Source: Pseudomonas xantholysinigenes
GTDB taxonomy: Bacteria > Pseudomonadota > Gammaproteobacteria > Pseudomonadales > Pseudomonadaceae
DNA: 64,000 nt
Direction of reading: 5' to 3'
NCBI RefSeq assembly: GCF_014268885.2
Contig: NZ_CP077095.1
Coordinates: 1,431,501-1,495,500 of the forward strand
Of the stretch, positions 1 to 64,000 are shown in pieces (position 1 is the stretch's first letter; each line of letters starts with the position of its first letter). The notes under the pieces were generated by a model, which was given only the letters and a program-made list of their open reading frames with translations, did no database searches and was not told the origin of the DNA. A program made the translations under genes and the position numbers.

Positions 1-67
1 TTTCGCCTTGCCTGACCTTCGTCTCAAGACTTTTCGTACAGAGCCTGGTGTGTATTCGGTCTGGCTA

Positions 68-3000
68 TCATTTAAGTCCATAAACAGTCGAGCGGTCTCC
101 CATCTCTGGGAAAAGATGTTTTTTGATGGAAAGTGCCCAATTCGTGCCGTTGTGTGCATGGACAGCGAAGTTCTTCAATATCCCGGGTGCCGGCGTAGTC
201 GTCCAGCCATGATGAGTTACTGGCCAACTACCGAGGAACTGCCGATGGCACTCCTCCAGCTCGGGGCGTGTCGGCAGTCGCATGCCTCGGGCGGCAACAG
301 TTTGTTGAGCCCTCCAGTAGAGATCTCCGCCGAGGGTTGCGACCTGAATAACATTGCTGACGGTTACGTTATATTGGCCGGATTGGCCTGTGCTGTCTTG
401 CACAGTTATTGTTGCCACGCCGTTGGCTCTGGCATAAATCCGGCCATTGGTGTCCGTCGTCACTACGCCGGTATTGCTAGACGTATAGGTATAGGGTGGA
501 GTGCCGTTGCTGGGTATCCGTGTGGCAGTGGAATTCGCCGGCCAAACCAATGGAACCGTACCTGGATTGTAAAGCCTGCCATTGAGTGTCACGGGTGATG
601 GATCCAGAGCGAAAGGCGATTTCACGGTGAAACCGCGGATGTTCGAACCCGGCACGCCCGCCTGCTGCGCGAAGGCTCTCAGGCTATGCGAGCCCACCGC
701 CAAGTTGGTAACAGCATGAACCCAGCTACCTGCGAGATTGACGGTAGCGGCGCCCTTGCTTAGGTTTCCATCAAAGATTTCGACCCGCTCGTTTGCTGCG
801 GCGCTCCCATAGACTGACACTCGGGTGTCAGTAGTCGAGCCGTTCTGCGGCACTTCGCCCTTGGTATCTTGCACACTTGTAATGGTAGGTATGACAACGG
901 CCTTCACGGTGAAACTCCAGGTGTTCGACTCCCTGTTGGCGCCATACACCGCCCTGGCTTTCAAGACATGTGGGGCCTGTGACAACCCACTGACTTGCTT
1001 GCTCCAATTGCCGTTGTCGTCGACAGGCACGATACCCTGGGCCGTCCCTCCGTCGAACAGCTCGATCTGCTGGCCCACGGCGGCTTTACCCGAAGCGGTG
1101 ACCACGGTGGCGTAGGTGCTGCCATTGTTGGGGATCGCAGTGTTGTTGGGCTCGACCACTTGGATAATGCTGGGTGCCAAATCGGCGATCACGCTGAAGC
1201 TTCGCTCGGCGGACTCTGGCTGAGCGCCATACAAGGCACGGGCTTTCAGCCGATGGCTGCCCTCGGTCAAACCGGGCAATACTTTCGTCCATGCACCACT
1301 GGCATTGACGTCGAGCACGCCCTTGGATTGATTGTTGTCGAACAGTTCGACCTGCTGATTGGCGGTTGCTGTCCCCGTCACGGTCACACTGGTATCGACG
1401 GTATGGCCACCCGCTGGCACCTCTCTGCGCGAGTCCTTCACGCTGCTCAGGGTTGGCTTGACGGCCTGCGCCACATTCACCACCCAAGGCTTGGACTGCT
1501 CACCCGAGCCATACAGTGCCTTGGCCACGAACGAATGCCTGGCCACGTTCAGGCCTGGTACCTGCAATGTCCACCGGCCGGTGTGATCGGAGGTGGCCTT
1601 GCCTTTGGACTGGTTGCCGTCGAATACCTCGACCTGCCGATCCGGGCTGCTTTGCCCGACCAAGGCGAGGTTGGTATCGACAGTCGTGCCGCCATTGGCC
1701 ACGGCACCATTGCTGTCGCGCACGTCGTCAATGGTTGGGGTCAGGTTCTCCAACACCTCGAAGCGGCGTGGCAGTGAAACATTGCCGCTGCCATCTCGCG
1801 CATGGGCGGTCAGCAGATACGCTTTAGGGACGAGGTTGGACAAGACATGTGTCCACTGGCCAAGGCCATTGGCTTGAACGGTGCCCTTGGGCTGGTCGCC
1901 ATCGAAAAGTTCAAGGGTGGATTCGAGGGTGGCTGAGCCGCTGAGTGTGACGCGACTCTGGAACGTGCTGCCGCCATCGGTGATTTCGCCATCGGCATCT
2001 TCGGCACGCTCGATCTTTGGTATCACCCAGTCATGGTGGAGTTTGAAGGCGTAGTTGGTTTGCGGGAACGGCAAGGCCATGTCTTCACTGGCATTTTCCG
2101 CAAATCCCACCCGGCACTTCGCGGTCAAGGGTGTGTCCTGGCCCAGCTGTTCGAGTTCGCTGCGAGGTACGCTCTGGCTGATCCCGTTGCGGATGTCCGC
2201 GGCGCTCAGTGCCTTGCCCTGAAGCAGGTCGATACGTACATCAACGTTTGCAGCATCCTTGCCCGCCAGGTACAGCCAGACTTTCTGATTCTCGGCAATG
2301 AAGTGCCAGGTCGTTCCAAGGGTGCAGGTAGCGTTACCAGAAAAGGTGGCCAGGTTTACGATACCTTGCCTGGCTTCGGTGATCAGCGGCGACACCAACT
2401 GCGCATCGGCAAGTGGCGCGATGTCCAGTTTGGTGAAGTCAGACAATTGCTCACGCTGATAGCGTATGACCGAGTATGCCAATGACACTGCCCAGTCTAT
2501 GTTGGCGCCAATCACGTGGGCCGGTATCTTGAATGGCATCTTGCCTGGCGTGGTGACCGTCTTTTGTTGGTCTGCAGGTGTGCCGATACCGGGTGTGCCT
2601 ACCCACATCAAGGTGATCAGGTCGTTGGCTTCCATGCTCGGGTAGTCGACCTCCACAGTCACACCGTCGATGCCTCGAACAGGGTCCAGCTTGCCGTCTG
2701 GAGCTTCCAGCACCTCGGGGCCAGGCAGCTTGCCGATCAGCTTGCCGATGACCAGCTCCAGCACCTCGGAGTACTCGAATTGACCGTCAACGGCGCGTTT
2801 CAGGGTGTACAGCACCCGCACCACGCTGTTCAGGTTGGCTGTTACCAGGCGACGTTCGATGGAGAACGTCAGCGGTTTGCCCTTGAGCGGTTCTGTAATC
2901 GGTATCCAGTCCTTGGCGCTGCCATTTTCCGGATCTTCACCCAGCCAGAACCAGGTCAGGATATCGCCCTTGGCGGTGCCTGGGTAATCCACCCGCAGTG

Positions 3001-4630
3001 TCACTGGCCCGGGGTGCAACTCTGGGTCCAGTACCCCCTCGGGCGCTTCGTCCACGCTGGGGGCTGGCAATGTCGCCGGCAGCGCCGCGACCAGCACTTT
3101 AAGGTGTGAGGAGTTGCGGACACTGGCTGGGGCCTGCTGATCGTTTGATACCCGATAGCTCACATCCAGCCGACCACCGCGCAGGAGGCCGATATGTTCC
3201 TCGCCCACCCCTAGATAGAACGGCTGGCCTACCTCGTTGTTGGATACCACGTGCTCCATTTCGTGCAGGTGGGGTAAGCCTGCTGCCGTTGTCCCTGCCC
3301 AGCGGACGTTGACGAGATCACCGGCCGCCATCCCCTCGTAAGCGGGAATCACCACGTGGGCCCGCTCGAGCGTTGGGTCCAGGCGATCTCCGATCAATTC
3401 ATGAATGTCAGGTGCCTCCAGCGGGGCGGAACCGACAATCGTCACCGTGGTTCGCTTGGAAGAGGAAGGGGGGGCGCCGCTGGCGGGCTGCAGTACGTAG
3501 GATGCGACGATCTTCCCTCCCGCGCCTTCGCGCACCACTTCATTGGGAATGGGCACTTCCAGGATGGCGGGCAGATTATCGATGCGCTTGGTTTCATCGT
3601 GTTTGCCTACTTCGGCATCATTGACCAGGGTCACCCAACTGACGATGACCGTATCGTCGTAGGCGAACGGTGGATTGCGTACTTCAACCTGTACCGTGGC
3701 GTCCTCATCGCCAAGTTCGCTCAGGTCCAATTGGCCATCCCGGGCCTCTTTGACAAAGGGCGGGGCCAGTTTCCAGGCGCCTACGTCTACTTCCACGTAG
3801 GTCCGCAGCGACCAATCCGTGGAGAAGTTCCAGACCTCGTCGTAGACCTGGTAGTGAACCAGTAGATTCGGAGAGTCACCAGCGGCAAGGATGGTTGCCT
3901 GATCCACGAGGATGATGATGGGGTCTTTCCCTGCGGCCTCCTGTTCGGTCACGGTATGGAACAAAGATACCGTTCCCCAGCGCAGTTGGATGGTGTCCCA
4001 GGGCGCGCGGTTGTCGTACCAGCCAATCTTCACCTCCACCCCTTCCTCCAGGTGGCTTGCCTTAACCCTCTTCTTCAAGAGGTTTGCTTTCACCCCCACC
4101 TTCAGGAGGATTGCCTTCACCCACTCCACCAGGCGGCTTGCCGCCACACAGTTTTCCATCACATCGTCGGGAAGCACCGGTGCTGGCAGCTGTGAGTGAC
4201 CAGGCAGGTGTGGGTCGCGGTCATAATCGCCAGGCAGCTTCGTTGCGATCAGCAGGCGAAGTGGGATGGAGTCTTCCGCCGGGCCGCCGACCGGGGTCAG
4301 GCGGTACAGGACTTCCTCTACCCAACCGTCCACCATTGCCTGGGTATCAAGGAACAGGATGGTGCGTTCGTGCTCTTCGCCTGCCGCCACCTCATGGGTT
4401 TCCAGAACGAGCCCGTCCCACAGCACTTCCAGCTTGTCACCCACCTGTTTGCCCAGGTAAGGGTCGATGGCGATCAGCAGGCCCTCTTCGAACTGAGTCA
4501 GCAGGTTCCGGTTGATGCCCCCGTCCCCTCCGCGTATGGGGGTGGCCATGCCGGCAACCAGCAATGGACGCAGGGTGGCGGAAATGCTCTCGCGGTCAAG
4601 GGTAGGGAAAAGCTCAAGCACATTGATCAT
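68..4630 (-). CDS. Very large multi-Ig-domain protein (1520 aa), function unknown
   Basis: The ATG at 4630 follows a GAGGA ribosome site about nine bases upstream. The first ~870 residues form successive Ig-like beta-sandwich modules with the recurring pattern AP-x-V-x-EA...G-x-LDP...YPG/YEGM-x-x-GD...W-x-GT. Five ~94-residue bacterial Ig repeats follow at about 870, 961, 1056, 1151 and 1245, each with GG-T-x-DT, VE-x-FDG and GSH-x-L-x-A-like motifs. A Big_2-like domain lies near 1340-1430. A short C-terminal module contains RLPT-x-PEL and WPVTHHGWT. No Sec signal or membrane segment is visible. Residues ~163-190 are a 9-aa tandem repeat. The N-terminal third is paralogous to the 779-aa protein at the operon head (shared IDP...GD and IPGHS/LPGHS motifs). 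It is the last gene of a five-gene leftward cluster. Adhesin or scaffold are guesses. The domain family is fairly sure, the role unknown. Confidence 0.8.
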   Translation of the reverse strand: MINVLELFPTLDRESISATLRPLLVAGMATPIRGGDGGINRNLLTQFEEGLLIAIDPYLGKQVGDKLEVLWDGLVLETHEVAAGEEHERTILFLDTQAMVDGWVEEVLYRLTPVGGPAEDSIPLRLLIATKLPGDYDRDPHLPGHSQLPAPVLPDDVMENCVAASRLVEWVKAILLKVGVKANLLKKRVKASHLEEGVEVKIGWYDNRAPWDTIQLRWGTVSLFHTVTEQEAAGKDPIIILVDQATILAAGDSPNLLVHYQVYDEVWNFSTDWSLRTYVEVDVGAWKLAPPFVKEARDGQLDLSELGDEDATVQVEVRNPPFAYDDTVIVSWVTLVNDAEVGKHDETKRIDNLPAILEVPIPNEVVREGAGGKIVASYVLQPASGAPPSSSKRTTVTIVGSAPLEAPDIHELIGDRLDPTLERAHVVIPAYEGMAAGDLVNVRWAGTTAAGLPHLHEMEHVVSNNEVGQPFYLGVGEEHIGLLRGGRLDVSYRVSNDQQAPASVRNSSHLKVLVAALPATLPAPSVDEAPEGVLDPELHPGPVTLRVDYPGTAKGDILTWFWLGEDPENGSAKDWIPITEPLKGKPLTFSIERRLVTANLNSVVRVLYTLKRAVDGQFEYSEVLELVIGKLIGKLPGPEVLEAPDGKLDPVRGIDGVTVEVDYPSMEANDLITLMWVGTPGIGTPADQQKTVTTPGKMPFKIPAHVIGANIDWAVSLAYSVIRYQREQLSDFTKLDIAPLADAQLVSPLITEARQGIVNLATFSGNATCTLGTTWHFIAENQKVWLYLAGKDAANVDVRIDLLQGKALSAADIRNGISQSVPRSELEQLGQDTPLTAKCRVGFAENASEDMALPFPQTNYAFKLHHDWVIPKIERAEDADGEITDGGSTFQSRVTLSGSATLESTLELFDGDQPKGTVQANGLGQWTHVLSNLVPKAYLLTAHARDGSGNVSLPRRFEVLENLTPTIDDVRDSNGAVANGGTTVDTNLALVGQSSPDRQVEVFDGNQSKGKATSDHTGRWTLQVPGLNVARHSFVAKALYGSGEQSKPWVVNVAQAVKPTLSSVKDSRREVPAGGHTVDTSVTVTGTATANQQVELFDNNQSKGVLDVNASGAWTKVLPGLTEGSHRLKARALYGAQPESAERSFSVIADLAPSIIQVVEPNNTAIPNNGSTYATVVTASGKAAVGQQIELFDGGTAQGIVPVDDNGNWSKQVSGLSQAPHVLKARAVYGANRESNTWSFTVKAVVIPTITSVQDTKGEVPQNGSTTDTRVSVYGSAAANERVEIFDGNLSKGAATVNLAGSWVHAVTNLAVGSHSLRAFAQQAGVPGSNIRGFTVKSPFALDPSPVTLNGRLYNPGTVPLVWPANSTATRIPSNGTPPYTYTSSNTGVVTTDTNGRIYARANGVATITVQDSTGQSGQYNVTVSNVIQVATLGGDLYWRAQQTVAARGMRLPTRPELEECHRQFLGSWPVTHHGWTTTPAPGILKNFAVHAHNGTNWALSIKKHLFPEMGDRSTVYGLK
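4035..4151 (-). repeat. 27-bp tandem repeat inside the 1520-aa Ig gene
   Basis: Three full 27-bp units lie end to end at 4062-4088, 4089-4115 and 4116-4142, with degenerate partial copies on both sides. In the coding frame they give a 9-residue unit of the type VKA-x-LLK-x-x (VKAILLKVG, VKANLLKKR, VKASHLEEG). The corresponding stretch of the 779-aa paralogue has no such repeat, so this looks like an in-frame minisatellite inserted in an Ig-like domain. Confidence 0.8.
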
Positions 4631-4642
4631 GATGTGGCATCC

Positions 4643-6292
4643 TCAATCATGGCAGTCGACGCCCGCAGGGCGAGGGGAGGGGCACCTACTGGTCGATTGC
4701 GCCGGACTACCTGCTGCCAGTTGATCGGCGGGCACGTAGGTGAAAGGCTGGGGGCTTTTCAGGTCCATGCGTAACAGCGGCAGGAAACGTTCGGTGCGGG
4801 TGTAGTAGTCGTGCTGGATGAACTGCGCCTGGGGCAGGGCGTTGCTGCCGCTGGCATAGAGCACTGATTCCAGTGGAATTTGCGTGGGGATGTCGTCGGG
4901 CCAGGCCGCCATCATGATTTCATTGTGGTCGCTCCTGTTGGGTAGTTGACCGCGCACATCGATGCTCAATTGAAACTGCTTGGCGCTGTTGCTGAATGCG
5001 CAGCTGGTTCCCGGGTTGCTTGCATACTTGGCACGCCAGGCCTCGACGGTGTTGATACCAAGTACTTCGCATTCACCACGGAAGGTGCAGGGGTTGGTGC
5101 TGTTGGAGGTGCCGGCGTTGTAGGGGTAGGCACAGCGCAGCGTTGGGCGGTAGGCGGTGGGGGCTGCCAGCTCGCGAAAGGTGAAGGCATAGTTGCCGCG
5201 GATTTGCAGAAGGTTAATATCCGCACGCACGTAGCTGAACGATACCCCGTTGTTCTTGTGCGAGGCTGGGCTTGGGTTCCAGGCTGGAAACGCGGTAGTT
5301 GCCAAATTGTTGCGCAGCAATATGCCATTGCAGTTGAAGGCGGCGCTGCCGTCGTTGCAGGCGGCGGCAGTGTCGGCGAAGCGTTTGTTGAGTTTTTGTG
5401 CCAGTTGATAGCCAATGTACAGCTGATCCTGCAGGTTGAAACCGAACGCCTGGCCAGCGGGCTGGTCGGGGTCGATGCGCAGCACCGGCAGCCATTCGCC
5501 GGTGGCGTCGAACCAGTCGCGTTGATCTTGCTGCGCGGCACGCAGGCCGCCTTGCATGCGGCTGTCATAGACCAGCGCCTCGATCGCCAGGCGTGTGGGC
5601 GCTTGCACATCCCAGTTGCGCACCAGCAGCTCGACGGCCTTTTCGCCGGGCTTGCCGAGCAAGGCATGGGCTTGCAGTGTTGCCCGGAACTGAGCCATGT
5701 CGTCGGCGTTGAAGGCGCACTGGGCGGCAGGTTTTTCGCCCTGCTGGCGGAAATACGCCAGCCAGCTGTCGGCGTCGGTGACGCCCAATGCCGCGCAGGA
5801 CCCATGGTCGGCATGGCTGGCGGGTGTGGCGGTAACGGGCGCACAGCCCAGGTCCGGGCGTGCCGGGTTATCGTCAGTGGGTAGCGGATGGCTGCACAAG
5901 GCCTCATAGGATTTACCTTGGCTGGCTGCGCTGAACAGGTCGGCGACAATCGCCCCGTGGCTGCTGGGCAGCATGCTGCTGCCCAGGTCTGCACGCAGGA
6001 ACAGCAGGCGTTCGCTGCCGCGTGCCTCAGCGGCTGGATCGTGTTCCCAGAAGCGATCGCCGGTATCGTCGCCGCGCGTGCGCAGCAGCACGCCGGTACA
6101 TTGCCAGGCCGGCTTGTCGATGGCGCAGCGGGTGGCGCTGGCGCGATAGCGATTGTTCAGCAGCTGCGCGGTTTCCGGGCCGCTGGCAGCGGCACGCGGT
6201 ACTGCGGCAGGTTGTGGTGCATGTGCGGTGCATCCAGCGAGCAGCAACAGGCTGGCAACCCACATCAGTAGACGAAGGTATCTGGAGCTCAT
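4643..6292 (-). CDS. Lipoprotein with two halovibrin/HvnA-like domains (549 aa)
   Basis: The ATG at 6292 is preferred because AAGAG lies nine bases upstream; an in-frame GTG at 6298 is possible. The N-terminus is a lipoprotein signal: charged start, hydrophobic core, LLAGC with Cys21. Thr22 follows, so outer-membrane sorting is expected. The mature part is an internal duplication. Copy one starts near residue 45 (LLNNRYRAS...W-x-C-x-GVLLR) and copy two near 299 (KLNKRFADT...F-x-C-x-GILLR). Both continue with a WNPSP/WEHDP-like stretch, an S-x-LRAD/S-x-VRAD motif, several cysteines and a final LP-x-LR-x-D. This resembles Pseudomonas proteins annotated halovibrin HvnA, after the secreted NAD-glycohydrolases of Vibrio fischeri. 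Family assignment is from memory, and catalytic activity cannot be judged here. It lies 24 bases downstream of the 316-aa gene. Confidence 0.65.
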   Translation of the reverse strand: MSSRYLRLLMWVASLLLLAGCTAHAPQPAAVPRAAASGPETAQLLNNRYRASATRCAIDKPAWQCTGVLLRTRGDDTGDRFWEHDPAAEARGSERLLFLRADLGSSMLPSSHGAIVADLFSAASQGKSYEALCSHPLPTDDNPARPDLGCAPVTATPASHADHGSCAALGVTDADSWLAYFRQQGEKPAAQCAFNADDMAQFRATLQAHALLGKPGEKAVELLVRNWDVQAPTRLAIEALVYDSRMQGGLRAAQQDQRDWFDATGEWLPVLRIDPDQPAGQAFGFNLQDQLYIGYQLAQKLNKRFADTAAACNDGSAAFNCNGILLRNNLATTAFPAWNPSPASHKNNGVSFSYVRADINLLQIRGNYAFTFRELAAPTAYRPTLRCAYPYNAGTSNSTNPCTFRGECEVLGINTVEAWRAKYASNPGTSCAFSNSAKQFQLSIDVRGQLPNRSDHNEIMMAAWPDDIPTQIPLESVLYASGSNALPQAQFIQHDYYTRTERFLPLLRMDLKSPQPFTYVPADQLAAGSPAQSTSRCPSPRPAGVDCHD

Positions 6293-6316
6293 ATCCACTC
6301 ACTCTTTTCGGAATGC

Positions 6317-7267
6317 TTAAGTCGCCAGCCCCAAGGCTTGCAGGTGGGAGTCGGTGGCGTGGCTGCTGGCATTGGCATTGGCGTCGTCGCCATCGAGGTC
6401 ATACGCCCAGGCTGTGCCGGCCCCCAGTGCATCCGCAGTCCAGAAGGCATAAGGCAACCAGCCGGTGTACTGGGTTACTGGCCAGTTATCCGGGTAGTAG
6501 ATTTGCCACAGTCGCCTGAAGTCCGCCAAAGGCACGGGGACCAGACCTGCTGTTGCGCAGGCGCCCTGCATGCCTTGCCAGTCACAGGAGGCGCTGAGGA
6601 AGTGCATCACTCGCATACCGGTGATCGTCAGCGGGTAGGACTGCGTTTGCCCCTCGCTGTCGGTCGCGGTGATGCGACAGCTGCCATTGGCCAGTGCGGT
6701 CACTTCGCCCGTGTCGATCACCGTGGCAATGTCGGGATCGCTGCTGGTATAGACATAGGGCGCGCGCCCCCAGTCGGCGGGGCGCTGCATGCGGGCCTGT
6801 TCCGGCACGTTGCGTGGGGGGAAGCCGGCAATGGAAAGGTAGTGGGTGCCGTTCAGGTCAAGCTTGGCCGCCTGGTCGAAGCCCCCGATGATGTGCAATG
6901 TCGTGGTGGCGCTGTCGCTGCCTCCTGCGCTGAACTCGACCCGATAACCGACCTCCAGCGTCCCACCTTGCGCTGCGCTGAACAGGGCCTTGGGGATGTC
7001 ATAGAACAAGACATCCTTGCCAACGCTGCTTTGGTTGATCGGCAGGTCATCGGTGAAGGTACTGACCGTGAGGTATACATGGTCGCGGTAAGCCATGCCG
7101 CTCCATGCCTTGATGCGCACGGTCGCGCCGTTGTCGGGCAGGTTCCTTGGATCGAGCACATTGTTTTCGTCGGCTTCTTCCACACTGGGCGGGGACAGTG
7201 CAAGGGGGCCTGCGACAAACAATTTGCGCAATTTGCGCAGCAAACCCGTGATCCAGGCGATGATCAT
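6317..7267 (-). CDS. Ig-like/Big_2-like protein with C-terminal lectin-like module (316 aa)
   Basis: The start at 7267 is chosen because GGAGG stands seven bases before it; longer in-frame extensions run into the upstream gene. The first ~20 residues are amphipathic and basic (WITGLLRKLRKLF), without a clear cleavage site. Residues ~25-130 form one Ig-like module (PSVEEADENNVLDP start, GY-x-V-x-F end). Residues ~135-215 resemble Big_2 (YTSSDPDIATV, TALANGSCRITATD). The last ~100 residues contain WPVTQYTGWLPYAFWTAD and an acidic tail, matching in layout the end of the 1520-aa protein (WPVTHHGWT). The C-terminal module recalls DUF1566/Lcl-type domains, but that is a weak resemblance. Third of five genes in the cluster. 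Function unknown. Confidence 0.7.
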   Translation of the reverse strand: MIIAWITGLLRKLRKLFVAGPLALSPPSVEEADENNVLDPRNLPDNGATVRIKAWSGMAYRDHVYLTVSTFTDDLPINQSSVGKDVLFYDIPKALFSAAQGGTLEVGYRVEFSAGGSDSATTTLHIIGGFDQAAKLDLNGTHYLSIAGFPPRNVPEQARMQRPADWGRAPYVYTSSDPDIATVIDTGEVTALANGSCRITATDSEGQTQSYPLTITGMRVMHFLSASCDWQGMQGACATAGLVPVPLADFRRLWQIYYPDNWPVTQYTGWLPYAFWTADALGAGTAWAYDLDGDDANANASSHATDSHLQALGLAT

Positions 7268-7328
7268 GAAGGATCCTCCTTGGTTACAGGAACCGGGCCA
7301 TAGGGCCCGGTTGACTGTCAGGCAACAA

Positions 7329-9185
7329 TCACCGGGCGAGCAGGGCCCGCGCGCGTGAGGCGCGGCCCGCGCCCGCTGGGGTGGCGTAGTACGACAGCTT
7401 GCCCTGCAGGCGCTCATCCACCGCACTACTGTCGCCACCACCCGTGGCATGCCCCCAGGTGACCACCTGGTTGTCCGCGGTCAGGGCCGCGAAGCCGTGG
7501 CTGTTCGAGTACAGCGCCACGACGTCCTTGAGCCTTGCCGCTACCGCGTCCGGAATCGTCCCGCCCAGCGCAGCGGTTCCCCAGGCAACTACCTCACCAG
7601 TGCGGCGCAGTGCGGCGAAGGCTTTCGACGAGCCTGCAAGCTGCACCACATCATCCAGGTCGCTGATCTCCTCCGGTACCACGCCACCGGTGTTGGCATC
7701 TCCTCCCCAGGCCACCACCTTGTTGATCCGGCCGTTGCCGCGCAGGGCTGCGAACGACTGCCAGGTACTGACCACGGTGAGGATGTCGTTGAAGCCGGCA
7801 ATGATCGGGTTGACTGTTCCGCCGTAGCTTGCGTTACCCCAGGTCTTGACGAAGACTCCCGTCTTCGGCGTGCCATGGCGCAAGGCGAATGCATGGGCAG
7901 TGGCGCAACTGAGTTCCACCACGTCGGTCAACGCCGCGATTTCGTCAGGCACCGTACCGCCGGAGGCAGCGACGCCCCAGCCCACGACTCGATTGGCGCC
8001 GTGCAATGCCGCGAACGCTACGTTGTTGCCCAATACTTCGCTGATGTCGTTGAATCCATCGATGGGGGGCTTCACGGTACCGCCTTTCTCTGAATCGCCC
8101 CAGGCCACCACGGCGCCGTTGCGGCGTAACGCTGCGAACGCGGTACCAGTTGCAGCCAGGCCCGTGACATCGTCCAGCAGCTTGATACTGTCCGGCACCG
8201 TGCCGCCGCTAGCCGCAGCGCCCCACGCGCTCACTTTGCCCTGATCGTTGATCGCTGCGAACGCCACACTGTTACCACTCACTTGCACGTAGGTGCGCGC
8301 CGGCACCGGTGATATGCCGCCACTGTTGACGTCGCCCCAGGCCACCACCTGGCCGCTGTGGGTGCGGGCGGCAAAGGCCGAGCCGGTGCAACTCACTTCG
8401 TTGATATCGGTCATGGTGCCGATGGCGCCTAGCGACCCGCCGCCACAGGCCGGGTTGCCCCATACCACCAGGTCGCCGGTGTTACGATGGGCAGTGAAGG
8501 CGGCTTGACCGGCCACTACGCCGTCCACACCGTTGCCGATCAGGTTGGGTGTATTGAGGGTGACCACATCCGTCGCGCTGCTCGCGCGCAGCAATCGGCT
8601 TGGGTCGGTATCACGGAAGCGGGCAGACGGCGCGCTCCAGCCCGCATCGCCGTCGTACTGCCATTGCACTTCCAGGGGCTGGCCGGTGGTCGAGTCAAAC
8701 GCCATCAGCCAGCGAGATGCGCCCGAGGCCCGGTACGAACCGCGTGACCAGCGCGCGCCCATGACCTTGAGCGTGCCGGGCTGCAGGTTGCTTTTCACGT
8801 TGTAGGTGCTGGCCTCTGACGGGCCTTCAGGCACGCCAGCGCCGCTACGCTCAATGGTGTACGTCAGTGTCACGCTTGCGCCTTCATTGGCTTTCACCAG
8901 TGCGAGAGGGGCTGTGATGTCCAACACGCCATCGGCCTCGGCTGTTTTCGGCAATGTAGCGCTGCCTTCGGCAGACGTGCCTACCCATTCGACAGTGACC
9001 TTGTCACCTGTTTTGATCAGTGCCTTGGCGTTGATCCGAATCGTGGCCCCGTTGGGGACTTTCGCCGGATCAAGCGCACCACCATCGGCCTCGACAATTA
9101 TCGGGGCCTCAAGGCGCGGCGCAGCGGTGCGGCTGACCCGGAAGTTGAGTGGCGCGGAGGGCAGATCGGCTAGGAGGCTAGTCAT
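7329..9185 (-). CDS. Ig domain plus RCC1-like repeat protein (618 aa)
   Basis: The ATG at 9185 (MTSLLAD) follows GGGAAG and lies two bases after the stop of the 779-aa gene, so the two are probably translationally coupled. Residues ~20-135 form one Ig-like module of the type shared by the cluster (LEAPIIVEADGGALDP, VEWVGTS). A linker with WQYDGDAGWS follows. Residues ~238-580 hold nine repeats of about 40-46 residues marked by V-x-WG-x-x-x-x-GG and AFAALR, as in RCC1/BNR-like beta-propellers. No signal peptide or membrane segment is visible. RCC1-like propellers bind protein partners in eukaryotes; what this one binds is unknown. Nine WG repeats exceed the seven blades of classical RCC1, and the repeats are shorter than usual. 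Confidence 0.75.
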   Translation of the reverse strand: MTSLLADLPSAPLNFRVSRTAAPRLEAPIIVEADGGALDPAKVPNGATIRINAKALIKTGDKVTVEWVGTSAEGSATLPKTAEADGVLDITAPLALVKANEGASVTLTYTIERSGAGVPEGPSEASTYNVKSNLQPGTLKVMGARWSRGSYRASGASRWLMAFDSTTGQPLEVQWQYDGDAGWSAPSARFRDTDPSRLLRASSATDVVTLNTPNLIGNGVDGVVAGQAAFTAHRNTGDLVVWGNPACGGGSLGAIGTMTDINEVSCTGSAFAARTHSGQVVAWGDVNSGGISPVPARTYVQVSGNSVAFAAINDQGKVSAWGAAASGGTVPDSIKLLDDVTGLAATGTAFAALRRNGAVVAWGDSEKGGTVKPPIDGFNDISEVLGNNVAFAALHGANRVVGWGVAASGGTVPDEIAALTDVVELSCATAHAFALRHGTPKTGVFVKTWGNASYGGTVNPIIAGFNDILTVVSTWQSFAALRGNGRINKVVAWGGDANTGGVVPEEISDLDDVVQLAGSSKAFAALRRTGEVVAWGTAALGGTIPDAVAARLKDVVALYSNSHGFAALTADNQVVTWGHATGGGDSSAVDERLQGKLSYYATPAGAGRASRARALLAR

Positions 9186-9187
9186 GG

Positions 9188-11527
9188 TCACTTCCCGAAA
9201 GGTTCGACGCGATACTGAACGGTAACCTCGGCATCTACCGATGCCTCGACCGTGGCTTTCGTGAAGTTGCGGGTGAGATTGCCAGTTCCGCCAGCCTCGC
9301 CACTGGTAACAGCTCGGGTGATGGTCTCTATCGGGTTTGCCGCGTTCCCATCCCGGATCCAGTCGACGACCAAGCCATCGCCAGCGGCCAGGCCTGGCCA
9401 CCTTGGAATCAGCACGGGGAGAATGCTGCCTGTCACCGCATCAGGATCAAGCACGCCGTCTTCGATGAGTTCGATGATCGGCGCGTCAAGTTCTCCTCCC
9501 ACGGGCTCGCCCACATTCAGCGTCAGAAAATCAGACGTGCTGGTGCCACCGTTGTTGGCACGCTCCACCCAATAGGACGCTTTCACCGTGCCGCCTTCGT
9601 TGGGTTTGATGTATGCCTTGTCAATGGTGAATGAGATGGGTTTGTCCTTGGTGAACTCGCTGACCGGGATGGAGTCCTCGTACTTGTTACCGTCACTGCC
9701 CTCCCACAGGATATGGATGTAGTCTCCTTTGGCCTTGCCGGAATAATTGGGAACCACCAGCTCGGCTTCCTCCAGGTCGGGAGGGAGCGTGCGGTTGTCC
9801 GGTGCCTCTTTTACGGAGGGGGCGTCAAGTTCGCCCCGAGGATCGCCAACCAGGAACTGTGGCGTGTGCAAGGACTCGCGTGGAGCAGATGCCTGCAGTG
9901 TGGTTTCGGTGTACAGCAGGTAATAGAGTTCCAGCTTGCCGCCGTCGATCTCCTTGATATGTTGGGCGTTGACCTTGAAAGCGATAGGCTCTTTTTTATT
10001 CCAGTCGCCTTGGGAGATTACGTGGTAGCTCAGGTCTGGCAAGTACGTGCTGAGGTCGGGGCGGGTACCCAACCACTGCGGCACGATCACCATGCCGGCT
10101 TGCATGGTGTCGTCCCATGGGATCACTACGGTGGCCTGGGCCAGCGTGGGGTCGATAATGATGCCATCGGCTTCCTCGACATGAGGCGCGGCCAACTTTT
10201 GCAGCTCGCCCAGCACGGCAACGACCAAACCTTTGGATTTGAGATTGGCCGAGCCGTCCGCCTTGATGACTTCGAAGCTGAAAATGGCCTGGGAGGTCGC
10301 CAGCTGGCGTAAATCGTTGATACTCAGCTCGATCTCCACCACATAGCCAAGGCGCTCCAGCGTCTTGCCAGGATAGGTAATGTCCAGGGCGGCACCATCG
10401 GCGGTGGTGCCTCTCAGGCGCATTACGATCTTGTCGCCAACCTTGAAGTTTGGCCCCGATGAAGGGATGGCAATTTCCGCCGTGACGGTGGTGTGTTTGC
10501 CAAGTTCGATTGACTGGCGGCCGGTTTCCGGGTCGTAGTCGGTTTCCTGGATGATGGGAGAATCGATGCGCAAGCTATTGGCATCAACGACGATGCGCAC
10601 TTCGATAGCCCAGTCCTCCGAGCGATTTCGCACCCGATCATACACTTCATAAGTCACCGACAGGCTATCGGAGTCGCCCGCTTCGCGGATGGTCTCTGGC
10701 GTCACAAGTACTTCGATAGGGGATTTTCCGGTCGCCTGATCGGCAGTCAGTATGCACTGTTCGAAAATGCCGCCCCACGATACACGGACCTCATCACCTT
10801 CGACCGCATGTGGGTAAGGCACACCATTAGTCTTGCCGATGGTGAGCGTTATGCCCTTCTCGGCTGTCTCCTTATCCACACCCTCATTGATGATTTCCTC
10901 TGGCAAGGTAAACAGTAACTCCGAGTGCCCCGGAATATCGCCGTTCTGGTCCTGGCCACCTGGGCGGGTCAACTTGACATGAAGTTTCTGCTCGACGGAA
11001 TCCTGATCACTTCCACCGAACGGTTTGATCCGGTACTTGATGACGTGATCGCCATCAATCAATCGCTCCGACTTGACGAATAGTGTGACCTGTTTGCCTT
11101 TTTCGCTTTCACGGATGGTTTTTGGCGCCACCACCACATCGTCCAACATGATACTGACCGTGTCGCCAACCGCCATGCCGCTCCAGGGATCGATGAAGAT
11201 CTGCAGGCCGTCATTCGGGAAGTTGTCTACGGCCGCGGCAATATTGATGCCCCAGGTTCCCGTAGGTAGCTGTGCAGTCTCGGTATGGCCGGGGATGATG
11301 ATCGGGTTCAGGGCAAAGTTTGTCGGTATCGTGCCGAGTGGCACGATGGCACGCTTGATGCGCAGGGCAAGGGTGTTGCGGCTGTAATGTTCATCCACCT
11401 GGCAGGTGCCGATCAGCTCGCCATCGCGGAGTACTTCGATCTCATCACCCAGATTCAGGCCTGTTTGCGGCCAGACGTAGGTTACAGGGTCTGCGTTGGC
11501 AGGTAGGGTAACGAGGGGCTTGTTCAT
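9188..11527 (-). CDS. Multi-Ig-domain protein (779 aa), head of the five-gene cluster
   Basis: Two close starts exist. The ATG at 11527 (MNKPLV) has AAGGA eight bases upstream, whereas the ATG at 11536 has almost no spacing to it, so 11527 is used. The protein consists of about seven Ig-like modules in series. Typical motifs are IDPWSGMAVGD, EEADGIIIDP, KEAPDNRTLPPD and LVVPNYSGKAKGD, with strands ending in Y-x-V-x or Y-x-I-x. It has no Sec signal, transmembrane helix or LPXTG-like anchor. Its N-terminal half aligns by eye with the N-terminal half of the 1520-aa protein, so the two genes are paralogues. It starts a run of five co-directional genes with gaps of 2 to 61 bases. The cluster lies next to, and is oriented like, the HAD gene. 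Confidence 0.75.
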   Translation of the reverse strand: MNKPLVTLPANADPVTYVWPQTGLNLGDEIEVLRDGELIGTCQVDEHYSRNTLALRIKRAIVPLGTIPTNFALNPIIIPGHTETAQLPTGTWGINIAAAVDNFPNDGLQIFIDPWSGMAVGDTVSIMLDDVVVAPKTIRESEKGKQVTLFVKSERLIDGDHVIKYRIKPFGGSDQDSVEQKLHVKLTRPGGQDQNGDIPGHSELLFTLPEEIINEGVDKETAEKGITLTIGKTNGVPYPHAVEGDEVRVSWGGIFEQCILTADQATGKSPIEVLVTPETIREAGDSDSLSVTYEVYDRVRNRSEDWAIEVRIVVDANSLRIDSPIIQETDYDPETGRQSIELGKHTTVTAEIAIPSSGPNFKVGDKIVMRLRGTTADGAALDITYPGKTLERLGYVVEIELSINDLRQLATSQAIFSFEVIKADGSANLKSKGLVVAVLGELQKLAAPHVEEADGIIIDPTLAQATVVIPWDDTMQAGMVIVPQWLGTRPDLSTYLPDLSYHVISQGDWNKKEPIAFKVNAQHIKEIDGGKLELYYLLYTETTLQASAPRESLHTPQFLVGDPRGELDAPSVKEAPDNRTLPPDLEEAELVVPNYSGKAKGDYIHILWEGSDGNKYEDSIPVSEFTKDKPISFTIDKAYIKPNEGGTVKASYWVERANNGGTSTSDFLTLNVGEPVGGELDAPIIELIEDGVLDPDAVTGSILPVLIPRWPGLAAGDGLVVDWIRDGNAANPIETITRAVTSGEAGGTGNLTRNFTKATVEASVDAEVTVQYRVEPFGK

Positions 11528-11584
11528 CGCGGACATCCTTCTTGATGGGAGGCAAGTGGACGTATTGGATAGCGATGTGGGGAT

Positions 11585-11618
11585 GGCCAACAACTGGCAA
11601 GAATACTAGGTGTTGGCC
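11585..11618. promoter_or_regulatory. Inverted repeat upstream of the Ig-protein cluster
   Basis: GGCCAACA at 11585-11592 and TGTTGGCC at 11611-11618 are perfect complements separated by 18 bases. The site sits about 60 bases upstream of the first Ig gene and just after the HAD gene, in the only gap where a promoter for the cluster could lie. There is no T-run on the minus strand after the stem, so an operator is as likely as a terminator. Confidence 0.4.
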
Positions 11619-11638
11619 GGTTGTTTTGGGGGAAGCGT

Positions 11639-12292
11639 TCAGCGCCAGTCGTGGATCGGCCAGTCACTGGCCTGGGCATGCTCGCGCAACATGGGGTCTG
11701 GATTGACCACGTGGGGGTTGTCGACTTTCAACAGCAATGGCAGGTCATTGCGCGAGTCGGAATAGAAACTCGCTCCCTCCAGGTTTTCCTGCTCCTGGTC
11801 CAGCCATTCCAGCAAGCGGGTGATCTTGCCCTCACGGTAGGTCAACACGCCGTGGGTCTTGCCGGTGTATACGCCATTCAGCGCCTCCAGTTCGATGGCC
11901 AGGTACTCGTCCACGCCCAGGCGCGCCGCGATCGGCCCGACCAGATGAACGCCGCTCGCCGAGATGATCAGGATGCGGTCGCCACGCTGGCGGTGTTCGG
12001 CGATGCAGCGGCAGGCGTCGCCATAGATGATCGGCTCTATTACCTCTTCCACCCAAGGCTCGACCAGGTGCTCGACCTCTTCCAGCGTGCGCCCGGCGAT
12101 GGGCTCCAGGCTGAAGGCCATGTAGTCCTCCATCCGCAGGTGGCCCTTGCCGTAGGCTTCCATCAGTTCATGGTCGCGCTCGAGGAAACTCTTGCCATCG
12201 ACCCAGCCCAGCCGGGCCATCTGTTCGCTCCACAGCGACGCGCAGTCGCCGTGGATGAGGGTTTCGTCCAGATCGAAAATTGCCAGTGCCAT
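11639..12292 (-). CDS. HAD-superfamily (HAD-IB) phosphatase, phosphoserine-phosphatase-like
   Basis: The start MALAIFDLDETL at 12292 puts the DxD motif at Asp7 and Asp9, as normal for this family. Motif II is ISASG and motif IV is SDSRNDLPLL, so the full catalytic set of a Mg-dependent aspartyl-phosphate phosphatase is present. The size (217 aa) fits HAD-IB hydrolases of the SerB-like group. It is the last gene of the ABC transport operon, 13 bases after the ATPase gene. A role in removing phosphate from an imported compound is therefore plausible. The substrate is not evident from sequence, and histidinol phosphate, phosphoserine or other small phosphates are all possible. Confidence 0.85.
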   Translation of the reverse strand: MALAIFDLDETLIHGDCASLWSEQMARLGWVDGKSFLERDHELMEAYGKGHLRMEDYMAFSLEPIAGRTLEEVEHLVEPWVEEVIEPIIYGDACRCIAEHRQRGDRILIISASGVHLVGPIAARLGVDEYLAIELEALNGVYTGKTHGVLTYREGKITRLLEWLDQEQENLEGASFYSDSRNDLPLLLKVDNPHVVNPDPMLREHAQASDWPIHDWR

Positions 12293-12305
12293 GCGTTGAA
12301 TCTCC

Positions 12306-13295
<990 letters not shown>

Positions 13296-13296
13296 G

Positions 13297-14091
13297 TCAG
13301 GTCTTGTCCTTGTTCAAACGGTTGGCGACCCAGGTCAGCACCAGCACGAAGGCGAAGTAGGAGATGACCAGCGCGCTGTTGAAGTGGCCGCTGCTGTTGC
13401 GCATGTTGTTCAGGTAGACCTGCAGGGTCTCGTAGCGGGTGCCGACCAGCAGGTTGGCGAACACGAACTCGCCGAACAGGAACGAGAACGACAGCAGCAG
13501 CGCCACCATCAGGCCCTTGCGCAGGTTCGGCAGCACCACCAGCAGCGCCGCCTGCAAGGGGCTGGCGCCGAGCAGCTGGGCGGCGTCCATCAGGTCGCGC
13601 AGGTTGATGGCCTGCAGGTTGTTGGTGATCGCCCGGTACATGAACGGCAGGGCGATGGTGAAGTAGCAGCCGATCAGGATCCACGGCGTGCCGACCATGG
13701 CCAGCGGCCCGCTGCCATACAGCTGCAGCAGGCCCACCGCCGACACCACCGGCGGTACCGCGAAGGGCAGAAGGATCAGCACGTTCATCAGCGCGTCGAG
13801 TTTCGGGAAGTGGTAGTGCACCACGAACAGGAGCGGCAGGATCAGCAGCACCGAAAGCACCAGCGCACCCACGCACACCAGCAATGACTGGCCAAAGGCG
13901 GCGAGAAAGCGCGGCTCGCTCCACAGCGCCACATACCACTTGAAGGTCAGGCCGCTGGGCAGCAGGGTCGCCGACCAGCTGGTGGCCAGCGAGTAGAGCA
14001 GTGTGCCGGCCAGCGGCAGCAGCAGAATCAGCAACAGCAGGTACACCACCACCCGGTGGTAGAGCCCGCCCGCTGTGTTTTCAGCGCGCAT
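13297..14091 (-). CDS. ABC importer permease (second, PotC/PhnV-like)
   Basis: This 264-aa protein has about six hydrophobic segments and the EAA-type loop near residues 165-185 (DAAQLLGASPLQAALLVVLP), which docks on the ATPase. That loop and the size are typical of binding-protein-dependent inner-membrane permeases. Its start overlaps the end of the preceding permease gene by 11 bases, indicating translational coupling and a heterodimeric channel. Confidence 0.88.
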   Translation of the reverse strand: MRAENTAGGLYHRVVVYLLLLILLLPLAGTLLYSLATSWSATLLPSGLTFKWYVALWSEPRFLAAFGQSLLVCVGALVLSVLLILPLLFVVHYHFPKLDALMNVLILLPFAVPPVVSAVGLLQLYGSGPLAMVGTPWILIGCYFTIALPFMYRAITNNLQAINLRDLMDAAQLLGASPLQAALLVVLPNLRKGLMVALLLSFSFLFGEFVFANLLVGTRYETLQVYLNNMRNSSGHFNSALVISYFAFVLVLTWVANRLNKDKT

Positions 14092-14920
14092 GGTAGCTCC
14101 TCTTGAGCAGCCATTGATGGACCACCGTGACCACGCTCATCAACCCCACCAGCACCATCGCCAGGGCACTGGCCAGGTTCGGGTCGAGGCTGATGTCGCC
14201 GGCCACCAGGCCGGCGATACGGATCGGCAGCACGTTGAAGTTGCCGGTGGTCAGGGCATAGACGGTGGCGTAGGCACCCAGGGCGTTGGCTAGCAGGATG
14301 ACGAAGGTGCCGAGCAGTGCCGGGGTCAGTACCGGCAGGCCGATATGTCGCCAGAACTGCCAGTGGCTGGCCCCCAGCAGCGCGGCGGATTCGCGCCAGT
14401 CCTCGCGCAGGGCGTCGAAGGCGGGGTAGAGCAACAGCACGCCGAGCGGGATCTGGAAGTAGGTGTAGACCAGGATCAGGCCGCTCTTGGAGTAGATGCT
14501 GAAGTCGCCGAGCAGGCCCATCTGTTTGAGCAGCAGCGTCAGCGCACCGTTGAAGCCGAGCAGGATGATGAAGGCGAAGGCCAGCGGTACCCCGGAAAAG
14601 TTGCTGGTCATGTTGGCGAAGGCGCTGACGAAGTCGCGCAGCTTCGAATCGACCCGGCGCAGCGAATAGGCGCCCAGGGTGGCGATGACGATGCCGAACA
14701 GGCTCGACCAGAAGCTGATCTCCAGGCTGCGTTGCAGCGCCTGCAGGTAGAACTTCGAGGCGAACACCTTGCTGAAGTTGGCCAGGCCCCAGCCACTGTC
14801 GCTTTGCAGGCTATTGATGGCCACCCAGGCCAGCGGGGCGATCTGGAAGATGACGAAGAACACGGCGAACGGTAGCAGGCAGAGCAGGGCCAGGTAGCGG
14901 CCACGATGGCTTGCATTCAC
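14081..14920 (-). CDS. ABC importer permease (first, PotB/PhnU-like)
   Basis: The start is the GTG at 14920 (MNASHRGRYLALL...). It overlaps the stop of the phosphatase-family gene in a GTGA arrangement, so translation is coupled. A much longer in-frame extension upstream is rejected because it runs antiparallel-like, arginine/proline-rich, through the phosphatase gene. The 279-aa product has about six membrane helices and an EAA loop (SAALLGASHWQFWRHIGLP). It is expected to form the translocation pore with the next permease. Confidence 0.88.
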   Translation of the reverse strand: MNASHRGRYLALLCLLPFAVFFVIFQIAPLAWVAINSLQSDSGWGLANFSKVFASKFYLQALQRSLEISFWSSLFGIVIATLGAYSLRRVDSKLRDFVSAFANMTSNFSGVPLAFAFIILLGFNGALTLLLKQMGLLGDFSIYSKSGLILVYTYFQIPLGVLLLYPAFDALREDWRESAALLGASHWQFWRHIGLPVLTPALLGTFVILLANALGAYATVYALTTGNFNVLPIRIAGLVAGDISLDPNLASALAMVLVGLMSVVTVVHQWLLKRSYHAR

Positions 14921-15723
14921 TTGAGCAGCTCCCGGCAGACAGGTTTGTCGTGGGGCGCGCCGAGCAGCTCGCAGATCGTCCCGCACAGTTCGGTCTGCAA
15001 TGGCTTGGCCGCGGGGTCCAGGCTGAATGCCTCGCCAAACACGAACAGCGGCACCTCGCGTTCTTCGGCGAGCAGGCCGTTGTGCGAGCGGTCGTTGTTC
15101 ATGCCGTGGTCGGCGGTGACCAGCACCTGGTAGCCCTCCTCGAGCCAGCGTGGCAGGTAGTCGGCCAACAGGATATCGGCGCTGCGCGCGGCGTTGCGGT
15201 ACTGGCTGCTGTCCAGGCCATGGCGGTGGCCGGCGTCGTCGATGTTCATCGGGTGCACCAGCAGGAAGTTCGGCGCATGGCGCCGGCGCAGGTATTCGGC
15301 GTCGGCCAGCAGGTGCGAATCGGGGTAATGGTCGGCGTAATAGAACAGGCCGTGCTGGATCGGTAGCTTCGGCGCATGGGTGTGGCGATCGCGCAGCGGG
15401 TCGAACGGCGAGCGGTTGTACAGCTCGCTGATCCAGTGGTAGGCCGCGGCGGCGGTGCCCAGGCCGGCCTCGCGGGCGTAGTGGAACACGCTGCGTTGGT
15501 TGGACAGGCGGTTGACGTTGTTGTGCACGATGCCGCTGTCGATGGGCGGCACGCCGGTGAGGATGCACTCGTACAGCGGCCGCGACAGCGACGGCAGTTC
15601 GCACTCCAGGCGGTACAGCGCGGCGCGGTCGGCCTCGACATAGGCGTGCAGGTGGCCCATGGCGTGGTGCGCGACCTGGTGGTTGAGGCCGTCGAGCAGG
15701 ACCAGGATGACGTTGTGTTGCAT
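14917..15723 (-). CDS. Alkaline-phosphatase-superfamily enzyme (nucleotide pyrophosphatase/phosphodiesterase type)
   Basis: The 268-aa protein begins with the metal-binding LVLLDGLN (Asp11). It continues with PSLSRPLYECILTG, where Ser47 sits in the nucleophile position held by Thr in most NPP-type enzymes. Later metal ligands appear in HPMNIDDAGHRHG and TADHGMNND. No signal peptide is seen, so it should act in the cytoplasm on an imported substrate. Members hydrolyse phosphomonoesters, phosphodiesters or phosphonoacetate. The neighbouring importer and HAD phosphatase support a phosphorus-containing substrate. The enzyme is short for the family (many exceed 400 aa), so the cap is probably reduced. 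Confidence 0.8.
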   Translation of the reverse strand: MQHNVILVLLDGLNHQVAHHAMGHLHAYVEADRAALYRLECELPSLSRPLYECILTGVPPIDSGIVHNNVNRLSNQRSVFHYAREAGLGTAAAAYHWISELYNRSPFDPLRDRHTHAPKLPIQHGLFYYADHYPDSHLLADAEYLRRRHAPNFLLVHPMNIDDAGHRHGLDSSQYRNAARSADILLADYLPRWLEEGYQVLVTADHGMNNDRSHNGLLAEEREVPLFVFGEAFSLDPAAKPLQTELCGTICELLGAPHDKPVCRELLK

Positions 15724-15740
15724 GGTGGCTCCTACATGGA

Positions 15741-15830
15741 GCTACAAGCTGCAAGCTTCAAGCTGCAAGATGAAGCGGGCATGTCATCTGCCTGCTTCAT
15801 CTTGCAGCTTGAAACTTGCGGCTTGAAGCT
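15741..15830. repeat. AAGCTTCAAGCTGCAAG-family hairpin inside the ABC operon
   Basis: A near-perfect 24-bp stem forms between 15753-15776 and 15794-15817 (left arm contains AGCTGCAAGATGAAGC), with a 17-base loop. It lies between the binding-protein gene and the phosphatase gene. A hairpin here could let the binding protein be made in excess over the membrane parts, as in other importers. One of four related hairpins in the window. Confidence 0.75.
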
Positions 15831-15833
15831 GCC

Positions 15834-16892
15834 TCATTCCATCTCGATGATCACCTGCTCCTGCCACTTCTGCGGCAGGGCCTTGGAGGTTGCTTCCCAG
15901 GCCGCGGCGTCCTTGATTGGCTGGGCGGCCTTGTACTGCTCGTTGGGCAGCAGCTTGGCCTGCACATCGGCCGGCAGCTTCAGGTGCTCGGCGCGGATCG
16001 GCCGGGCGTGGCCGATGGCCAGGTTGGTTTGCCCGGCGTCGCTGAAGATGTACTCGCGGGCCAGCTTCGCCGCGTTCGGGTGTTTGGCGTACTTGTTGAT
16101 GATGGTGGTGTAGCCCGAGGTGACCGAGCCGTCGGATGGGATCAGCACTTCAAAGCGCTTGGGGTCGATCTGGTCGCGGTAGCTCAGGCCGTTGAAGTCC
16201 CACACCACGCCGACCTCCACCTCGCCTTTCTCGAGGGTCTGGATGGTCGGGTTGGCCAGCGACAGGCGCTTCTGCTGGGCCAGCTTGGTGAACAGTTGCA
16301 GGCCCGGCTCGATGTTGCTCTCGCTGCCCTTGTAGGCGATGGCGGCGGCGAGCACGCCGTTGGCGGCCTGGGCGGCGGTGCCGACGTCACCGATGGCGAC
16401 CTTGTACTTGCCCTTTTCCAGGTCGTGCCAACTGGTGGGGCGTTCGCCTTCCTTGACCAGGTCCTTGTTGATGATGAAGGCGATGGTCCCGGTATAGGCC
16501 AGCGCCCAATGGCCGTCTTGGTCCTTGGCCCATGACGGTACCTGGTCCCAGGTGCTCGGCTTGTACGGCTGGGTCACGCCCTTGCTGGCGGCGATCGGGC
16601 CGAAGGCCGCGCCAACGTCGCCGATGTCGGCGCTGGCGTTGTCTTTCTCGGCATCGAACTTGGCGATTTCCTGGGCCGAACTCATGTCGGTGTCGCTGTG
16701 CTTGAGGCCGTATTTGCTCGCCAGGTCTTCCCAGGTGCCTTTCCAGTTGGCCCAGGCATCGGGCATGCCCACGCTGTTGACGGCGCCTTCCTTGCGGGCG
16801 GCGTCTTCAAGGGCCTTGAGGTCCTGGGCCATGGCCGAGGTGCAAAAAGCGATGGCCGAACCGAGCAGTGACGCCATGAACAACTTTTTCAT
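15834..16892 (-). CDS. Periplasmic substrate-binding protein of the ABC importer
   Basis: The start MKKLFMASLLG at 16892 has AAAGGAG at proper spacing and gives a Sec signal peptide ending near AMA-QDL (residues 1-23). The mature 330-residue part looks like the family-1/polyamine-iron type fold: PDAWANWKGTWEDLA near the start, VGVVWDFNG and GYTTIINKYAKHPNAAKLA later. It is the first gene of the leftward operon: binding protein, phosphatase, permeases, ATPase, HAD. Ligand specificity cannot be read with confidence. 2-Aminoethylphosphonate-like or polyamine-like ligands are the family options, and the phosphatase partners favour the former kind. Confidence 0.85.
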   Translation of the reverse strand: MKKLFMASLLGSAIAFCTSAMAQDLKALEDAARKEGAVNSVGMPDAWANWKGTWEDLASKYGLKHSDTDMSSAQEIAKFDAEKDNASADIGDVGAAFGPIAASKGVTQPYKPSTWDQVPSWAKDQDGHWALAYTGTIAFIINKDLVKEGERPTSWHDLEKGKYKVAIGDVGTAAQAANGVLAAAIAYKGSESNIEPGLQLFTKLAQQKRLSLANPTIQTLEKGEVEVGVVWDFNGLSYRDQIDPKRFEVLIPSDGSVTSGYTTIINKYAKHPNAAKLAREYIFSDAGQTNLAIGHARPIRAEHLKLPADVQAKLLPNEQYKAAQPIKDAAAWEATSKALPQKWQEQVIIEME

Positions 16893-16957
16893 CCGAAGCT
16901 CCTTTGGTGGGGTGCCGTGCAATCGTTGTTATGAGGGAATCCTGTGCTTGCGACCCG

Positions 16958-16969
16958 TGGTCTAGGTCA
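16958..16969. promoter_or_regulatory. Possible weaker GntR/HutC operator
   Basis: TGGTCTAGGTCA has the outline TGG-N6-TCA, two changes away from a TGGTCTAGACCA palindrome of the kind bound by HutC-subfamily regulators. It lies about 66 bases upstream of the binding-protein start. Confidence 0.3.
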
Positions 16970-17191
16970 GCAAACCTCGAGCCAAGGTAGGCCTGTTGCG
17001 TGACAGTTTGATGTAAGCGAAGGCGGTGATGGGCAGGCCGTTGGCCCTGGAAATACAGCGTAGACCAGATCGAAAGCCATGAATTGCGCGGGCTGGCCCG
17101 GATCTGGCAGGCACTGGCGAGCGCCTTTGTCACAGGATGTTCATCAGCCGTGCCTAGGCTTGCACTAGGCTCCATGTGCCCTGTTTCGGGG

Positions 17192-17205
17192 CTGGACTAG
17201 TCCAG
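17192..17205. promoter_or_regulatory. Perfect palindrome, probable GntR operator
   Basis: CTGGACTAGTCCAG is a perfect 14-bp palindrome with the TGG-N6-CCA outline typical of HutC-subfamily operators. It ends 14 bases before the regulator start, where binding would block translation initiation or transcription, so autorepression is likely. Confidence 0.55.
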
Positions 17206-17219
17206 ATAGGTAACCTTTG

Positions 17220-17933
17220 ATGCAAGCGACGCCACCGCGCGCGGTAACAGCCATCTGCCATGCCTTGCAGGAGCAGATCGAACACGGCCTGCTGGCCCCG
17301 GGCGGCAAGCTGCCGGCCGAACGACGGCTCAGCGAGGTGTTCGATACCACGCGTATCACCCTGCGCGAGGCGCTGGTGCAGCTGGAGGCCATGGGGCTGA
17401 TCTACCGCGAGGAACGGCGCGGCTGGTTCGTTGCCCCTGAACGGCTGACCTACGACCTGATCGAGCGCAGTCACTTTCATGCCATGGTGCGGGACCAGGG
17501 GCGGCTGCCCGGCACCGAGCTGCTATCGGCGCGGTTGCAGCCGGCGCCAGCGGCGATCTGCGCGCGCCTGCGCCTGCCGGCGTTGTCCAGCGTGGTGCGG
17601 ATCTGCCGGTTGCGGCGCATCGACGGGCGGGCGGTGCTGTATGCCGAGCACTACCTCAACCCGCGCTACTTCCCGGGGATCCTTGAACTGGACCTGGCCC
17701 AGTCGCTGACCGAAGTCTATGCGCGGGAATACGCCATTCACTATGGGCAGGTGTGCTTCGAGATCCTGCCGACAGCGTTGCCGGTCGAGGCGGCGGCGGC
17801 GTTGAAGGTATCGGCGGGCAGCCCGGGCTTGCATATCACCCGGGTCAACAGCGACCAGCATGGGCACCTGATCGACTGTGACCTGGAGTATTGGCGGCAT
17901 GATGCGATCCGCATTCGCGCCCAGGCGGGATAA
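17220..17933 (+). CDS. GntR-family (HutC/UTRA) transcriptional regulator
   Basis: The ATG at 17220 is used; a TTG directly before it is in frame. Residues ~10-75 form the winged helix: GGKLPAERRLSEVFDTTRITLREAL is the usual GntR recognition region, followed by EERRGWFVAP. The rest (~90-235) is a UTRA effector domain with the pattern YAEHYLNPRYFPGI and LHITRVNSDQHGHLIDCDLEYWRHDAI. The gene is divergent from the importer operon, with shared upstream DNA containing a TGG-N6-CCA palindrome. It most likely represses the operon until the imported ligand or a derivative binds the UTRA domain. PhnF-like regulators of phosphonate genes belong to the same subfamily. Confidence 0.88.
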   Translation: MQATPPRAVTAICHALQEQIEHGLLAPGGKLPAERRLSEVFDTTRITLREALVQLEAMGLIYREERRGWFVAPERLTYDLIERSHFHAMVRDQGRLPGTELLSARLQPAPAAICARLRLPALSSVVRICRLRRIDGRAVLYAEHYLNPRYFPGILELDLAQSLTEVYAREYAIHYGQVCFEILPTALPVEAAAALKVSAGSPGLHITRVNSDQHGHLIDCDLEYWRHDAIRIRAQAG

Positions 17934-17945
17934 GGTGTTGGATTT

Positions 17946-18026
17946 TTCGCGGGTAAACCCGCTCCCACAGAGACCCCACAATTTTCGAATGTGTGGCAAT
18001 CCTGTGGGAGCGGGTTTACCCGCGAA
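17946..18026. repeat. REP hairpin pair
   Basis: TTCGCGGGTAAACCCGCTCC on the left and its complement ending at CGCGAA on the right, with a 30-base centre. It sits between the convergent GntR and MscS-family genes and may act as a bidirectional terminator. Confidence 0.85.
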
Positions 18027-18032
18027 AGGGCC

Positions 18033-20186
18033 CTAACGGGAGGACCCGGTTTCCGCCATCTGGCCCCCTCCGGCCGTCACCACCTGCACCGACAACCGTG
18101 GCGTCGCCAGGTCCAGCCCGGCTTCGTCGAGCTGGCGCTTCAATGCCAGGTTGAACGCCCGCGACACTTCCCACTGCTTGATCGGCGCGGTCTTGAAGCG
18201 CGCGCGCAGGATCGCCGAGCCCGATTCGAAACTCTCCACCCCCTGCAACTCCAACGGCGACCAGATATTGCGGCGCATCAGCGGGTCGTTGCGCAGCTTC
18301 TGGCCGACCTCGCGGATCAAGCTGATGGCCTGGTCGATGTTCATGCTGTGCGGGATCGCCACGCGGAAGATCGCGTAGCCGAACTCGCGCGAGTAGTTCT
18401 TGATGCTCTTGATTTCGCTGAACGGGATGGTGTGCACGATGCCGTCGATATCGCGCAGGCGCACGGTGCGGATGGTCAGGCCCTCGACCGTGCCCAGGTG
18501 GCCGCCGACATCGACGTAGTCGTCGATGGCCAGCGAGTCCTCGATGATGATGAACAGTCCGGTGATCAGGTCGGCCACCAGCGACTGCGCGCCGAAGCCG
18601 ATGGCCAGGCCGATGACGCCGGCACCGGCCAGCAGCGGGGTGACGTTCATGCCCATGTTGGCCAGGGCGACGATCACCGCGATGATGAAGATCACCACGA
18701 ACATCACGTTGCGGATCAGCGGCATCATGGTTTGCGCGCGGGCGTTGGCCATGCCCCGGCGCGAGCGCACCAGGGCGTGGTGCACGGCGGTATCGGCAAG
18801 GATCCACACCAGCCAGGCGACGATCAGCGTGCCGGCCAGGCCGAGCAGGCGCAGGCTCACCTCATGGCCGTCACCTTCGGCGAAGCCGATCATCGACTGG
18901 CCCCACACGCGCAGGCCGAGTTCGATGAACACCAGCCAGATGAACAGGTGCACCAGCAGGTAACCGAAGTTGCGCAGGCGCTCGGCGTACACCGCCTGGC
19001 GCTTGTTGGCGCGCTTGGGGTTGGCGGCGTGGCGACGCACCAGGCCGTTGAGCACCATGCACACCACCACCAGCACCGTGCACATCAGCGACTGGCGCAG
19101 GGCGGTGCTGGTGTCGCCGGCGGACACGAAAGTGGCGAACAGCGAGATCGCCACCAGGATCAGCGCCGGGATGTACCAGAAGCTGCCGAGGATCTCGATG
19201 GTGTCGCTCAGGGTGCGGCGGGTCAGGCGCCGGGACAGTGGCTGGTTGCGGATCAGGTGGGCGATTGGCCGCCGGAAACGCAGGATGAACAGGCCGGTGC
19301 ACAGCGCGGCGACGACGTTGGCCAGGGTCGCCAGGGCGTGGGCCAGGTGGCTGCCCAGGGCGGTGGTCAGGCGCGGGTCGCTCATCGCCTCGCCGAAGGC
19401 GGCGAAGCTGCCGATCAGCCACAGCGGGCGAAACGCCTGGTGGCGCAGGATGTACAGGGCGCGGTGGCGGTGCGGGCCGTCGAGCAGCGAGAAGGCGATC
19501 ACGCAGATCGCCGAGAACAGCGTGCCGACCACCAGCGCATAGGCCAGGACCATAGCCATCGACTTGCCCAGCGAGGAGGGCAGCACGATGCTCAGGTAGA
19601 CGGTGAACACCAGCGCCACCAGCCACGGCCCGAGCTTGCGCAGGGCGAAGCGCACCAAGTCCCAGGTCCGCGGGTGCTGGGGCAGTTCCTCGGTGAGGCC
19701 GAAGCGCAGGCGCACGCGGTGGCCGATCCAGTTGAAGGCGTAGGCCAGCAGGGCCCAGACCGCGATCACCCCAGCGAAGCCGAACAGGATCGCTGGCCAT
19801 TGATGCACCGGCACCACCAGCGCGGCCAGTTCGTCCTGGGCCTGGTCGATTTCCATCGACCAGCGTTTGAACGGACTGGCATCGCCGCTGAACTGCTTTT
19901 CGAAATCATGCAGGGCGCCGCCGATCAGGCCGAGCACGCCCTGTTCGACGCTGGGTTGCGATTGCTTGCTGGCGTCGCGCAGCTTCTTCAGGTCGGCCAG
20001 CAGCTTGGCCCGTTGCTGGTCGTTCTCCAGGTTCTTGATCACTTCGTCCAGTGACTTGCCCAGGGGTTCGCTGGCCTCGGGCTGGGCGGGGGCGCTTGAA
20101 CCGAGCAGGCCGGGCAGGCCGGCGGCGTGCACCGGAGTGACGAACAGCAGGAACAGCAGCGTGATGCAACGCAGGAAGGCTGGCAC
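18033..20186 (-). CDS. MscS-family mechanosensitive channel, large (YbiO/YbdG-like), 717 aa
   Basis: The start is a GTG at 20186 with GAGG about twelve bases upstream. It begins with a Sec signal (residues 1-21, VHA cleavage). An N-terminal periplasmic part of ~110 residues follows, with coiled-coil-like character (LADLKKLRDASKQ), then about ten membrane helices. The conserved MscS pore and beta domain lie near 515-620 (GAGVIGLAIGFGAQSLVAD, DDYVDVGGHLGTVEGLTIRT, IPFSEIKSIKNYSRE). The length and the extra helices match YbiO-type channels rather than short MscS. It should protect against hypo-osmotic shock in the inner membrane. The gene stands alone, followed by a REP hairpin. Confidence 0.88.
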   Translation of the reverse strand: MPAFLRCITLLFLLFVTPVHAAGLPGLLGSSAPAQPEASEPLGKSLDEVIKNLENDQQRAKLLADLKKLRDASKQSQPSVEQGVLGLIGGALHDFEKQFSGDASPFKRWSMEIDQAQDELAALVVPVHQWPAILFGFAGVIAVWALLAYAFNWIGHRVRLRFGLTEELPQHPRTWDLVRFALRKLGPWLVALVFTVYLSIVLPSSLGKSMAMVLAYALVVGTLFSAICVIAFSLLDGPHRHRALYILRHQAFRPLWLIGSFAAFGEAMSDPRLTTALGSHLAHALATLANVVAALCTGLFILRFRRPIAHLIRNQPLSRRLTRRTLSDTIEILGSFWYIPALILVAISLFATFVSAGDTSTALRQSLMCTVLVVVCMVLNGLVRRHAANPKRANKRQAVYAERLRNFGYLLVHLFIWLVFIELGLRVWGQSMIGFAEGDGHEVSLRLLGLAGTLIVAWLVWILADTAVHHALVRSRRGMANARAQTMMPLIRNVMFVVIFIIAVIVALANMGMNVTPLLAGAGVIGLAIGFGAQSLVADLITGLFIIIEDSLAIDDYVDVGGHLGTVEGLTIRTVRLRDIDGIVHTIPFSEIKSIKNYSREFGYAIFRVAIPHSMNIDQAISLIREVGQKLRNDPLMRRNIWSPLELQGVESFESGSAILRARFKTAPIKQWEVSRAFNLALKRQLDEAGLDLATPRLSVQVVTAGGGQMAETGSSR

Positions 20187-20230
20187 CGGAAAATCTACCT
20201 CAGGTCAAACGATTGCCCGAGTGTAGAGGT

Positions 20231-20401
20231 TTATGACGGCAGTTTCTCCAGGATCTTCCAGCAGGTCAGGCCGAAGATGCCGAGGGTGCCGATCCACATC
20301 ATCAGCACGCCGACATTGCGCTCGCGCATGCTGAAGCCGATGGTCAGCAGCATCAGGAACAGGAACACCGGCACGAACAGGGAGAGGAAGGGGGATGACA
20401 T
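20231..20401 (-). CDS. Small membrane protein (56 aa), unknown
   Basis: The ATG at 20401 has AAGGA about ten bases upstream; longer in-frame extensions run through a REP and are rejected. The product has two hydrophobic helices (SLFVPVFLFLMLLTIGFSM and VLMMWIGTLGIFGLTCW) joined by a short polar RERN turn. It ends in a basic tail. It lies 44 bases upstream of the MscS-family gene on the same strand and may be co-transcribed with it. No known family was recognised. Confidence 0.6.
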   Translation of the reverse strand: MSSPFLSLFVPVFLFLMLLTIGFSMRERNVGVLMMWIGTLGIFGLTCWKILEKLPS

Positions 20402-20498
20402 GGACGGCAATCCTTTGGCTGTAGGGCATGTCTTAAGCATAGCGGGTTGCGCGCGGAGGGCGTTGATCCGCGGCAGTTGCGTTGCCTGTGCCGGCCCT

Positions 20499-20570
20499 TT
20501 CGCGGGTAAACCCGCTCCCACAGGGGTATCACTGTTCTTGAGGTCAGTGATACCCCTGTGGGAGCGGGCG
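20499..20570. repeat. REP hairpin with perfect 24-bp stem
   Basis: The arms CCCGCTCCCACAGGGGTATC... and their exact complement pair over 24 bases around a 10-base loop. The right-hand REP is cut short, lacking its TTTACCCGCGAA end. It follows apeB and may terminate it. Confidence 0.85.
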
Positions 20571-20578
20571 ACTCGGTC

Positions 20579-21868
20579 TCAGGGCAGTTCGCGGCTGCGG
20601 TAGAACGCCATGAGTACCTTCACCAGGTGCGCCAGGTCATGGCTGCCGCACAGCTCGCGGATCGAGTGCATGGCGAAGGTCGGCAGGCCGATGTCGACGG
20701 TACGCACCCCCAGGTGGCTGGCGGTGATCGGGCCGATGGTCGAGCCGCAACCCATGTCGCTGCGCACCACGAAGCTCTGCACCGGCACTTCCTCGGCCAT
20801 GCACAGGTGGCGGAAGAACCCGGCGGTTTCGCTGTTGGTGGCGTAGCGCTGGTTGTTGTTGACCTTGATCACCGGGCCGGCGTTGAGTTTGGGCCCGTGG
20901 TTGCCGTCGTGCTTGTCGGCGTAGTTGGGGTGCACGCCGTGGGCGTTGTCGGCCGAGACCATCAGCGAGCGCTGGATAGTGCGCACGTATTCGTCGTTGT
21001 CCGGCAGCAGGCGCTGCAAGGTCTGCTCGAGCATCGGGCCATCGGCGCCGCAGGCCGAGCAGGAGCCAACTTCCTCGTGGTCGTTGCACACCAGCACGCA
21101 GGTCTCGTCGCTGTCGGCGTCCAGCAGTGCCTGCAAGCCGGCGTAGCACGACAGCAGGTTGTCCAGGCGGGCGGCGGCGATGAAGTCGCCGTTCAGGCCG
21201 ATCAGCGCGGCGTCCTGGGTATCGTAGAAGCTCAGCTCGTAGTCCAGTACCACATCGGCGTTGAGGTCATGCTCGCGGGCCAGCTGCTCGGTGAGCAGGG
21301 CGCGGAAGTCGACGCGTTCGTCGCCGGCCACCTGGGCCAGGATCGGTGGCAGTTCGGTCTGCGGGTTGATCTGCCAGCCTTCGTTGGCGGTGCGGTTGAG
21401 GTGGATCGCAAGGTTGGGGATGACCGCGATCGGCAGCTTGAAGTCGATCAGCTGGCTTTCCACCTTGCCATCGCGGCGGAAGGTCACCCGGCCGGCCAGC
21501 GACAGGTCGCGGTCGAACCATGGGGCGAGCAGGGCGCCGCCATACACTTCGACGCCCAGTTGCAAAAAGCCCTGGCGCTGCAGCTCGGGCTGCGGCTTGA
21601 CCCGCAGGCACGGGCTGTCGGTGTGGGCGCCGACCATGCGGATGCCGCCCAGCAGCGGCGAGCGCTTGCCGAGCTGGATGGCGATGATCGAGGAGTCGTT
21701 GCGGGTCACGTAGTAGCGACCACCGGGCACCGTGGCCCAGCTGTCGCGCTCGTCCAGGCGCTGGTAGCCGGCGGCCTCGAGGCGCTGCACGAGGCTGGCG
21801 GTGGCGTGGAAGGGCGTCGGGGAGGCCTTGAGGAATTCGATCAGGCCGGCGTTCAGGGCATCGCGCAT
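20579..21868 (-). CDS. apeB: M18-family aminopeptidase
   Basis: A 429-aa cytosolic metallo-aminopeptidase. GGAG stands six bases before the ATG. The dinuclear zinc site is visible: [13 protein letters not shown] (His, Asp neighbour), AARLDNLLS (bridging Asp), NDHEEVGS (catalytic Glu pair), [10 protein letters not shown] (Asp), and TFAMHSIRE (His near the C-terminus). Length and motifs fit bacterial ApeB-type aspartyl aminopeptidases, which form large dodecamers and trim acidic N-terminal residues. It lies upstream of a hairpin and downstream of rluA on the same strand. The order apeB-rluA-minEDC is the usual one in Pseudomonas. Confidence 0.93.
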
Positions 21869-21883
21869 AAGTCACTCCAATTC

Positions 21884-21996
21884 GAGCTTCAAGCCGCAAG
21901 CTGCAAGCTTCAAGCAAAGGTGGTCCGCGGAGCAAGCTTGCACGCGATCTGCCTTGGCTTTTTCTTGCAGCTTTTAGCTTGAAGCTTGCAGCTTAA
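21884..21996. repeat. AAGCTTCAAGCTGCAAG-family hairpin after rluA
   Basis: The left arm (about 21884-21916, containing AAGCTGCAAGCTTCAAGC) pairs with the right arm (about 21964-21995, containing GCTTGAAGCTTGCAGCTT). The right arm overlaps the rluA stop codon. The spacer holds TTTTTCTTGC. It could terminate rluA before apeB. Confidence 0.75.
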
Positions 21997-22628
21997 AATG
22001 GTGCCGGGCACTCGAACTTCAACCGCTCACCCGACACCGGGTGGGTAAAGCTCAGCATCGATGCATGCAGGCACAGCCGCTCATGGGCCGCCAGCGCCTC
22101 GGGGTTGGCGTACAGCCGATCTCCCAGCAGCGGATGGCCGATCGACAGCATGTGCACACGCAATTGGTGCGAACGTCCGGTGATCGGCGTCAGTTCGACC
22201 CGGCAATGATTGCCGCAGCGCTCGACGATGCGCCAGAAGGTCAGGGCGTGTTTGCCCTGTTCGTGGTCGACCACATGCCGTGGCTTGGTCGGTGGGTCGT
22301 AGCGCAACGGCAGGTCGATGCTGCCACTGTCCAGAGCCGGCTGGCCCCAGCACAACGCGGTATAGGCCTTTTCCGTCTCGCGATCGTGGAACTGGCGCGA
22401 CAGTTCGCGGTGGCTGTCGGCGTCGCGGGCGAGCAGGATGATGCCGGAGGTTTCCCAGTCCAGACGGTGGACGATCAGGGCGTCGGGGTAGCCGTTTTCC
22501 TGCAGGCGGGTGATCAGGCAGTCCTTGTTGTCCTCGGCGCGGCCCGGTACCGACAGCAGCAGGGTCGGCTTGTTGATCACCAGGATGGCGGCGTCTTCGT
22601 GAAGGATCTGGATGTTCGACAGCGGCAT
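21993..22628 (-). CDS. rluA: RluA-family 23S rRNA/tRNA pseudouridine synthase
   Basis: A 211-aa protein with the catalytic HRLDWETSGI motif (Asp in the RLD triad), the EKAYTALCWG strand and TPITGRSHQLRVH near the C-terminus. The length matches RluA proper, which lacks the N-terminal S4 domain of RluC/RluD. RluA of E. coli modifies U746 of 23S rRNA and U32 of several tRNAs, and the same targets are expected here. It lies downstream of minE, separated by a REP hairpin. Confidence 0.9.
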   Translation of the reverse strand: MPLSNIQILHEDAAILVINKPTLLLSVPGRAEDNKDCLITRLQENGYPDALIVHRLDWETSGIILLARDADSHRELSRQFHDRETEKAYTALCWGQPALDSGSIDLPLRYDPPTKPRHVVDHEQGKHALTFWRIVERCGNHCRVELTPITGRSHQLRVHMLSIGHPLLGDRLYANPEALAAHERLCLHASMLSFTHPVSGERLKFECPAPF

Positions 22629-22667
22629 TGCAGGTTCTCTATCAAGGCAATTGGGGCCGCCTTGCGG

Positions 22668-22744
22668 CCCTTTCGCGGCACAAGGCCGCTCCTACAGGGG
22701 GTATGCAATTCCCTGTGTAGGAGCGGCCTTGTGCCGCGAAAGGG
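22668..22744. repeat. REP-type hairpin, GGCACAAGGCC variety
   Basis: A perfect 29-bp stem (22668-22696 with 22716-22744), arm CCCTTTCGCGGCACAAGGCC and onwards, 19-base loop. It separates minE from rluA. Arm sequence differs from the GGGTAAACCC variety. Confidence 0.85.
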
Positions 22745-22782
22745 CTGCAAAGCAGCCCCAGAATGTACCGCAAACGCTTGGA

Positions 22783-23037
22783 TCAGCGCTCAGGCAAGGT
22801 GATGTTCAGCTCGAGGATCGAGCAGCTGCCCTGGTTTTCCAGTTCGATCTGCACGTCATCGTTGCCGATGTTGACATACTTGCGGATCACCTCGACCAGT
22901 TCTTTCTGCAGGGCAGGCAGGTAGTCCGGGGTGCTGCGCTGGCCACGCTCGTGCGCCACGATGATCTGTAGACGCTCTTTCGCTACCGACGCGCTGCTCT
23001 GTTTCTGTCTGCCACGAAAGAAGTCAAAAAGGTTCAT
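22783..23037 (-). CDS. minE: Cell division topological specificity factor MinE
   Basis: An 84-aa protein starting [12 protein letters not shown], the amphipathic membrane-binding and MinD-contact helix region. The anti-MinCD segment ([14 protein letters not shown]) and the C-terminal dimerising topological specificity domain ([17 protein letters not shown]) follow. It stimulates MinD ATPase and drives pole-to-pole oscillation so that MinC acts away from mid-cell. It starts three bases after the minD stop and is the last gene of minCDE. Confidence 0.97.
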
Positions 23038-23040
23038 GGT

Positions 23041-23853
23041 TTATTTGCCTCCAAACAGGCGCGCGAAGAATCCTTGCTTCGGCACTTCGATGAACCGCAG
23101 CGGCTTTGGCTTGCCCAGCAGACGGTCGACGGTGTCGCTGTAGGCCTGGCCGGCATCGCTCTGGTCGTCAAGGATGACCGGGATGCCCTGGTTGGAAGCC
23201 TTGAGCACGGCTTGCGATTCGGGAATCACGCCGAGCAGTTCGACCGAAAGGATTTCCTTGACGTCCTCGACGCCAAGCATTTCGCCTTTCTCGACGCGCT
23301 CGGGGTGGTAGCGGGTGATCAGCAGGTGTTCCTTGATCGGGTCGTCGCCTTGCTCGGCGCGGCGCGACTTGCTCGACAGCAGGCCGATCATGCGGTCGGA
23401 GTCGCGCACCGAGGAGACTTCGGGGTTGGTCACGACAATGGCTTCGTCGGCGAAGTACATCGCCAGGTGGGCGCCTTTCTCGATACCAGCGGGCGAGTCG
23501 CAGACGACGAAGTCGAACTGCTCCTTGAGCTCCATCAGCACCTTCTCGACGCCTTCCTTGGTCAGCGCGTCCTTGTCGCGGGTCTGGCTGGCGGCCAGCA
23601 CGAACAGGTTCTCGAGGCGCTTGTCCTTGATCAGGGCCTGTTGCAGGTTGGCTTCGCCGTTGACCACGTTGACGAAATCGTACACCACGCGGCGTTCGCA
23701 GCCCATGATCAGGTCGAGGTTACGCAGGCCGACGTCGAAGTCGACGATGACAGTCTTGTGCCCGCGCAGTGCGAGGCCGGTACCGATAGCGGCGCTGGTG
23801 GTGGTCTTGCCCACGCCCCCCTTGCCGGAAGTAACCACGAGAATCTTGGCCAA
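23041..23853 (-). CDS. minD: Septum site-determining ATPase MinD
   Basis: A 270-aa ParA/MinD-type ATPase. It has the deviant Walker A GKGGVGKTTTSAAIG, switch I DFDVGLRNLDLIMG, and switch II CDSPAGIEKGA. The C-terminal amphipathic membrane-targeting helix is PKQGFFARLFGGK. It recruits MinC to the membrane and is displaced by MinE. The gene lies 96 bases downstream of minC, longer than the three-base gap to minE. Confidence 0.97.
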   Translation of the reverse strand: MAKILVVTSGKGGVGKTTTSAAIGTGLALRGHKTVIVDFDVGLRNLDLIMGCERRVVYDFVNVVNGEANLQQALIKDKRLENLFVLAASQTRDKDALTKEGVEKVLMELKEQFDFVVCDSPAGIEKGAHLAMYFADEAIVVTNPEVSSVRDSDRMIGLLSSKSRRAEQGDDPIKEHLLITRYHPERVEKGEMLGVEDVKEILSVELLGVIPESQAVLKASNQGIPVILDDQSDAGQAYSDTVDRLLGKPKPLRFIEVPKQGFFARLFGGK

Positions 23854-23949
23854 GGTGTTTCACCCCTAAATAAACGGGACAGGCGTCCCTGCAAATACAT
23901 GAAAACGGCAACGAGAAAAAGTTGCGCTAAAAATGCCGGCAAGTATCCG

Positions 23950-24702
23950 TTAAAGACGGGTTATGTTCAACACATCGCCAGACAGGCTGACCTGCACGCC
24001 CGAGCCCCACAGCGGGTCGCGGCGCAAGTCTTCGCAGACTTTGTACTGGCCGGCGATCGAGACCATTTCCGCGGTCATCTGCAGGCAGAAGATACGCGCC
24101 TTGGTATTGCCCTTGATACCTGCCAGGGCACGGCCGCGCATGGCGCCGTACACATGGATGTTGCCATCGGCAAGAAGTTCCGCGCCGGGGCTGACGGAGC
24201 CGGTGACCACCAGGTCGCCGCCCTGGGCGTAGATCTGCTGACCGCCGCGCACAGTCGAGGTGATGATCCGCGTCGGCCGCACTTCGGGCTCGGCCGGCGC
24301 CGGTGGCGGCGCGGGGGCAGGCTCGGGCGCCTTCACCTCGGGCTCCGGCTCGACCGGGCGCTCACGGGCGCCGGACGGCGGTAGCACCGGCAGGTCGATG
24401 GCGATCGCCGCGGCGATGTCCTCGATGCGGCTGGCGCGAATCGCCAGGGTGCGCAGGCCATGGTGGCGGCACACGCGCATCAACCCGGGCAGGTCGATGG
24501 CGCCCTCGTCGTGGGGCAGCTTGTCCAGGGCCAGCACCAGCGGCGTGTTGCTGAAGAAGTTCGGCGCCTGCGCGACCTTCGCCGCCAATTGGCGGTCGAG
24601 GGATTCGAGGTCGTTGCGCGCCAGTTCCAGCACGGTGATGGCAAGCATGCTGCCCTTGAGCTGGAACACGGGGGCGTTGTCGGGTGTCTGGTTGGGGCTC
24701 AT
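23950..24702 (-). CDS. minC: Septum site-determining inhibitor MinC
   Basis: The start MSPNQT at 24702 matches the usual Pseudomonas MinC beginning; an in-frame ATG at 24711 cannot be excluded, and neither has a strong ribosome site. Residues ~10-115 are the FtsZ-antagonising N-domain ([20 protein letters not shown]). A proline/alanine/glutamate-rich linker (~125-150) follows. The C-terminal beta-helix domain has [14 protein letters not shown] and [15 protein letters not shown], and ends [13 protein letters not shown]. It binds MinD and blocks FtsZ assembly near the poles. First gene of minCDE. Confidence 0.95.
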
Positions 24703-24741
24703 GGTCTGCATAGACGGCTTGTTGCGAAAAAAGTGCCCTGA

Positions 24742-24770
24742 CTTATAGCGATAAGACCGATTGCCCGCAA
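24742..24770 (-). promoter_or_regulatory. Probable sigma-70 promoter of minCDE
   Basis: On the minus strand TTGCGG (24770-24765) and TATAAG (24747-24742) are spaced 17 bases apart, about 40 bases upstream of the minC start. Both hexamers are close to consensus. Confidence 0.55.
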
Positions 24771-24811
24771 CCGATGTAGAATGCCGGGCCCTTGTCTTGC
24801 CGGAAGCTTCA

Positions 24812-25747
24812 ATGGAACGCCCGCGTTTTCGTCGCCTTTTCCTTCACCCCCGATTCTGGGCCCTGTGGCTGGGCCTGGGCCTGCTGTGGCTGGTCGCGCA
24901 GTTGCCGTACCGCGCCTTGCTCGGCCTGGGGCGCGCCCTGGGCGCGGTGATGTACCGGCTGGCCGGCGAGCGTCGGCGCATCGCCGCGCGCAACCTGGAA
25001 CTGTGTTTCCCGGAACTGTCCGGCGACGAACGGCGGCGCTTGCTCAAGGAAAACTTCGCCTCCACCGGCATCGCCTTCTTCGAAATGGCCATGAGCTGGT
25101 GGTGGCCAAAGGCCCGCCTGGCGCGCCTGGCGCACATCGAAGGCATCGAGCACCTGCAGGCCGCTCAGCGCGACGGCGAGGGCGCGATCCTGATGGCCGT
25201 GCACTTCACCACCCTGGAGATCGGCGCCGCGCTGCTGGGCCAGGTCCATACCATCGACGGCATGTACCGCGAGCACGGCAACCCGGTGTTCGACTTCATC
25301 CAGCGCCGTGGCCGCGAGCGCCACAACCTCGACTCGCTGGCGGTGGAGCGCGACGATGTGCGCGGCATGCTCAAGCTGCTGCGCAAGGGCCGGGCGATCT
25401 GGTACGCGCCGGACCAGGACTACGGCATGAAGCAGAGCATCTTCGTGCCGCTGTTCGGCATTCCCGCGGCCACCGTCACCGCCACCAGCAAGTTTGCCCG
25501 CTTGGGCAAGGCGCGGGTGATTCCCTTCACCCAGAAGCGCCTGGAGGACGGCAGCGGCTATCGTCTGGTGGTGCACCCGCCGCTGGCGGACTTCCCCGGC
25601 GAGACCGAGGAAGCCGACTGCCTGCGTATCAACCAGTGGGTCGAAGGCGTGCTGCGCGAGTGCCCCGAGCAGTACCTGTGGGCGCACCGGCGCTTCAAGT
25701 CGCGGCCCGAGGGTGAGCCGCGGCTGTACGACAAGAAGAAGCGCTGA
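24812..25747 (+). CDS. Lipid A lauroyl/myristoyl acyltransferase (LpxL/HtrB family)
   Basis: The ATG at 24812 ([10 protein letters not shown]) has GGAAG five bases upstream. The 311-aa product has one N-terminal membrane helix ([17 protein letters not shown]). The acyltransferase catalytic HX4E motif is HFTTLE, followed by [19 protein letters not shown] and YAPDQDYG. The C-terminus has the [16 protein letters not shown] pattern of LpxL/LpxM enzymes. It transfers a secondary acyl chain to Kdo2-lipid IVA at the inner membrane. Pseudomonads carry more than one such gene, so the exact acyl position is left open. It is divergent from minC. Confidence 0.92.
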
Positions 25748-25757
25748 CCAGCGTCGG

Positions 25758-25833
25758 CTCTTCGCGGGTAAACCCGCTCCTACAGGGTCGCGGCATGTGC
25801 GATACCTGTGGGAGCGGGTTTACCCGCGAAGAG
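25758..25833. repeat. REP hairpin pair
   Basis: CTCTTCGCGGGTAAACCCGC and its complement flank a 20-odd base centre, between the acyltransferase and patatin genes. Confidence 0.85.
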
Positions 25834-25867
25834 GCCTGGCCTGCAGACAATGATCCAGGGAGGAACA

Positions 25868-27010
25868 ATGACCCCGACCACCGGCCTGATCCTCTCCGGC
25901 GGCGGTGCCCGCGCCGCCTACCAGGTTGGCGTACTGGCCGGCATCGCCGAGCTGCTGCCACCCGGCGCGGCCAATCCTTTCCCGGTGATCGTCGGCACCT
26001 CCGCCGGGGCGATCAACGCGGTCAAGCTGGCCAGCGGCGCCACCCGCTTCGCCGAGTCGGTGCAACACCTCACCGCCTTCTGGCAGAACTTTCGCAGCCA
26101 CCTGGTGCTGCGCAGCGATTGGCCCGGGGTGATCCGCCAGGCCAGTCGCTTCGTCGGCCACAGCTTGCTGGGTATCGGCGGCCAGGTGCCGGTGGCGCTG
26201 CTCGACAGCCGCCCGTTGCGTCGCCTGCTGCACGAACACCTGGACCTGGATGGCATCGCTCATTCCCTGGCCGCCAACCAGTTGCGCGCCATCGCCGTCA
26301 CCGCCTTCGGCTACGAGTCTGGCCAGGCGGTGACCTTCTACCAGGGCCGCGACACCATCGAACCCTGGCTGCGCCATCGCCGCATCGGCATGCCCACGCC
26401 CCTGACCATCGACCACCTGCTGGCCAGCTCGGCGATTCCGCTGCTGTTCGCTCCGGTGCGCCTGGGCGAGGAGTTCTTCGGCGACGGCGCGGTACGCCAG
26501 TCGGCGCCGATCAGCCCAGCGTTGCACCTGGGCGCCAGCCGCGTGCTGGTGGTCGGGGTCAGCGGCAACCCGCAGCGACCAGCGCCGCCGCTACCGACCC
26601 AGCGCGTGTTCAGCGGCCAGCAGCCGAGCCTGGCGCAGATCGGCGGGCACATGCTCAACAGCACCTTCATCGACAGCCTCGAGGACGATATCGAGCTGTT
26701 GCAGCGGCTCAATCACCTCAGCCACCTGCTGCCGGCGCACCTGAACGCACGGCGCCTGGGCCTGGCGCCGATCGAGGTGCTGGTGGTGGCGCCCAGCCAG
26801 CCGCTGGACGAGATCGCCGCCCGTCACCGGCGTGAACTACCGGCGGCGCTCAGGCTGTTCCTGCGCGGGCCGGGAGCGACCAAGACTAGCGGGGCGGGGG
26901 TGCTCAGCTACCTGTTGTTCGAGGCCAGCTATTGCAGCGAGCTGATCGAGCTGGGGCGCAAGGATGCCTTGGCCAAGCAGCGGGAGTTGCGTCAGTTCCT
27001 GGGGATCTGA
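25868..27010 (+). CDS. Patatin-like phospholipase
   Basis: GGGAGGAACA before the ATG at 25868 fixes the start. The 380-aa protein opens with LILSGGGARAAYQVGVLAG, the oxyanion Gly-rich loop. The nucleophile motif GTSAG is near residue 45, and the catalytic Asp motif FGDGAVRQ near 205, so the Ser-Asp dyad is complete. No signal peptide is visible, so it is probably cytosolic or peripheral at the inner membrane. It hydrolyses an acyl ester of a phospholipid or related lipid. The gene follows the lipid A acyltransferase on the same strand with a REP between them, suggesting a shared envelope context rather than one tight operon. Confidence 0.88.
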   Translation: MTPTTGLILSGGGARAAYQVGVLAGIAELLPPGAANPFPVIVGTSAGAINAVKLASGATRFAESVQHLTAFWQNFRSHLVLRSDWPGVIRQASRFVGHSLLGIGGQVPVALLDSRPLRRLLHEHLDLDGIAHSLAANQLRAIAVTAFGYESGQAVTFYQGRDTIEPWLRHRRIGMPTPLTIDHLLASSAIPLLFAPVRLGEEFFGDGAVRQSAPISPALHLGASRVLVVGVSGNPQRPAPPLPTQRVFSGQQPSLAQIGGHMLNSTFIDSLEDDIELLQRLNHLSHLLPAHLNARRLGLAPIEVLVVAPSQPLDEIAARHRRELPAALRLFLRGPGATKTSGAGVLSYLLFEASYCSELIELGRKDALAKQRELRQFLGI

Positions 27011-27033
27011 TGTGCGAGGCTTGACACGTGCCT

Positions 27034-27166
27034 CTGTAGGAGCGGCCTTGCCGAGGCGTCGGACCGGTCGGAAAGGGCCGCAAAGCGGCCCCGGCAATCT
27101 TGAGGTGGGCACACATTCTGGGGCTGCTCTGCAGCCCTTTCGCGGCGCAAGGCCGCTCCTACAGGG
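27034..27166. repeat. Two REP-type elements facing each other
   Basis: TGTAGGAGCGGCCTTG at 27034 and CGCGGCGCAAGGCCGCTCC near 27140 lie in opposite orientation across a GC-rich centre. They separate the convergent patatin and MlaA-like genes. Confidence 0.75.
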
Positions 27167-27180
27167 GATCGGGGTTGCCC

Positions 27181-27996
27181 TTATTCAGCGATCTGCAACT
27201 TGCGCGCCTGGGTATACACGTAGCGCAGCTTCTCGTACTCGAACGGCGAGTTGGTCTGGCCGTAGTTGAAGTTGGTGGTGTAACGCTTGTCGATGGCCCG
27301 CAGCAGTGTGATCTCTGGATGATCCTTGGCGGTATCCGCCACATCGAGGAAGTTGACCGCCTGTTCGCCGGCGTAGTCCACCACCAGCCCGGTGGTGTCG
27401 CGCAGGTTCGACGGGCCGAGGATCGGCAGCATGATGTATGGCCCTTCCGGCACGCCGTAGAAGCCCAGGGTCTGGCCGAAGTCCTCGCTCTGGCGCGGCA
27501 GGCCCATGCTGGTCGCCGGGTCCCACAGGCCGCCCACGCCGATGAGGGTGTTGAACATCAGCCGCGCAGTGATCTCGGCCGAGCGCTTGCCCTTGAGTTG
27601 CAGCACGCTGTTGAACAGGTTGGGCACATCGCCAAGGTTGTTGAAAAAGTTGCTCACCCCGGTGCGCACGAAGCTGGGGGTGATGTAGCGGTAGCCGTCC
27701 ACCACCGGCAGGAACACCCACTGGTCGAAGCGGTAGTTGAAGTGATAGATGCGCCGGTTCATCGACTCCAGGGGGTCGTAGACATTCAGCGCGGCCAGGG
27801 TCGAGCGTTCGAACTCACGCTGGTCCAGGCCGGGGTTGAACTTGAGTTCGCGCAGTGGATCGACAAAGCCGTCGGGCTCCACGGTGAGCGTTTCGGCCTG
27901 GTCGGCCTCGATCACGCTGGCACGTGGCGCGACTTCGTCGGCCAGGGCCTGGCCGCTGGCGATCAGGGCGGTGACGAGCAGCAGTCTGTTAACCAC
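27181..27996 (-). CDS. MlaA/VacJ-like outer-membrane lipid transport protein without lipobox
   Basis: The GTG at 27996 is chosen because GGAG stands seven bases upstream and it gives a clean signal peptide (VNRLLLVTALIASGQALA). It overlaps the stop of the upstream hydrolase gene by eight bases. The 271-aa product matches MlaA: YDPLESMNRRIYHFNYRFD, VRTGVSNFFNNLGDVPNLFNSVLQ, INTLIGVGG-like FNTLIGVGGLWDPA and SNLRDTTGLVVDYAGE. MlaA extracts misplaced phospholipids from the outer leaflet of the outer membrane. Canonical MlaA is a lipoprotein; here the signal lacks a cysteine, so this is probably a soluble periplasmic paralogue. Confidence 0.85.
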   Translation of the reverse strand: MVNRLLLVTALIASGQALADEVAPRASVIEADQAETLTVEPDGFVDPLRELKFNPGLDQREFERSTLAALNVYDPLESMNRRIYHFNYRFDQWVFLPVVDGYRYITPSFVRTGVSNFFNNLGDVPNLFNSVLQLKGKRSAEITARLMFNTLIGVGGLWDPATSMGLPRQSEDFGQTLGFYGVPEGPYIMLPILGPSNLRDTTGLVVDYAGEQAVNFLDVADTAKDHPEITLLRAIDKRYTTNFNYGQTNSPFEYEKLRYVYTQARKLQIAE

Positions 27997-29287
27997 GGAA
28001 GAACTCCAGCATGGCGTCGCTGTTGACGCGGTAGTTGAGGTTGCCGCAATGGCCGCCATGGGGGTAGAGCGTGAGACGATCGCCGAACACCCGGCGCAGG
28101 AAGCCGATGTCGCCAGGGCCGAGGATCACGTCGTCGGCGTTGTGCATCACGGCGATCTTGGGGTTGTCGCGCAGGTAGTCTTCCAGGGCGTACAGGCTGA
28201 CCTGGTCGACCAGTTGCAGCAGGCTGTTGCCATCGGTGCGCGCCCGCCACATGGGGATCACCTGCTCGGTCAGGTAGCAGTCGAAGTCGCATTGCAGGGC
28301 ACGCTTGAAGAACGGCGTGAGGCTGCTGCCTTCGGTGATCGGGTATTTCGGCGGGATGATCAGGCCGCGGCGGTTGATCAGGTCGGAGGTGAAGGCGATG
28401 TCGGCCGCCGAAAAACGGAACGAGGTGCCGATGAGCATGGCCATCTGCTCGTTGGACAGGTGCTGGCGCGACTTCTGGAAGTCGTACAGCAACGCTTCGT
28501 TGAGGTCGATGTAGCCCTTGTCCTGGAAGTAACGGGTCAGCTTTTCCAGCATCAGTTCGTAGAACGTGGTGCTCTTGTCGATGCCCTTGACCCGGGTCTG
28601 CACCAGCTTGTCCAGGTTGGTGATCGAGGTGTACAGGTTGACCGGTGGGTTGAGCAGCAGCACACGCTTGAAGTTGAAGCTCTGGCGGGTTTCATCGAGC
28701 TTGCTGACGAAGGCCGCGTCCAGCGCCCCCAGGCTGTAGCCGGTGAGGTAGTACTCGCTGACCGGCAAGTGGGCCTGCTGGGCGCGGATCGCCTGCATGA
28801 CCAGGTACAGGTCCTTGGCGTCCTCGCTCGTCACCCCCGGGGTGGCGTAGCGCGAAGCGGCGCTCATGAAGTCCCAGCTGGTGGGCGAGGACAGCTGCAC
28901 CACATGGTAGCCGGCCTGGTAGAACAGCTTCTTCAGGTATTCGTTGATGCTGCTGGAGTAGGGCGCGCCGGTCCCGGCGATCAGGAAGATCAGTGGTGCT
29001 TCGTGATCCTGCCTGGCCAGGCGGTAGCGCAGCTTCTTCACCGACCAGAAATTGTCCGGCAGGGTGAACTCGCGCTCTGGGCGCAGGGTGAGGCTGTAGT
29101 CGGCCTGGTCGATGTCATCGTCGCTGGGCAGCGTCGGGCGCTGGTCCGGCGGGGTGGTGGCGATGGTCGCCTCGAACGGGTTTTTCAGCGGATAGCCGTA
29201 GCTCGCGGCGTCGATATCCCGCGCCGATGCGGCCGCAGCCAGGAGCAGGCCGCCGAGCAGGGCGGCGAGGCGCAAAGATCGAAGCAT
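27989..29287 (-). CDS. Exported alpha/beta-hydrolase coupled to the MlaA-like protein
   Basis: The start at 29287 (MLRSLRLAALLGGLLLAAAASA) gives a Sec signal peptide. The 432-aa product has an alpha/beta-hydrolase layout: IFLIAGTGAP (oxyanion strand-turn), the nucleophile elbow GYSLGA, an acid region MHNADDVILGPGD, and a final His in HGGHCGNL. Homologues have carried a misleading serine/threonine kinase label in some Pseudomonas annotations; no kinase motif is present. Its stop overlaps the GTG start of the MlaA-like gene, so the two are translationally coupled. A periplasmic lipase/esterase acting with phospholipid transport is a reasonable inference, not shown. Confidence 0.8.
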   Translation of the reverse strand: MLRSLRLAALLGGLLLAAAASARDIDAASYGYPLKNPFEATIATTPPDQRPTLPSDDDIDQADYSLTLRPEREFTLPDNFWSVKKLRYRLARQDHEAPLIFLIAGTGAPYSSSINEYLKKLFYQAGYHVVQLSSPTSWDFMSAASRYATPGVTSEDAKDLYLVMQAIRAQQAHLPVSEYYLTGYSLGALDAAFVSKLDETRQSFNFKRVLLLNPPVNLYTSITNLDKLVQTRVKGIDKSTTFYELMLEKLTRYFQDKGYIDLNEALLYDFQKSRQHLSNEQMAMLIGTSFRFSAADIAFTSDLINRRGLIIPPKYPITEGSSLTPFFKRALQCDFDCYLTEQVIPMWRARTDGNSLLQLVDQVSLYALEDYLRDNPKIAVMHNADDVILGPGDIGFLRRVFGDRLTLYPHGGHCGNLNYRVNSDAMLEFFRG

Positions 29288-29504
29288 GTAGTCCCCCAAG
29301 GAAAACGCAAGGTGGTGCGGTACGCAGGCTAGGACCACGGCAGGTCGGGCAAAGTTGCCCGTCACCCTGGCGTTTGTCGCAACAGATGTTGCCGCGCCGG
29401 GCAACATTTGTCTTGTGCAACATAGCTGCAGGGCCATGATTTTGCCTTACTGCGGCCCTTGGGCGATCATGCGGCGTTTCGATTACCGCTTTATGGAGTG
29501 CCGG

Positions 29505-29879
29505 ATGTCTCGTTGCTGGCCGGTCTATGCCTTGTTGCTGGGGGTGGCGCTGTGGCTGGCTGCCAGCTACGGCGTGCGTTACGGGTTGATGGAGGATGCT
29601 CGCTGGGTGGGGCTGTGCGCGGTGCCGGGGGACGTCTGGCAGTGCCAGGTGCGATCGTTGCTGGGGTTGGCGATTCATTTCCAGGTGATTGCCTGGGCTG
29701 GATTGGGGCTGGCGTTGATCGCCCAGCTGACTCCGGCAAGGCTGGGGTGGTGGCTGGCGGTGCTGGCCTTGGTATTCGGGGTTCCGGCGTTGGTGCTCTA
29801 TACCGCAAGCATCGCGGTGTTCACGGTGGTGCTGGCGGGGTTGCGCTTGGTTCGGCGTGTTTTGCCGGATCGACCCTAG
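29505..29879 (+). CDS. Small inner-membrane protein (124 aa), unknown
   Basis: The ATG at 29505 (MSRCWPVYAL) has GGAG six bases upstream; ATGs at 29469 and 29493 lie in frame but have poorer sites. Four hydrophobic stretches are visible: YALLLGVALWLAASYGV, LLGLAIHFQVIAWAGLGLAL, WWLAVLALVFGVPALVLYTA and VFTVVLAGLRLV. Conserved-looking Cys residues sit in LCAVPGDVWQCQ between helices one and two. It is divergent from the hydrolase gene. No family was recognised. Confidence 0.65.
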   Translation: MSRCWPVYALLLGVALWLAASYGVRYGLMEDARWVGLCAVPGDVWQCQVRSLLGLAIHFQVIAWAGLGLALIAQLTPARLGWWLAVLALVFGVPALVLYTASIAVFTVVLAGLRLVRRVLPDRP

Positions 29880-29900
29880 GCCTGCACATTACGCAGCACC

Positions 29901-30013
29901 TGTAGGAGCGGCCTTGTGTCGCGAAATGGCCGCAAAACGGCCCCGCGATTACGGTGGTGCCGCAGTGGTTGTCGGGGCTGCTGTGCAGCCCTTTCGCGAC
30001 ACAAGGCCGCTCC
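29901..30013. repeat. REP-type pair, GACACAAGGCC variety
   Basis: TGTAGGAGCGGCCTTGTGTC at 29901 is complementary to the element ending at 30013, with a 60-base centre. It belongs to the 319-base gap 29880-30198, which contains only repeats. Confidence 0.8.
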
Positions 30014-30048
30014 AGTGATCGCGCCGACCTCAAGCCATGCGCTACGCC

Positions 30049-30181
30049 TGTGGGAGCGGGTTTATCGGGGCACTGCACCGCCGCGAAGCAAGCGACGCGG
30101 TGCCTGGCACCGGCTGTGCCGGTGTTCGCGGCTGAAGCCGCTCCCACAGCGACCGCGCTAGCTTTAGCAGTTGAGCAAGAC
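30049..30181. repeat. Composite repeat, includes 100-bp block shared with 56389-56488
   Basis: A REP half (TGTGGGAGCGGG) leads into a block, 30082-30181. Its reverse complement matches 56389-56488 over 100 bases with five differences. The block contains the hairpins TTCGCGGCTGAAGCCGC and CACCGGC...GCCGGTG. Confidence 0.85.
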
Positions 30182-30198
30182 CGGGATTGCTATCGACG

Positions 30199-31746
30199 TC
30201 ATACCTTGCGCAAGCGCAGGCTGCGCCACAATGCCCCGGTCATCAACACGCTGACCACTGCCCACCCCCAGGCCTGCTGATTGCTCAACCCCTCATGGTA
30301 CAGCTGCGGCGCAATGCCCACGCCGATGATGAACGCCAGCAGCGCGACTTCCGCCCGCCGCGCAGCCAACGGCCGCAGCAGGTACACCGCTGCCGGCAGC
30401 AGCAGCGCCGCGCTGGGGAAGCTGCGATAGCGCGGGTCGAACACCATCGCCAGCATGCTCACTGCCGCGGCGAATCCTGCGGCCAGCAACCACGTGCCGC
30501 CATGGCGCTCGAGCCAGGTGAACAAGCGCTGGCGCCAGCCCTCGCGACGGGCCAGGGCCAGCGCGCCCTGGGCCAGCACCAGCAGGTTAAGCCCTGCCAG
30601 GGCCACGGCCCACAACCATTCCCCGGCAAAGCGGGCATTGGTGCGCATCAGTTCCCCCCACAACCCCAGGCTGCCGGCACCCAGGGCCGCCAGCAACGGC
30701 AGCAGCAGGGCGGCGCGGCGGCTTGCCGGGCGCCCGGCAAGTGCCAGGGTCGCCAGCATCAGCAGCACGCTGGCCAGCAACCACTGCGGCCACAGCGCCA
30801 GGTTGCTCACCGGCCCTTCGAGCACACCTTTGTCCTGGCGGTCGGCATCGTACAGCCCCCAGTAGCCACCCACCGCACCCTCGCTGGCGCGCTTCCATGG
30901 TTGGTCGAAGGCCTCGATCAGGTTGTAGCGCCAGCCATTGGCCTCGGCCAGGGCAACGAAGCCACGGATGAAGCGTGCCTCGTTGACCCGGCTCGGCACC
31001 GCGGTCTCGCGCTGGCGGCCTTCGCTGGGCCAGCCGGTTTCGCCGATCAGCACGTCCTTGGGCGCGAAGCGCTGGCCGAATACCTGGCGCACCTCGGCCA
31101 CATGGGCCAGCGCGGCATCGATGCCACGCGGGTCGTCTTCCCAATACGGCAACAGGTGCAGGGTGATGAAATCCACCGCCGGTGCGATCTGCGGATGTTG
31201 CAGCCAGAACTCCCAGACATCGGCATAGGTCACCGGCACTTTCACCTGGCTTTTCACCCGGGCGATCAGCCCGGCCAGGCGTTCGCCGGTTACTTCCTTG
31301 CGCAGCAGTGCCTCGTTGCCGACGATCACCGCGCTGACCACGTCTGGGTTGGCATTGGCGGCGGCGATCAGCAGGTCGATCTCCTTGTCGGTGTCCACGG
31401 GGTTGGCATTGACCCAGGCGCCGAGCATCACCTTCAGGCCATGCTTGCGGGCCAGCGCCGGAATCGCCTCGAGGCCGGTCTGCGAGTAGGTGCGGATGCA
31501 CTGGAAGCGTTCGGCGAGCAGGGCCAGGTCGGCATCCATGCGCGCCGGGCGCAGCCGGAAGGGCTGGTCGAACGGCGACTGGTCCTTGTCGAACGGGGTG
31601 TAGGAGGCGCATTGCAACTTGTGCATCGGGCTGGCGGCATCGGGCAGCCGTACCGGCTTGCCCAGGCCGTACCAGAGGGCGCCCAGGCCGAGGAAAGCGA
31701 GCAGGCAGGCGAGCAGGTAGGGGGTGCGGAACATCGGGTGGTCCAT
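30199..31746 (-). CDS. Membrane-bound glycoside hydrolase family 17-type glucan enzyme
   Basis: The start MDHPMFRTPY at 31746 is used; an ATG at 31734 is possible, and ribosome sites are weak. The 515-aa protein has an N-terminal membrane helix and a periplasmic TIM-barrel domain (~30-300). The GH17 acid/base Glu is in IVGNEALLRKE and the nucleophile Glu in VLIGETGWPSEGRQ. About eight hydrophobic helices follow from ~310 to the end. GH17 domains in Pseudomonas (for example within NdvB) cleave or transfer beta-1,3-glucan. A role in cyclic or branched periplasmic glucan remodelling is plausible. It is divergent from the betaine-binding-protein gene. Confidence 0.85.
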   Translation of the reverse strand: MDHPMFRTPYLLACLLAFLGLGALWYGLGKPVRLPDAASPMHKLQCASYTPFDKDQSPFDQPFRLRPARMDADLALLAERFQCIRTYSQTGLEAIPALARKHGLKVMLGAWVNANPVDTDKEIDLLIAAANANPDVVSAVIVGNEALLRKEVTGERLAGLIARVKSQVKVPVTYADVWEFWLQHPQIAPAVDFITLHLLPYWEDDPRGIDAALAHVAEVRQVFGQRFAPKDVLIGETGWPSEGRQRETAVPSRVNEARFIRGFVALAEANGWRYNLIEAFDQPWKRASEGAVGGYWGLYDADRQDKGVLEGPVSNLALWPQWLLASVLLMLATLALAGRPASRRAALLLPLLAALGAGSLGLWGELMRTNARFAGEWLWAVALAGLNLLVLAQGALALARREGWRQRLFTWLERHGGTWLLAAGFAAAVSMLAMVFDPRYRSFPSAALLLPAAVYLLRPLAARRAEVALLAFIIGVGIAPQLYHEGLSNQQAWGWAVVSVLMTGALWRSLRLRKV

Positions 31747-31968
31747 CGTCGAATTCGCAGGCGGGGCTGCACGGCAGCGCCAAGGGCCTGTGATAGTAGC
31801 CCGGCGCCAAGCCTTTGGCATGCAAGGATCGCGCAGAGCCATGGCGAGCGATGGCGTTAATGGCACAGTGCTGTCGCTGATCGTTCGCTGGAGGTCGCTG
31901 ACAGAGCAGGTCGCCTGCGGGGGCAGGTCGATGATGCAGTCTCCAAGACCTGACGAGGGGAAGCCTTG

Positions 31969-32829
31969 ATGACGACTATTACAAGAATGCGACGTTTCCT
32001 GGGCGTGGGCACGGCGCTGGTATTGGCCATGAGCACCGCGCAGGCAATGGCCAAGGAAGTCAGCATCGGTTATGTGGATGGTTGGTCCGACAGCGTGGCG
32101 ACCACCAACGTGGCCGCTGAAGTGATCAGGCAGAAACTCGGCTATGACGTGAAGCTGCAGGCCGTGGCCACCGGCATCATGTGGCAGGGCGTGGCCACCG
32201 GCAAGCTGGACGCCATGCTTTCGGCCTGGCTGCCGGTGACCCACGGTGAATACTGGGCCAAGAACAAGGACAACGTGGTCGACTACGGCCCCAACTTCAA
32301 GGACGCCAAGATCGGCCTGATCGTCCCCGAGTACGTCAAGGCCAACAGCATCGAGGACCTCAAGACCGACCAGAGCTTCAAGCAGAAGATCGTCGGCATC
32401 GACGCCGGCTCCGGGGTCATGCTCAAGACCGAGCAAGCGATCAAGGACTACGACCTGACCGGCTACAAGCTCACCGCCAGTTCCGGCGCGGCGATGACCG
32501 CCGAACTGGGGCGTTCCTACGCCAAGCAGCAGTCCATCGCGGTGACCGGCTGGGTGCCGCACTGGATGTTCGCCAAGTGGAAGCTGAAGTTCCTCGAGGA
32601 CCCCAAGGGCGTGTATGGCGCGGCCGAGACGGTCAACAGCATCGGCAGCAAGGAGCTGGCGAGCAAGGCGCCGGAAGTGGCCGAGTTCCTGAAGAAGTTC
32701 CAGTGGCAGTCCAAGGACGAGATCGGCGAGGTGATGCTGGCGATCCAGGAAGGCGCCAAGCCTGATGCGGCGGCCAAGGACTGGGTGGCCAAGCATCCGG
32801 AGCGGGTCAAGGAGTGGACCGGCAAGTAA
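31969..32829 (+). CDS. Glycine betaine/quaternary-ammonium binding protein (ProX/OpuAC type)
   Basis: GAGG precedes the ATG at 31969. The 286-aa protein has a Sec signal (residues ~1-27, ending AMA-KEV) and the OpuAC fold. Aromatic residues typical of the ligand cage are seen in YVDGWSDS, IMWQGVATG, SAWLPVTHGEYW and VTGWVPHWMF. It should bind a quaternary amine such as betaine, carnitine or choline in the periplasm. No permease or ATPase gene is adjacent, so it is an orphan binding protein that must share a transporter encoded elsewhere; such orphans are known in Pseudomonas. A strong hairpin follows. Confidence 0.88.
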   Translation: MTTITRMRRFLGVGTALVLAMSTAQAMAKEVSIGYVDGWSDSVATTNVAAEVIRQKLGYDVKLQAVATGIMWQGVATGKLDAMLSAWLPVTHGEYWAKNKDNVVDYGPNFKDAKIGLIVPEYVKANSIEDLKTDQSFKQKIVGIDAGSGVMLKTEQAIKDYDLTGYKLTASSGAAMTAELGRSYAKQQSIAVTGWVPHWMFAKWKLKFLEDPKGVYGAAETVNSIGSKELASKAPEVAEFLKKFQWQSKDEIGEVMLAIQEGAKPDAAAKDWVAKHPERVKEWTGK

Positions 32830-32856
32830 CCTCGTCATAGAGGCCAATGCGACCAT

Positions 32857-32937
32857 TTCGCGGGTAAACCCGCTCCCACAGGGTCACCACAAATTTGAGC
32901 ATTGTGGTGACCCTGTGGGAGCGGGTTTACCCGCGAA
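32857..32937. repeat. REP hairpin with perfect 36-bp stem
   Basis: The arm starting TTCGCGGGTAAACCCGCTCC pairs without mismatch over 36 bases, with a 9-base loop (ATTTGAGCA). The stem extends beyond the REP cores into unique DNA, suggesting copying of one arm from the other. It follows the betaine-binding gene. Confidence 0.9.
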
Positions 32938-32988
32938 TGGATGCACACCGGCCTCTGGTTGTTACCAAATCTGTAAAACACCGTTGCA

Positions 32989-33010
32989 TCTAAGACTAAG
33001 GTCGTCTGGT
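32989..33010. promoter_or_regulatory. Candidate regulator site upstream of yjcH-actP
   Basis: AGAC (32993-32996) and GTCT (33004-33007) flank TAAGGTC, with an inner GAC-TAAG-GTC symmetry, about 70 bases before yjcH. Acetate uptake genes in Pseudomonas are activated by the CrbS/R (MxtR/ErdR) system. Assigning this site to CrbR is inference. Confidence 0.3.
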
Positions 33011-33076
33011 TGGCGTCCAGCGGCAGCATAAAGTGGAGTCGGGTTCTCCCTAATCTGTGCTGCTAGGACAAAAACA

Positions 33077-33388
33077 ATGAACGACAGCATTTACCTCTCG
33101 ATACAGAACAGCCCGCGCTTCAAGGAGCTGGTCACCAAGCGCGAGCGCTTCGCCTGGATTCTCTCGGCGATCATGCTCGGCCTGTACTGCGCCTTCATCC
33201 TCCTCATCGCCTATGGCCCGCAGGTCCTGGGCGCCAAGCTCAGCCCCGACTCGTCGATCACCTGGGGCATTCCCCTGGGCGTCGGCCTGATCGTCTCGGC
33301 ATTCGTGCTCACGGCCATCTACGTACGCCGTGCCAATGGCGAGTTCGATGAGCTGAACAAGGCCATTCTCGAGGAGGCCAAGCAATGA
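33077..33388 (+). CDS. yjcH: DUF485 membrane protein YjcH, acetate permease partner
   Basis: A 103-aa protein with two membrane helices ([23 protein letters not shown] and [22 protein letters not shown]) and the DUF485 start pattern [14 protein letters not shown]. Its stop overlaps the actP start in an ATGA junction, so they are translationally coupled. It is always found with ActP; its direct role is not established. The upstream gap holds a REP and a symmetric candidate regulator site. Confidence 0.92.
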
Positions 33389-35049
33389 TCCGTCACGCCA
33401 AAGCCCTGGCCGTCCTGGCCTGCGGCGCTTTCGCACCCGCCGTGTGGGCCGCCGATGCCCTGACCGGCGAGGTGCACAAGCAGCCGCTGAACGTTTCGGC
33501 GATCGCCATGTTCGTGGCCTTCGTCGCTTTCACCCTGGGGATTACCTACTGGGCCTCCAAACGCAACAAGTCGGCGGCCGACTACTACGCCGCCGGCGGC
33601 AAGATCACCGGCTTCCAGAACGGCCTGGCGATTGCCGGCGACTACATGTCGGCGGCCTCGTTCCTGGGGATTTCCGCGCTGGTGTTCACCTCCGGCTACG
33701 ACGGCCTGATCTACTCCATCGGCTTCCTGGTCGGCTGGCCGATCATCCTGTTCCTGATTGCCGAGCGCCTGCGCAACCTGGGCAAGTACACCTTTGCCGA
33801 CGTTGCCTCGTACCGCCTCGGGCAAAAAGAAATCCGCACCCTGTCGGCCTCCGGCTCGCTGGTGGTGGTGGCCTTCTACCTGATCGCGCAGATGGTCGGC
33901 GCCGGCAAGCTGATCCAGCTGCTGTTCGGCCTCGACTACCATGTTGCGGTGATCCTGGTCGGCATCCTGATGTGCCTGTACGTGCTGTTCGGCGGCATGC
34001 TCGCCACCACCTGGGTGCAGATCATCAAGGCGGTGCTGCTGCTGTCCGGTGCCAGCTTCATGGCGCTGATGGTAATGAAGCACGTCGGCTTCGACTTCAA
34101 CACCCTGTTCTCCGAGGCGATCAAAGTGCACGCCAAGGGCGAGGCGATCATGAGCCCGGGCGGCCTGGTCAAGGATCCGATCTCGGCGTTCTCGCTGGGC
34201 CTGGCGCTGATGTTCGGCACCGCCGGCCTGCCGCACATCCTGATGCGCTTCTTCACCGTCAGCGACGCCAAGGAAGCCCGCAAGTCGGTGCTCTACGCCA
34301 CCGGTTTCATCGGCTACTTCTACATCCTGACTTTCATCATCGGCTTTGGCGCGATCCTGCTGGTCAGCACCAACCCTGACTTCAAGGACGCCGCCGGCGC
34401 GCTGATTGGCGGCAACAACATGGCTGCGGTGCACCTGGCCGATGCCGTGGGTGGCAGCGTGTTCCTCGGCTTCATCTCGGCGGTGGCCTTCGCCACCATC
34501 CTGGCGGTGGTCGCCGGCCTGACCCTGGCTGGTGCCTCGGCGGTGTCCCACGACCTGTACGCCAGCGTCTGGCGCAAAGGCAAGGCCAATGACAAGGACG
34601 AGATCCGCGTGTCGAAGATCACCACCGTCGCCCTGGGCGTGCTGGCGATTGGCCTGGGTATTCTGTTCGAGAACCAGAACATCGCCTTCATGGTCGGCCT
34701 GGCGTTCTCCATCGCCGCCAGCTGCAACTTCCCGGTGCTGCTGCTCTCGATGTACTGGAAGAAACTGACTACCCGCGGCGCCATGATCGGCGGCTGGCTG
34801 GGCCTGGTCAGCGCGGTCGGCCTGATGGTCCTCGGCCCGACCATCTGGGTGCAGATCCTCGGCCACGAGAAAGCCATCTACCCGTACGAGTATCCGGCGC
34901 TGTTCTCGATGATCATCGCCTTCGTCGGCATCTGGTTCTTCTCGGTCACCGACAAGTCCAAGGCCGCCGCAGACGAACGCGCGCTGTTCTTCCCGCAGTT
35001 CGTCCGTTCGCAGACTGGCCTGGGGGCCAGTGGCGCCGTGTCGCACTGA
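33385..35049 (+). CDS. actP: Cation/acetate symporter ActP
   Basis: A 554-aa sodium:solute symporter. GAGGAGG precedes the ATG. A signal-like first segment ([15 protein letters not shown]) is followed by about 13 membrane helices. Family motifs include [31 protein letters not shown] and [29 protein letters not shown] stretches (each seen in pieces), plus [19 protein letters not shown]. It takes up acetate and related short acids in the inner membrane. It forms an operon with yjcH. A strong rho-independent terminator follows 20 bases after the stop. Confidence 0.95.
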
Positions 35050-35068
35050 GTCATTGAGCTGCACGCGC

Positions 35069-35102
35069 AACGCCCCGGCCTTGGCCGGGGCGTTGTCGTT
35101 TC
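35069..35102 (+). terminator. Rho-independent terminator of yjcH-actP
   Basis: AACGCCCCGGCC, a TT loop and GGCCGGGGCGTT form a perfect 12-bp stem, followed by a short T-rich tail (GTCGTTTC). It may also serve the convergent DUF3309 gene. Confidence 0.9.
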
Positions 35103-35108
35103 AGGGCG

Positions 35109-35261
35109 TCATATATGCCCCAGCAACACCAGGACCAGCAGGATCACCAGCACCACGCCGACGATACCGGACGGGCCGTAGCCCCAGGCGCGGGAGTGGG
35201 GGAAGACCGGTAAGCCACCGATCAGCAGCAGGATCAGGATGATGATGAGGATCGTGGTCAT
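35109..35261 (-). CDS. DUF3309-type tiny membrane protein (50 aa)
   Basis: Reading the minus strand from the ATG at 35261 gives a 50-residue protein. It starts MTTILIIILILLLIGGLPVF, continues PHSRAWGYGPSG and ends in a second leucine/valine-rich helix and LLGHI. This two-helix layout with the central SR-x-WGYGPSG motif matches DUF3309, common in proteobacteria and often stress-associated. AAGGA stands about ten bases upstream. The role is unknown. It is convergent with actP across the terminator. Confidence 0.85.
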   Translation of the reverse strand: MTTILIIILILLLIGGLPVFPHSRAWGYGPSGIVGVVLVILLVLVLLGHI

Positions 35262-35464
35262 GGCGGAGTCCTTGCGTGAGGAAAGGGCTGGGGCGCGTGA
35301 TGCCGGCGCTTACAGATACCGACCCATGCCGTCGGGCAAAGATTCAATCCGTTGACGGCGTCTGCACGCTGGATACCGCCTTATTCAGCACCCTGATGCC
35401 GCACCGCCGCCAGGCCCGTTGTGGCTAGACTCCAGGCCACTCCCACTGCTCAAGGCGCTTGACC

Positions 35465-36283
35465 ATGCACAACCGAATGATGATCACCGGAGCCGGTTCC
35501 GGCCTGGGCCGCGAGATCGCCCTGCGCTGGGCGCGCGATGGTTGGCGACTGGCCTTGGCGGACGTCAACGAGAGCGGTTTGCGGGAAACCCTGGCGCTGG
35601 TGCGCCAGGCCGGTGGCGATGGCTTCACCCAGCGCTGCGACGTGCGCGACTACAGCCAGCTCACCGCCCTGGCCCAGGCCTGCGAAGAGAAGTTCGGCGG
35701 CATCGACGTGATCGTCAACAACGCCGGGGTCGCCTCGGGCGGTTTTTTCGCCGAGCTGTCGCTGGAGGATTGGGACTGGCAGATCGCGGTCAACCTGATG
35801 GGCGTGGTCAAAGGCTGCAAGGCGTTTTTGCCGCAGCTCGAGCGCAGCCGCGGGCGGATCATCAACATCGCGTCGATGGCGGCCTTGATGCAGGGCCCGG
35901 GGATGAGCAACTACAACGTCGCCAAGGCCGGCGTGCTGGCGCTGTCCGAGAGCCTGCTGGTGGAGTTGCGCCAGGTCGAGGTGGCGGTGCATGTGGTCTG
36001 CCCGTCGTTCTTCCAGACCAACCTGCTCGAATCTTTCCGCGGCCCGAACCCGGCGATGAAGGCCCAGGTTGGCAAGTTGCTGGAAGGCTCGCCGATCAGT
36101 GCCGCCGATATCGCCGAGCATATCCATGCCAAGGTCGCGGCGGGGGAGTTCCTCATCCTGCCCCACGAAGCCGGACGCCAGGCCTGGCAGCTCAAGTGCC
36201 AAGCGCCGCAGCGACTGTACGACGAGATGGCGGACATGGCGGTGAAGATGCGTGCCAAACAACGCCGAAGCAATAGCTGCTAG
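35465..36283 (+). CDS. Short-chain dehydrogenase/reductase
   Basis: The ATG at 35465 (MHNRMMITGAGSGLGREIAL) puts the Rossmann TGAGSGLG near the N-terminus as expected; a TTG two codons earlier is less likely. The 272-aa product has NNAG (VNNAGVASG), catalytic Ser in INIASMAAL, and YNVAKAG with Tyr and Lys, so it should be active. The Asp in LADVNESGL suggests NAD preference. The C-terminus is basic (MRAKQRRSNSC). Substrate unknown. It stands alone before rsmI. Confidence 0.9.
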   Translation: MHNRMMITGAGSGLGREIALRWARDGWRLALADVNESGLRETLALVRQAGGDGFTQRCDVRDYSQLTALAQACEEKFGGIDVIVNNAGVASGGFFAELSLEDWDWQIAVNLMGVVKGCKAFLPQLERSRGRIINIASMAALMQGPGMSNYNVAKAGVLALSESLLVELRQVEVAVHVVCPSFFQTNLLESFRGPNPAMKAQVGKLLEGSPISAADIAEHIHAKVAAGEFLILPHEAGRQAWQLKCQAPQRLYDEMADMAVKMRAKQRRSNSC

Positions 36284-36405
36284 GCGCTGTCTGTAGGGCT
36301 TTTTACCTGGCTCGGTAGGACTGGTCTATTTGTCGCGCGAACGATTGAGTAGGTGAAAGATCCCGGTGCAGTCTCCGGTTTTCCCTTGAGCAGGAGGACT
36401 GGAAC

Positions 36406-36594
36406 ATGCTGGTAATCGGACGTGAAGTAGGCGAGGTAATCGTCATTGCCGACAACATCAGGATCCAGGTGATGGGCATCGAGCGCAGCGGCCAGGTGCG
36501 CTTCGGCATCATGGCCCCGCGCGAGGTGGAAGTGCACCGGGTCGAGGTGTACAAGCGCATCAAGGAGCAGGCGCAGGACAAGGCACAGGCCTGA
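36406..36594 (+). CDS. rsmI: CsrA/RsmA-family RNA-binding regulator, RsmI type
   Basis: A 62-aa CsrA-fold protein: MLVIGREVGEVIVIADNIRI, then VRFGIMAPREVEVHRVEVY. It keeps the RNA-contact Arg in VHR and the hydrophobic core. It differs from RsmA/RsmE at the start (MLVIGR rather than MLILTR), as in the RsmI paralogue of P. putida and P. fluorescens. CsrA proteins bind GGA in loops and repress or activate translation downstream of GacS/GacA. The leader just before the ATG reads GCAGGAGGACTGGAAC, which contains overlapping GGA motifs at the ribosome site, so self-regulation is possible. Confidence 0.87.
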   Translation: MLVIGREVGEVIVIADNIRIQVMGIERSGQVRFGIMAPREVEVHRVEVYKRIKEQAQDKAQA

Positions 36595-36601
36595 GTCCTG
36601 G

Positions 36602-36829
36602 TCAGTCGAGCAGTTCCCGCGGCACGTCGTGTTTGGCCAGCAGCTGGCACTGCTGGCTGTCCATGTCGAACAGGATGAACGCCTGCCCCTTGGCCAGCGC
36701 CTGGCGTACCCGCAGTACACGGGTTTCCAGCGGTGTGTCGTCGCCGTTGTCGGTGCCGTCACGGGTGACGAAGTCCTCGATCAGGCGGGTCAGGGTGTCG
36801 GCTTCGAGTTGGTCGTGGGGGATCAGCAT
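36602..36829 (-). CDS. yheU: YheU-family (UPF0270) protein
   Basis: A 75-aa protein beginning MLIPHDQLEADTLTRLIEDF, then VTRDGTDNGD, matching the UPF0270/YheU family signature (MLIP...L-x-x-LIE-x-FV-x-REGTDYG). It is small, soluble and acidic at the N-terminal half. No biochemical role is established. It converges with rsmI across only seven bases and lies 55 bases downstream-facing from the M42 peptidase gene end. Confidence 0.88.
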   Translation of the reverse strand: MLIPHDQLEADTLTRLIEDFVTRDGTDNGDDTPLETRVLRVRQALAKGQAFILFDMDSQQCQLLAKHDVPRELLD

Positions 36830-36884
36830 GGGCAGGGCATCGGTGTGTTCATGAGTGCCTGCATGCTACGCGATTCCTCGGCCT

Positions 36885-38069
36885 TCAGCTCTTGTTTCCT
36901 ATCAGGCTGTCCACCGCCGGCACCCGGGTGTCGCTCTCCATCTGCGCGTCGTGCTCCAGCTGGTGGCTGAAGCGTTCGAGCGAGGCATTGGCCGGTTGCG
37001 AGTCGCTGGAGAACACCGGCGGGCTCAGCAGGTAGGCCGAGAGCAGGCGGCTGAGCGCAGCGAGGCTGTCGATATGGGTGCGTTCGTAACCATGGGTGGC
37101 GTCGCAGCCGAAGGCCACCAGCGCGGTGCGGATGTCGTGCCCGGCGGTCACTGCCGAGTGGGCGTCGCTAAAGTAGTAACGGAACAGGTCGCGACGTACC
37201 GGTAGATCGTGGTCGCCGGCCAGCTTCAGCAGGTGCCGCGACAGGTGGTAGTCGTAGGGCCCGGAGGAGTCTTGCATGGCCACGCTCACCGCGTGCTCGC
37301 TGGACGCTTGCCCCGGCGCCACCGGGGCGATATCGATGCCGACGAACTCGCTGACATCCCAGGGCAGGGCGGCCGCGGCGCCCGAGCCGGTTTCCTCGGT
37401 GATGGTGAACAGCGGGTGACAGTCGATCAGCGGCTGCTGGCCGCTGTCCACCACGGCCTTGAGCGCCGCCAGCAGCGCCGCTACGCCAGCCTTGTCGTCC
37501 AGGTGGCGAGCACTGATATGGCCGCTTTCGGTGAACTCGGGCAGCGGGTCGAAGGCGACGAAGTCACCGATGGCGATGCCCAAGGCCTCACAGTCGGCGC
37601 GAGTGGCGCAGTAGGCATCCAGGCGTACCTCCACGTGCTCCCAGCTGACCGGCATCTGGTCGATGGCGGTGTTGAACGCGTGCCCGCTGGCCATCAGCGG
37701 CAGCACGCTGCCACGGTACACGCCGGTGTCGGTGAACACGCTGACCCGGCTGCCCTCGGCGAAGCGGCTCGACCAGCAGCCCACTGCCGCCAGCGCCAGG
37801 CGGCCGTTGTCCTGCAGTTGCCGCACGCTGGCACCGATGGTGTCCAGGTGCGCCGACACGGCGCGGTCGGGTGAGTTCTGCCGGCCCTTGAGGGTGGCGC
37901 GGATGGTGCCGCGCCGGGTCAGTTCGAAGGGAATGCCCAGTTCGTCCAGGCGCTCGGCCACATAGCGCACGATGGTGTCGGTGAAACCGGTGGGGCTGGG
38001 GATGGCGAGCATTTCCAGCAGGACCTGTTTGAGATAGTCGAGGTCGGGTTCGGGGTGTCGTGCTGTCAT
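36885..38069 (-). CDS. M42-type peptidase of the NAGGN osmoprotectant cluster
   Basis: The start at 38069 (MTARHPEPDLDYLKQ) has GAGGA six bases upstream. The 394-aa protein has metallopeptidase motifs: VSAHLDTIGA (His/Asp ligands), ARHLDDKAGVAALLAAL (bridging Asp), TITEETGSGAA (catalytic Glu pair), GIDIAPVAPG and a C-terminal ATHGYERTH His. It matches the third member of the conserved trio found with N-acetylglutaminylglutamine amide synthesis; it may degrade the osmolyte after stress, which is inference. It follows the ligase gene across a 109-base gap that contains a strong hairpin. Confidence 0.88.
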   Translation of the reverse strand: MTARHPEPDLDYLKQVLLEMLAIPSPTGFTDTIVRYVAERLDELGIPFELTRRGTIRATLKGRQNSPDRAVSAHLDTIGASVRQLQDNGRLALAAVGCWSSRFAEGSRVSVFTDTGVYRGSVLPLMASGHAFNTAIDQMPVSWEHVEVRLDAYCATRADCEALGIAIGDFVAFDPLPEFTESGHISARHLDDKAGVAALLAALKAVVDSGQQPLIDCHPLFTITEETGSGAAAALPWDVSEFVGIDIAPVAPGQASSEHAVSVAMQDSSGPYDYHLSRHLLKLAGDHDLPVRRDLFRYYFSDAHSAVTAGHDIRTALVAFGCDATHGYERTHIDSLAALSRLLSAYLLSPPVFSSDSQPANASLERFSHQLEHDAQMESDTRVPAVDSLIGNKS

Positions 38070-38090
38070 GGGGGTCCTCTTTTTCCTCTG

Positions 38091-38171
38091 CCGGCCCCTT
38101 CGCGGGACAAGCCCGCTCCTACAGGGGATGCGATTTCTTGTAGGAGTGGGCTTGTCCCGCGAAGGGGCCGG
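38091..38171. repeat. REP-type hairpin inside the NAGGN operon
   Basis: CCGGCCCCTTCGCGGGACAA at 38091 begins a 33-base arm that pairs with 38139-38171 with one G-T mismatch. It lies between the ligase stop and the M42 start, both read leftwards, so the hairpin is in the transcript. Confidence 0.85.
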
Positions 38172-38178
38172 TACTGTG

Positions 38179-39924
38179 TTACGCCAAAGCCCGGCTATGC
38201 GGAAACAGCAAGTCGACAAACCGCTCGGCGGTGGGTTGCGGTTCATGGTTGGCCAGTCCGGCCCGCTCGTTGGCCTCGATGATCACGTAGTCCGGGTGCT
38301 CGGCATCGCGGACCATGAAGTCCAGGCCCACCACCGGGATTTCCAGGGCACGGGCGGCGCGCACGGCGGCATCGGCGAGCACCGGGTGCAGGCGCTCGGT
38401 GACGTCTTCCAGGGTGCCGCCGGTGTGCAGGTTGGCGGTACGGCGCACCGCCAGTCGTTGCCCGGCCAGGAGGATGTCGTCGTAGCCCAGGCCGGCCGCC
38501 TTGAGCGTGCGTTCGGTCTCGTCGTCCAGCGGGATGCGACTTTCGCCGCCGGTGGCGGCCTGGCGACGACGGCTCTGCGCCTCGATCAACCTGCGGATGC
38601 TGTGCTTGCCATCGCCAATGACTTGCGCCGGATGGCGGATCGCCGCTGCCACCACTTCGTAGCCGATCACCACGATGCGCAGGTCGCTGCCGGCATGGTA
38701 GCTCTCCAGCAGCACGCGGCTGTCGACGCGTCGGGCCTGCTCCACGGCATGGCTGACCTCGTCGAGGGTGGTCAGGTTGACCGCCACCCCCTGGCCCTGT
38801 TCACCATCCACCGGCTTGACCACCAGGGCGCCATGCTCGTCGAGGAACGCTTGGTTGTCGTCGACGTCGCCCGCCAACTGCTGCGCCGGCACCTGCAACC
38901 CGGCGTTGTGCAGGGTGTGGCGGGTCAGGCGTTTGTCCTGGCAGAGGGTCATGGTCACGGCGCTGGTCAGGTCGCTCAGCGACTCGCGGCAGCGGATGCG
39001 CCGCCCGCCGAGGCTGAGGGTGAACAGGCCGCCGGCGGCATCGTCGACCTGTACTTCGATGCCACGGCGCAATGCCTCGTCGACGATGATCCGGGCGTAG
39101 GGGTTGAGGGTCGCCTCGGGGCCGGGGCCGAGGAACAGTTGCTGGTTGATGCCGTTCTTACGCTTGATCGCGAAGGTCGGCAGGTTGCGAAAGCCCAGCT
39201 TCTGGTACAGGCGCTTGGCCTGGTGGTTGTCGTGCAGCACAGACAGGTCCAAGCAGCTCAGGCCACGGCTCATGAAATGCTCGATCAGGTGGCGCACCAG
39301 CACCTCGCCGACGCCTGGGCGGGTGCAGTGCGGGTCCACCGCCAGGCACCACAGGCTGCTGCCGTGTTCAGGGTCGTCGAAGGCCTTGCTGTGGTCCAGG
39401 CCCATGACGCTGCCGATGACCGTGTTGCTGTCTTCGTCCTCGGCCAGCCAGTACACCGGGCCTCCCAGGCGGCGTGGGGTGAGGCGCTCGACATCGATCG
39501 GCAGCATGCCGCGGGCCTGGTACAAGGTATTGATGGCCTGCCAGTCCGCCGCGCTCTGTGCCCGGCGGATGCGAAAACCACGGAATACCCGCTGCGCTGG
39601 GCGGTAGTCGGTGAACCACAGGCGCAGGGTGTCCGACGGGTCGAGGAACAGCTGTTGCGGTGCCTGGGCCAGCACCTGCTGCGGGGCGGCGACGTACAGG
39701 GCGATGTCGCGTTCGCCACCGCGCTCCGCGAGCAGGTCTTCGGCCAGGGTCAGCGGGTCGGCGTAGGTATGCCCGATCAGTAGCCGGCCCCAGCCGCAAT
39801 GCAGCGCCCGAGGCCGGTCGTGGGGTTCGCTGCCGTCGCCGGCCAGGCGCGCCTGCAGGCGCTCGTAGGACGGCGCCTGGCCGCGCAGCAGGCGCTGACC
39901 GTAGGCGATCTCGTGGGCTTTCAT
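38179..39924 (-). CDS. ngg: N-acetylglutaminylglutamine synthetase (GNAT plus ATP-grasp)
   Basis: A 581-aa two-domain enzyme. The N-terminal half contains a GNAT acetyltransferase region: RRAQSAADWQAINTLYQ, LAVDPHCTRPGVGEVLVRHLI and HDNHQAKRLYQKLGFR. The C-terminal half (from ~290) is a cyanophycin-synthetase-like ATP-grasp: ALVVKPVDGEQGQGV, VLLESYHAGSDLRIVVIG and VVGLDFMVRD...VIIEANERAGL. It joins and acetylates two glutamines to make the precursor of N-acetylglutaminylglutamine amide. It starts three bases after the amidotransferase stop, in the osmotically induced trio known from Pseudomonas and Sinorhizobium. Confidence 0.92.
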   Translation of the reverse strand: MKAHEIAYGQRLLRGQAPSYERLQARLAGDGSEPHDRPRALHCGWGRLLIGHTYADPLTLAEDLLAERGGERDIALYVAAPQQVLAQAPQQLFLDPSDTLRLWFTDYRPAQRVFRGFRIRRAQSAADWQAINTLYQARGMLPIDVERLTPRRLGGPVYWLAEDEDSNTVIGSVMGLDHSKAFDDPEHGSSLWCLAVDPHCTRPGVGEVLVRHLIEHFMSRGLSCLDLSVLHDNHQAKRLYQKLGFRNLPTFAIKRKNGINQQLFLGPGPEATLNPYARIIVDEALRRGIEVQVDDAAGGLFTLSLGGRRIRCRESLSDLTSAVTMTLCQDKRLTRHTLHNAGLQVPAQQLAGDVDDNQAFLDEHGALVVKPVDGEQGQGVAVNLTTLDEVSHAVEQARRVDSRVLLESYHAGSDLRIVVIGYEVVAAAIRHPAQVIGDGKHSIRRLIEAQSRRRQAATGGESRIPLDDETERTLKAAGLGYDDILLAGQRLAVRRTANLHTGGTLEDVTERLHPVLADAAVRAARALEIPVVGLDFMVRDAEHPDYVIIEANERAGLANHEPQPTAERFVDLLFPHSRALA

Positions 39925-39927
39925 CGG

Positions 39928-41715
39928 TCAGATTCCTTGTTCGCTGAGCCACAGGTTCAGGGCAGCCAGCTGCCACAGCTTGGAGCCGCGCAGCGGGGTG
40001 AGCTGGCCATGGGGGTTGCTCAGCAGGCGGTCGAGCATCGCTGGGTTGAACAGGCCACGGTCCTGGCTCGGGTCGGTCAGCAGCTCGCGCACCCAGTCCA
40101 GGGTGGCGCCTTGCAGGTGCTTGAGGCCAGGCACCGGGAAGTAGCCTTTCTTGCGGTCGATCACCGCATGGGGAATGACCCGTCGCGCCGCCTGCTTGAG
40201 CACCTGTTTGCCGCCGTCGGGCAGCTTGAAGCGCGCTGGGATGCGCGCCGACAGCTCGACCAGGCGATAGTCCAGGAACGGCGTGCGCGCCTCCAGGCCC
40301 CAGGCCATGGTCATGTTGTCCACCCGTTTGACCGGGTCGTCCACCAGCATCACCGTGCTGTCCAGGCGCAGGGCCTTGTCCACCGCGTCCGGCGCGCCGG
40401 GGTTGGCGAAATGCTCGCGGACGAAGTCGCCGGCCGCGTCGTTGTCCAGGCGCCACGGCGCCTGCACGGTATCGCGGTATTCGGCGTGGCTGCGGTCGAA
40501 GAACGCCTCGCGATAGGCAGCGAAGGCATCCTCGGCGCCGTTCACCTGCGGGTACCAGTGGTAGCCAGCGAACAGCTCATCAGCACCCTGGCCGCTCTGC
40601 ACACCTTTGCAATGCTTGGCCACCTCCCGCGAGAGCAGGTAGAAGGCGATGCAGTCATGGCTGACCATCGGCTCGCTCATGGCGCGGAAGGCAGCTGGCA
40701 GTTGCTCGATGATCTCGTGCTCGGCGATGCGCAGCTTGTGGTGGCGGGTGTGGTAATGGCTGGCGATCAGGTCGGAGTACTGGAACTCGTCGCCGCGCTC
40801 GCCGCCGGCGTCCTCGAAGCCGATGGAGAAGGTCGACAGGTCGTCCACGCCGGCCTCGCGCAGCAGGCCGACCAGCAGGCTGGAGTCGACGCCGCCGGAG
40901 AGCAGCACGCCAACATCCACCGCTGCGCGCTGGCGAATCGCCACGGCGTCGCGGGTGGCGTCGAGCACGCGGCTGGTCCAGCCTTCCAGGTCGAGTTCGC
41001 GCTCGTCCGGGTTCGGGCCGTAGTGCAGTTGCCACCAGGTCTGGCGCTCGACCTCGCCATGGCGGTCGATGCGCATCCAGGTGCCGGGCTCGAGCTTCTG
41101 CACGTTGGCCAGCAGGGTGCGTGGCGCCGGCACCACGGCATGGAAGTTGAGGTAGTGGTTGAGCGCCACCGGGTCGATCATCGGGTCGATGTCGCCGCCC
41201 TTGAGCAAGGCTGGCAGGGTCGAGGCGAAGCGCAGGCGCTCGCCGTTGCGCGACAGATACAAGGGCTTCACGCCGAGGCGGTCGCGGGCCAGGAACAGGC
41301 GCTGGGCATCGCGCTCCCAGATCGCCAGGGCGAACATGCCGTTGAGTTTGGGCAGCAGCGCCGCGCCCCAGGCGTGGTAGCCCTTGAGCAGCACCTCGGT
41401 GTCGCCGTCGGACCAGAAGCTGTAGCCCAGGGTCTGCAGTTCTTCGCGCAGTTCGGGGAAGTTGTAGATGGCGCCATTGAAGGCCAGCGACAGGCCCAGG
41501 GTGCTGTCGACCATGGGCTGGGCCGAGCCGTCGGACAGGTCCATGATCTTCAGCCGGCGGTGGCCGAGGGCGATCGGGCCCTGGCTATGGAAGCCCCAGG
41601 CGTCGGGGCCGCGGGGCGCCAGGTGGTGGGTGATGCGCTCCACCGCGGCGAGGTCCGCCGGGCGAGGGGCTTGGTCGATGGGGGTGAAACGTAACTCTCC
41701 TGCTAATCCGCACAT
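39928..41715 (-). CDS. asnO: N-acetylglutaminylglutamine amidotransferase (asparagine-synthetase-like)
   Basis: A 595-aa class II amidotransferase beginning MCGLAGEL with catalytic Cys2 after Met removal. AAGGACTT precedes the ATG. The N-terminal glutaminase has RGPDAWG and SLAFNGAIYNFPELR. The synthetase half has the pyrophosphate loop LLSGGVDSSLLVGL, plus GQGADELFAGYHWY and EARTPFLDYRLVEL. It amidates the C-terminus of N-acetylglutaminylglutamine to finish NAGGN, a compatible solute. First gene of the trio. Confidence 0.92.
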   Translation of the reverse strand: MCGLAGELRFTPIDQAPRPADLAAVERITHHLAPRGPDAWGFHSQGPIALGHRRLKIMDLSDGSAQPMVDSTLGLSLAFNGAIYNFPELREELQTLGYSFWSDGDTEVLLKGYHAWGAALLPKLNGMFALAIWERDAQRLFLARDRLGVKPLYLSRNGERLRFASTLPALLKGGDIDPMIDPVALNHYLNFHAVVPAPRTLLANVQKLEPGTWMRIDRHGEVERQTWWQLHYGPNPDERELDLEGWTSRVLDATRDAVAIRQRAAVDVGVLLSGGVDSSLLVGLLREAGVDDLSTFSIGFEDAGGERGDEFQYSDLIASHYHTRHHKLRIAEHEIIEQLPAAFRAMSEPMVSHDCIAFYLLSREVAKHCKGVQSGQGADELFAGYHWYPQVNGAEDAFAAYREAFFDRSHAEYRDTVQAPWRLDNDAAGDFVREHFANPGAPDAVDKALRLDSTVMLVDDPVKRVDNMTMAWGLEARTPFLDYRLVELSARIPARFKLPDGGKQVLKQAARRVIPHAVIDRKKGYFPVPGLKHLQGATLDWVRELLTDPSQDRGLFNPAMLDRLLSNPHGQLTPLRGSKLWQLAALNLWLSEQGI

Positions 41716-41745
41716 AAGTCCTTACCGGTTTTGCCGTTGGGGAAG

Positions 41746-41814
41746 GTGCCCAAAATGGGGGCACTTAGGTAGGGACCGGAGCAGGTTGTGAGAGTTTTAG
41801 ATCAATCTGTTATA
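41746..41814 (-). promoter_or_regulatory. Probable control region of the NAGGN operon
   Basis: On the minus strand TATAAC (41814-41809) is a possible -10 without a good -35, which would suit a stress sigma factor. An inverted repeat GTGCCC-N7-GGGCAC lies at 41746-41764, inside the predicted leader, about 30 bases before the asnO start. Both points are inference from sequence only. Confidence 0.35.
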
Positions 41815-41846
41815 TGTGTTGTCGGGGACTGGGACCGCTGTGCGGT

Positions 41847-41913
41847 CCTTTCGCGGCACAAGGCCGCTCAGGGGAACGCGCATCTCTCTGGAGCGGCCTT
41901 GTGCCGCGAAAGG
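41847..41913. repeat. REP-type hairpin, GGCACAAGGCC variety
   Basis: CCTTTCGCGGCACAAGGCCG and its complement flank a short centre, between the mnmC end and the asnO upstream region. The left half lacks the usual CTACAG end. Confidence 0.8.
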
Positions 41914-41939
41914 GCCGCAAAGCGACCCCGGCGATCCGG

Positions 41940-43910
41940 CTATTTACCGCGAATCAACCGGCGCAATGCGAACCTGTTCGGGTGGCAGGCCTCGGCCACG
42001 GCTCTGGCCATTGGCAACGGCTCACCACTGACCCACGCCGCAATCAACTCCCCGGACAGCGGTGCAGTAATCAAACCGCGCGAACCATGCCCGCTGTTCA
42101 CATACAACCCCTCCAGCCACGGGCAGGCCGCATCCGGCACTTGTCGCGCATTCTTGGCTAGCATGGCGTAGGCCTGGTTGAACGCCTCGACATCGGCCAC
42201 CGGCCCGACGATCGGCAGGTAGTCCGGGCTGGTGCAACGGAACGCCGCCCGGCCCTGCAATTGCGCCGGATCCAGCTCGGCGGTGCGCAGGCGGGTGGCC
42301 AGGTCCGTGGAAATATCATCCAGCAGCGCCAGGTTGCCCTGGTGCTCGGCCACGCTCGGCGCCAGGTCCTCGTTGTGGAAGTCGAAGCTGGCGCCCAGGG
42401 TATGTTCATCGCCGCGAGGCGGCGCCACGTAGCCGTCGGCACAGACCACCGTGCGCAGTTCCCGGCTGGTCACGGTGGCCGGCAAGCGGGTGATCTGTCC
42501 GCGAATACGCTTGAGCGGCAGCCCGGCGCAGGCGGGGAAGTGACGCACATCGGCGGCCCCGGCCAGCACCACCAGCGGCGCGCTGGCCAGCAGGCGTTCG
42601 CCGTCCCAGGCCTGCCACAGGCCGTCGGCCTTGCGCAGCGCGATGACGTTGGCATGGCCGAGCAGGCGGATGCGCGGATGGTTGAGCTGGGCCTGGCACA
42701 GCGCCGGTGGGTGCACCCAGCCACCCTCGGGGTAGAACAGGCCGCCGCTGGCCAGCGCTACGCCTGCCACGGCCTCGGCCTGTTCGCGGTCGAGCTGGTG
42801 CAGCAGGCTGTGGTCGAAGGCGGCCGCCAGCTTGGCCTGGCGCTCGCCTTCCTTGTCGTCGAAGGCCAGTTGCAGTACGCCGCAGGCGTCCCAGTCCTGG
42901 CCGCGTTGCAGGTGTTCGAGCCAGCGACGGGTGTAGCCGAAGCCGGCGAGGATCATCTGCGACAGGGCGGTGCCATGGGCGGACAGCTTCAGATACAGCA
43001 CGCCCTGGGGGTTGCCCGAGGCCTCCTGGGCCGGCCCGTCGTGGCGCTCCAGCACGCTGACCTGCCAACCCCGGGCCGCCAGGCTGCGCGCCGTGGCGCT
43101 GCCCGCCAGGCCGGCACCGATCACCAGCGCCTCACGTGGCCCCGGCAAGGGCGCCGGGCGGGCGTACCAGGGCGCAGCGGGAGCGGCTGGCGCGCCGCTG
43201 TAGACGCCGTGCATCACTTCCCATTTCTTGCCGATACCGGGCACCTTCTTCATGGTGAAGCCGGCCTCGATCAGCGAGCGGCGCACCCAGCCGGTGGTGG
43301 TGAAGGTGCCTAGGGTGGTGCCGGGGTGCGACAGGCGCGCCAGCTGGGCGAACAGTTCCGGTGTCCACATGTCGGGGTTCTTCGCCGGGGCGAAGCCGTC
43401 GAGGAACCAGGCGTCGATGCGCGCGTCCAGTTGCGGCAGTTGCTCCAGCGCATCGCCGATCATCAGCGTGAGGGTGACGCGGCCGCCATCGAGGCTCAGT
43501 TGCTGAAAACCCGGATGGATCGCCAGGTACTGATCGAGCAGGGGCCGGGTGAAGGCCGCCAGTTCTGGCCACAGCTGCATGGCACGTTGCAGGTCGTCCC
43601 GGCTGAGGGGGTATTTCTCGACGCTGACGAAATGCAGGCGTGCCTCAGGGTGGGCCAGTTCGGCGAACAGCTGCCAGGCGCAGAAGAAGTTCATGCCGGT
43701 GCCGAAACCGGTTTCGCCGATCACCAGGCAAGCATGCGGCGCCAGGTCGGCGAAGCGCTGGCGCAGGTGGTTCTGCTCGATGAACACATGCAGCGTCTCG
43801 TCGATGCCTTCGTTGATGGCGAAGTAGACATCGTCGTACTGCCGGGAATGGGGGCGGCCCTGGTCGTCCCAGTCGATCTGGGCGTGCAGGGGGAGGGTGG
43901 TGTCGGACAT
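41940..43910 (-). CDS. mnmC: Bifunctional tRNA mnm5s2U modification enzyme MnmC
   Basis: The start MSDTTLPLHAQIDWDD at 43910 is used; an ATG at 43916 is in frame. The 656-aa protein fuses a SAM methyltransferase (residues ~1-240: VIGETGFGTGMNFFCAWQLF and WFLDGFAPAKNPDMWT) to an FAD-dependent oxidase (from ~260: ALVIGAGLAGSATARSLAARG, GVLYLKLSAHGT). It removes the carboxymethyl group from cmnm5s2U and then methylates the amine in tRNA wobble uridines. The gene is divergent from pap, with an unusual repeat hairpin between them. Confidence 0.93.
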   Translation of the reverse strand: MSDTTLPLHAQIDWDDQGRPHSRQYDDVYFAINEGIDETLHVFIEQNHLRQRFADLAPHACLVIGETGFGTGMNFFCAWQLFAELAHPEARLHFVSVEKYPLSRDDLQRAMQLWPELAAFTRPLLDQYLAIHPGFQQLSLDGGRVTLTLMIGDALEQLPQLDARIDAWFLDGFAPAKNPDMWTPELFAQLARLSHPGTTLGTFTTTGWVRRSLIEAGFTMKKVPGIGKKWEVMHGVYSGAPAAPAAPWYARPAPLPGPREALVIGAGLAGSATARSLAARGWQVSVLERHDGPAQEASGNPQGVLYLKLSAHGTALSQMILAGFGYTRRWLEHLQRGQDWDACGVLQLAFDDKEGERQAKLAAAFDHSLLHQLDREQAEAVAGVALASGGLFYPEGGWVHPPALCQAQLNHPRIRLLGHANVIALRKADGLWQAWDGERLLASAPLVVLAGAADVRHFPACAGLPLKRIRGQITRLPATVTSRELRTVVCADGYVAPPRGDEHTLGASFDFHNEDLAPSVAEHQGNLALLDDISTDLATRLRTAELDPAQLQGRAAFRCTSPDYLPIVGPVADVEAFNQAYAMLAKNARQVPDAACPWLEGLYVNSGHGSRGLITAPLSGELIAAWVSGEPLPMARAVAEACHPNRFALRRLIRGK

Positions 43911-43919
43911 GGTCATATT

Positions 43920-44056
43920 CAAGCCGCAGGTTGCAAGCTGCAAGCTTCAAGCTTCAAGCTTCAAGCTTCAAGCTGCAAGAAAAAAGCGAATAGTGGCACG
44001 ACCTGCTATTCCTTGCAGCTTGCAGCTTGAGGCTTGAGGCTTGAGGCTTGAGGCTT
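43920..44056. repeat. Expanded heptamer hairpin between mnmC and pap
   Basis: The left arm holds about four copies of a heptamer in CAAGCTTCAAGCTTCAAG phase. The right arm holds four copies of TTGAGGC. Copies pair with one G-U wobble per heptamer, around a core of the AAGCTGCAAG family and a central spacer. The arrays occupy about 43940-43980 and 44010-44056. Confidence 0.85.
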
Positions 44057-44083
44057 GCGGCAAATCCATTGAAGGAGCCCTCC

Positions 44084-45577
44084 ATGTTCGAATCCGCCGA
44101 AATCGGTCACAGCATCGACAAGGACACCTACGAAGCGGAAGTCCCCGCCTTGCGCGAGGCGCTGCTCGAAACCCAGTACGAACTCAAGCAGCAGGCGCGC
44201 TTCCCGGTGATCGTACTGATCAACGGCATCGAGGGCGCTGGCAAGGGCGAGACGGTCAAGCTGCTCAACGAATGGATGGACCCGCGCCTGATCGAGGTGC
44301 GCACCTTCGACCAGCAGACCGACGAGGAACTGGCCCGGCCACCGGCCTGGCGCTACTGGCGGGCGCTGCCGCCAAAGGGGCGGATGGGCGTGTTCTTCGG
44401 CAACTGGTACAGCCAGATGCTCGAAGGCCGGGTGCACGGCCTGTTCAAGGACGCCGTGCTCGACCAGGCCATCGCCGGCGCCGAGCGTCTGGAGCAGATG
44501 CTCTGCGACGAAGGCGCGCTGATCATCAAGTTCTGGTTCCACCTGTCCAAGAAACAGATGAAGGCGCGGCTCAAGGCGCTGCGCGACGACCCGCTGCACA
44601 ACTGGCGCATCAGCCCGCTGGATTGGCAGCAGTCGCAAACCTACGACCGTTTCGTGCGCTTCGGCGAGCGGGTGCTGCGCCGCACCAGCCGCGACTACGC
44701 GCCCTGGCATGTGGTCGAGGGCGTCGACCCGCATTACCGCAGCCTGGCAGTGGGGCGCATCCTGCTGGAGAGCCTGCAGGCGGCCCTGGCCAACAACCCC
44801 AAGGGCAAGCACCAGGGCAATGTCGCGCCGCTGGGGCGCAGCATCGACCAGAAGAGCCTGCTCGGCGCCCTGGACATGAGCCTGAGCCTGGACAAGAAGG
44901 ACTACGCCGAGCAACTGGTCACCGAACAGGCACGCCTGGCCGGCCTGCTGCGCGACAAACGCATGCGTCGCCATGCGCTGGTGGCGGTGTTCGAGGGCAA
45001 TGACGCGGCGGGCAAGGGCGGGGCGATTCGCCGTGTGGCGGCGGCGCTGGACCCGCGCCAGTACCGCATCGTGCCGATTGCCGCGCCGACCGAGGAAGAG
45101 CGTGCCCAGCCCTACCTGTGGCGGTTCTGGCGGCACATCCCGGCGCGCGGCAAGTTCACTATCTTCGACCGTTCCTGGTATGGGCGCGTGCTGGTGGAGC
45201 GGGTCGAGGGCTTTTGCAGCCCGGCCGACTGGATGCGCGCCTACGGCGAGATCAACGACTTCGAGGAACAGCTGAACAACGCTGGGGTGGTGGTGGTCAA
45301 GTTCTGGCTGGCCATCGACCCGCAGACCCAGCTGGAGCGCTTTGAGGAGCGCGAGCAGATTCCGTTCAAGCGCTACAAGATCACCGAGGAAGACTGGCGT
45401 AACCGCGACAAGTGGGATGTCTACGCCGAGGCGGTGGGCGACATGGTCGACCGCACCAGTACCGAGATCGCGCCGTGGACCCTGGTGGAGGCCAACGACA
45501 AGCGCTGGGCGCGGGTGAAGGTGCTGCGCACCATCAACCAGGCGCTGGAGGCGGCGTTCGCCAAGGACAAAAAATAA
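44084..45577 (+). CDS. pap: Polyphosphate:AMP phosphotransferase (duplicated PPK2)
   Basis: GAAGGAG precedes the ATG at 44084. The 497-aa protein has two PPK2 domains. The first has Walker A GIEGAGKGETV near 50; the second has EGNDAAGKGGAIRRV near 310 and FDRSWYGRVLVERVEGF. The duplicated class II form makes ADP from AMP and polyphosphate, in contrast to single-domain class I enzymes that make ATP/GTP. The second domain carries the fuller set of catalytic motifs. It is cytosolic and monocistronic; a REP begins directly at its stop codon. Confidence 0.92.
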   Translation: MFESAEIGHSIDKDTYEAEVPALREALLETQYELKQQARFPVIVLINGIEGAGKGETVKLLNEWMDPRLIEVRTFDQQTDEELARPPAWRYWRALPPKGRMGVFFGNWYSQMLEGRVHGLFKDAVLDQAIAGAERLEQMLCDEGALIIKFWFHLSKKQMKARLKALRDDPLHNWRISPLDWQQSQTYDRFVRFGERVLRRTSRDYAPWHVVEGVDPHYRSLAVGRILLESLQAALANNPKGKHQGNVAPLGRSIDQKSLLGALDMSLSLDKKDYAEQLVTEQARLAGLLRDKRMRRHALVAVFEGNDAAGKGGAIRRVAAALDPRQYRIVPIAAPTEEERAQPYLWRFWRHIPARGKFTIFDRSWYGRVLVERVEGFCSPADWMRAYGEINDFEEQLNNAGVVVVKFWLAIDPQTQLERFEEREQIPFKRYKITEEDWRNRDKWDVYAEAVGDMVDRTSTEIAPWTLVEANDKRWARVKVLRTINQALEAAFAKDKK

Positions 45578-45641
45578 TCGCGGGTAAACCCGCTCTCACA
45601 TGGGGAACGATGATCCCTGTGGGAGCGGGTTTATCCGTGAA
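45578..45641. repeat. REP hairpin abutting the pap stop codon
   Basis: TCGCGGGTAAACCCGCTCTC starts immediately after the TAA stop and pairs with GAGCGGGTTTATCCGTGA, with a few mismatches. Probably the pap terminator. Confidence 0.8.
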
Positions 45642-45767
45642 GAGGCCGGCTCAGCCCTTCAGGGCATGCCCCCGAGGAATGACCTGATGAAAACATTTCC
45701 CGCCACATCCCCCCCGGCAAGCCTTTAGACTGGACCTTTCTCCACCAAGGCCCGACTCGAGGACGCC

Positions 45768-46721
45768 ATGCACACTTCTTCCGGACGCTGGGTCCAAGGC
45801 CTGTTGCTGGCGCTGTTGACCGCGTTTCTCTGGGGCATCCTGCCGATCAAGCTCAAGCAGGTGCTGCAGGTGATGGACCCGATAACCGTGACCTGGTATC
45901 GCCTGGCCGTTTCCGGCAGCCTGCTGTTGGCCTGGCTGGCGGCCAACCGCCGCTTGCCGTCGCTGCGCCGGCTCGGCACCAAGGGCAAGGGCCTGGTGGT
46001 CGTCGCGGTGGCGGGCCTGGTCGGCAACTATGTGCTCTATCTGGTTGGCCTGCAGCTGCTCAGCCCCGGCACCGCGCAACTGGTGGTGCAGTTGGGCCCG
46101 GTGCTGTTGCTGGTGGCCAGCGTGTTCGTGTTCAAGGAGCGCTTCAGCCTGGGGCAAGGCCTGGGCCTGCTGGTGCTGCTGGTGGGGTTCGGGCTGTTCT
46201 TCAACCAGCGCCTGGAAGAGCTGCTCGGATCGCTGGGCACCTATACCACCGGGGTCCTGACCATCATCCTGGCGACCAGCATCTGGGTGTTCTACGCCCT
46301 GAGCCAGAAGCAACTGCTGACGGTATGGCACTCGCAACAGGTGATGATGGTGATCTACCTGTGCTGCGCGCTGCTGCTCACGCCCTGGGCGCATCCGCTG
46401 GAGGCGTTGCAGTTGAGCCCCTTGCAAGGTTGGCTGTTGCTGGCCTGCTGCCTGAACACCCTGGTGGCCTATGGCGCGTTCGCCGAGGCGCTGGCGCATT
46501 GGGAGGCCTCGCGGGTGAGCGCGACCCTGGCGCTGACGCCGCTGGTGACCTTCGTCGCAGTGGCGCTGGCGGCCTGGCTGTGGCCGGACTATGTGCAGGC
46601 CGAACAGATCAACGCCTTGGGTTATGTGGGGGCGGCGACGGTGGTGCTGGGCTCGGCGCTGGTGGCCCTGGGGCCGTCGTTGATCGCGGGATGGCGGGCG
46701 CGGATAGCGCAGGTTCGCTGA
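45768..46721 (+). CDS. EamA/DMT-superfamily transporter
   Basis: GAGGA stands before the ATG. The 317-aa protein has ten hydrophobic helices in two homologous halves: FLWGILPIKLKQ at the start of the first, and TTGVLTIILATSIWVFYALSQKQLL at the start of the second. RarD/YojE-like members have this form. It should be an inner-membrane exporter of small metabolites or amino acids; the substrate is not evident. It stands alone between REP hairpins. Confidence 0.85.
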   Translation: MHTSSGRWVQGLLLALLTAFLWGILPIKLKQVLQVMDPITVTWYRLAVSGSLLLAWLAANRRLPSLRRLGTKGKGLVVVAVAGLVGNYVLYLVGLQLLSPGTAQLVVQLGPVLLLVASVFVFKERFSLGQGLGLLVLLVGFGLFFNQRLEELLGSLGTYTTGVLTIILATSIWVFYALSQKQLLTVWHSQQVMMVIYLCCALLLTPWAHPLEALQLSPLQGWLLLACCLNTLVAYGAFAEALAHWEASRVSATLALTPLVTFVAVALAAWLWPDYVQAEQINALGYVGAATVVLGSALVALGPSLIAGWRARIAQVR

Positions 46722-46737
46722 AGGCTGGTGTTGGCGT

Positions 46738-46822
46738 CTTCGCGGGTAAACCCGCTCCCACAGGGATTGCACAGGCCTGAAGGCAGTGAGCAACCTGTGG
46801 GAGCGGGCTTGCCCGCGAAGAG
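46738..46822. repeat. REP hairpin pair
   Basis: TCTTCGCGGGTAAACCCGCT and, at the right, GAGCGGGCTTGCCCGCGAAG. It separates the convergent DMT transporter and fumC genes. Confidence 0.85.
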
Positions 46823-46839
46823 GTGCATGAGGTTTCGGG

Positions 46840-48234
<1,395 letters not shown>

Positions 48235-48388
48235 GCTGCGCTCACTCCTTTGGTAGTTCGAAACCGCAGTTTAGGCCCTGATTCGACGCTGCGGTTCCGT
48301 CGCTCGTCGTGCCACTTGAGCACTTCGCCATCACGGCGCAGAATGCTCTACCCTGAGGTATCCGCCTCCCTCTCTTGAAGGAAATGCA

Positions 48389-48913
48389 ATGACCCGTCTC
48401 CGTGCCCTCTGTGCCGCCGTCGCCCTGGTCTGTGCCAGCGGCCAGGTACTCGCAGCCACCCCAGCCCACAACGCTGCCGCCGAGAAATTCCTGACCCTGG
48501 CCAATGCCGACAAGCTGGGCACGCCGGTGTACATGCAGGTCCAGCAGATGTTCGCTCAGCGTTTCGAGCAGACCAAGGCCCCGGCCTCCAAGAAAGGCGT
48601 CCTCGACAGCTACCAGGCCAAGGCCAATGCCGCCCTGGACAACGCCATCGGCTGGAAGAAGCTCAAGCCGCAGATGGTCAACCTGTACACCGCGACCTTC
48701 ACCGAGGCCGAGCTGAACGACCTGGTCAAGTTCTACGAGTCGCCGCTGGGCAAGAAAGTCCTGCGCGAAATGCCTCGGGTCACCCAGCAGTCGGCCCAGC
48801 TGACCCAGCAGAGCCTGGAGCCGGCGGTGCCTGTGGTCAACAAGCTGCTCGACGACATGACCAAGGAACTCGACCCGAGCGCCGGCAAGGCCGCCGCCCC
48901 GGCGAAGAAGTGA
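48389..48913 (+). CDS. DUF2059 periplasmic protein
   Basis: GAAGGAAATGCA precedes the ATG. The 174-aa protein has a Sec signal (residues 1-22, QVLA-ATP) and a helical DUF2059 domain with the diagnostic FTEAELNDLVKFYESPLGKK. It ends with an Ala/Lys-rich tail (AGKAAAPAKK). The function of the family is unknown. It lies ten bases before the BolA-like gene and is probably co-transcribed with it. Confidence 0.88.
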   Translation: MTRLRALCAAVALVCASGQVLAATPAHNAAAEKFLTLANADKLGTPVYMQVQQMFAQRFEQTKAPASKKGVLDSYQAKANAALDNAIGWKKLKPQMVNLYTATFTEAELNDLVKFYESPLGKKVLREMPRVTQQSAQLTQQSLEPAVPVVNKLLDDMTKELDPSAGKAAAPAKK

Positions 48914-48923
48914 GTTTGACGCG

Positions 48924-49220
48924 ATGAGCATGCAGCAACGCATCGAGCAGCAGCTGGCGCCCCTGGGCGACCGGCACCTGGAAGTGCACAACGAAAGCCA
49001 CATGCACAGCCGTGGCCAGGAAACGCACTACAAGGCCGTGCTGGTCAGCGAGCAGTTCGCCGGGCTGAACAGCGTCAAGCGTCACCAGAAAGTCTACGCC
49101 ACCATGGGCGAGCTGATGGGCGAGATCCATGCCCTGGCGATCCACACCTACACACCCGAGGAATGGGCGGCGGTCGGCGCGGCGCCAGCCTCGCCGGTGT
49201 GCGCCGGCGGCGGGCACTGA
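48924..49220 (+). CDS. bolA: BolA-family protein
   Basis: The 98-aa product has the BolA fold: HLEVHNESHMHSRGQETHYK, LVSEQFAGLNSVKRHQKVYATMGELM and HALAIHTYTPEEW. The conserved His of the FAGLNSVKRHQ loop, used for iron-sulfur sharing with monothiol glutaredoxin, is present. BolA proteins affect morphology, stress response and Fe-S trafficking. The C-terminal tail (PASPVCAGGGH) adds a Cys and His. A REP hairpin follows. Confidence 0.92.
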   Translation: MSMQQRIEQQLAPLGDRHLEVHNESHMHSRGQETHYKAVLVSEQFAGLNSVKRHQKVYATMGELMGEIHALAIHTYTPEEWAAVGAAPASPVCAGGGH

Positions 49221-49273
49221 ATCCTTTCCGTCGATCTGGTACAATTGCGCAAAATCCGGGGGCTGCCTTGCAG

Positions 49274-49347
49274 CCCTTTCGCGGCACAAGGCCGCTCCTA
49301 CAGGCATCCGCATCCCCCTGTAGGAGCGGCCTTGTGCCGCGAAAGGG
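49274..49347. repeat. REP-type hairpin, GGCACAAGGCC variety
   Basis: CCCTTTCGCGGCACAAGGCC and its complement form a stem of about 31 bp, between bolA and trhO. Confidence 0.85.
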
Positions 49348-49424
49348 GCGCAACGCGCCCCCATGCTTTTCATGTCAAACCCGGTCCGCCCCTTACGAGG
49401 GCAACCACCTGGAGATTCAGCTTC

Positions 49425-50357
49425 ATGTCCCAACCGATCGTCGTGGCGGCGCTGTACAAGTTCGTCACCCTCGAAGACTACGTCGAGCTGCGCGAGCCGC
49501 TGCTCAAGGCCATGCTCGACAATGGCGTCAAAGGCACCCTGCTACTGGCCAACGAAGGTATCAACGGTACCGTCTCGGCCACCCGCGAAGGCATCGACGC
49601 GCTGCTGGCCTGGCTGCGCGCCGATCCGCGTTTGGTGGACGTCGACCATAAAGAGTCGTACTGCGACGAGCAGCCGTTCTACCGCACCAAGGTCAAGCTC
49701 AAGAAAGAGATCGTCACCCTCGGCGTGCCCGGCGTGGACCCGAACAAGGCCGTCGGCACCTATGTCGAGCCCAAGGACTGGAACGCCCTGATCAGCGACC
49801 CTGAAGTGCTGCTGATCGACACCCGCAATGATTACGAAGTGGCCATCGGCACCTTCAAGGGCGCCGTCGATCCGAAGACCGAGACCTTCCGCGAGTTCCC
49901 CGACTACATCAAGGCCAACTTCGATCCCAGCAAGCACAAGAAGGTCGCCATGTTCTGCACCGGCGGCATCCGTTGCGAAAAGGCCTCCAGCTATATGCTC
50001 GGTGAAGGCTTCGAAGCCGTCTATCATCTCAAGGGTGGGGTGCTGAAATACTTCGAGGAAGTCCCCCAGGAAGAGAGCCTCTGGGACGGCGACTGCTTCG
50101 TCTTCGACAACCGGGTCACCGTGCGTCACGACCTGAGCGAGGGCGAGTACGACCAGTGCCATGCCTGCCGCCACCCGGTCGATGCCAAGGACCGCGAGTC
50201 CGAGCACTATTCGCCAGGCGTGAGCTGCCCGCATTGTTGGGACACCTTGAGCGAGAAGACCCGTCGCAGTGCCATGGATCGACAGAAGCAGATCGAGTTG
50301 GCCAAGGCGCGCAACCAGCCACACCCGATCGGTTACAACTACAAAGCCGAGGCCTGA
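49425..50357 (+). CDS. trhO: tRNA uridine(34) hydroxylase TrhO (rhodanese-type)
   Basis: The ATG at 49425 ([14 protein letters not shown]) with GGAG upstream gives the normal family length of 310 aa. The N-terminal ferredoxin-like domain has [20 protein letters not shown]. The rhodanese domain (~120-220) has [16 protein letters not shown] and active-site Cys in [15 protein letters not shown]. The C-terminal zinc-binding-like part is CHACRHPVD with CPHCWD. TrhO hydroxylates U34 with oxygen in the 5-oxyacetyluridine pathway. It is followed after three bases by the DsbA-like gene. Confidence 0.92.
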
Positions 50358-50360
50358 TGC

Positions 50361-50993
50361 ATGTCCGCACGCCTGCTCTATGTGATGGACCCGATGTGCT
50401 CGTGGTGCTGGGGCTTTGCCCCGGTGGCCGAGGCGTTGATCGCCCAGGCGCGTGCGGCGGGGGTCGCCACCCGCCTGGTGCCCGGTGGCCTGCGCAGTGG
50501 TGGCAGCGCCCTGGATGCCTCGACCCGCAAGTACATCCTTGAGCATTGGCAGGCGGTGCGGGATGCCACCGGGCAGCCATTTCGTTTCGACGACGCGATG
50601 CCCGATGGCTTCGTCTACGACACCGAGCCGGCGTGCCGCGCCCTGGTCGCGGCGCGCGAGCTGGACGATGAACGCGCCTGGACGCTGCTCAAGCTGATCC
50701 AGGGGGCGTTCTACGAGCAGGGCCTGGATGTCACTCGCGCTCCGCAACTGGTCGACCTGGCGGCTGAAGCCGGCTTCGACCGCGAGTCGTTCGCCCAGCA
50801 GTTTGCCAGCCACGACACTCGCGCCGCCACCAGCGCCGATTTCGCCTGGGTGCAGGACCTGGGCATCGCCGGCTTCCCCACGCTGCTGGCCGAGCGCAAT
50901 GGCCAACTGGCCTTGCTGACCAACGGCTATCAGCCGCTGGACAGCCTGCAACCCTTGCTCGGCCGCTGGCTGCAGCAGGCCGCCTGTGCTTGA
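50361..50993 (+). CDS. DsbA-family (FrnE-like) thioredoxin-fold protein
   Basis: A 210-aa thioredoxin-fold protein with a CSWC motif at residues 13-16 (MDPMCSWCWGFAP) and cis-Pro region GIAGFPTLL near 175. The helical insertion between is typical of the DsbA/FrnE/HCCA isomerase group. No signal peptide is present, so it is cytosolic, unlike DsbA itself. The role may be redox or glutathione-linked isomerisation. It lies three bases after trhO and overlaps the start of the ABC exporter gene. Confidence 0.85.
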   Translation: MSARLLYVMDPMCSWCWGFAPVAEALIAQARAAGVATRLVPGGLRSGGSALDASTRKYILEHWQAVRDATGQPFRFDDAMPDGFVYDTEPACRALVAARELDDERAWTLLKLIQGAFYEQGLDVTRAPQLVDLAAEAGFDRESFAQQFASHDTRAATSADFAWVQDLGIAGFPTLLAERNGQLALLTNGYQPLDSLQPLLGRWLQQAACA

Positions 50994-52818
50994 TCTGCCC
51001 GGGTCGCCAGACCCTGTGCCAGGGAAGTCCCCCGCTGTGCCCGATCGCCTGAGCTGGGCGGAGATTCGCCGCCTGGCCCTGCACCACAAGAAAGCCCTGT
51101 GGACCGCCAACCTGGTGGCCGTGCTCGCCGCCCTGTGCAGCGTGCCGATCCCCTTGCTGCTGCCGTTGCTGGTGGATGAGGTGTTGCTGGGGCATGGCGA
51201 CGCCGCGCTGAAGTGGATGAACAACTTCCTGCCCGCCGGTTGGCAGGTGGCGGCGGGCTATATCGGCCTGATGCTGTGCGCCACCCTGGGCCTGCGCCTG
51301 GCGGCGCTGGCGTTCAACGTGGTGCAGGCCAGGCTGTTCGCCGGTCTGGCCAAGGACATCGTCTACCGCCTGCGCATCCGCCTGATCGAGCGGCTCAAGC
51401 GCATCTCGCTCAAGGAGTACGAGAGCCTGGGCAGCGGCACGGTGACCACCCACCTGGTCACCGACCTGGATACCCTCGACAAATTCGTCGGCGAAACCCT
51501 CAGCCGCTTCCTGGTGGCGGTGCTCACCTTGACCGGCACCGCCGCGATCCTGATTTGGATGCACTGGCAACTGGCGCTGCTGATCCTGCTGTTCAATCCC
51601 CTGGTGATCTACTTCACCGTGCAGCTGGGCAAGCGCGTCAAGCACCTGAAGAAGCTGGAGAACGACAGCACCGCGCGGTTTACCCAGGCGCTGTCGGAAA
51701 CCCTCGATGCAATCCAGGAGATCCGCGCCGGCAACCGCCAGGGCTACTTCCTCGGACGTCTCGGGCTGCGTGCCCGGGAGGTGCGCGACTACGCCGTGGC
51801 CTCGCAGTGGAAGAGCGACGCCAGCGGTCGCGCCAGCGGGCTGCTGTTCCAGTTCGGCATCGATATCTTCCGTGCCGCGGCCATGCTCACGGTGCTGTTC
51901 TCCGACTTGTCCATCGGCCAGATGCTCGCGGTGTTCAGCTACCTGTGGTTCATGATCGGCCCGGTGGAGCAACTGCTCAACCTGCAATACGCCTACTATG
52001 CCGCCGGCGGCGCGTTGACCCGCCTCAACGAGCTGCTGGCGCGGGCCGATGAGCCGCAATACCCGGCGGCCAGCGATCCCTTCGCCGGTCGCCAGACCGT
52101 CGGTATCGAGGTGCGCGACCTGCGTTTCGCCTATGCCGACGAGCCGGTGCTCGACCAGCTGAACCTGTCCATTGCCCCAGGTGAGAAAGTCGCCATCGTC
52201 GGTGCCAGCGGCGGTGGCAAGAGCACCCTGGTGCAACTGTTGCTGGGGTTGTATGGCGCCCAGGCCGGGACCATCCGTTTCGGTGGCGCCAGCCTGCAGG
52301 AGATTGGCCTGGAAACCTTGCGCGAGCATGTGGCCGTGGTGCTGCAGCACCCGTCGTTGTTCAACGACAGCGTGCGCGCCAACCTGACCATGGGCCGGGA
52401 ATGCAGCGACGATGCCTGCTGGCAGGCGCTGCGGATCGCCCAGCTGGAAGCGACCATCGCCGCCTTGCCCCAGGGCCTGGACAGCATCGTCGGGCGCTCT
52501 GGCGTGCGCCTGTCCGGTGGCCAGCGCCAGCGCCTGGCGATCGCGCGGATGGTGCTGGCCGAGCCCAAGGTGGTGATCCTCGACGAGGCGACCTCGGCGC
52601 TGGACGCCGCCACCGAGTACAACCTGCACCAGGCCCTGGCGCGTTTCCTCAGTGGCCGTACCACACTGATCATTGCCCACCGGCTGTCGGCGGTAAAGCA
52701 GGCCGACCGTGTGCTGGTGTTCGACGGCGGTCATGTGGCCGAGGATGGTGGTCATCAGCAACTGATCGCCGAGGGCGGCTTGTACGCCAAGCTCTACGGC
52801 CACTTGCAGCAAACCTGA
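50986..52818 (+). CDS. ABC exporter, fused permease and ATPase (610 aa)
   Basis: The GTG at 50986 overlaps the stop of the preceding gene by eight bases. Residues ~30-330 form six membrane helices (ALWTANLVAVLAALCSVPIPLLLPLLVDEVLL first). The C-terminal ATPase has Walker A GASGGGKSTLVQ, signature LSGGQRQRLAIAR, Walker B VVILDEATSALD and switch His in IIAHRLS. It should work as a homodimer of the MsbA/lipid-drug exporter type. The substrate is unknown. In P. aeruginosa the same gene order (bolA, trhO-like, DsbA-like, ABC fusion, rbdA) is recalled. Confidence 0.9.
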   Translation: MLDLPGSPDPVPGKSPAVPDRLSWAEIRRLALHHKKALWTANLVAVLAALCSVPIPLLLPLLVDEVLLGHGDAALKWMNNFLPAGWQVAAGYIGLMLCATLGLRLAALAFNVVQARLFAGLAKDIVYRLRIRLIERLKRISLKEYESLGSGTVTTHLVTDLDTLDKFVGETLSRFLVAVLTLTGTAAILIWMHWQLALLILLFNPLVIYFTVQLGKRVKHLKKLENDSTARFTQALSETLDAIQEIRAGNRQGYFLGRLGLRAREVRDYAVASQWKSDASGRASGLLFQFGIDIFRAAAMLTVLFSDLSIGQMLAVFSYLWFMIGPVEQLLNLQYAYYAAGGALTRLNELLARADEPQYPAASDPFAGRQTVGIEVRDLRFAYADEPVLDQLNLSIAPGEKVAIVGASGGGKSTLVQLLLGLYGAQAGTIRFGGASLQEIGLETLREHVAVVLQHPSLFNDSVRANLTMGRECSDDACWQALRIAQLEATIAALPQGLDSIVGRSGVRLSGGQRQRLAIARMVLAEPKVVILDEATSALDAATEYNLHQALARFLSGRTTLIIAHRLSAVKQADRVLVFDGGHVAEDGGHQQLIAEGGLYAKLYGHLQQT

Positions 52819-52835
52819 TAGCTTTGTCCTGAAGC

Positions 52836-52924
52836 TGTGGGAGCGGGTTCACCCGCGAATGCGCCCGCTCAAGCGCCAATTCTGTCTGGGCTGACGCATT
52901 CGCGGGCAAACCTGCTCCCACAGG
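52836..52924. repeat. Two REP elements in outward orientation
   Basis: TGTGGGAGCGGGTTCACCCG at 52836 and CGCGGGCAAACCTGCTCCCA near 52911 are oppositely oriented relative to most pairs in the window. They lie between the ABC exporter and rbdA. Confidence 0.8.
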
Positions 52925-52996
52925 CATGGCAAATGGCCTACGCTGTGCTTTGTCTAGGTCGATTCGTGCCTTATCTACCGCCATGACAGGGACTAC

Positions 52997-55453
52997 ATGA
53001 AGGGAAATCGGACTCTCGAGGCGCCGCGGCTGCTGGGTATCATCTGGCCCTTCGTTGCCGTCGTGCTGTTCCAGGTGCTGCTGGGCAGCCTGAGTCTCTA
53101 TGCGCTTTCCGCCGTGCGCGCCTACGTGGCGGGCGAAAGCCTGTGGTCCAAGGCGCAGAAAGACGCCATCTATTACCTCAACCTCTATGCCGACGACCGC
53201 GATCCGCTGACCTACGCCCGCTACCGCCGCGCCATCCTCGTGCCCCAGGGCGACTACGACCTGCGCCTGGCCCTGGACCGGCCCGAGCCCGACCTGGAGG
53301 CCGCCCGTCGTGGCATTCTACAGGGCGGCAACCACCCCGACGATGTCGCCCGGATCATCTGGTTCTACCGCAACTTCCGCCATATCAGCTATATGGAAAC
53401 CGCCATTCACTACTGGGATATCGGCGACGACTACCTGCGCCAGCTCGATGTGCTGGCCGGCGAGATGCGCGCGGGCTTTGCCGCCGGCGCGGTCGATACC
53501 CGCCAGGTGGCCAACTGGCGGGCCCGCATCGTGGTCATCAACGATGGCGTGACCCCGGCCGCCAAGGCCTTCAGCGATGCCTTGGGCGAAGGCTCGCGGA
53601 TGCTGCTCAGGGTGTTAATGATCACCAACCTGGCCACCGCGCTGTTCCTGATTGCCATGGCCTGGTTGCGCTCGAGCAAGCTGCTGGCCCAGCGCCAGGC
53701 GTTTGCCAGTGCGCTGCAGGCGGAAAAGGAACGGGCCCAGGTCACCCTGGAGTCGATCGGCGACGCGGTGATCACCACCGACGTCGATGGCTGCATCGCC
53801 TACATGAACCCCGCCGCCGAGCAGTTGACCCACTGGCAGGCGGCCCAGGCCCAAGGCCTGCCGCTGGCGGCGCTGTTCAGCCTGCTGGATGAAAACGCCG
53901 AGAAGGATGGCCACACCCTGGTCGAGCAGGTGCGCAGCGGCAGTCTCAAGGGTGGCGCCGAGCATGCCCGGTTGATCCAGCGCCTGGATGGCAGCACGGT
54001 GTCGGTGAACCTGGTGGGGTCGCCGATTCTCACCGCAGGCCAGCTCAGCGGTATCGTCGTGGTGCTGCACGACATGACCCAGGAACGCCAGTACATCGCC
54101 AACCTGTCCTGGCAGGCCACCCATGACGCGCTGACTGGGTTGGCCAACCGCCGCGAGTTCGAATACCGCCTGGAGCAGGCGCTCAACGGCCTGGCTCGGC
54201 AGGCCGGGCGTCATTCGCTGATGTTCCTCGATCTCGACCAGTTCAAGTTGGTCAACGACACCAGCGGCCATGCCGCGGGCGATGAATTGCTGCGCCACAT
54301 CTGCGCGGTGTTGCAGTCAGGCCTGCGCGAGGGTGACACCTTGGCCCGCCTGGGCGGCGACGAGTTCGGCGTGTTGCTGGAGAATTGCCCGTCGGAGCAG
54401 GCCGAGCGCATCGCCGAGCAACTGCGCCAGGCGGTGCAGAGCCTGCATTTCGTCTGGAAGGGGCGGCCGTTCGTCACTACCGTGAGCATCGGCCTGGTGC
54501 ACATCGCCCAGGTGCCTACCACTCTCGAGGCGTCGCTGCGGGCCGCCGACATGGCCTGCTACATGGCCAAGGAAAAGGGGCGCAACCGGGTCCAGGTGTA
54601 CCATGCCGACGACAGCGAGTTGTCCATGCGTTTCGGCGAAATGGCCTGGATCCAGCGCCTGCATGTGGCGCTCGAGGAAAACCGCTTCTGCCTTTATGCC
54701 CAGGAAATCGCGCCGCTGCAGCCCCATGAAGGGCCCGGCCATATCGAAATCCTCCTGCGCTTGCATGACGAAAGCGGCCGCACCATCCTGCCTGACAGCT
54801 TTATCCCGGCGGCCGAGCGTTACGGCCTGATGACCGCCCTCGATCGTTGGGTAGTGCGCAATGTGTTCCAGACCATTCGCCAGTGCCTGGACGAAGGCCG
54901 GGAGGGGCCGCTGGCGATGTGCGCCATCAACCTTTCGGGTTCGAGCATCGGCGATGACAAGTTCCTTGAGTACCTGCAGCGGCTGTTTGGCGAGTTTGCC
55001 ATCCCACCGCGGCTGATCTGCTTCGAAATCACTGAAACCAGCGCCATTGCCAATCTGGGCAGCGCGATCCGCTTCATCAATGAATTGAAAGGATTGGGCT
55101 GCCGGTTCTCCCTTGACGACTTCTGTGCCGGAATGTCGTCATTCGCCTATTTGAAGCATTTGCCTGTAGACTTCCTGAAGATCGACGGAAGTTTCGTCAA
55201 AGACATGCTCGACGACCCGATCAACCGGGCGATGGTCGAAGTGATCAATCACATCGGCCACGTCATGGGCAAGCGGACCATCGCCGAGTTCGTCGAAACA
55301 CCGCTGATCGAGCAGGCTTTGCAAGAGATCGGCGTGGACTACGCCCAGGGATACCTCATCGAACGCCCGCAGGTCTTCACCTGCGACAGCCTGCAGCGCC
55401 AACGGATTGCCGCAAGGCCCCTTCTGCACCGGGCACCGGGGACCTTTCGCTGA
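52997..55453 (+). CDS. rbdA: PAS-GGDEF-EAL c-di-GMP protein, RbdA ortholog
   Basis: The 818-aa protein has two membrane helices (~12-36 and ~210-230) around a helical periplasmic sensor domain. A PAS domain (~250-365: LESIGDAVITTDVDGCIAYMN), GGDEF (~375-540) and EAL (~560-800) follow. The GGDEF motif GGDEFG is intact, with an RxxD inhibitory site (REGD) five residues before it. The EAL motif reads EILLRL. The other catalytic residues are present: NLSGSS, EITET, SLDDFCAG, LKIDGSF, AEFVET and AQGYLIERP. Domain order, size and neighbours match RbdA, which in P. aeruginosa lowers c-di-GMP and promotes biofilm dispersal, with GGDEF stimulating the phosphodiesterase. Confidence 0.9.
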   Translation: MKGNRTLEAPRLLGIIWPFVAVVLFQVLLGSLSLYALSAVRAYVAGESLWSKAQKDAIYYLNLYADDRDPLTYARYRRAILVPQGDYDLRLALDRPEPDLEAARRGILQGGNHPDDVARIIWFYRNFRHISYMETAIHYWDIGDDYLRQLDVLAGEMRAGFAAGAVDTRQVANWRARIVVINDGVTPAAKAFSDALGEGSRMLLRVLMITNLATALFLIAMAWLRSSKLLAQRQAFASALQAEKERAQVTLESIGDAVITTDVDGCIAYMNPAAEQLTHWQAAQAQGLPLAALFSLLDENAEKDGHTLVEQVRSGSLKGGAEHARLIQRLDGSTVSVNLVGSPILTAGQLSGIVVVLHDMTQERQYIANLSWQATHDALTGLANRREFEYRLEQALNGLARQAGRHSLMFLDLDQFKLVNDTSGHAAGDELLRHICAVLQSGLREGDTLARLGGDEFGVLLENCPSEQAERIAEQLRQAVQSLHFVWKGRPFVTTVSIGLVHIAQVPTTLEASLRAADMACYMAKEKGRNRVQVYHADDSELSMRFGEMAWIQRLHVALEENRFCLYAQEIAPLQPHEGPGHIEILLRLHDESGRTILPDSFIPAAERYGLMTALDRWVVRNVFQTIRQCLDEGREGPLAMCAINLSGSSIGDDKFLEYLQRLFGEFAIPPRLICFEITETSAIANLGSAIRFINELKGLGCRFSLDDFCAGMSSFAYLKHLPVDFLKIDGSFVKDMLDDPINRAMVEVINHIGHVMGKRTIAEFVETPLIEQALQEIGVDYAQGYLIERPQVFTCDSLQRQRIAARPLLHRAPGTFR

Positions 55454-55491
55454 ACAACGCCCGGAAATCACAGGGAATCAAGGAGCTGACA

Positions 55492-56277
55492 GTGATTGAC
55501 GCGTTCGTACGGATCGGACCATTGATGGATCCGGCCAGTTATCCGCAGTGGGCCCAGCAACTGATCGAGGATTGCCGCGAAAGCAAGCGCAGGGTGGTGG
55601 AGCATGAGTTCTACCAGCGCCTGCGCGATGGCCAGCTCAAGCAGTCGACCATACGCCAGTACCTGATCGGTGGCTGGCCGGTGGTCGAGCAGTTCTCCCT
55701 CTACATGGCCCATAACCTCACCAAGACCCGCTATGCCCGCCACCCCGGCGAGGACATGGCGCGACGCTGGCTGATGCGCAACATCCGTGTCGAGCTCAAC
55801 CACGCCGACTACTGGGTGCATTGGTGCCAGGCCCATGGCATCCACCTGCACGAGTTGCAGGCCCAGGAGGTGCCGCCCGAGCTCAATGGCCTCAACGACT
55901 GGTGCTGGCGCGTGTGCGCCACCGAGTCGCTGGCCATCGCCATGGCGGCGACCAACTACGCCATCGAAGGCGCGACCGGTGAATGGTCGGCGGTGGTCTG
56001 CGCCGACGACACCTACGCCCAGGGCTTCCCCGAGGAGACCCGCAAGCGCGCGATGAAGTGGCTGAAGATGCACGCCCAGTATGACGATGCCCACCCGTGG
56101 GAGGCGTTGGAGATCATCTGCACCCTGGCGGGCGAGAGTCCGACTCTGGGGCTGCGCACCGAGTTGCGCCGGGCGATCTGCAAGAGCTACGACTGCATGT
56201 TCCTGTTCCTGGAGCGTTGCATGCAGCTCGAAGGGCGTCAGCAGGGGCGCGTGCGCCCGGCGTTGGCGGCGGGCTGA
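55492..56277 (+). CDS. TenA/PqqC-like (heme-oxygenase fold) protein
   Basis: A GTG start at 55492 with AAGGAG seven bases upstream. The 261-aa all-helical protein has features of the TenA/iron-containing redox enzyme group: HEFYQRLRDGQLKQSTIRQYLIGGWPVVEQF, VELNHADYWVHWCQAHGI and YAIEGATGEW, with several His and Glu residues that could bind metal or cofactor. It lies 38 bases after rbdA and is likely co-transcribed. Thiamin salvage, as for TenA proper, is not supported by neighbours, and the function is open. Confidence 0.78.
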   Translation: MIDAFVRIGPLMDPASYPQWAQQLIEDCRESKRRVVEHEFYQRLRDGQLKQSTIRQYLIGGWPVVEQFSLYMAHNLTKTRYARHPGEDMARRWLMRNIRVELNHADYWVHWCQAHGIHLHELQAQEVPPELNGLNDWCWRVCATESLAIAMAATNYAIEGATGEWSAVVCADDTYAQGFPEETRKRAMKWLKMHAQYDDAHPWEALEIICTLAGESPTLGLRTELRRAICKSYDCMFLFLERCMQLEGRQQGRVRPALAAG

Positions 56278-56298
56278 AGTGCTGGGTTTGACCGTGCC

Positions 56299-56345
56299 GG
56301 CCTTTCGCGGCGGTTCGGCGCCCCGATAAACCCGCTCCTACAGGA
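56299..56345. repeat. REP half-element
   Basis: TTTCGCGGCGGTTCGGCGCC followed by CCCGATAAACCCGCTCCTAC; the same mosaic in reverse appears near 30049-30090. Confidence 0.7.
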
Positions 56346-56373
56346 TGGTCATTGCCCTTGCGGGTCGTGCGGT

Positions 56374-56488
56374 CCTGTGGGAGCGGCTGTCTTGCTCAAC
56401 TGCTAAAGCTGGCGCGGTCGCTGTGGGAGCGGCTTCAGCCGCGAACACCGGCGTAGCCGGTGCCAAACACCGCGTCGCTTGCTTCGCG
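56374..56488. repeat. Composite repeat, partner of 30082-30181
   Basis: A TGTGGGAGCGGC half-element leads into 56389-56488, which matches the reverse complement of 30082-30181 with five differences in 100 bases. It fills the 240-base gap between the TenA-like and yciK genes, which converge. Confidence 0.85.
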
Positions 56489-56517
56489 CCGAACCGCCGC
56501 GAAAAGGTCGACAAGGG

Positions 56518-57258
56518 TCACTGGGCGTTCAGCGCCTGCCCATTGACGTCCTTGCTGTCCGGCCCCATCAGGTACAGGTAGACCGGCATGATCTCCTCGG
56601 GCAGCGGGTTGTTCTGCGGGTTTTCGCTCGGGTATGCCTGGGCGCGCATCGCCGTGCGCGTGGCGCCCGGGTTGATGCTGTTGGAGCGCACCGGCGCCAC
56701 GCCTTCGAGTTCGTCGGCCAGGGTCTGCATCAGGCCCTCGGTGGCGAACTTCGACACCCCGTAGGCACCCCAGTAGGCCCGGCCCTTGCGCCCGACGCTG
56801 CTGGAGGTGAACACCACCGAAGCGTCCTCCGACAGCTTGAGCAGTGGCAGCAAGGTGCTGGTGAGCATGAAGGTGGCATCGACGTTGATGTGCATCACGC
56901 GCATGAAGTTGTCGCCCGAAAGCTGCTCCAGCGGTGTGCGCGGGCCAATGATCGAGGCGTTGTTGAGCAGGCCGTCGAGGCGTCCGAATTGTTCCTCGAT
57001 CATCACCGCCAGCTCGTCGTACTGGTGGGGCAGGGCGGTTTCCAGGTTGAATGGGATCACCACCGGTTGCGGGTGGCCGGCGGCCTCGATCTGGTCGTAG
57101 ACCTCGTTGAGGTTGGCCTCGGTCTTGCCCAGCAGCAGCACCGTGGCGCCCAGGGCGGCGTAGGCCTTGGCGGCGGCGGCGCCGATGCCGCGGCCGGCGC
57201 CGGTGACCAGGATGATCCGGCCCTTGAGCAGGTCGGGGCGGGCGGTGTAGTCGAACAT
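56518..57258 (-). CDS. yciK: SDR-family oxidoreductase YciK
   Basis: The start MFDYTARPDLLKGR at 57258 has AAGGA upstream. The 246-aa protein shows the Rossmann motif VTGAGRGIGAAAAKAYA, NNASIIGPRTPL, catalytic Ser in VVFTSSSVGRKGRAYWG, and YGVSKFA. The sequence pattern fits the YciK group of classical SDRs, of unknown substrate, commonly adjacent to mupP and ubiG in Pseudomonas. It is the last gene of the leftward run from the MTA deaminase and is preceded by a hairpin. Confidence 0.9.
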   Translation of the reverse strand: MFDYTARPDLLKGRIILVTGAGRGIGAAAAKAYAALGATVLLLGKTEANLNEVYDQIEAAGHPQPVVIPFNLETALPHQYDELAVMIEEQFGRLDGLLNNASIIGPRTPLEQLSGDNFMRVMHINVDATFMLTSTLLPLLKLSEDASVVFTSSSVGRKGRAYWGAYGVSKFATEGLMQTLADELEGVAPVRSNSINPGATRTAMRAQAYPSENPQNNPLPEEIMPVYLYLMGPDSKDVNGQALNAQ

Positions 57259-57277
57259 AGGTCTGTCCTTGGATATG

Positions 57278-57373
57278 AGCTGCAAGCTATAAGCGGCAAG
57301 CTACAAGAGAAAGCGGATCAGTGTTGGAACTGCTTTTTCTTGTGGCTTGAAGCTTGACGCTTGCGACTTGAAG
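57278..57373. repeat. AAGCTTCAAGCTGCAAG-family hairpin between mupP and yciK
   Basis: AGCTGCAAGCTATAAGCGGC on the left and CTTGAAGCTTGACGCTTGCG on the right can pair imperfectly, with a T5 run in the spacer. It lies in the transcript between mupP and yciK. Fourth and most degenerate copy of this family here. Confidence 0.7.
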
Positions 57374-58045
57374 TCAGCAACCGCACAGCGCGCTGTCGAT
57401 CACCTTGCGCAGTTCCAGCGGGTGGTCCACCACCACGTCGGCGCCCCAGTTGTTGGGGTTGTCCTCTGGATGAATATAGCCGTAGCGCACTGCGGCGGTA
57501 CGGGTGCCGGCGTCGCGGCCGGACTCGATGTCACGCAGGTCGTCGCCGACGAACAGGACGCTGGCCGGGTCCAGGTCCAGGGTCTTGCAGGCGAGGATCA
57601 ACGGCTCGGGGTCGGGCTTGCTGTTCTTCACGTGGTCCGGGCAGATCAGCAGGGCCGAGCGCTCGGCCAGGCCCAATCGCTGCATGATCGGCTCTGCGAA
57701 ACGCACCGGCTTGTTGGTGACCACGCCCCACAGGAGGTTGCCTTTCTCGATGTCGGCGAGCAATTCAGGCATGCCCTCGAACAGCTTGCTGTGCACCGCG
57801 CAGTCGCGCTGGTAGCGCTCGAGGAACTCCAGGCGCAGGGCTTCGAAGCCTTCGGCTTGCGGGTCCATGGCGAAGGTCGCGGCGACCATCGCCCGGGCGC
57901 CGCCGGAGATCACCTCGCGGATGCGTTCGTCGTCGATGGCCGGCAGGCCGCGGTCGGCGAGCATCGCCTGGCAGATGGCGATGAAGTCCGGCGCCGTGTC
58001 CAGCAGGGTGCCGTCCATGTCGAAGAGTACTGCTCGCAAGCGCAT
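57374..58045 (-). CDS. mupP: N-acetylmuramic acid 6-phosphate phosphatase MupP (HAD)
   Basis: The ATG at 58045 ([20 protein letters not shown]) has GAGGA six bases upstream, which favours it over the ATG at 58051 that overlaps the ubiG stop. The 223-aa HAD-IA phosphatase has [25 protein letters not shown] and [12 protein letters not shown]. The size and position between ubiG and yciK identify it as MupP, shown in P. putida and P. aeruginosa to dephosphorylate MurNAc-6-P in the AmgK-MurU cell wall recycling route linked to intrinsic fosfomycin resistance. Confidence 0.92.
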
Positions 58046-58047
58046 GC

Positions 58048-58746
58048 TCATTCCTCGCGCAGGGTCTGGATCATGTAGTTGACGTCGACATCGTTGTTCA
58101 GCTTGTAGTGCTTGGTCAGCGGGTTGTAGGTCAGGCCGATGATGTCCTTGACCTCCAGCCCGGCGGCGCGGCTCCAGGCGCCCAGCTCGGAGGGGCGGAT
58201 GAACTTCTTGAAGTCATGGGTGCCGCGCGGCAGCATCTTGAGGATGTATTCGGCGCCGATGATCGCCAGCAGGTAGGCTTTGGGGTTGCGGTTGATGGTG
58301 GAGAAGAACACCTGGCCACCCGGCTTGACCATGCGGTAGCAGGCGCGGATCACCGACGAAGGGTCCGGCACGTGCTCGAGCATTTCCAGGCAGGTAACCA
58401 CGTCGAACTGGCCGGGCATTTCCTCGGCCAGGGCCTCGGCGGTGATCTGCCGATACTCGACGGCGACACCGGACTCCAGCTGATGCAGCTGGGCCACCGC
58501 CAGTGGCGCTTCGCCCATGTCGATGCCGGTGACCGTGGCGCCGCGCTGGGCCATGGCCTCACTGAGGATGCCGCCGCCGCAGCCGACGTCCAGTACCTTC
58601 TTGCCGGCCAGGCCGACACGCTCGTCGATCCAGTTGACCCGCAGCGGGTTGATGTCGTGCAGTGGCTTGAACTCGCTCTCGCGGTCCCACCAGCGGTGGG
58701 CCAGGGCTTCGAACTTGGCGATTTCGGCGTGGTCGACGTTGCTCAT
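58048..58746 (-). CDS. ubiG: Ubiquinone biosynthesis O-methyltransferase UbiG
   Basis: GAGGA lies nine bases before the ATG. The 232-aa SAM-dependent methyltransferase has the SAM-binding [20 protein letters not shown], the start region [12 protein letters not shown] and [14 protein letters not shown], all typical of UbiG. It carries out both O-methylations in ubiquinone synthesis at the membrane surface. It is 64 bases downstream of the deaminase gene, and its end is adjacent to the mupP start. Confidence 0.95.
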
Positions 58747-58810
58747 GGGAACAGTCCTCTGAATCTTCGATAAATAGTGGCGCGGGTCGGTAGCCGTGGC
58801 TGCCGGCCCT

Positions 58811-60145
58811 TCATTCGTTGCGCCCGCCGATGCGGGCTCCCCAGGCGCGGGCGTTGGCGGCCAGCGCGGCTTCGTCCATGCGTGTCAGGCGGCGCTCGTC
58901 GACCAGCAGCTGGCCGGCGACCCAGACGGCCTTCACGCACTCGCGGCCGGTGGCGTAGATCAATTGCGAAACCGGGTCGTGCACCGGCTGTTGCTGCAGG
59001 CCGGACAGGTCGAAGGCGACCAGGTCGGCGGCCTTGCCCACTTCGAGCGAGCCGGTGATCGCCTCCAGCCCCAGTGCTCGGGCACCGTTGAGCGTGGCCA
59101 TGCGCAGCGCGCGGTGCGCGTCCAGGGCGGTGGCCGAGCCGGCCACGGCCTTGGCCAGCAAGGCGGCGGTGCGGGTCTCGCCGAGCAGGTCGAGGTCGTT
59201 GTTGCTGGCGGCGCCGTCGGTGCCGACCGCGACGTTGACTCCGGCTTGCCACAGGCGCTCCACCGGGCAGAAACCGCTGGCCAGCTTGAGGTTGGACTCG
59301 GGGCAGTGGACCACGCTGGTGTTGCTTTCTACCAGCAGCGCCAGGTCGTCGTCGCTGACCTGGGTCATATGCACCGCTTGCAGGTTCGGCCCCAGCAGGC
59401 CTAGGCGGGCGAGGCGCGCCAGCGGGCGCTCGCCGTTGTCCTTGACAGCCTGCTCGACCTCGCTGGCGGTTTCGTGGATGTGCATGTGCAGCGGCGCGTC
59501 GAGCTGGTCGGCGATGATGCGGATCTTCTCGAGGTTGGTGTCGCTCACCGTATAGGGCGCGTGCGGGCCCAGGGCGATGCGGATGCGCGGGTGATGGCGC
59601 AGCTCGCCGAACAGCTCGATGGCCTGGTGCAGGGCCTGGTCCGGGGTTTGCGCGCCGGGGATGGGGAAGTCCAGCAGCGGCACGGCGATCTGCGCGCGGA
59701 TGCCGCTGTGGTGGACCCGGTCGCAGGCCTCGCGGGGGAAGAAATACATGTCGGCGAAGCAGGTGACGCCGCCCTTGAGCTGTTCGGCGATGGCCAGGTC
59801 GGTGCCGTCGCGCACGAAGGTCTCGTCGACCCAACGGCCCTCGGCGGGCCAGATGTGCTCCTTGAGCCAGGTCATCAGCGGCAGGTCGTCGGCCAGGCCG
59901 CGGAACAACGCCATGGCGGCATGCCCGTGGGCGTTGATCAGCCCGGGGGTCAGCAGGCAGTCGGGCAGCTCGCGCACGGCCTGGGCCTGCGGGGCGCGTT
60001 CGCGCGGGCCGATCCAGGCGATCTGGCCGTCGCGAATGCCCAGCGCATGGCCTTGCAGGACCACGCCCGCCGGCTCCACGGGGACCAGCCAGGCCGGTAC
60101 GAGCAGCAGGTCGAGGAGGGGAGGGGCACTGGGCATGCGAGGCAT
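58811..60145 (-). CDS. mtaD: TRZ/ATZ-family 5'-methylthioadenosine/SAH deaminase
   Basis: A 444-aa amidohydrolase. Metal ligands are in [12 protein letters not shown] (HxH), [12 protein letters not shown] and a final Asp in [14 protein letters not shown]. The substrate-side [13 protein letters not shown] and [11 protein letters not shown] are also family marks. In P. aeruginosa the ortholog next to ubiG deaminates 5'-methylthioadenosine to methylthioinosine. The divergent neighbour mtnA supports a methionine-salvage role here. An ATG nine bases later is an alternative start. Confidence 0.87.
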
Positions 60146-60188
60146 CTACCTGGTTCGGTTCGGCTAAACGCGCAGTATACCCGAGCGT

Positions 60189-60211
60189 CCGTGGCTGAGG
60201 GTCGCTATAAT
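60189..60211 (+). promoter_or_regulatory. Probable mtnA promoter (-10 region)
   Basis: A perfect TATAAT lies at 60206-60211, 37 bases before mtnA. The position 17 bases upstream has no good -35 hexamer, so an activator or sigma contact outside -35 may be needed. The 102-base gap is shared with the divergent deaminase gene. Confidence 0.5.
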
Positions 60212-60247
60212 CGCCGGCTTTTGATGCCTGGGTGACGGGGAGAGGCG

Positions 60248-61324
60248 ATGCGCGAGCAACTGATGGCGGCGGAGACCGTGGTAGGTATCGAGTGGCGCGA
60301 CGGCGCGTTGCACCTGCTCGACCAGCGTCTGCTGCCGCTCGAGCAGCTCTGGCTGACCTGCAGCAGTGTCGAGGAAGTGGCCGAGGCGATTGGCGACATG
60401 GCGGTGCGCGGTGCGCCAGCGATCGGCATCTGCGCAGCCTATGGGCTGGTGCTGGCGCTGCGCCAGCGCTTGGCCGAAGGTGGCGACTGGGAAGAGTCGC
60501 TGGAAGAAGACTTCCTGATGCTGGGCGAGGCCCGGCCAACCCCGGCGAATCTGTTCTGGGCCCTCAACCGCATGCGCGAGCGCCTGCAGCGGTTGCGCCC
60601 GGGGGAAGACCTGCTGGCGGCCATGGAGGCCGAGGCCATCGCCATTCACCAGAGTGACCGCGAGGCCAGCCTTACCATGGCCCAGTTCGGCGTCGAGCAG
60701 ATTCGCAAGCACCAGGGCAGCGAGCAGGCCCTGCTCACCCATGGCAACGCCGGGGCCCTGGCTACCGGCGGCTTTGGCACCGCGCTTGGGGTGATCCGCG
60801 CCGCGACCCTGGAAGGCATGGTCGAGCAGGTCTATGCCTGCGAGTCCCGCCCCTGGCTGCAGGGCTCGCGCCTGACCGCCTGGGAGCTGGCAGCCGACGG
60901 CGTGCCGGTGACCGTGGTCGCCGATGCGGCGGCTGGGCACCTGATGAAGACCAAGGGCATCACCTGGGTAGTGGTGGGAGCCGACTGCATCGCTGCCAAT
61001 GGCGACGTGGCGGCGAAGATCGGCACTTATCAACTGGCCGTGGCGGCCATGCACCATGGCTTGCGTTTCATGGTGGTGGCGCCGAGCACCAGCATCGACC
61101 TCAACCTGGCCAGTGGCGAGGACATTCCCTTGGAAATCCGTGGTGTCGAGGAACTGCTCGAGGTCGATGGCATCCAGGTGACGGCGGACGTCGAGGCGTA
61201 CAACCCGGTGGTGGATGTCACCCCGGCCGACTTGATTGATGTGATCGTCACTGAAAAGGGTGTGGTCGAACGCCCGGACACGGCGAAGATCGCCCAGTTG
61301 ATGTGCCGTAAACGCCTCCATTGA
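60248..61324 (+). CDS. mtnA: S-methyl-5-thioribose-1-phosphate isomerase
   Basis: GGGGAGAGG precedes the ATG. The 358-aa protein has family motifs [36 protein letters not shown] (catalytic-site loop), [16 protein letters not shown] and [21 protein letters not shown] with the conserved Asp. It isomerises methylthioribose-1-phosphate to methylthioribulose-1-phosphate in methionine salvage. The usual catalytic Cys position reads HGNAG instead of TxCN, so a Cys expected in many MtnA proteins is replaced by Gly here. The position lies in the alignment as judged by eye and needs a proper comparison. Confidence 0.88.
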
Positions 61325-61414
61325 GGCGTTTCTCCATTCGAACGAATGGCCTGTCACGGCTACCTGCCATATCTCCCATGCCGCCTATGGTTGTGATACC
61401 ATCCGGCAGTTTCC

Positions 61415-61438
61415 AAGGCCGCTCTTTACGGCGGCCTT
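61415..61438 (+). other. Hairpin in the mtnA-gyrA gap
   Basis: AAGGCCGC, an 8-base loop and GCGGCCTT form a perfect 8-bp stem. It lies after a weak extended -10-like TGTGATACCAT (about 61392-61402) and 134 bases before gyrA. It may end mtnA transcription or shape the gyrA leader; the following T content is poor. Confidence 0.4.
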
Positions 61439-61572
61439 CATTGCGCAGATCCATGGCACAACTCATTGATTTGTCGTAAGTCGTCGCACCCCTTTTGCGC
61501 TGCGGCGGCGAGCTTCGTTCGTCCTAAGTGGGACCAGGCGAAGTTTCACCAGAAAAAGGAATCAGGCTTCTC

Positions 61573-64000
<2,428 letters not shown>

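Follow-up and report, generated by a model that had tools for sequence, protein, structure and literature searches.

A two-armed Pseudomonas locus of leaderless Ig-repeat proteins with intimin-like tips and a halovibrin-type lipoprotein, interpreted as a candidate surface module

Eight genes in two converging arms

The window, a 64,000-nucleotide stretch of Pseudomonas DNA (C1:1431501-1495500 of a 5.61-Mb single-contig genome), opens with five tightly spaced minus-strand genes, A to E, which exist (779, 618, 316, 551 and 1520 aa), with the sizes that the first-pass annotation claimed for A, C and E, and are separated by 2 nt (A/B), 61 nt (B/C), 18 nt (C/D) and 12 nt (D/E). That annotation took these five genes for the whole locus, which proved incomplete, as three more lie beyond the left edge of the window. 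The full locus comprises eight genes over 18.35 kb in two converging arms: X (Ig), Y (Ig) and an autotransporter (AT) on the plus strand face A (Ig), B (Ig-RCC1), C, D and E on the minus strand (Table 1). It is bounded by two core genes which, from a reading of their sequences rather than from search results, we take to be qor (ending at 1424791) and a HAD phosphatase (starting at 1443142). All eight genes are open, and a comparable gene order is found in several relatives. GC content, described earlier as lower than in the surroundings, is indeed so on average (0.605 for A-E against 0.653 for the window from position 11640 on), but it is uneven from gene to gene (A 0.571, E 0.592, C 0.619, D 0.630, B 0.652). 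A sigma-70 scan of 12.5 kb returned one site, fewer than in shuffled sequences (2.7), and none before A.

Table 1. Genes and features of the locus (plain positions count from the first letter of the window; C1 positions refer to the contig)
Feature	Position	Strand	Description
X	C1:1424862-1426811	+	649 aa, Ig; left of the window
Y	C1:1426855-1428780	+	641 aa, Ig; left of the window
AT	C1:1428970-1431249	+	759-aa autotransporter, PF03797 and pertactin PF03212 above cut-off; left of the window
MITE-like element	1..46 (whole: C1:1431404-1431546)		Right end of a 143-bp element between E and AT; rest left of the window
E	68..4630	-	1520 aa with seven Ig repeats, Ig domains of Big_13 type and an intimin-like tip at the C-terminus
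D	4643..6298	-	551-aa lipoprotein (549 aa from the second start), two halovibrin-type domains, lipobox LLAGC by eye
C	6317..7267	-	316 aa, Ig, Big_2 and C-type-lectin-like tip, intimin/invasin-like; no barrel, no signal peptide
AAGGAGG	7281-7275	-	Ahead of the ATG of C at 7267 (by eye)
Hairpin	7291..7312	-	Perfect 9-bp stem, 4-base loop, between B and C (by eye)
B	7329..9185	-	618 aa from the most likely start; strand matching A, one Ig repeat, nine RCC1-type WG repeats
A	9188..11527	-	779 aa with six Ig repeats; no signal peptide recognised; sixth Ig domain stops short of its last strand

The element at the window's left edge belongs to a MITE-like family whose members measure 142-157 bp and have AGGCTCTGTACGAAA-type ends, with about ten paired copies in this genome: 27 genome matches to the element end were found, 20 of which form ten pairs spanning 142-157 bp, and a control pattern gave 0 matches. 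The inverted repeat was ruled out as an integration scar, since it sits between the two arms and is a member of this repeated family.

Ig repeats and domain families

Ig repeats were counted, besides the Pfam Ig domains, with a profile seeded with C and iterated on the fetched ORFs. It recognises 6 in A, 7 in E and a single repeat each in B and C, and beyond the window it picks up 4 and 3 in two further proteins; by the counts for A and E the earlier description of multi-Ig proteins holds. Above the Pfam cut-offs, E carries Big_13, Big_3_5 and Big_6, C carries Big_2 and B carries RCC1_2; A has nothing above cut-off, X and Y have no Pfam family, and D has no match at all in either Pfam or NCBIfam. 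A PADLOC search with seven proteins (autotransporter left out) gave 0 matches at E 0.01. Among the PHROGs, C matches phage proteins with the common Big_2 Ig fold and E matches one unknown family.

The same modules recur more widely. An Ig-RCC1 query matched 65 of 119 genomes, mostly via the Ig repeat. Elsewhere in the window's genome, three tandem near-repeat genes (446, 446 and 459 aa; L092:8508-13547, C1:3648508-3653547) carry this Ig repeat and seem to lack a signal peptide. A MITE-like end (C1:4587040) lies 0.1 kb ahead of a 332-aa Ig gene (L093:9172-10170), near which there is a 2796-aa ORF resembling a repeat-rich autotransporter (L093:11555-19945). RCC1 repeats joined to Big_1 or Invasin_D3, with no obvious signal peptide, occur in P0179, P0190 and P0192, of which P0190 is below the cut-offs and one is named Enterobacter.

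Genes A and B, split here and joined in most relatives

The most likely start of B is at 9185, two bases past the stop of A; the listed 690-aa ORF starts further upstream, inside A. Among 16 relatives with an Ig-RCC1 gene beside C, a single ORF of 1296-1427 aa covers both A and B in 12, and the two are split in the window's clade. In G018 (1699 aa) and G194 (1677 aa), A, B and C are all fused in one ORF. Alignment to the fused relatives shows that the sixth Ig domain of A stops before its final strand and that B has a matching strand after a few residues. The first strand of B would thereby complete the last Ig domain of A and hold the two proteins together. A programmed frameshift was considered for the junction; no slippery heptamer was seen by eye, and a coupled stop/start fits better.

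Such a split could also mean that the locus is decaying, with A and B as pieces of a broken gene and the whole module being lost, and broken genes in L068, L080 and L084 together with a remnant RCC1 gene at the same site in L129 point in the same direction as the single ORF of most relatives. Six B homologues (P0135-P0140; 601-618 aa, 60-73% identity), however, start close to a common point, and the A protein of P. sichuanensis, 59% identical over its whole length, ends only two residues later and overlaps B by ATGA. With every gene of the window's locus open as well, we consider decay very improbable.

Intimin-like tips without a barrel

C resembles the intimin/invasin tip both by sequence profile and by predicted structure, and the C-terminal tip of E does so by profile match from sequence alone, with a Big_2 match in E that is sub-threshold (17.5 against a cut-off of 22.8 bits). 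Further weak or Ig-only rows in the VIA lists for C and D were excluded from the evidence. The adhesion role suggested in the first reading is thus supported by the tip of C. The likeness to intimin and invasin (inverse autotransporters, type Ve) lies in the combination of Ig/Big_2 domains and a C-type-lectin-like tip shared by C and the end of E. Unlike those proteins, C and E have neither a barrel family (Pfam, NCBIfam) nor a signal peptide (hydropathy, eye), and the tip is here either a free protein (C) or the terminus of a 1520-aa Ig protein (E).

A two-domain halovibrin-type lipoprotein

D had been described as a lipoprotein with duplicated HvnA-like domains, and this was confirmed: its two domains are homologous (HHalign E 5e-48), its lipobox is visible by eye, and its homologues include proteins named halovibrin HvnA, such as P0121 (47% identity over 55% of D). 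The halovibrins HvnA and HvnB are NAD+-glycohydrolases of V. fischeri, and PA1914 also belongs to the group. D is homologous to them by sequence and, like them, predicted to be exported by a signal or lipobox. It differs in having two domains, the first of which has for the most part lost the R-S-E set, and in being tied to Ig and tip genes; its enzyme activity is predicted.

The sole clear fold match of the predicted structure of D, located on domain 1, is the ADP-ribosyltransferase CteC, a type III-secreted (T3SS) mono-ADP-ribosyltransferase of Chromobacterium violaceum. CteC is reported to combine the R-S-E order with a helical segment located between strands (PMC10810742). The model of D likewise has a helical stretch between strands, and the R-S-E set, assigned by residue order, is found in 60 of 66 cases for the second domain and in 3 of 66 for the first. 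The glutamate of the second domain is E475 when D is numbered as a 549-aa protein. D is a candidate member of the R-S-E ADP-ribosyltransferases (the cholera-toxin-like class), with the fold match on domain 1 and the residue order in domain 2. In contrast to CteC, it has a Sec-type lipoprotein signal, and its profile had 0 matches among PDB sequences. From its model, D is predicted to cleave NAD or to ADP-ribosylate a target. A third halovibrin gene in the window's genome (L119:5615-6586, C1:661615-662586) encodes a single domain and has no Ig neighbour that we could see.

Export signals on two of eight proteins

Export was assessed by hydropathy over a stretch of 45 residues counted from the earliest possible start, and by inspecting the first 60 residues by eye, a crude test rather than a trained predictor, in which a start set too early can mask a signal. 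In the window's locus, A, B, C, E, X and Y scored 0.53-1.36, D 2.57 and AT, with its hydrophobic N-terminus, 2.17. No signal peptide was recognised in 57 orthologues of the low-scoring proteins (AB 23, C 12, E 13, X/Y 9), whose top values were 1.97 and 2.01. Orthologues of AT ranged over 1.58-2.71 (n=9) and those of D reached at least 2.23 in 7 of 9, the low values of both being attributable to starts set too early. The earlier claim that only the lipoprotein has an export signal is therefore right for the five genes of the window and fails for the locus as a whole, as the autotransporter outside the window has one too. AT resembles classical autotransporters (type Va) in its signal, pertactin passenger and barrel, and is unlike them in adjoining signal-less Ig genes in a conserved arrangement; it is presumably the surface-anchored partner. 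A, B, C, E, X and Y, the Ig proteins in which no signal was recognised, would probably act outside the cell as well. In a comparison with RTX/type I-secreted giant adhesins, no linked type I exporter or C-terminal secretion repeats were seen by eye in the listed ORFs, and no such family in Pfam or NCBIfam. As to effector delivery, a role also proposed at first, D looks like an NAD enzyme, but no delivery machine was found.

Six leaderless proteins out of eight, in a conserved gene order, would also suit a complex that is assembled in the cytoplasm and freed by lysis or by an unlinked exporter, in the manner of some large leaderless toxins, the Ig and propeller proteins being the carrier. The Sec-type signals on D and AT argue against this, because the parts would then occupy different compartments. 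Moreover, no Tc-, phage-tail-like or T6SS-type family occurs in the proteins scanned, and disordered release fits poorly with the exported Ig-halovibrin fusions described below. Such a complex is, in our judgement, decidedly unlikely.

A fixed site, empty in most of the genus

The junction between qor and the HAD gene was surveyed in 149 genomes of the genus, in 120 of which it was placeable (both flanks convergent on one contig); 27 were unplaceable (other contig, other order or no qor match) and 2 were absent from the list. The gaps were read by hand from tables and then tallied. The gap is below 300 bp in 94 of the 120, 449-851 bp in 3 and above 1 kb in 23, against 18.35 kb in the window's genome. 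Thirteen of the 23 (the window's genome and G018 included) were examined and 10 left out. Five (the window's genome, G018, G085, G020 and G140) hold the large locus, in which X, Y and the autotransporter face E- and A-like genes in convergent orientation. The loci of G085, G020 and G140 are without RCC1, C and D; in G140, a D-like start is recognisable for about the first 50 residues only and is joined to other sequence. Related genes stand alone at the site in three more: an RCC1 gene without Ig match in G089, an Ig gene and an HvnA-Ig gene in G010, and two HvnA genes, one with Big_2 and tip (by eye), in G111. The remaining five (G039, G026, G124, G060 and G137, the last seen over 20 kb) have unrelated genes. 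Since the junction is filled with unrelated genes in other Pseudomonas (L136 and L137), it may be a general insertion spot.

Beyond the survey sample, both flanks were found in G151 and the HAD flank, inside the fetched 20 kb, in G249; P. sichuanensis has the HAD gene ahead of A (by eye). The remaining regions among the 20 fetched show neither flank, which indicates that the RCC1-C-D module also resides elsewhere. The idea of an acquired island gains from a fixed site, vacant in 94 of the 120 placeable genomes. No integrase was seen by eye among the listed ORFs. There was no tRNA in the single flank scanned (L002), and no shared end repeat was seen by eye in comparison with four empty sites.

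Genes that stay together and halovibrin domains fused to Ig modules

Of 398 genus genomes, 18 (the window's among them) have a full-length C (E 1e-40 or better); a search for related loci from C gave 4 loci and may miss near relatives. The co-occurrence proposed as a check of the first reading was borne out in the 17 other C-bearing genomes. In all 16 judgeable genomes, C lies behind an Ig-RCC1 gene or is fused with one (in one genome that gene is broken in two; the contig of the 17th starts just before C). D follows C, whole or interrupted, in 16 of 17, one of which has a second Ig-RCC1 gene between C and D, and the last genome keeps a 109-aa fragment of D. The autotransporter lies inside the fetched stretch in 6 of the 17.

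Furthermore, fusions of HvnA domains to the Ig repeats or to the Big_2-tip come in no fewer than five arrangements, all preceded by what looks by eye like a signal peptide or lipobox, as in P0089, L072-L074, L117, L118, L126 and L127. The L118 protein (L118:6134-7624, C1:4790134-4791624), apparently exported, belongs to the window's own genome and has two Ig repeats followed by one HvnA domain. Among 14 halovibrin loci, hand-picked rather than random from 121 genomes with a match, seven (L108-L114) share a second chromosomal site at which one or two D homologues face a 568-602-aa Ig-repeat gene, two (L117, L118) are fusions, and five (L115, L116, L119, L120, L121) have no Ig match. A further ORF of 214-224 aa lies between the D homologues and the Ig gene in 6 of the 7 loci at the shared site. 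Both the fusions of HvnA domains to the same Ig repeats or Big_2-tip and the pairing at the seven loci suggest that D belongs with the Ig proteins.

It is on this point that the chief rival has to be weighed, namely a plain adhesin array in which the Ig, propeller and lectin-like proteins and AT attach cells to surfaces or to each other, with D an independent exported enzyme that shares the cluster. The intimin-like tip of C would suit such an array, as would the three same-site loci devoid of RCC1, C and D and the five halovibrin loci devoid of Ig neighbours. Against it stand the persistence of D behind C in all but one of the 17 relatives and the repeated fusion of halovibrin domains to the same Ig or tip modules, and we rate it as rather unlikely.

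Interpretation and significance

The favoured reading is that the locus is an adhesin-guided, NAD-consuming surface module, a proposal that we regard as evenly poised between right and wrong. The adhesin-like proteins and the predicted exported D would cooperate outside the cell: a target surface would be bound by the Ig, propeller and lectin-like proteins, and this binding would bring D, a predicted NAD-consuming enzyme, to the target. A more specific form, possible and on balance improbable, is that the giant leaderless proteins with Ig repeats, propeller and lectin tips form a class that reaches the surface by an undescribed route, is assembled in part by the donation of an Ig strand between A and B, and would hold an NAD-consuming ADP-ribosyltransferase there.

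The component kinds are already known, and the combination appears to be new; in the open-licence literature searched, no paper on this gene set was found. To our knowledge, the role of halovibrin NAD enzymes is still unsettled. In Arabidopsis, a lectin receptor kinase is reported to sense extracellular NAD (PMC5560858, PMC6805918). On a bacterium associated with plants, an NAD-consuming enzyme would therefore give rise to a concrete hypothesis on immunity. If the favoured reading is true, intimin-like adhesin tips would be linked to halovibrin NAD enzymes, the locus would offer a natural split Ig domain, and the export of large signal-less Ig proteins, which are common in Pseudomonas, would become easily testable.
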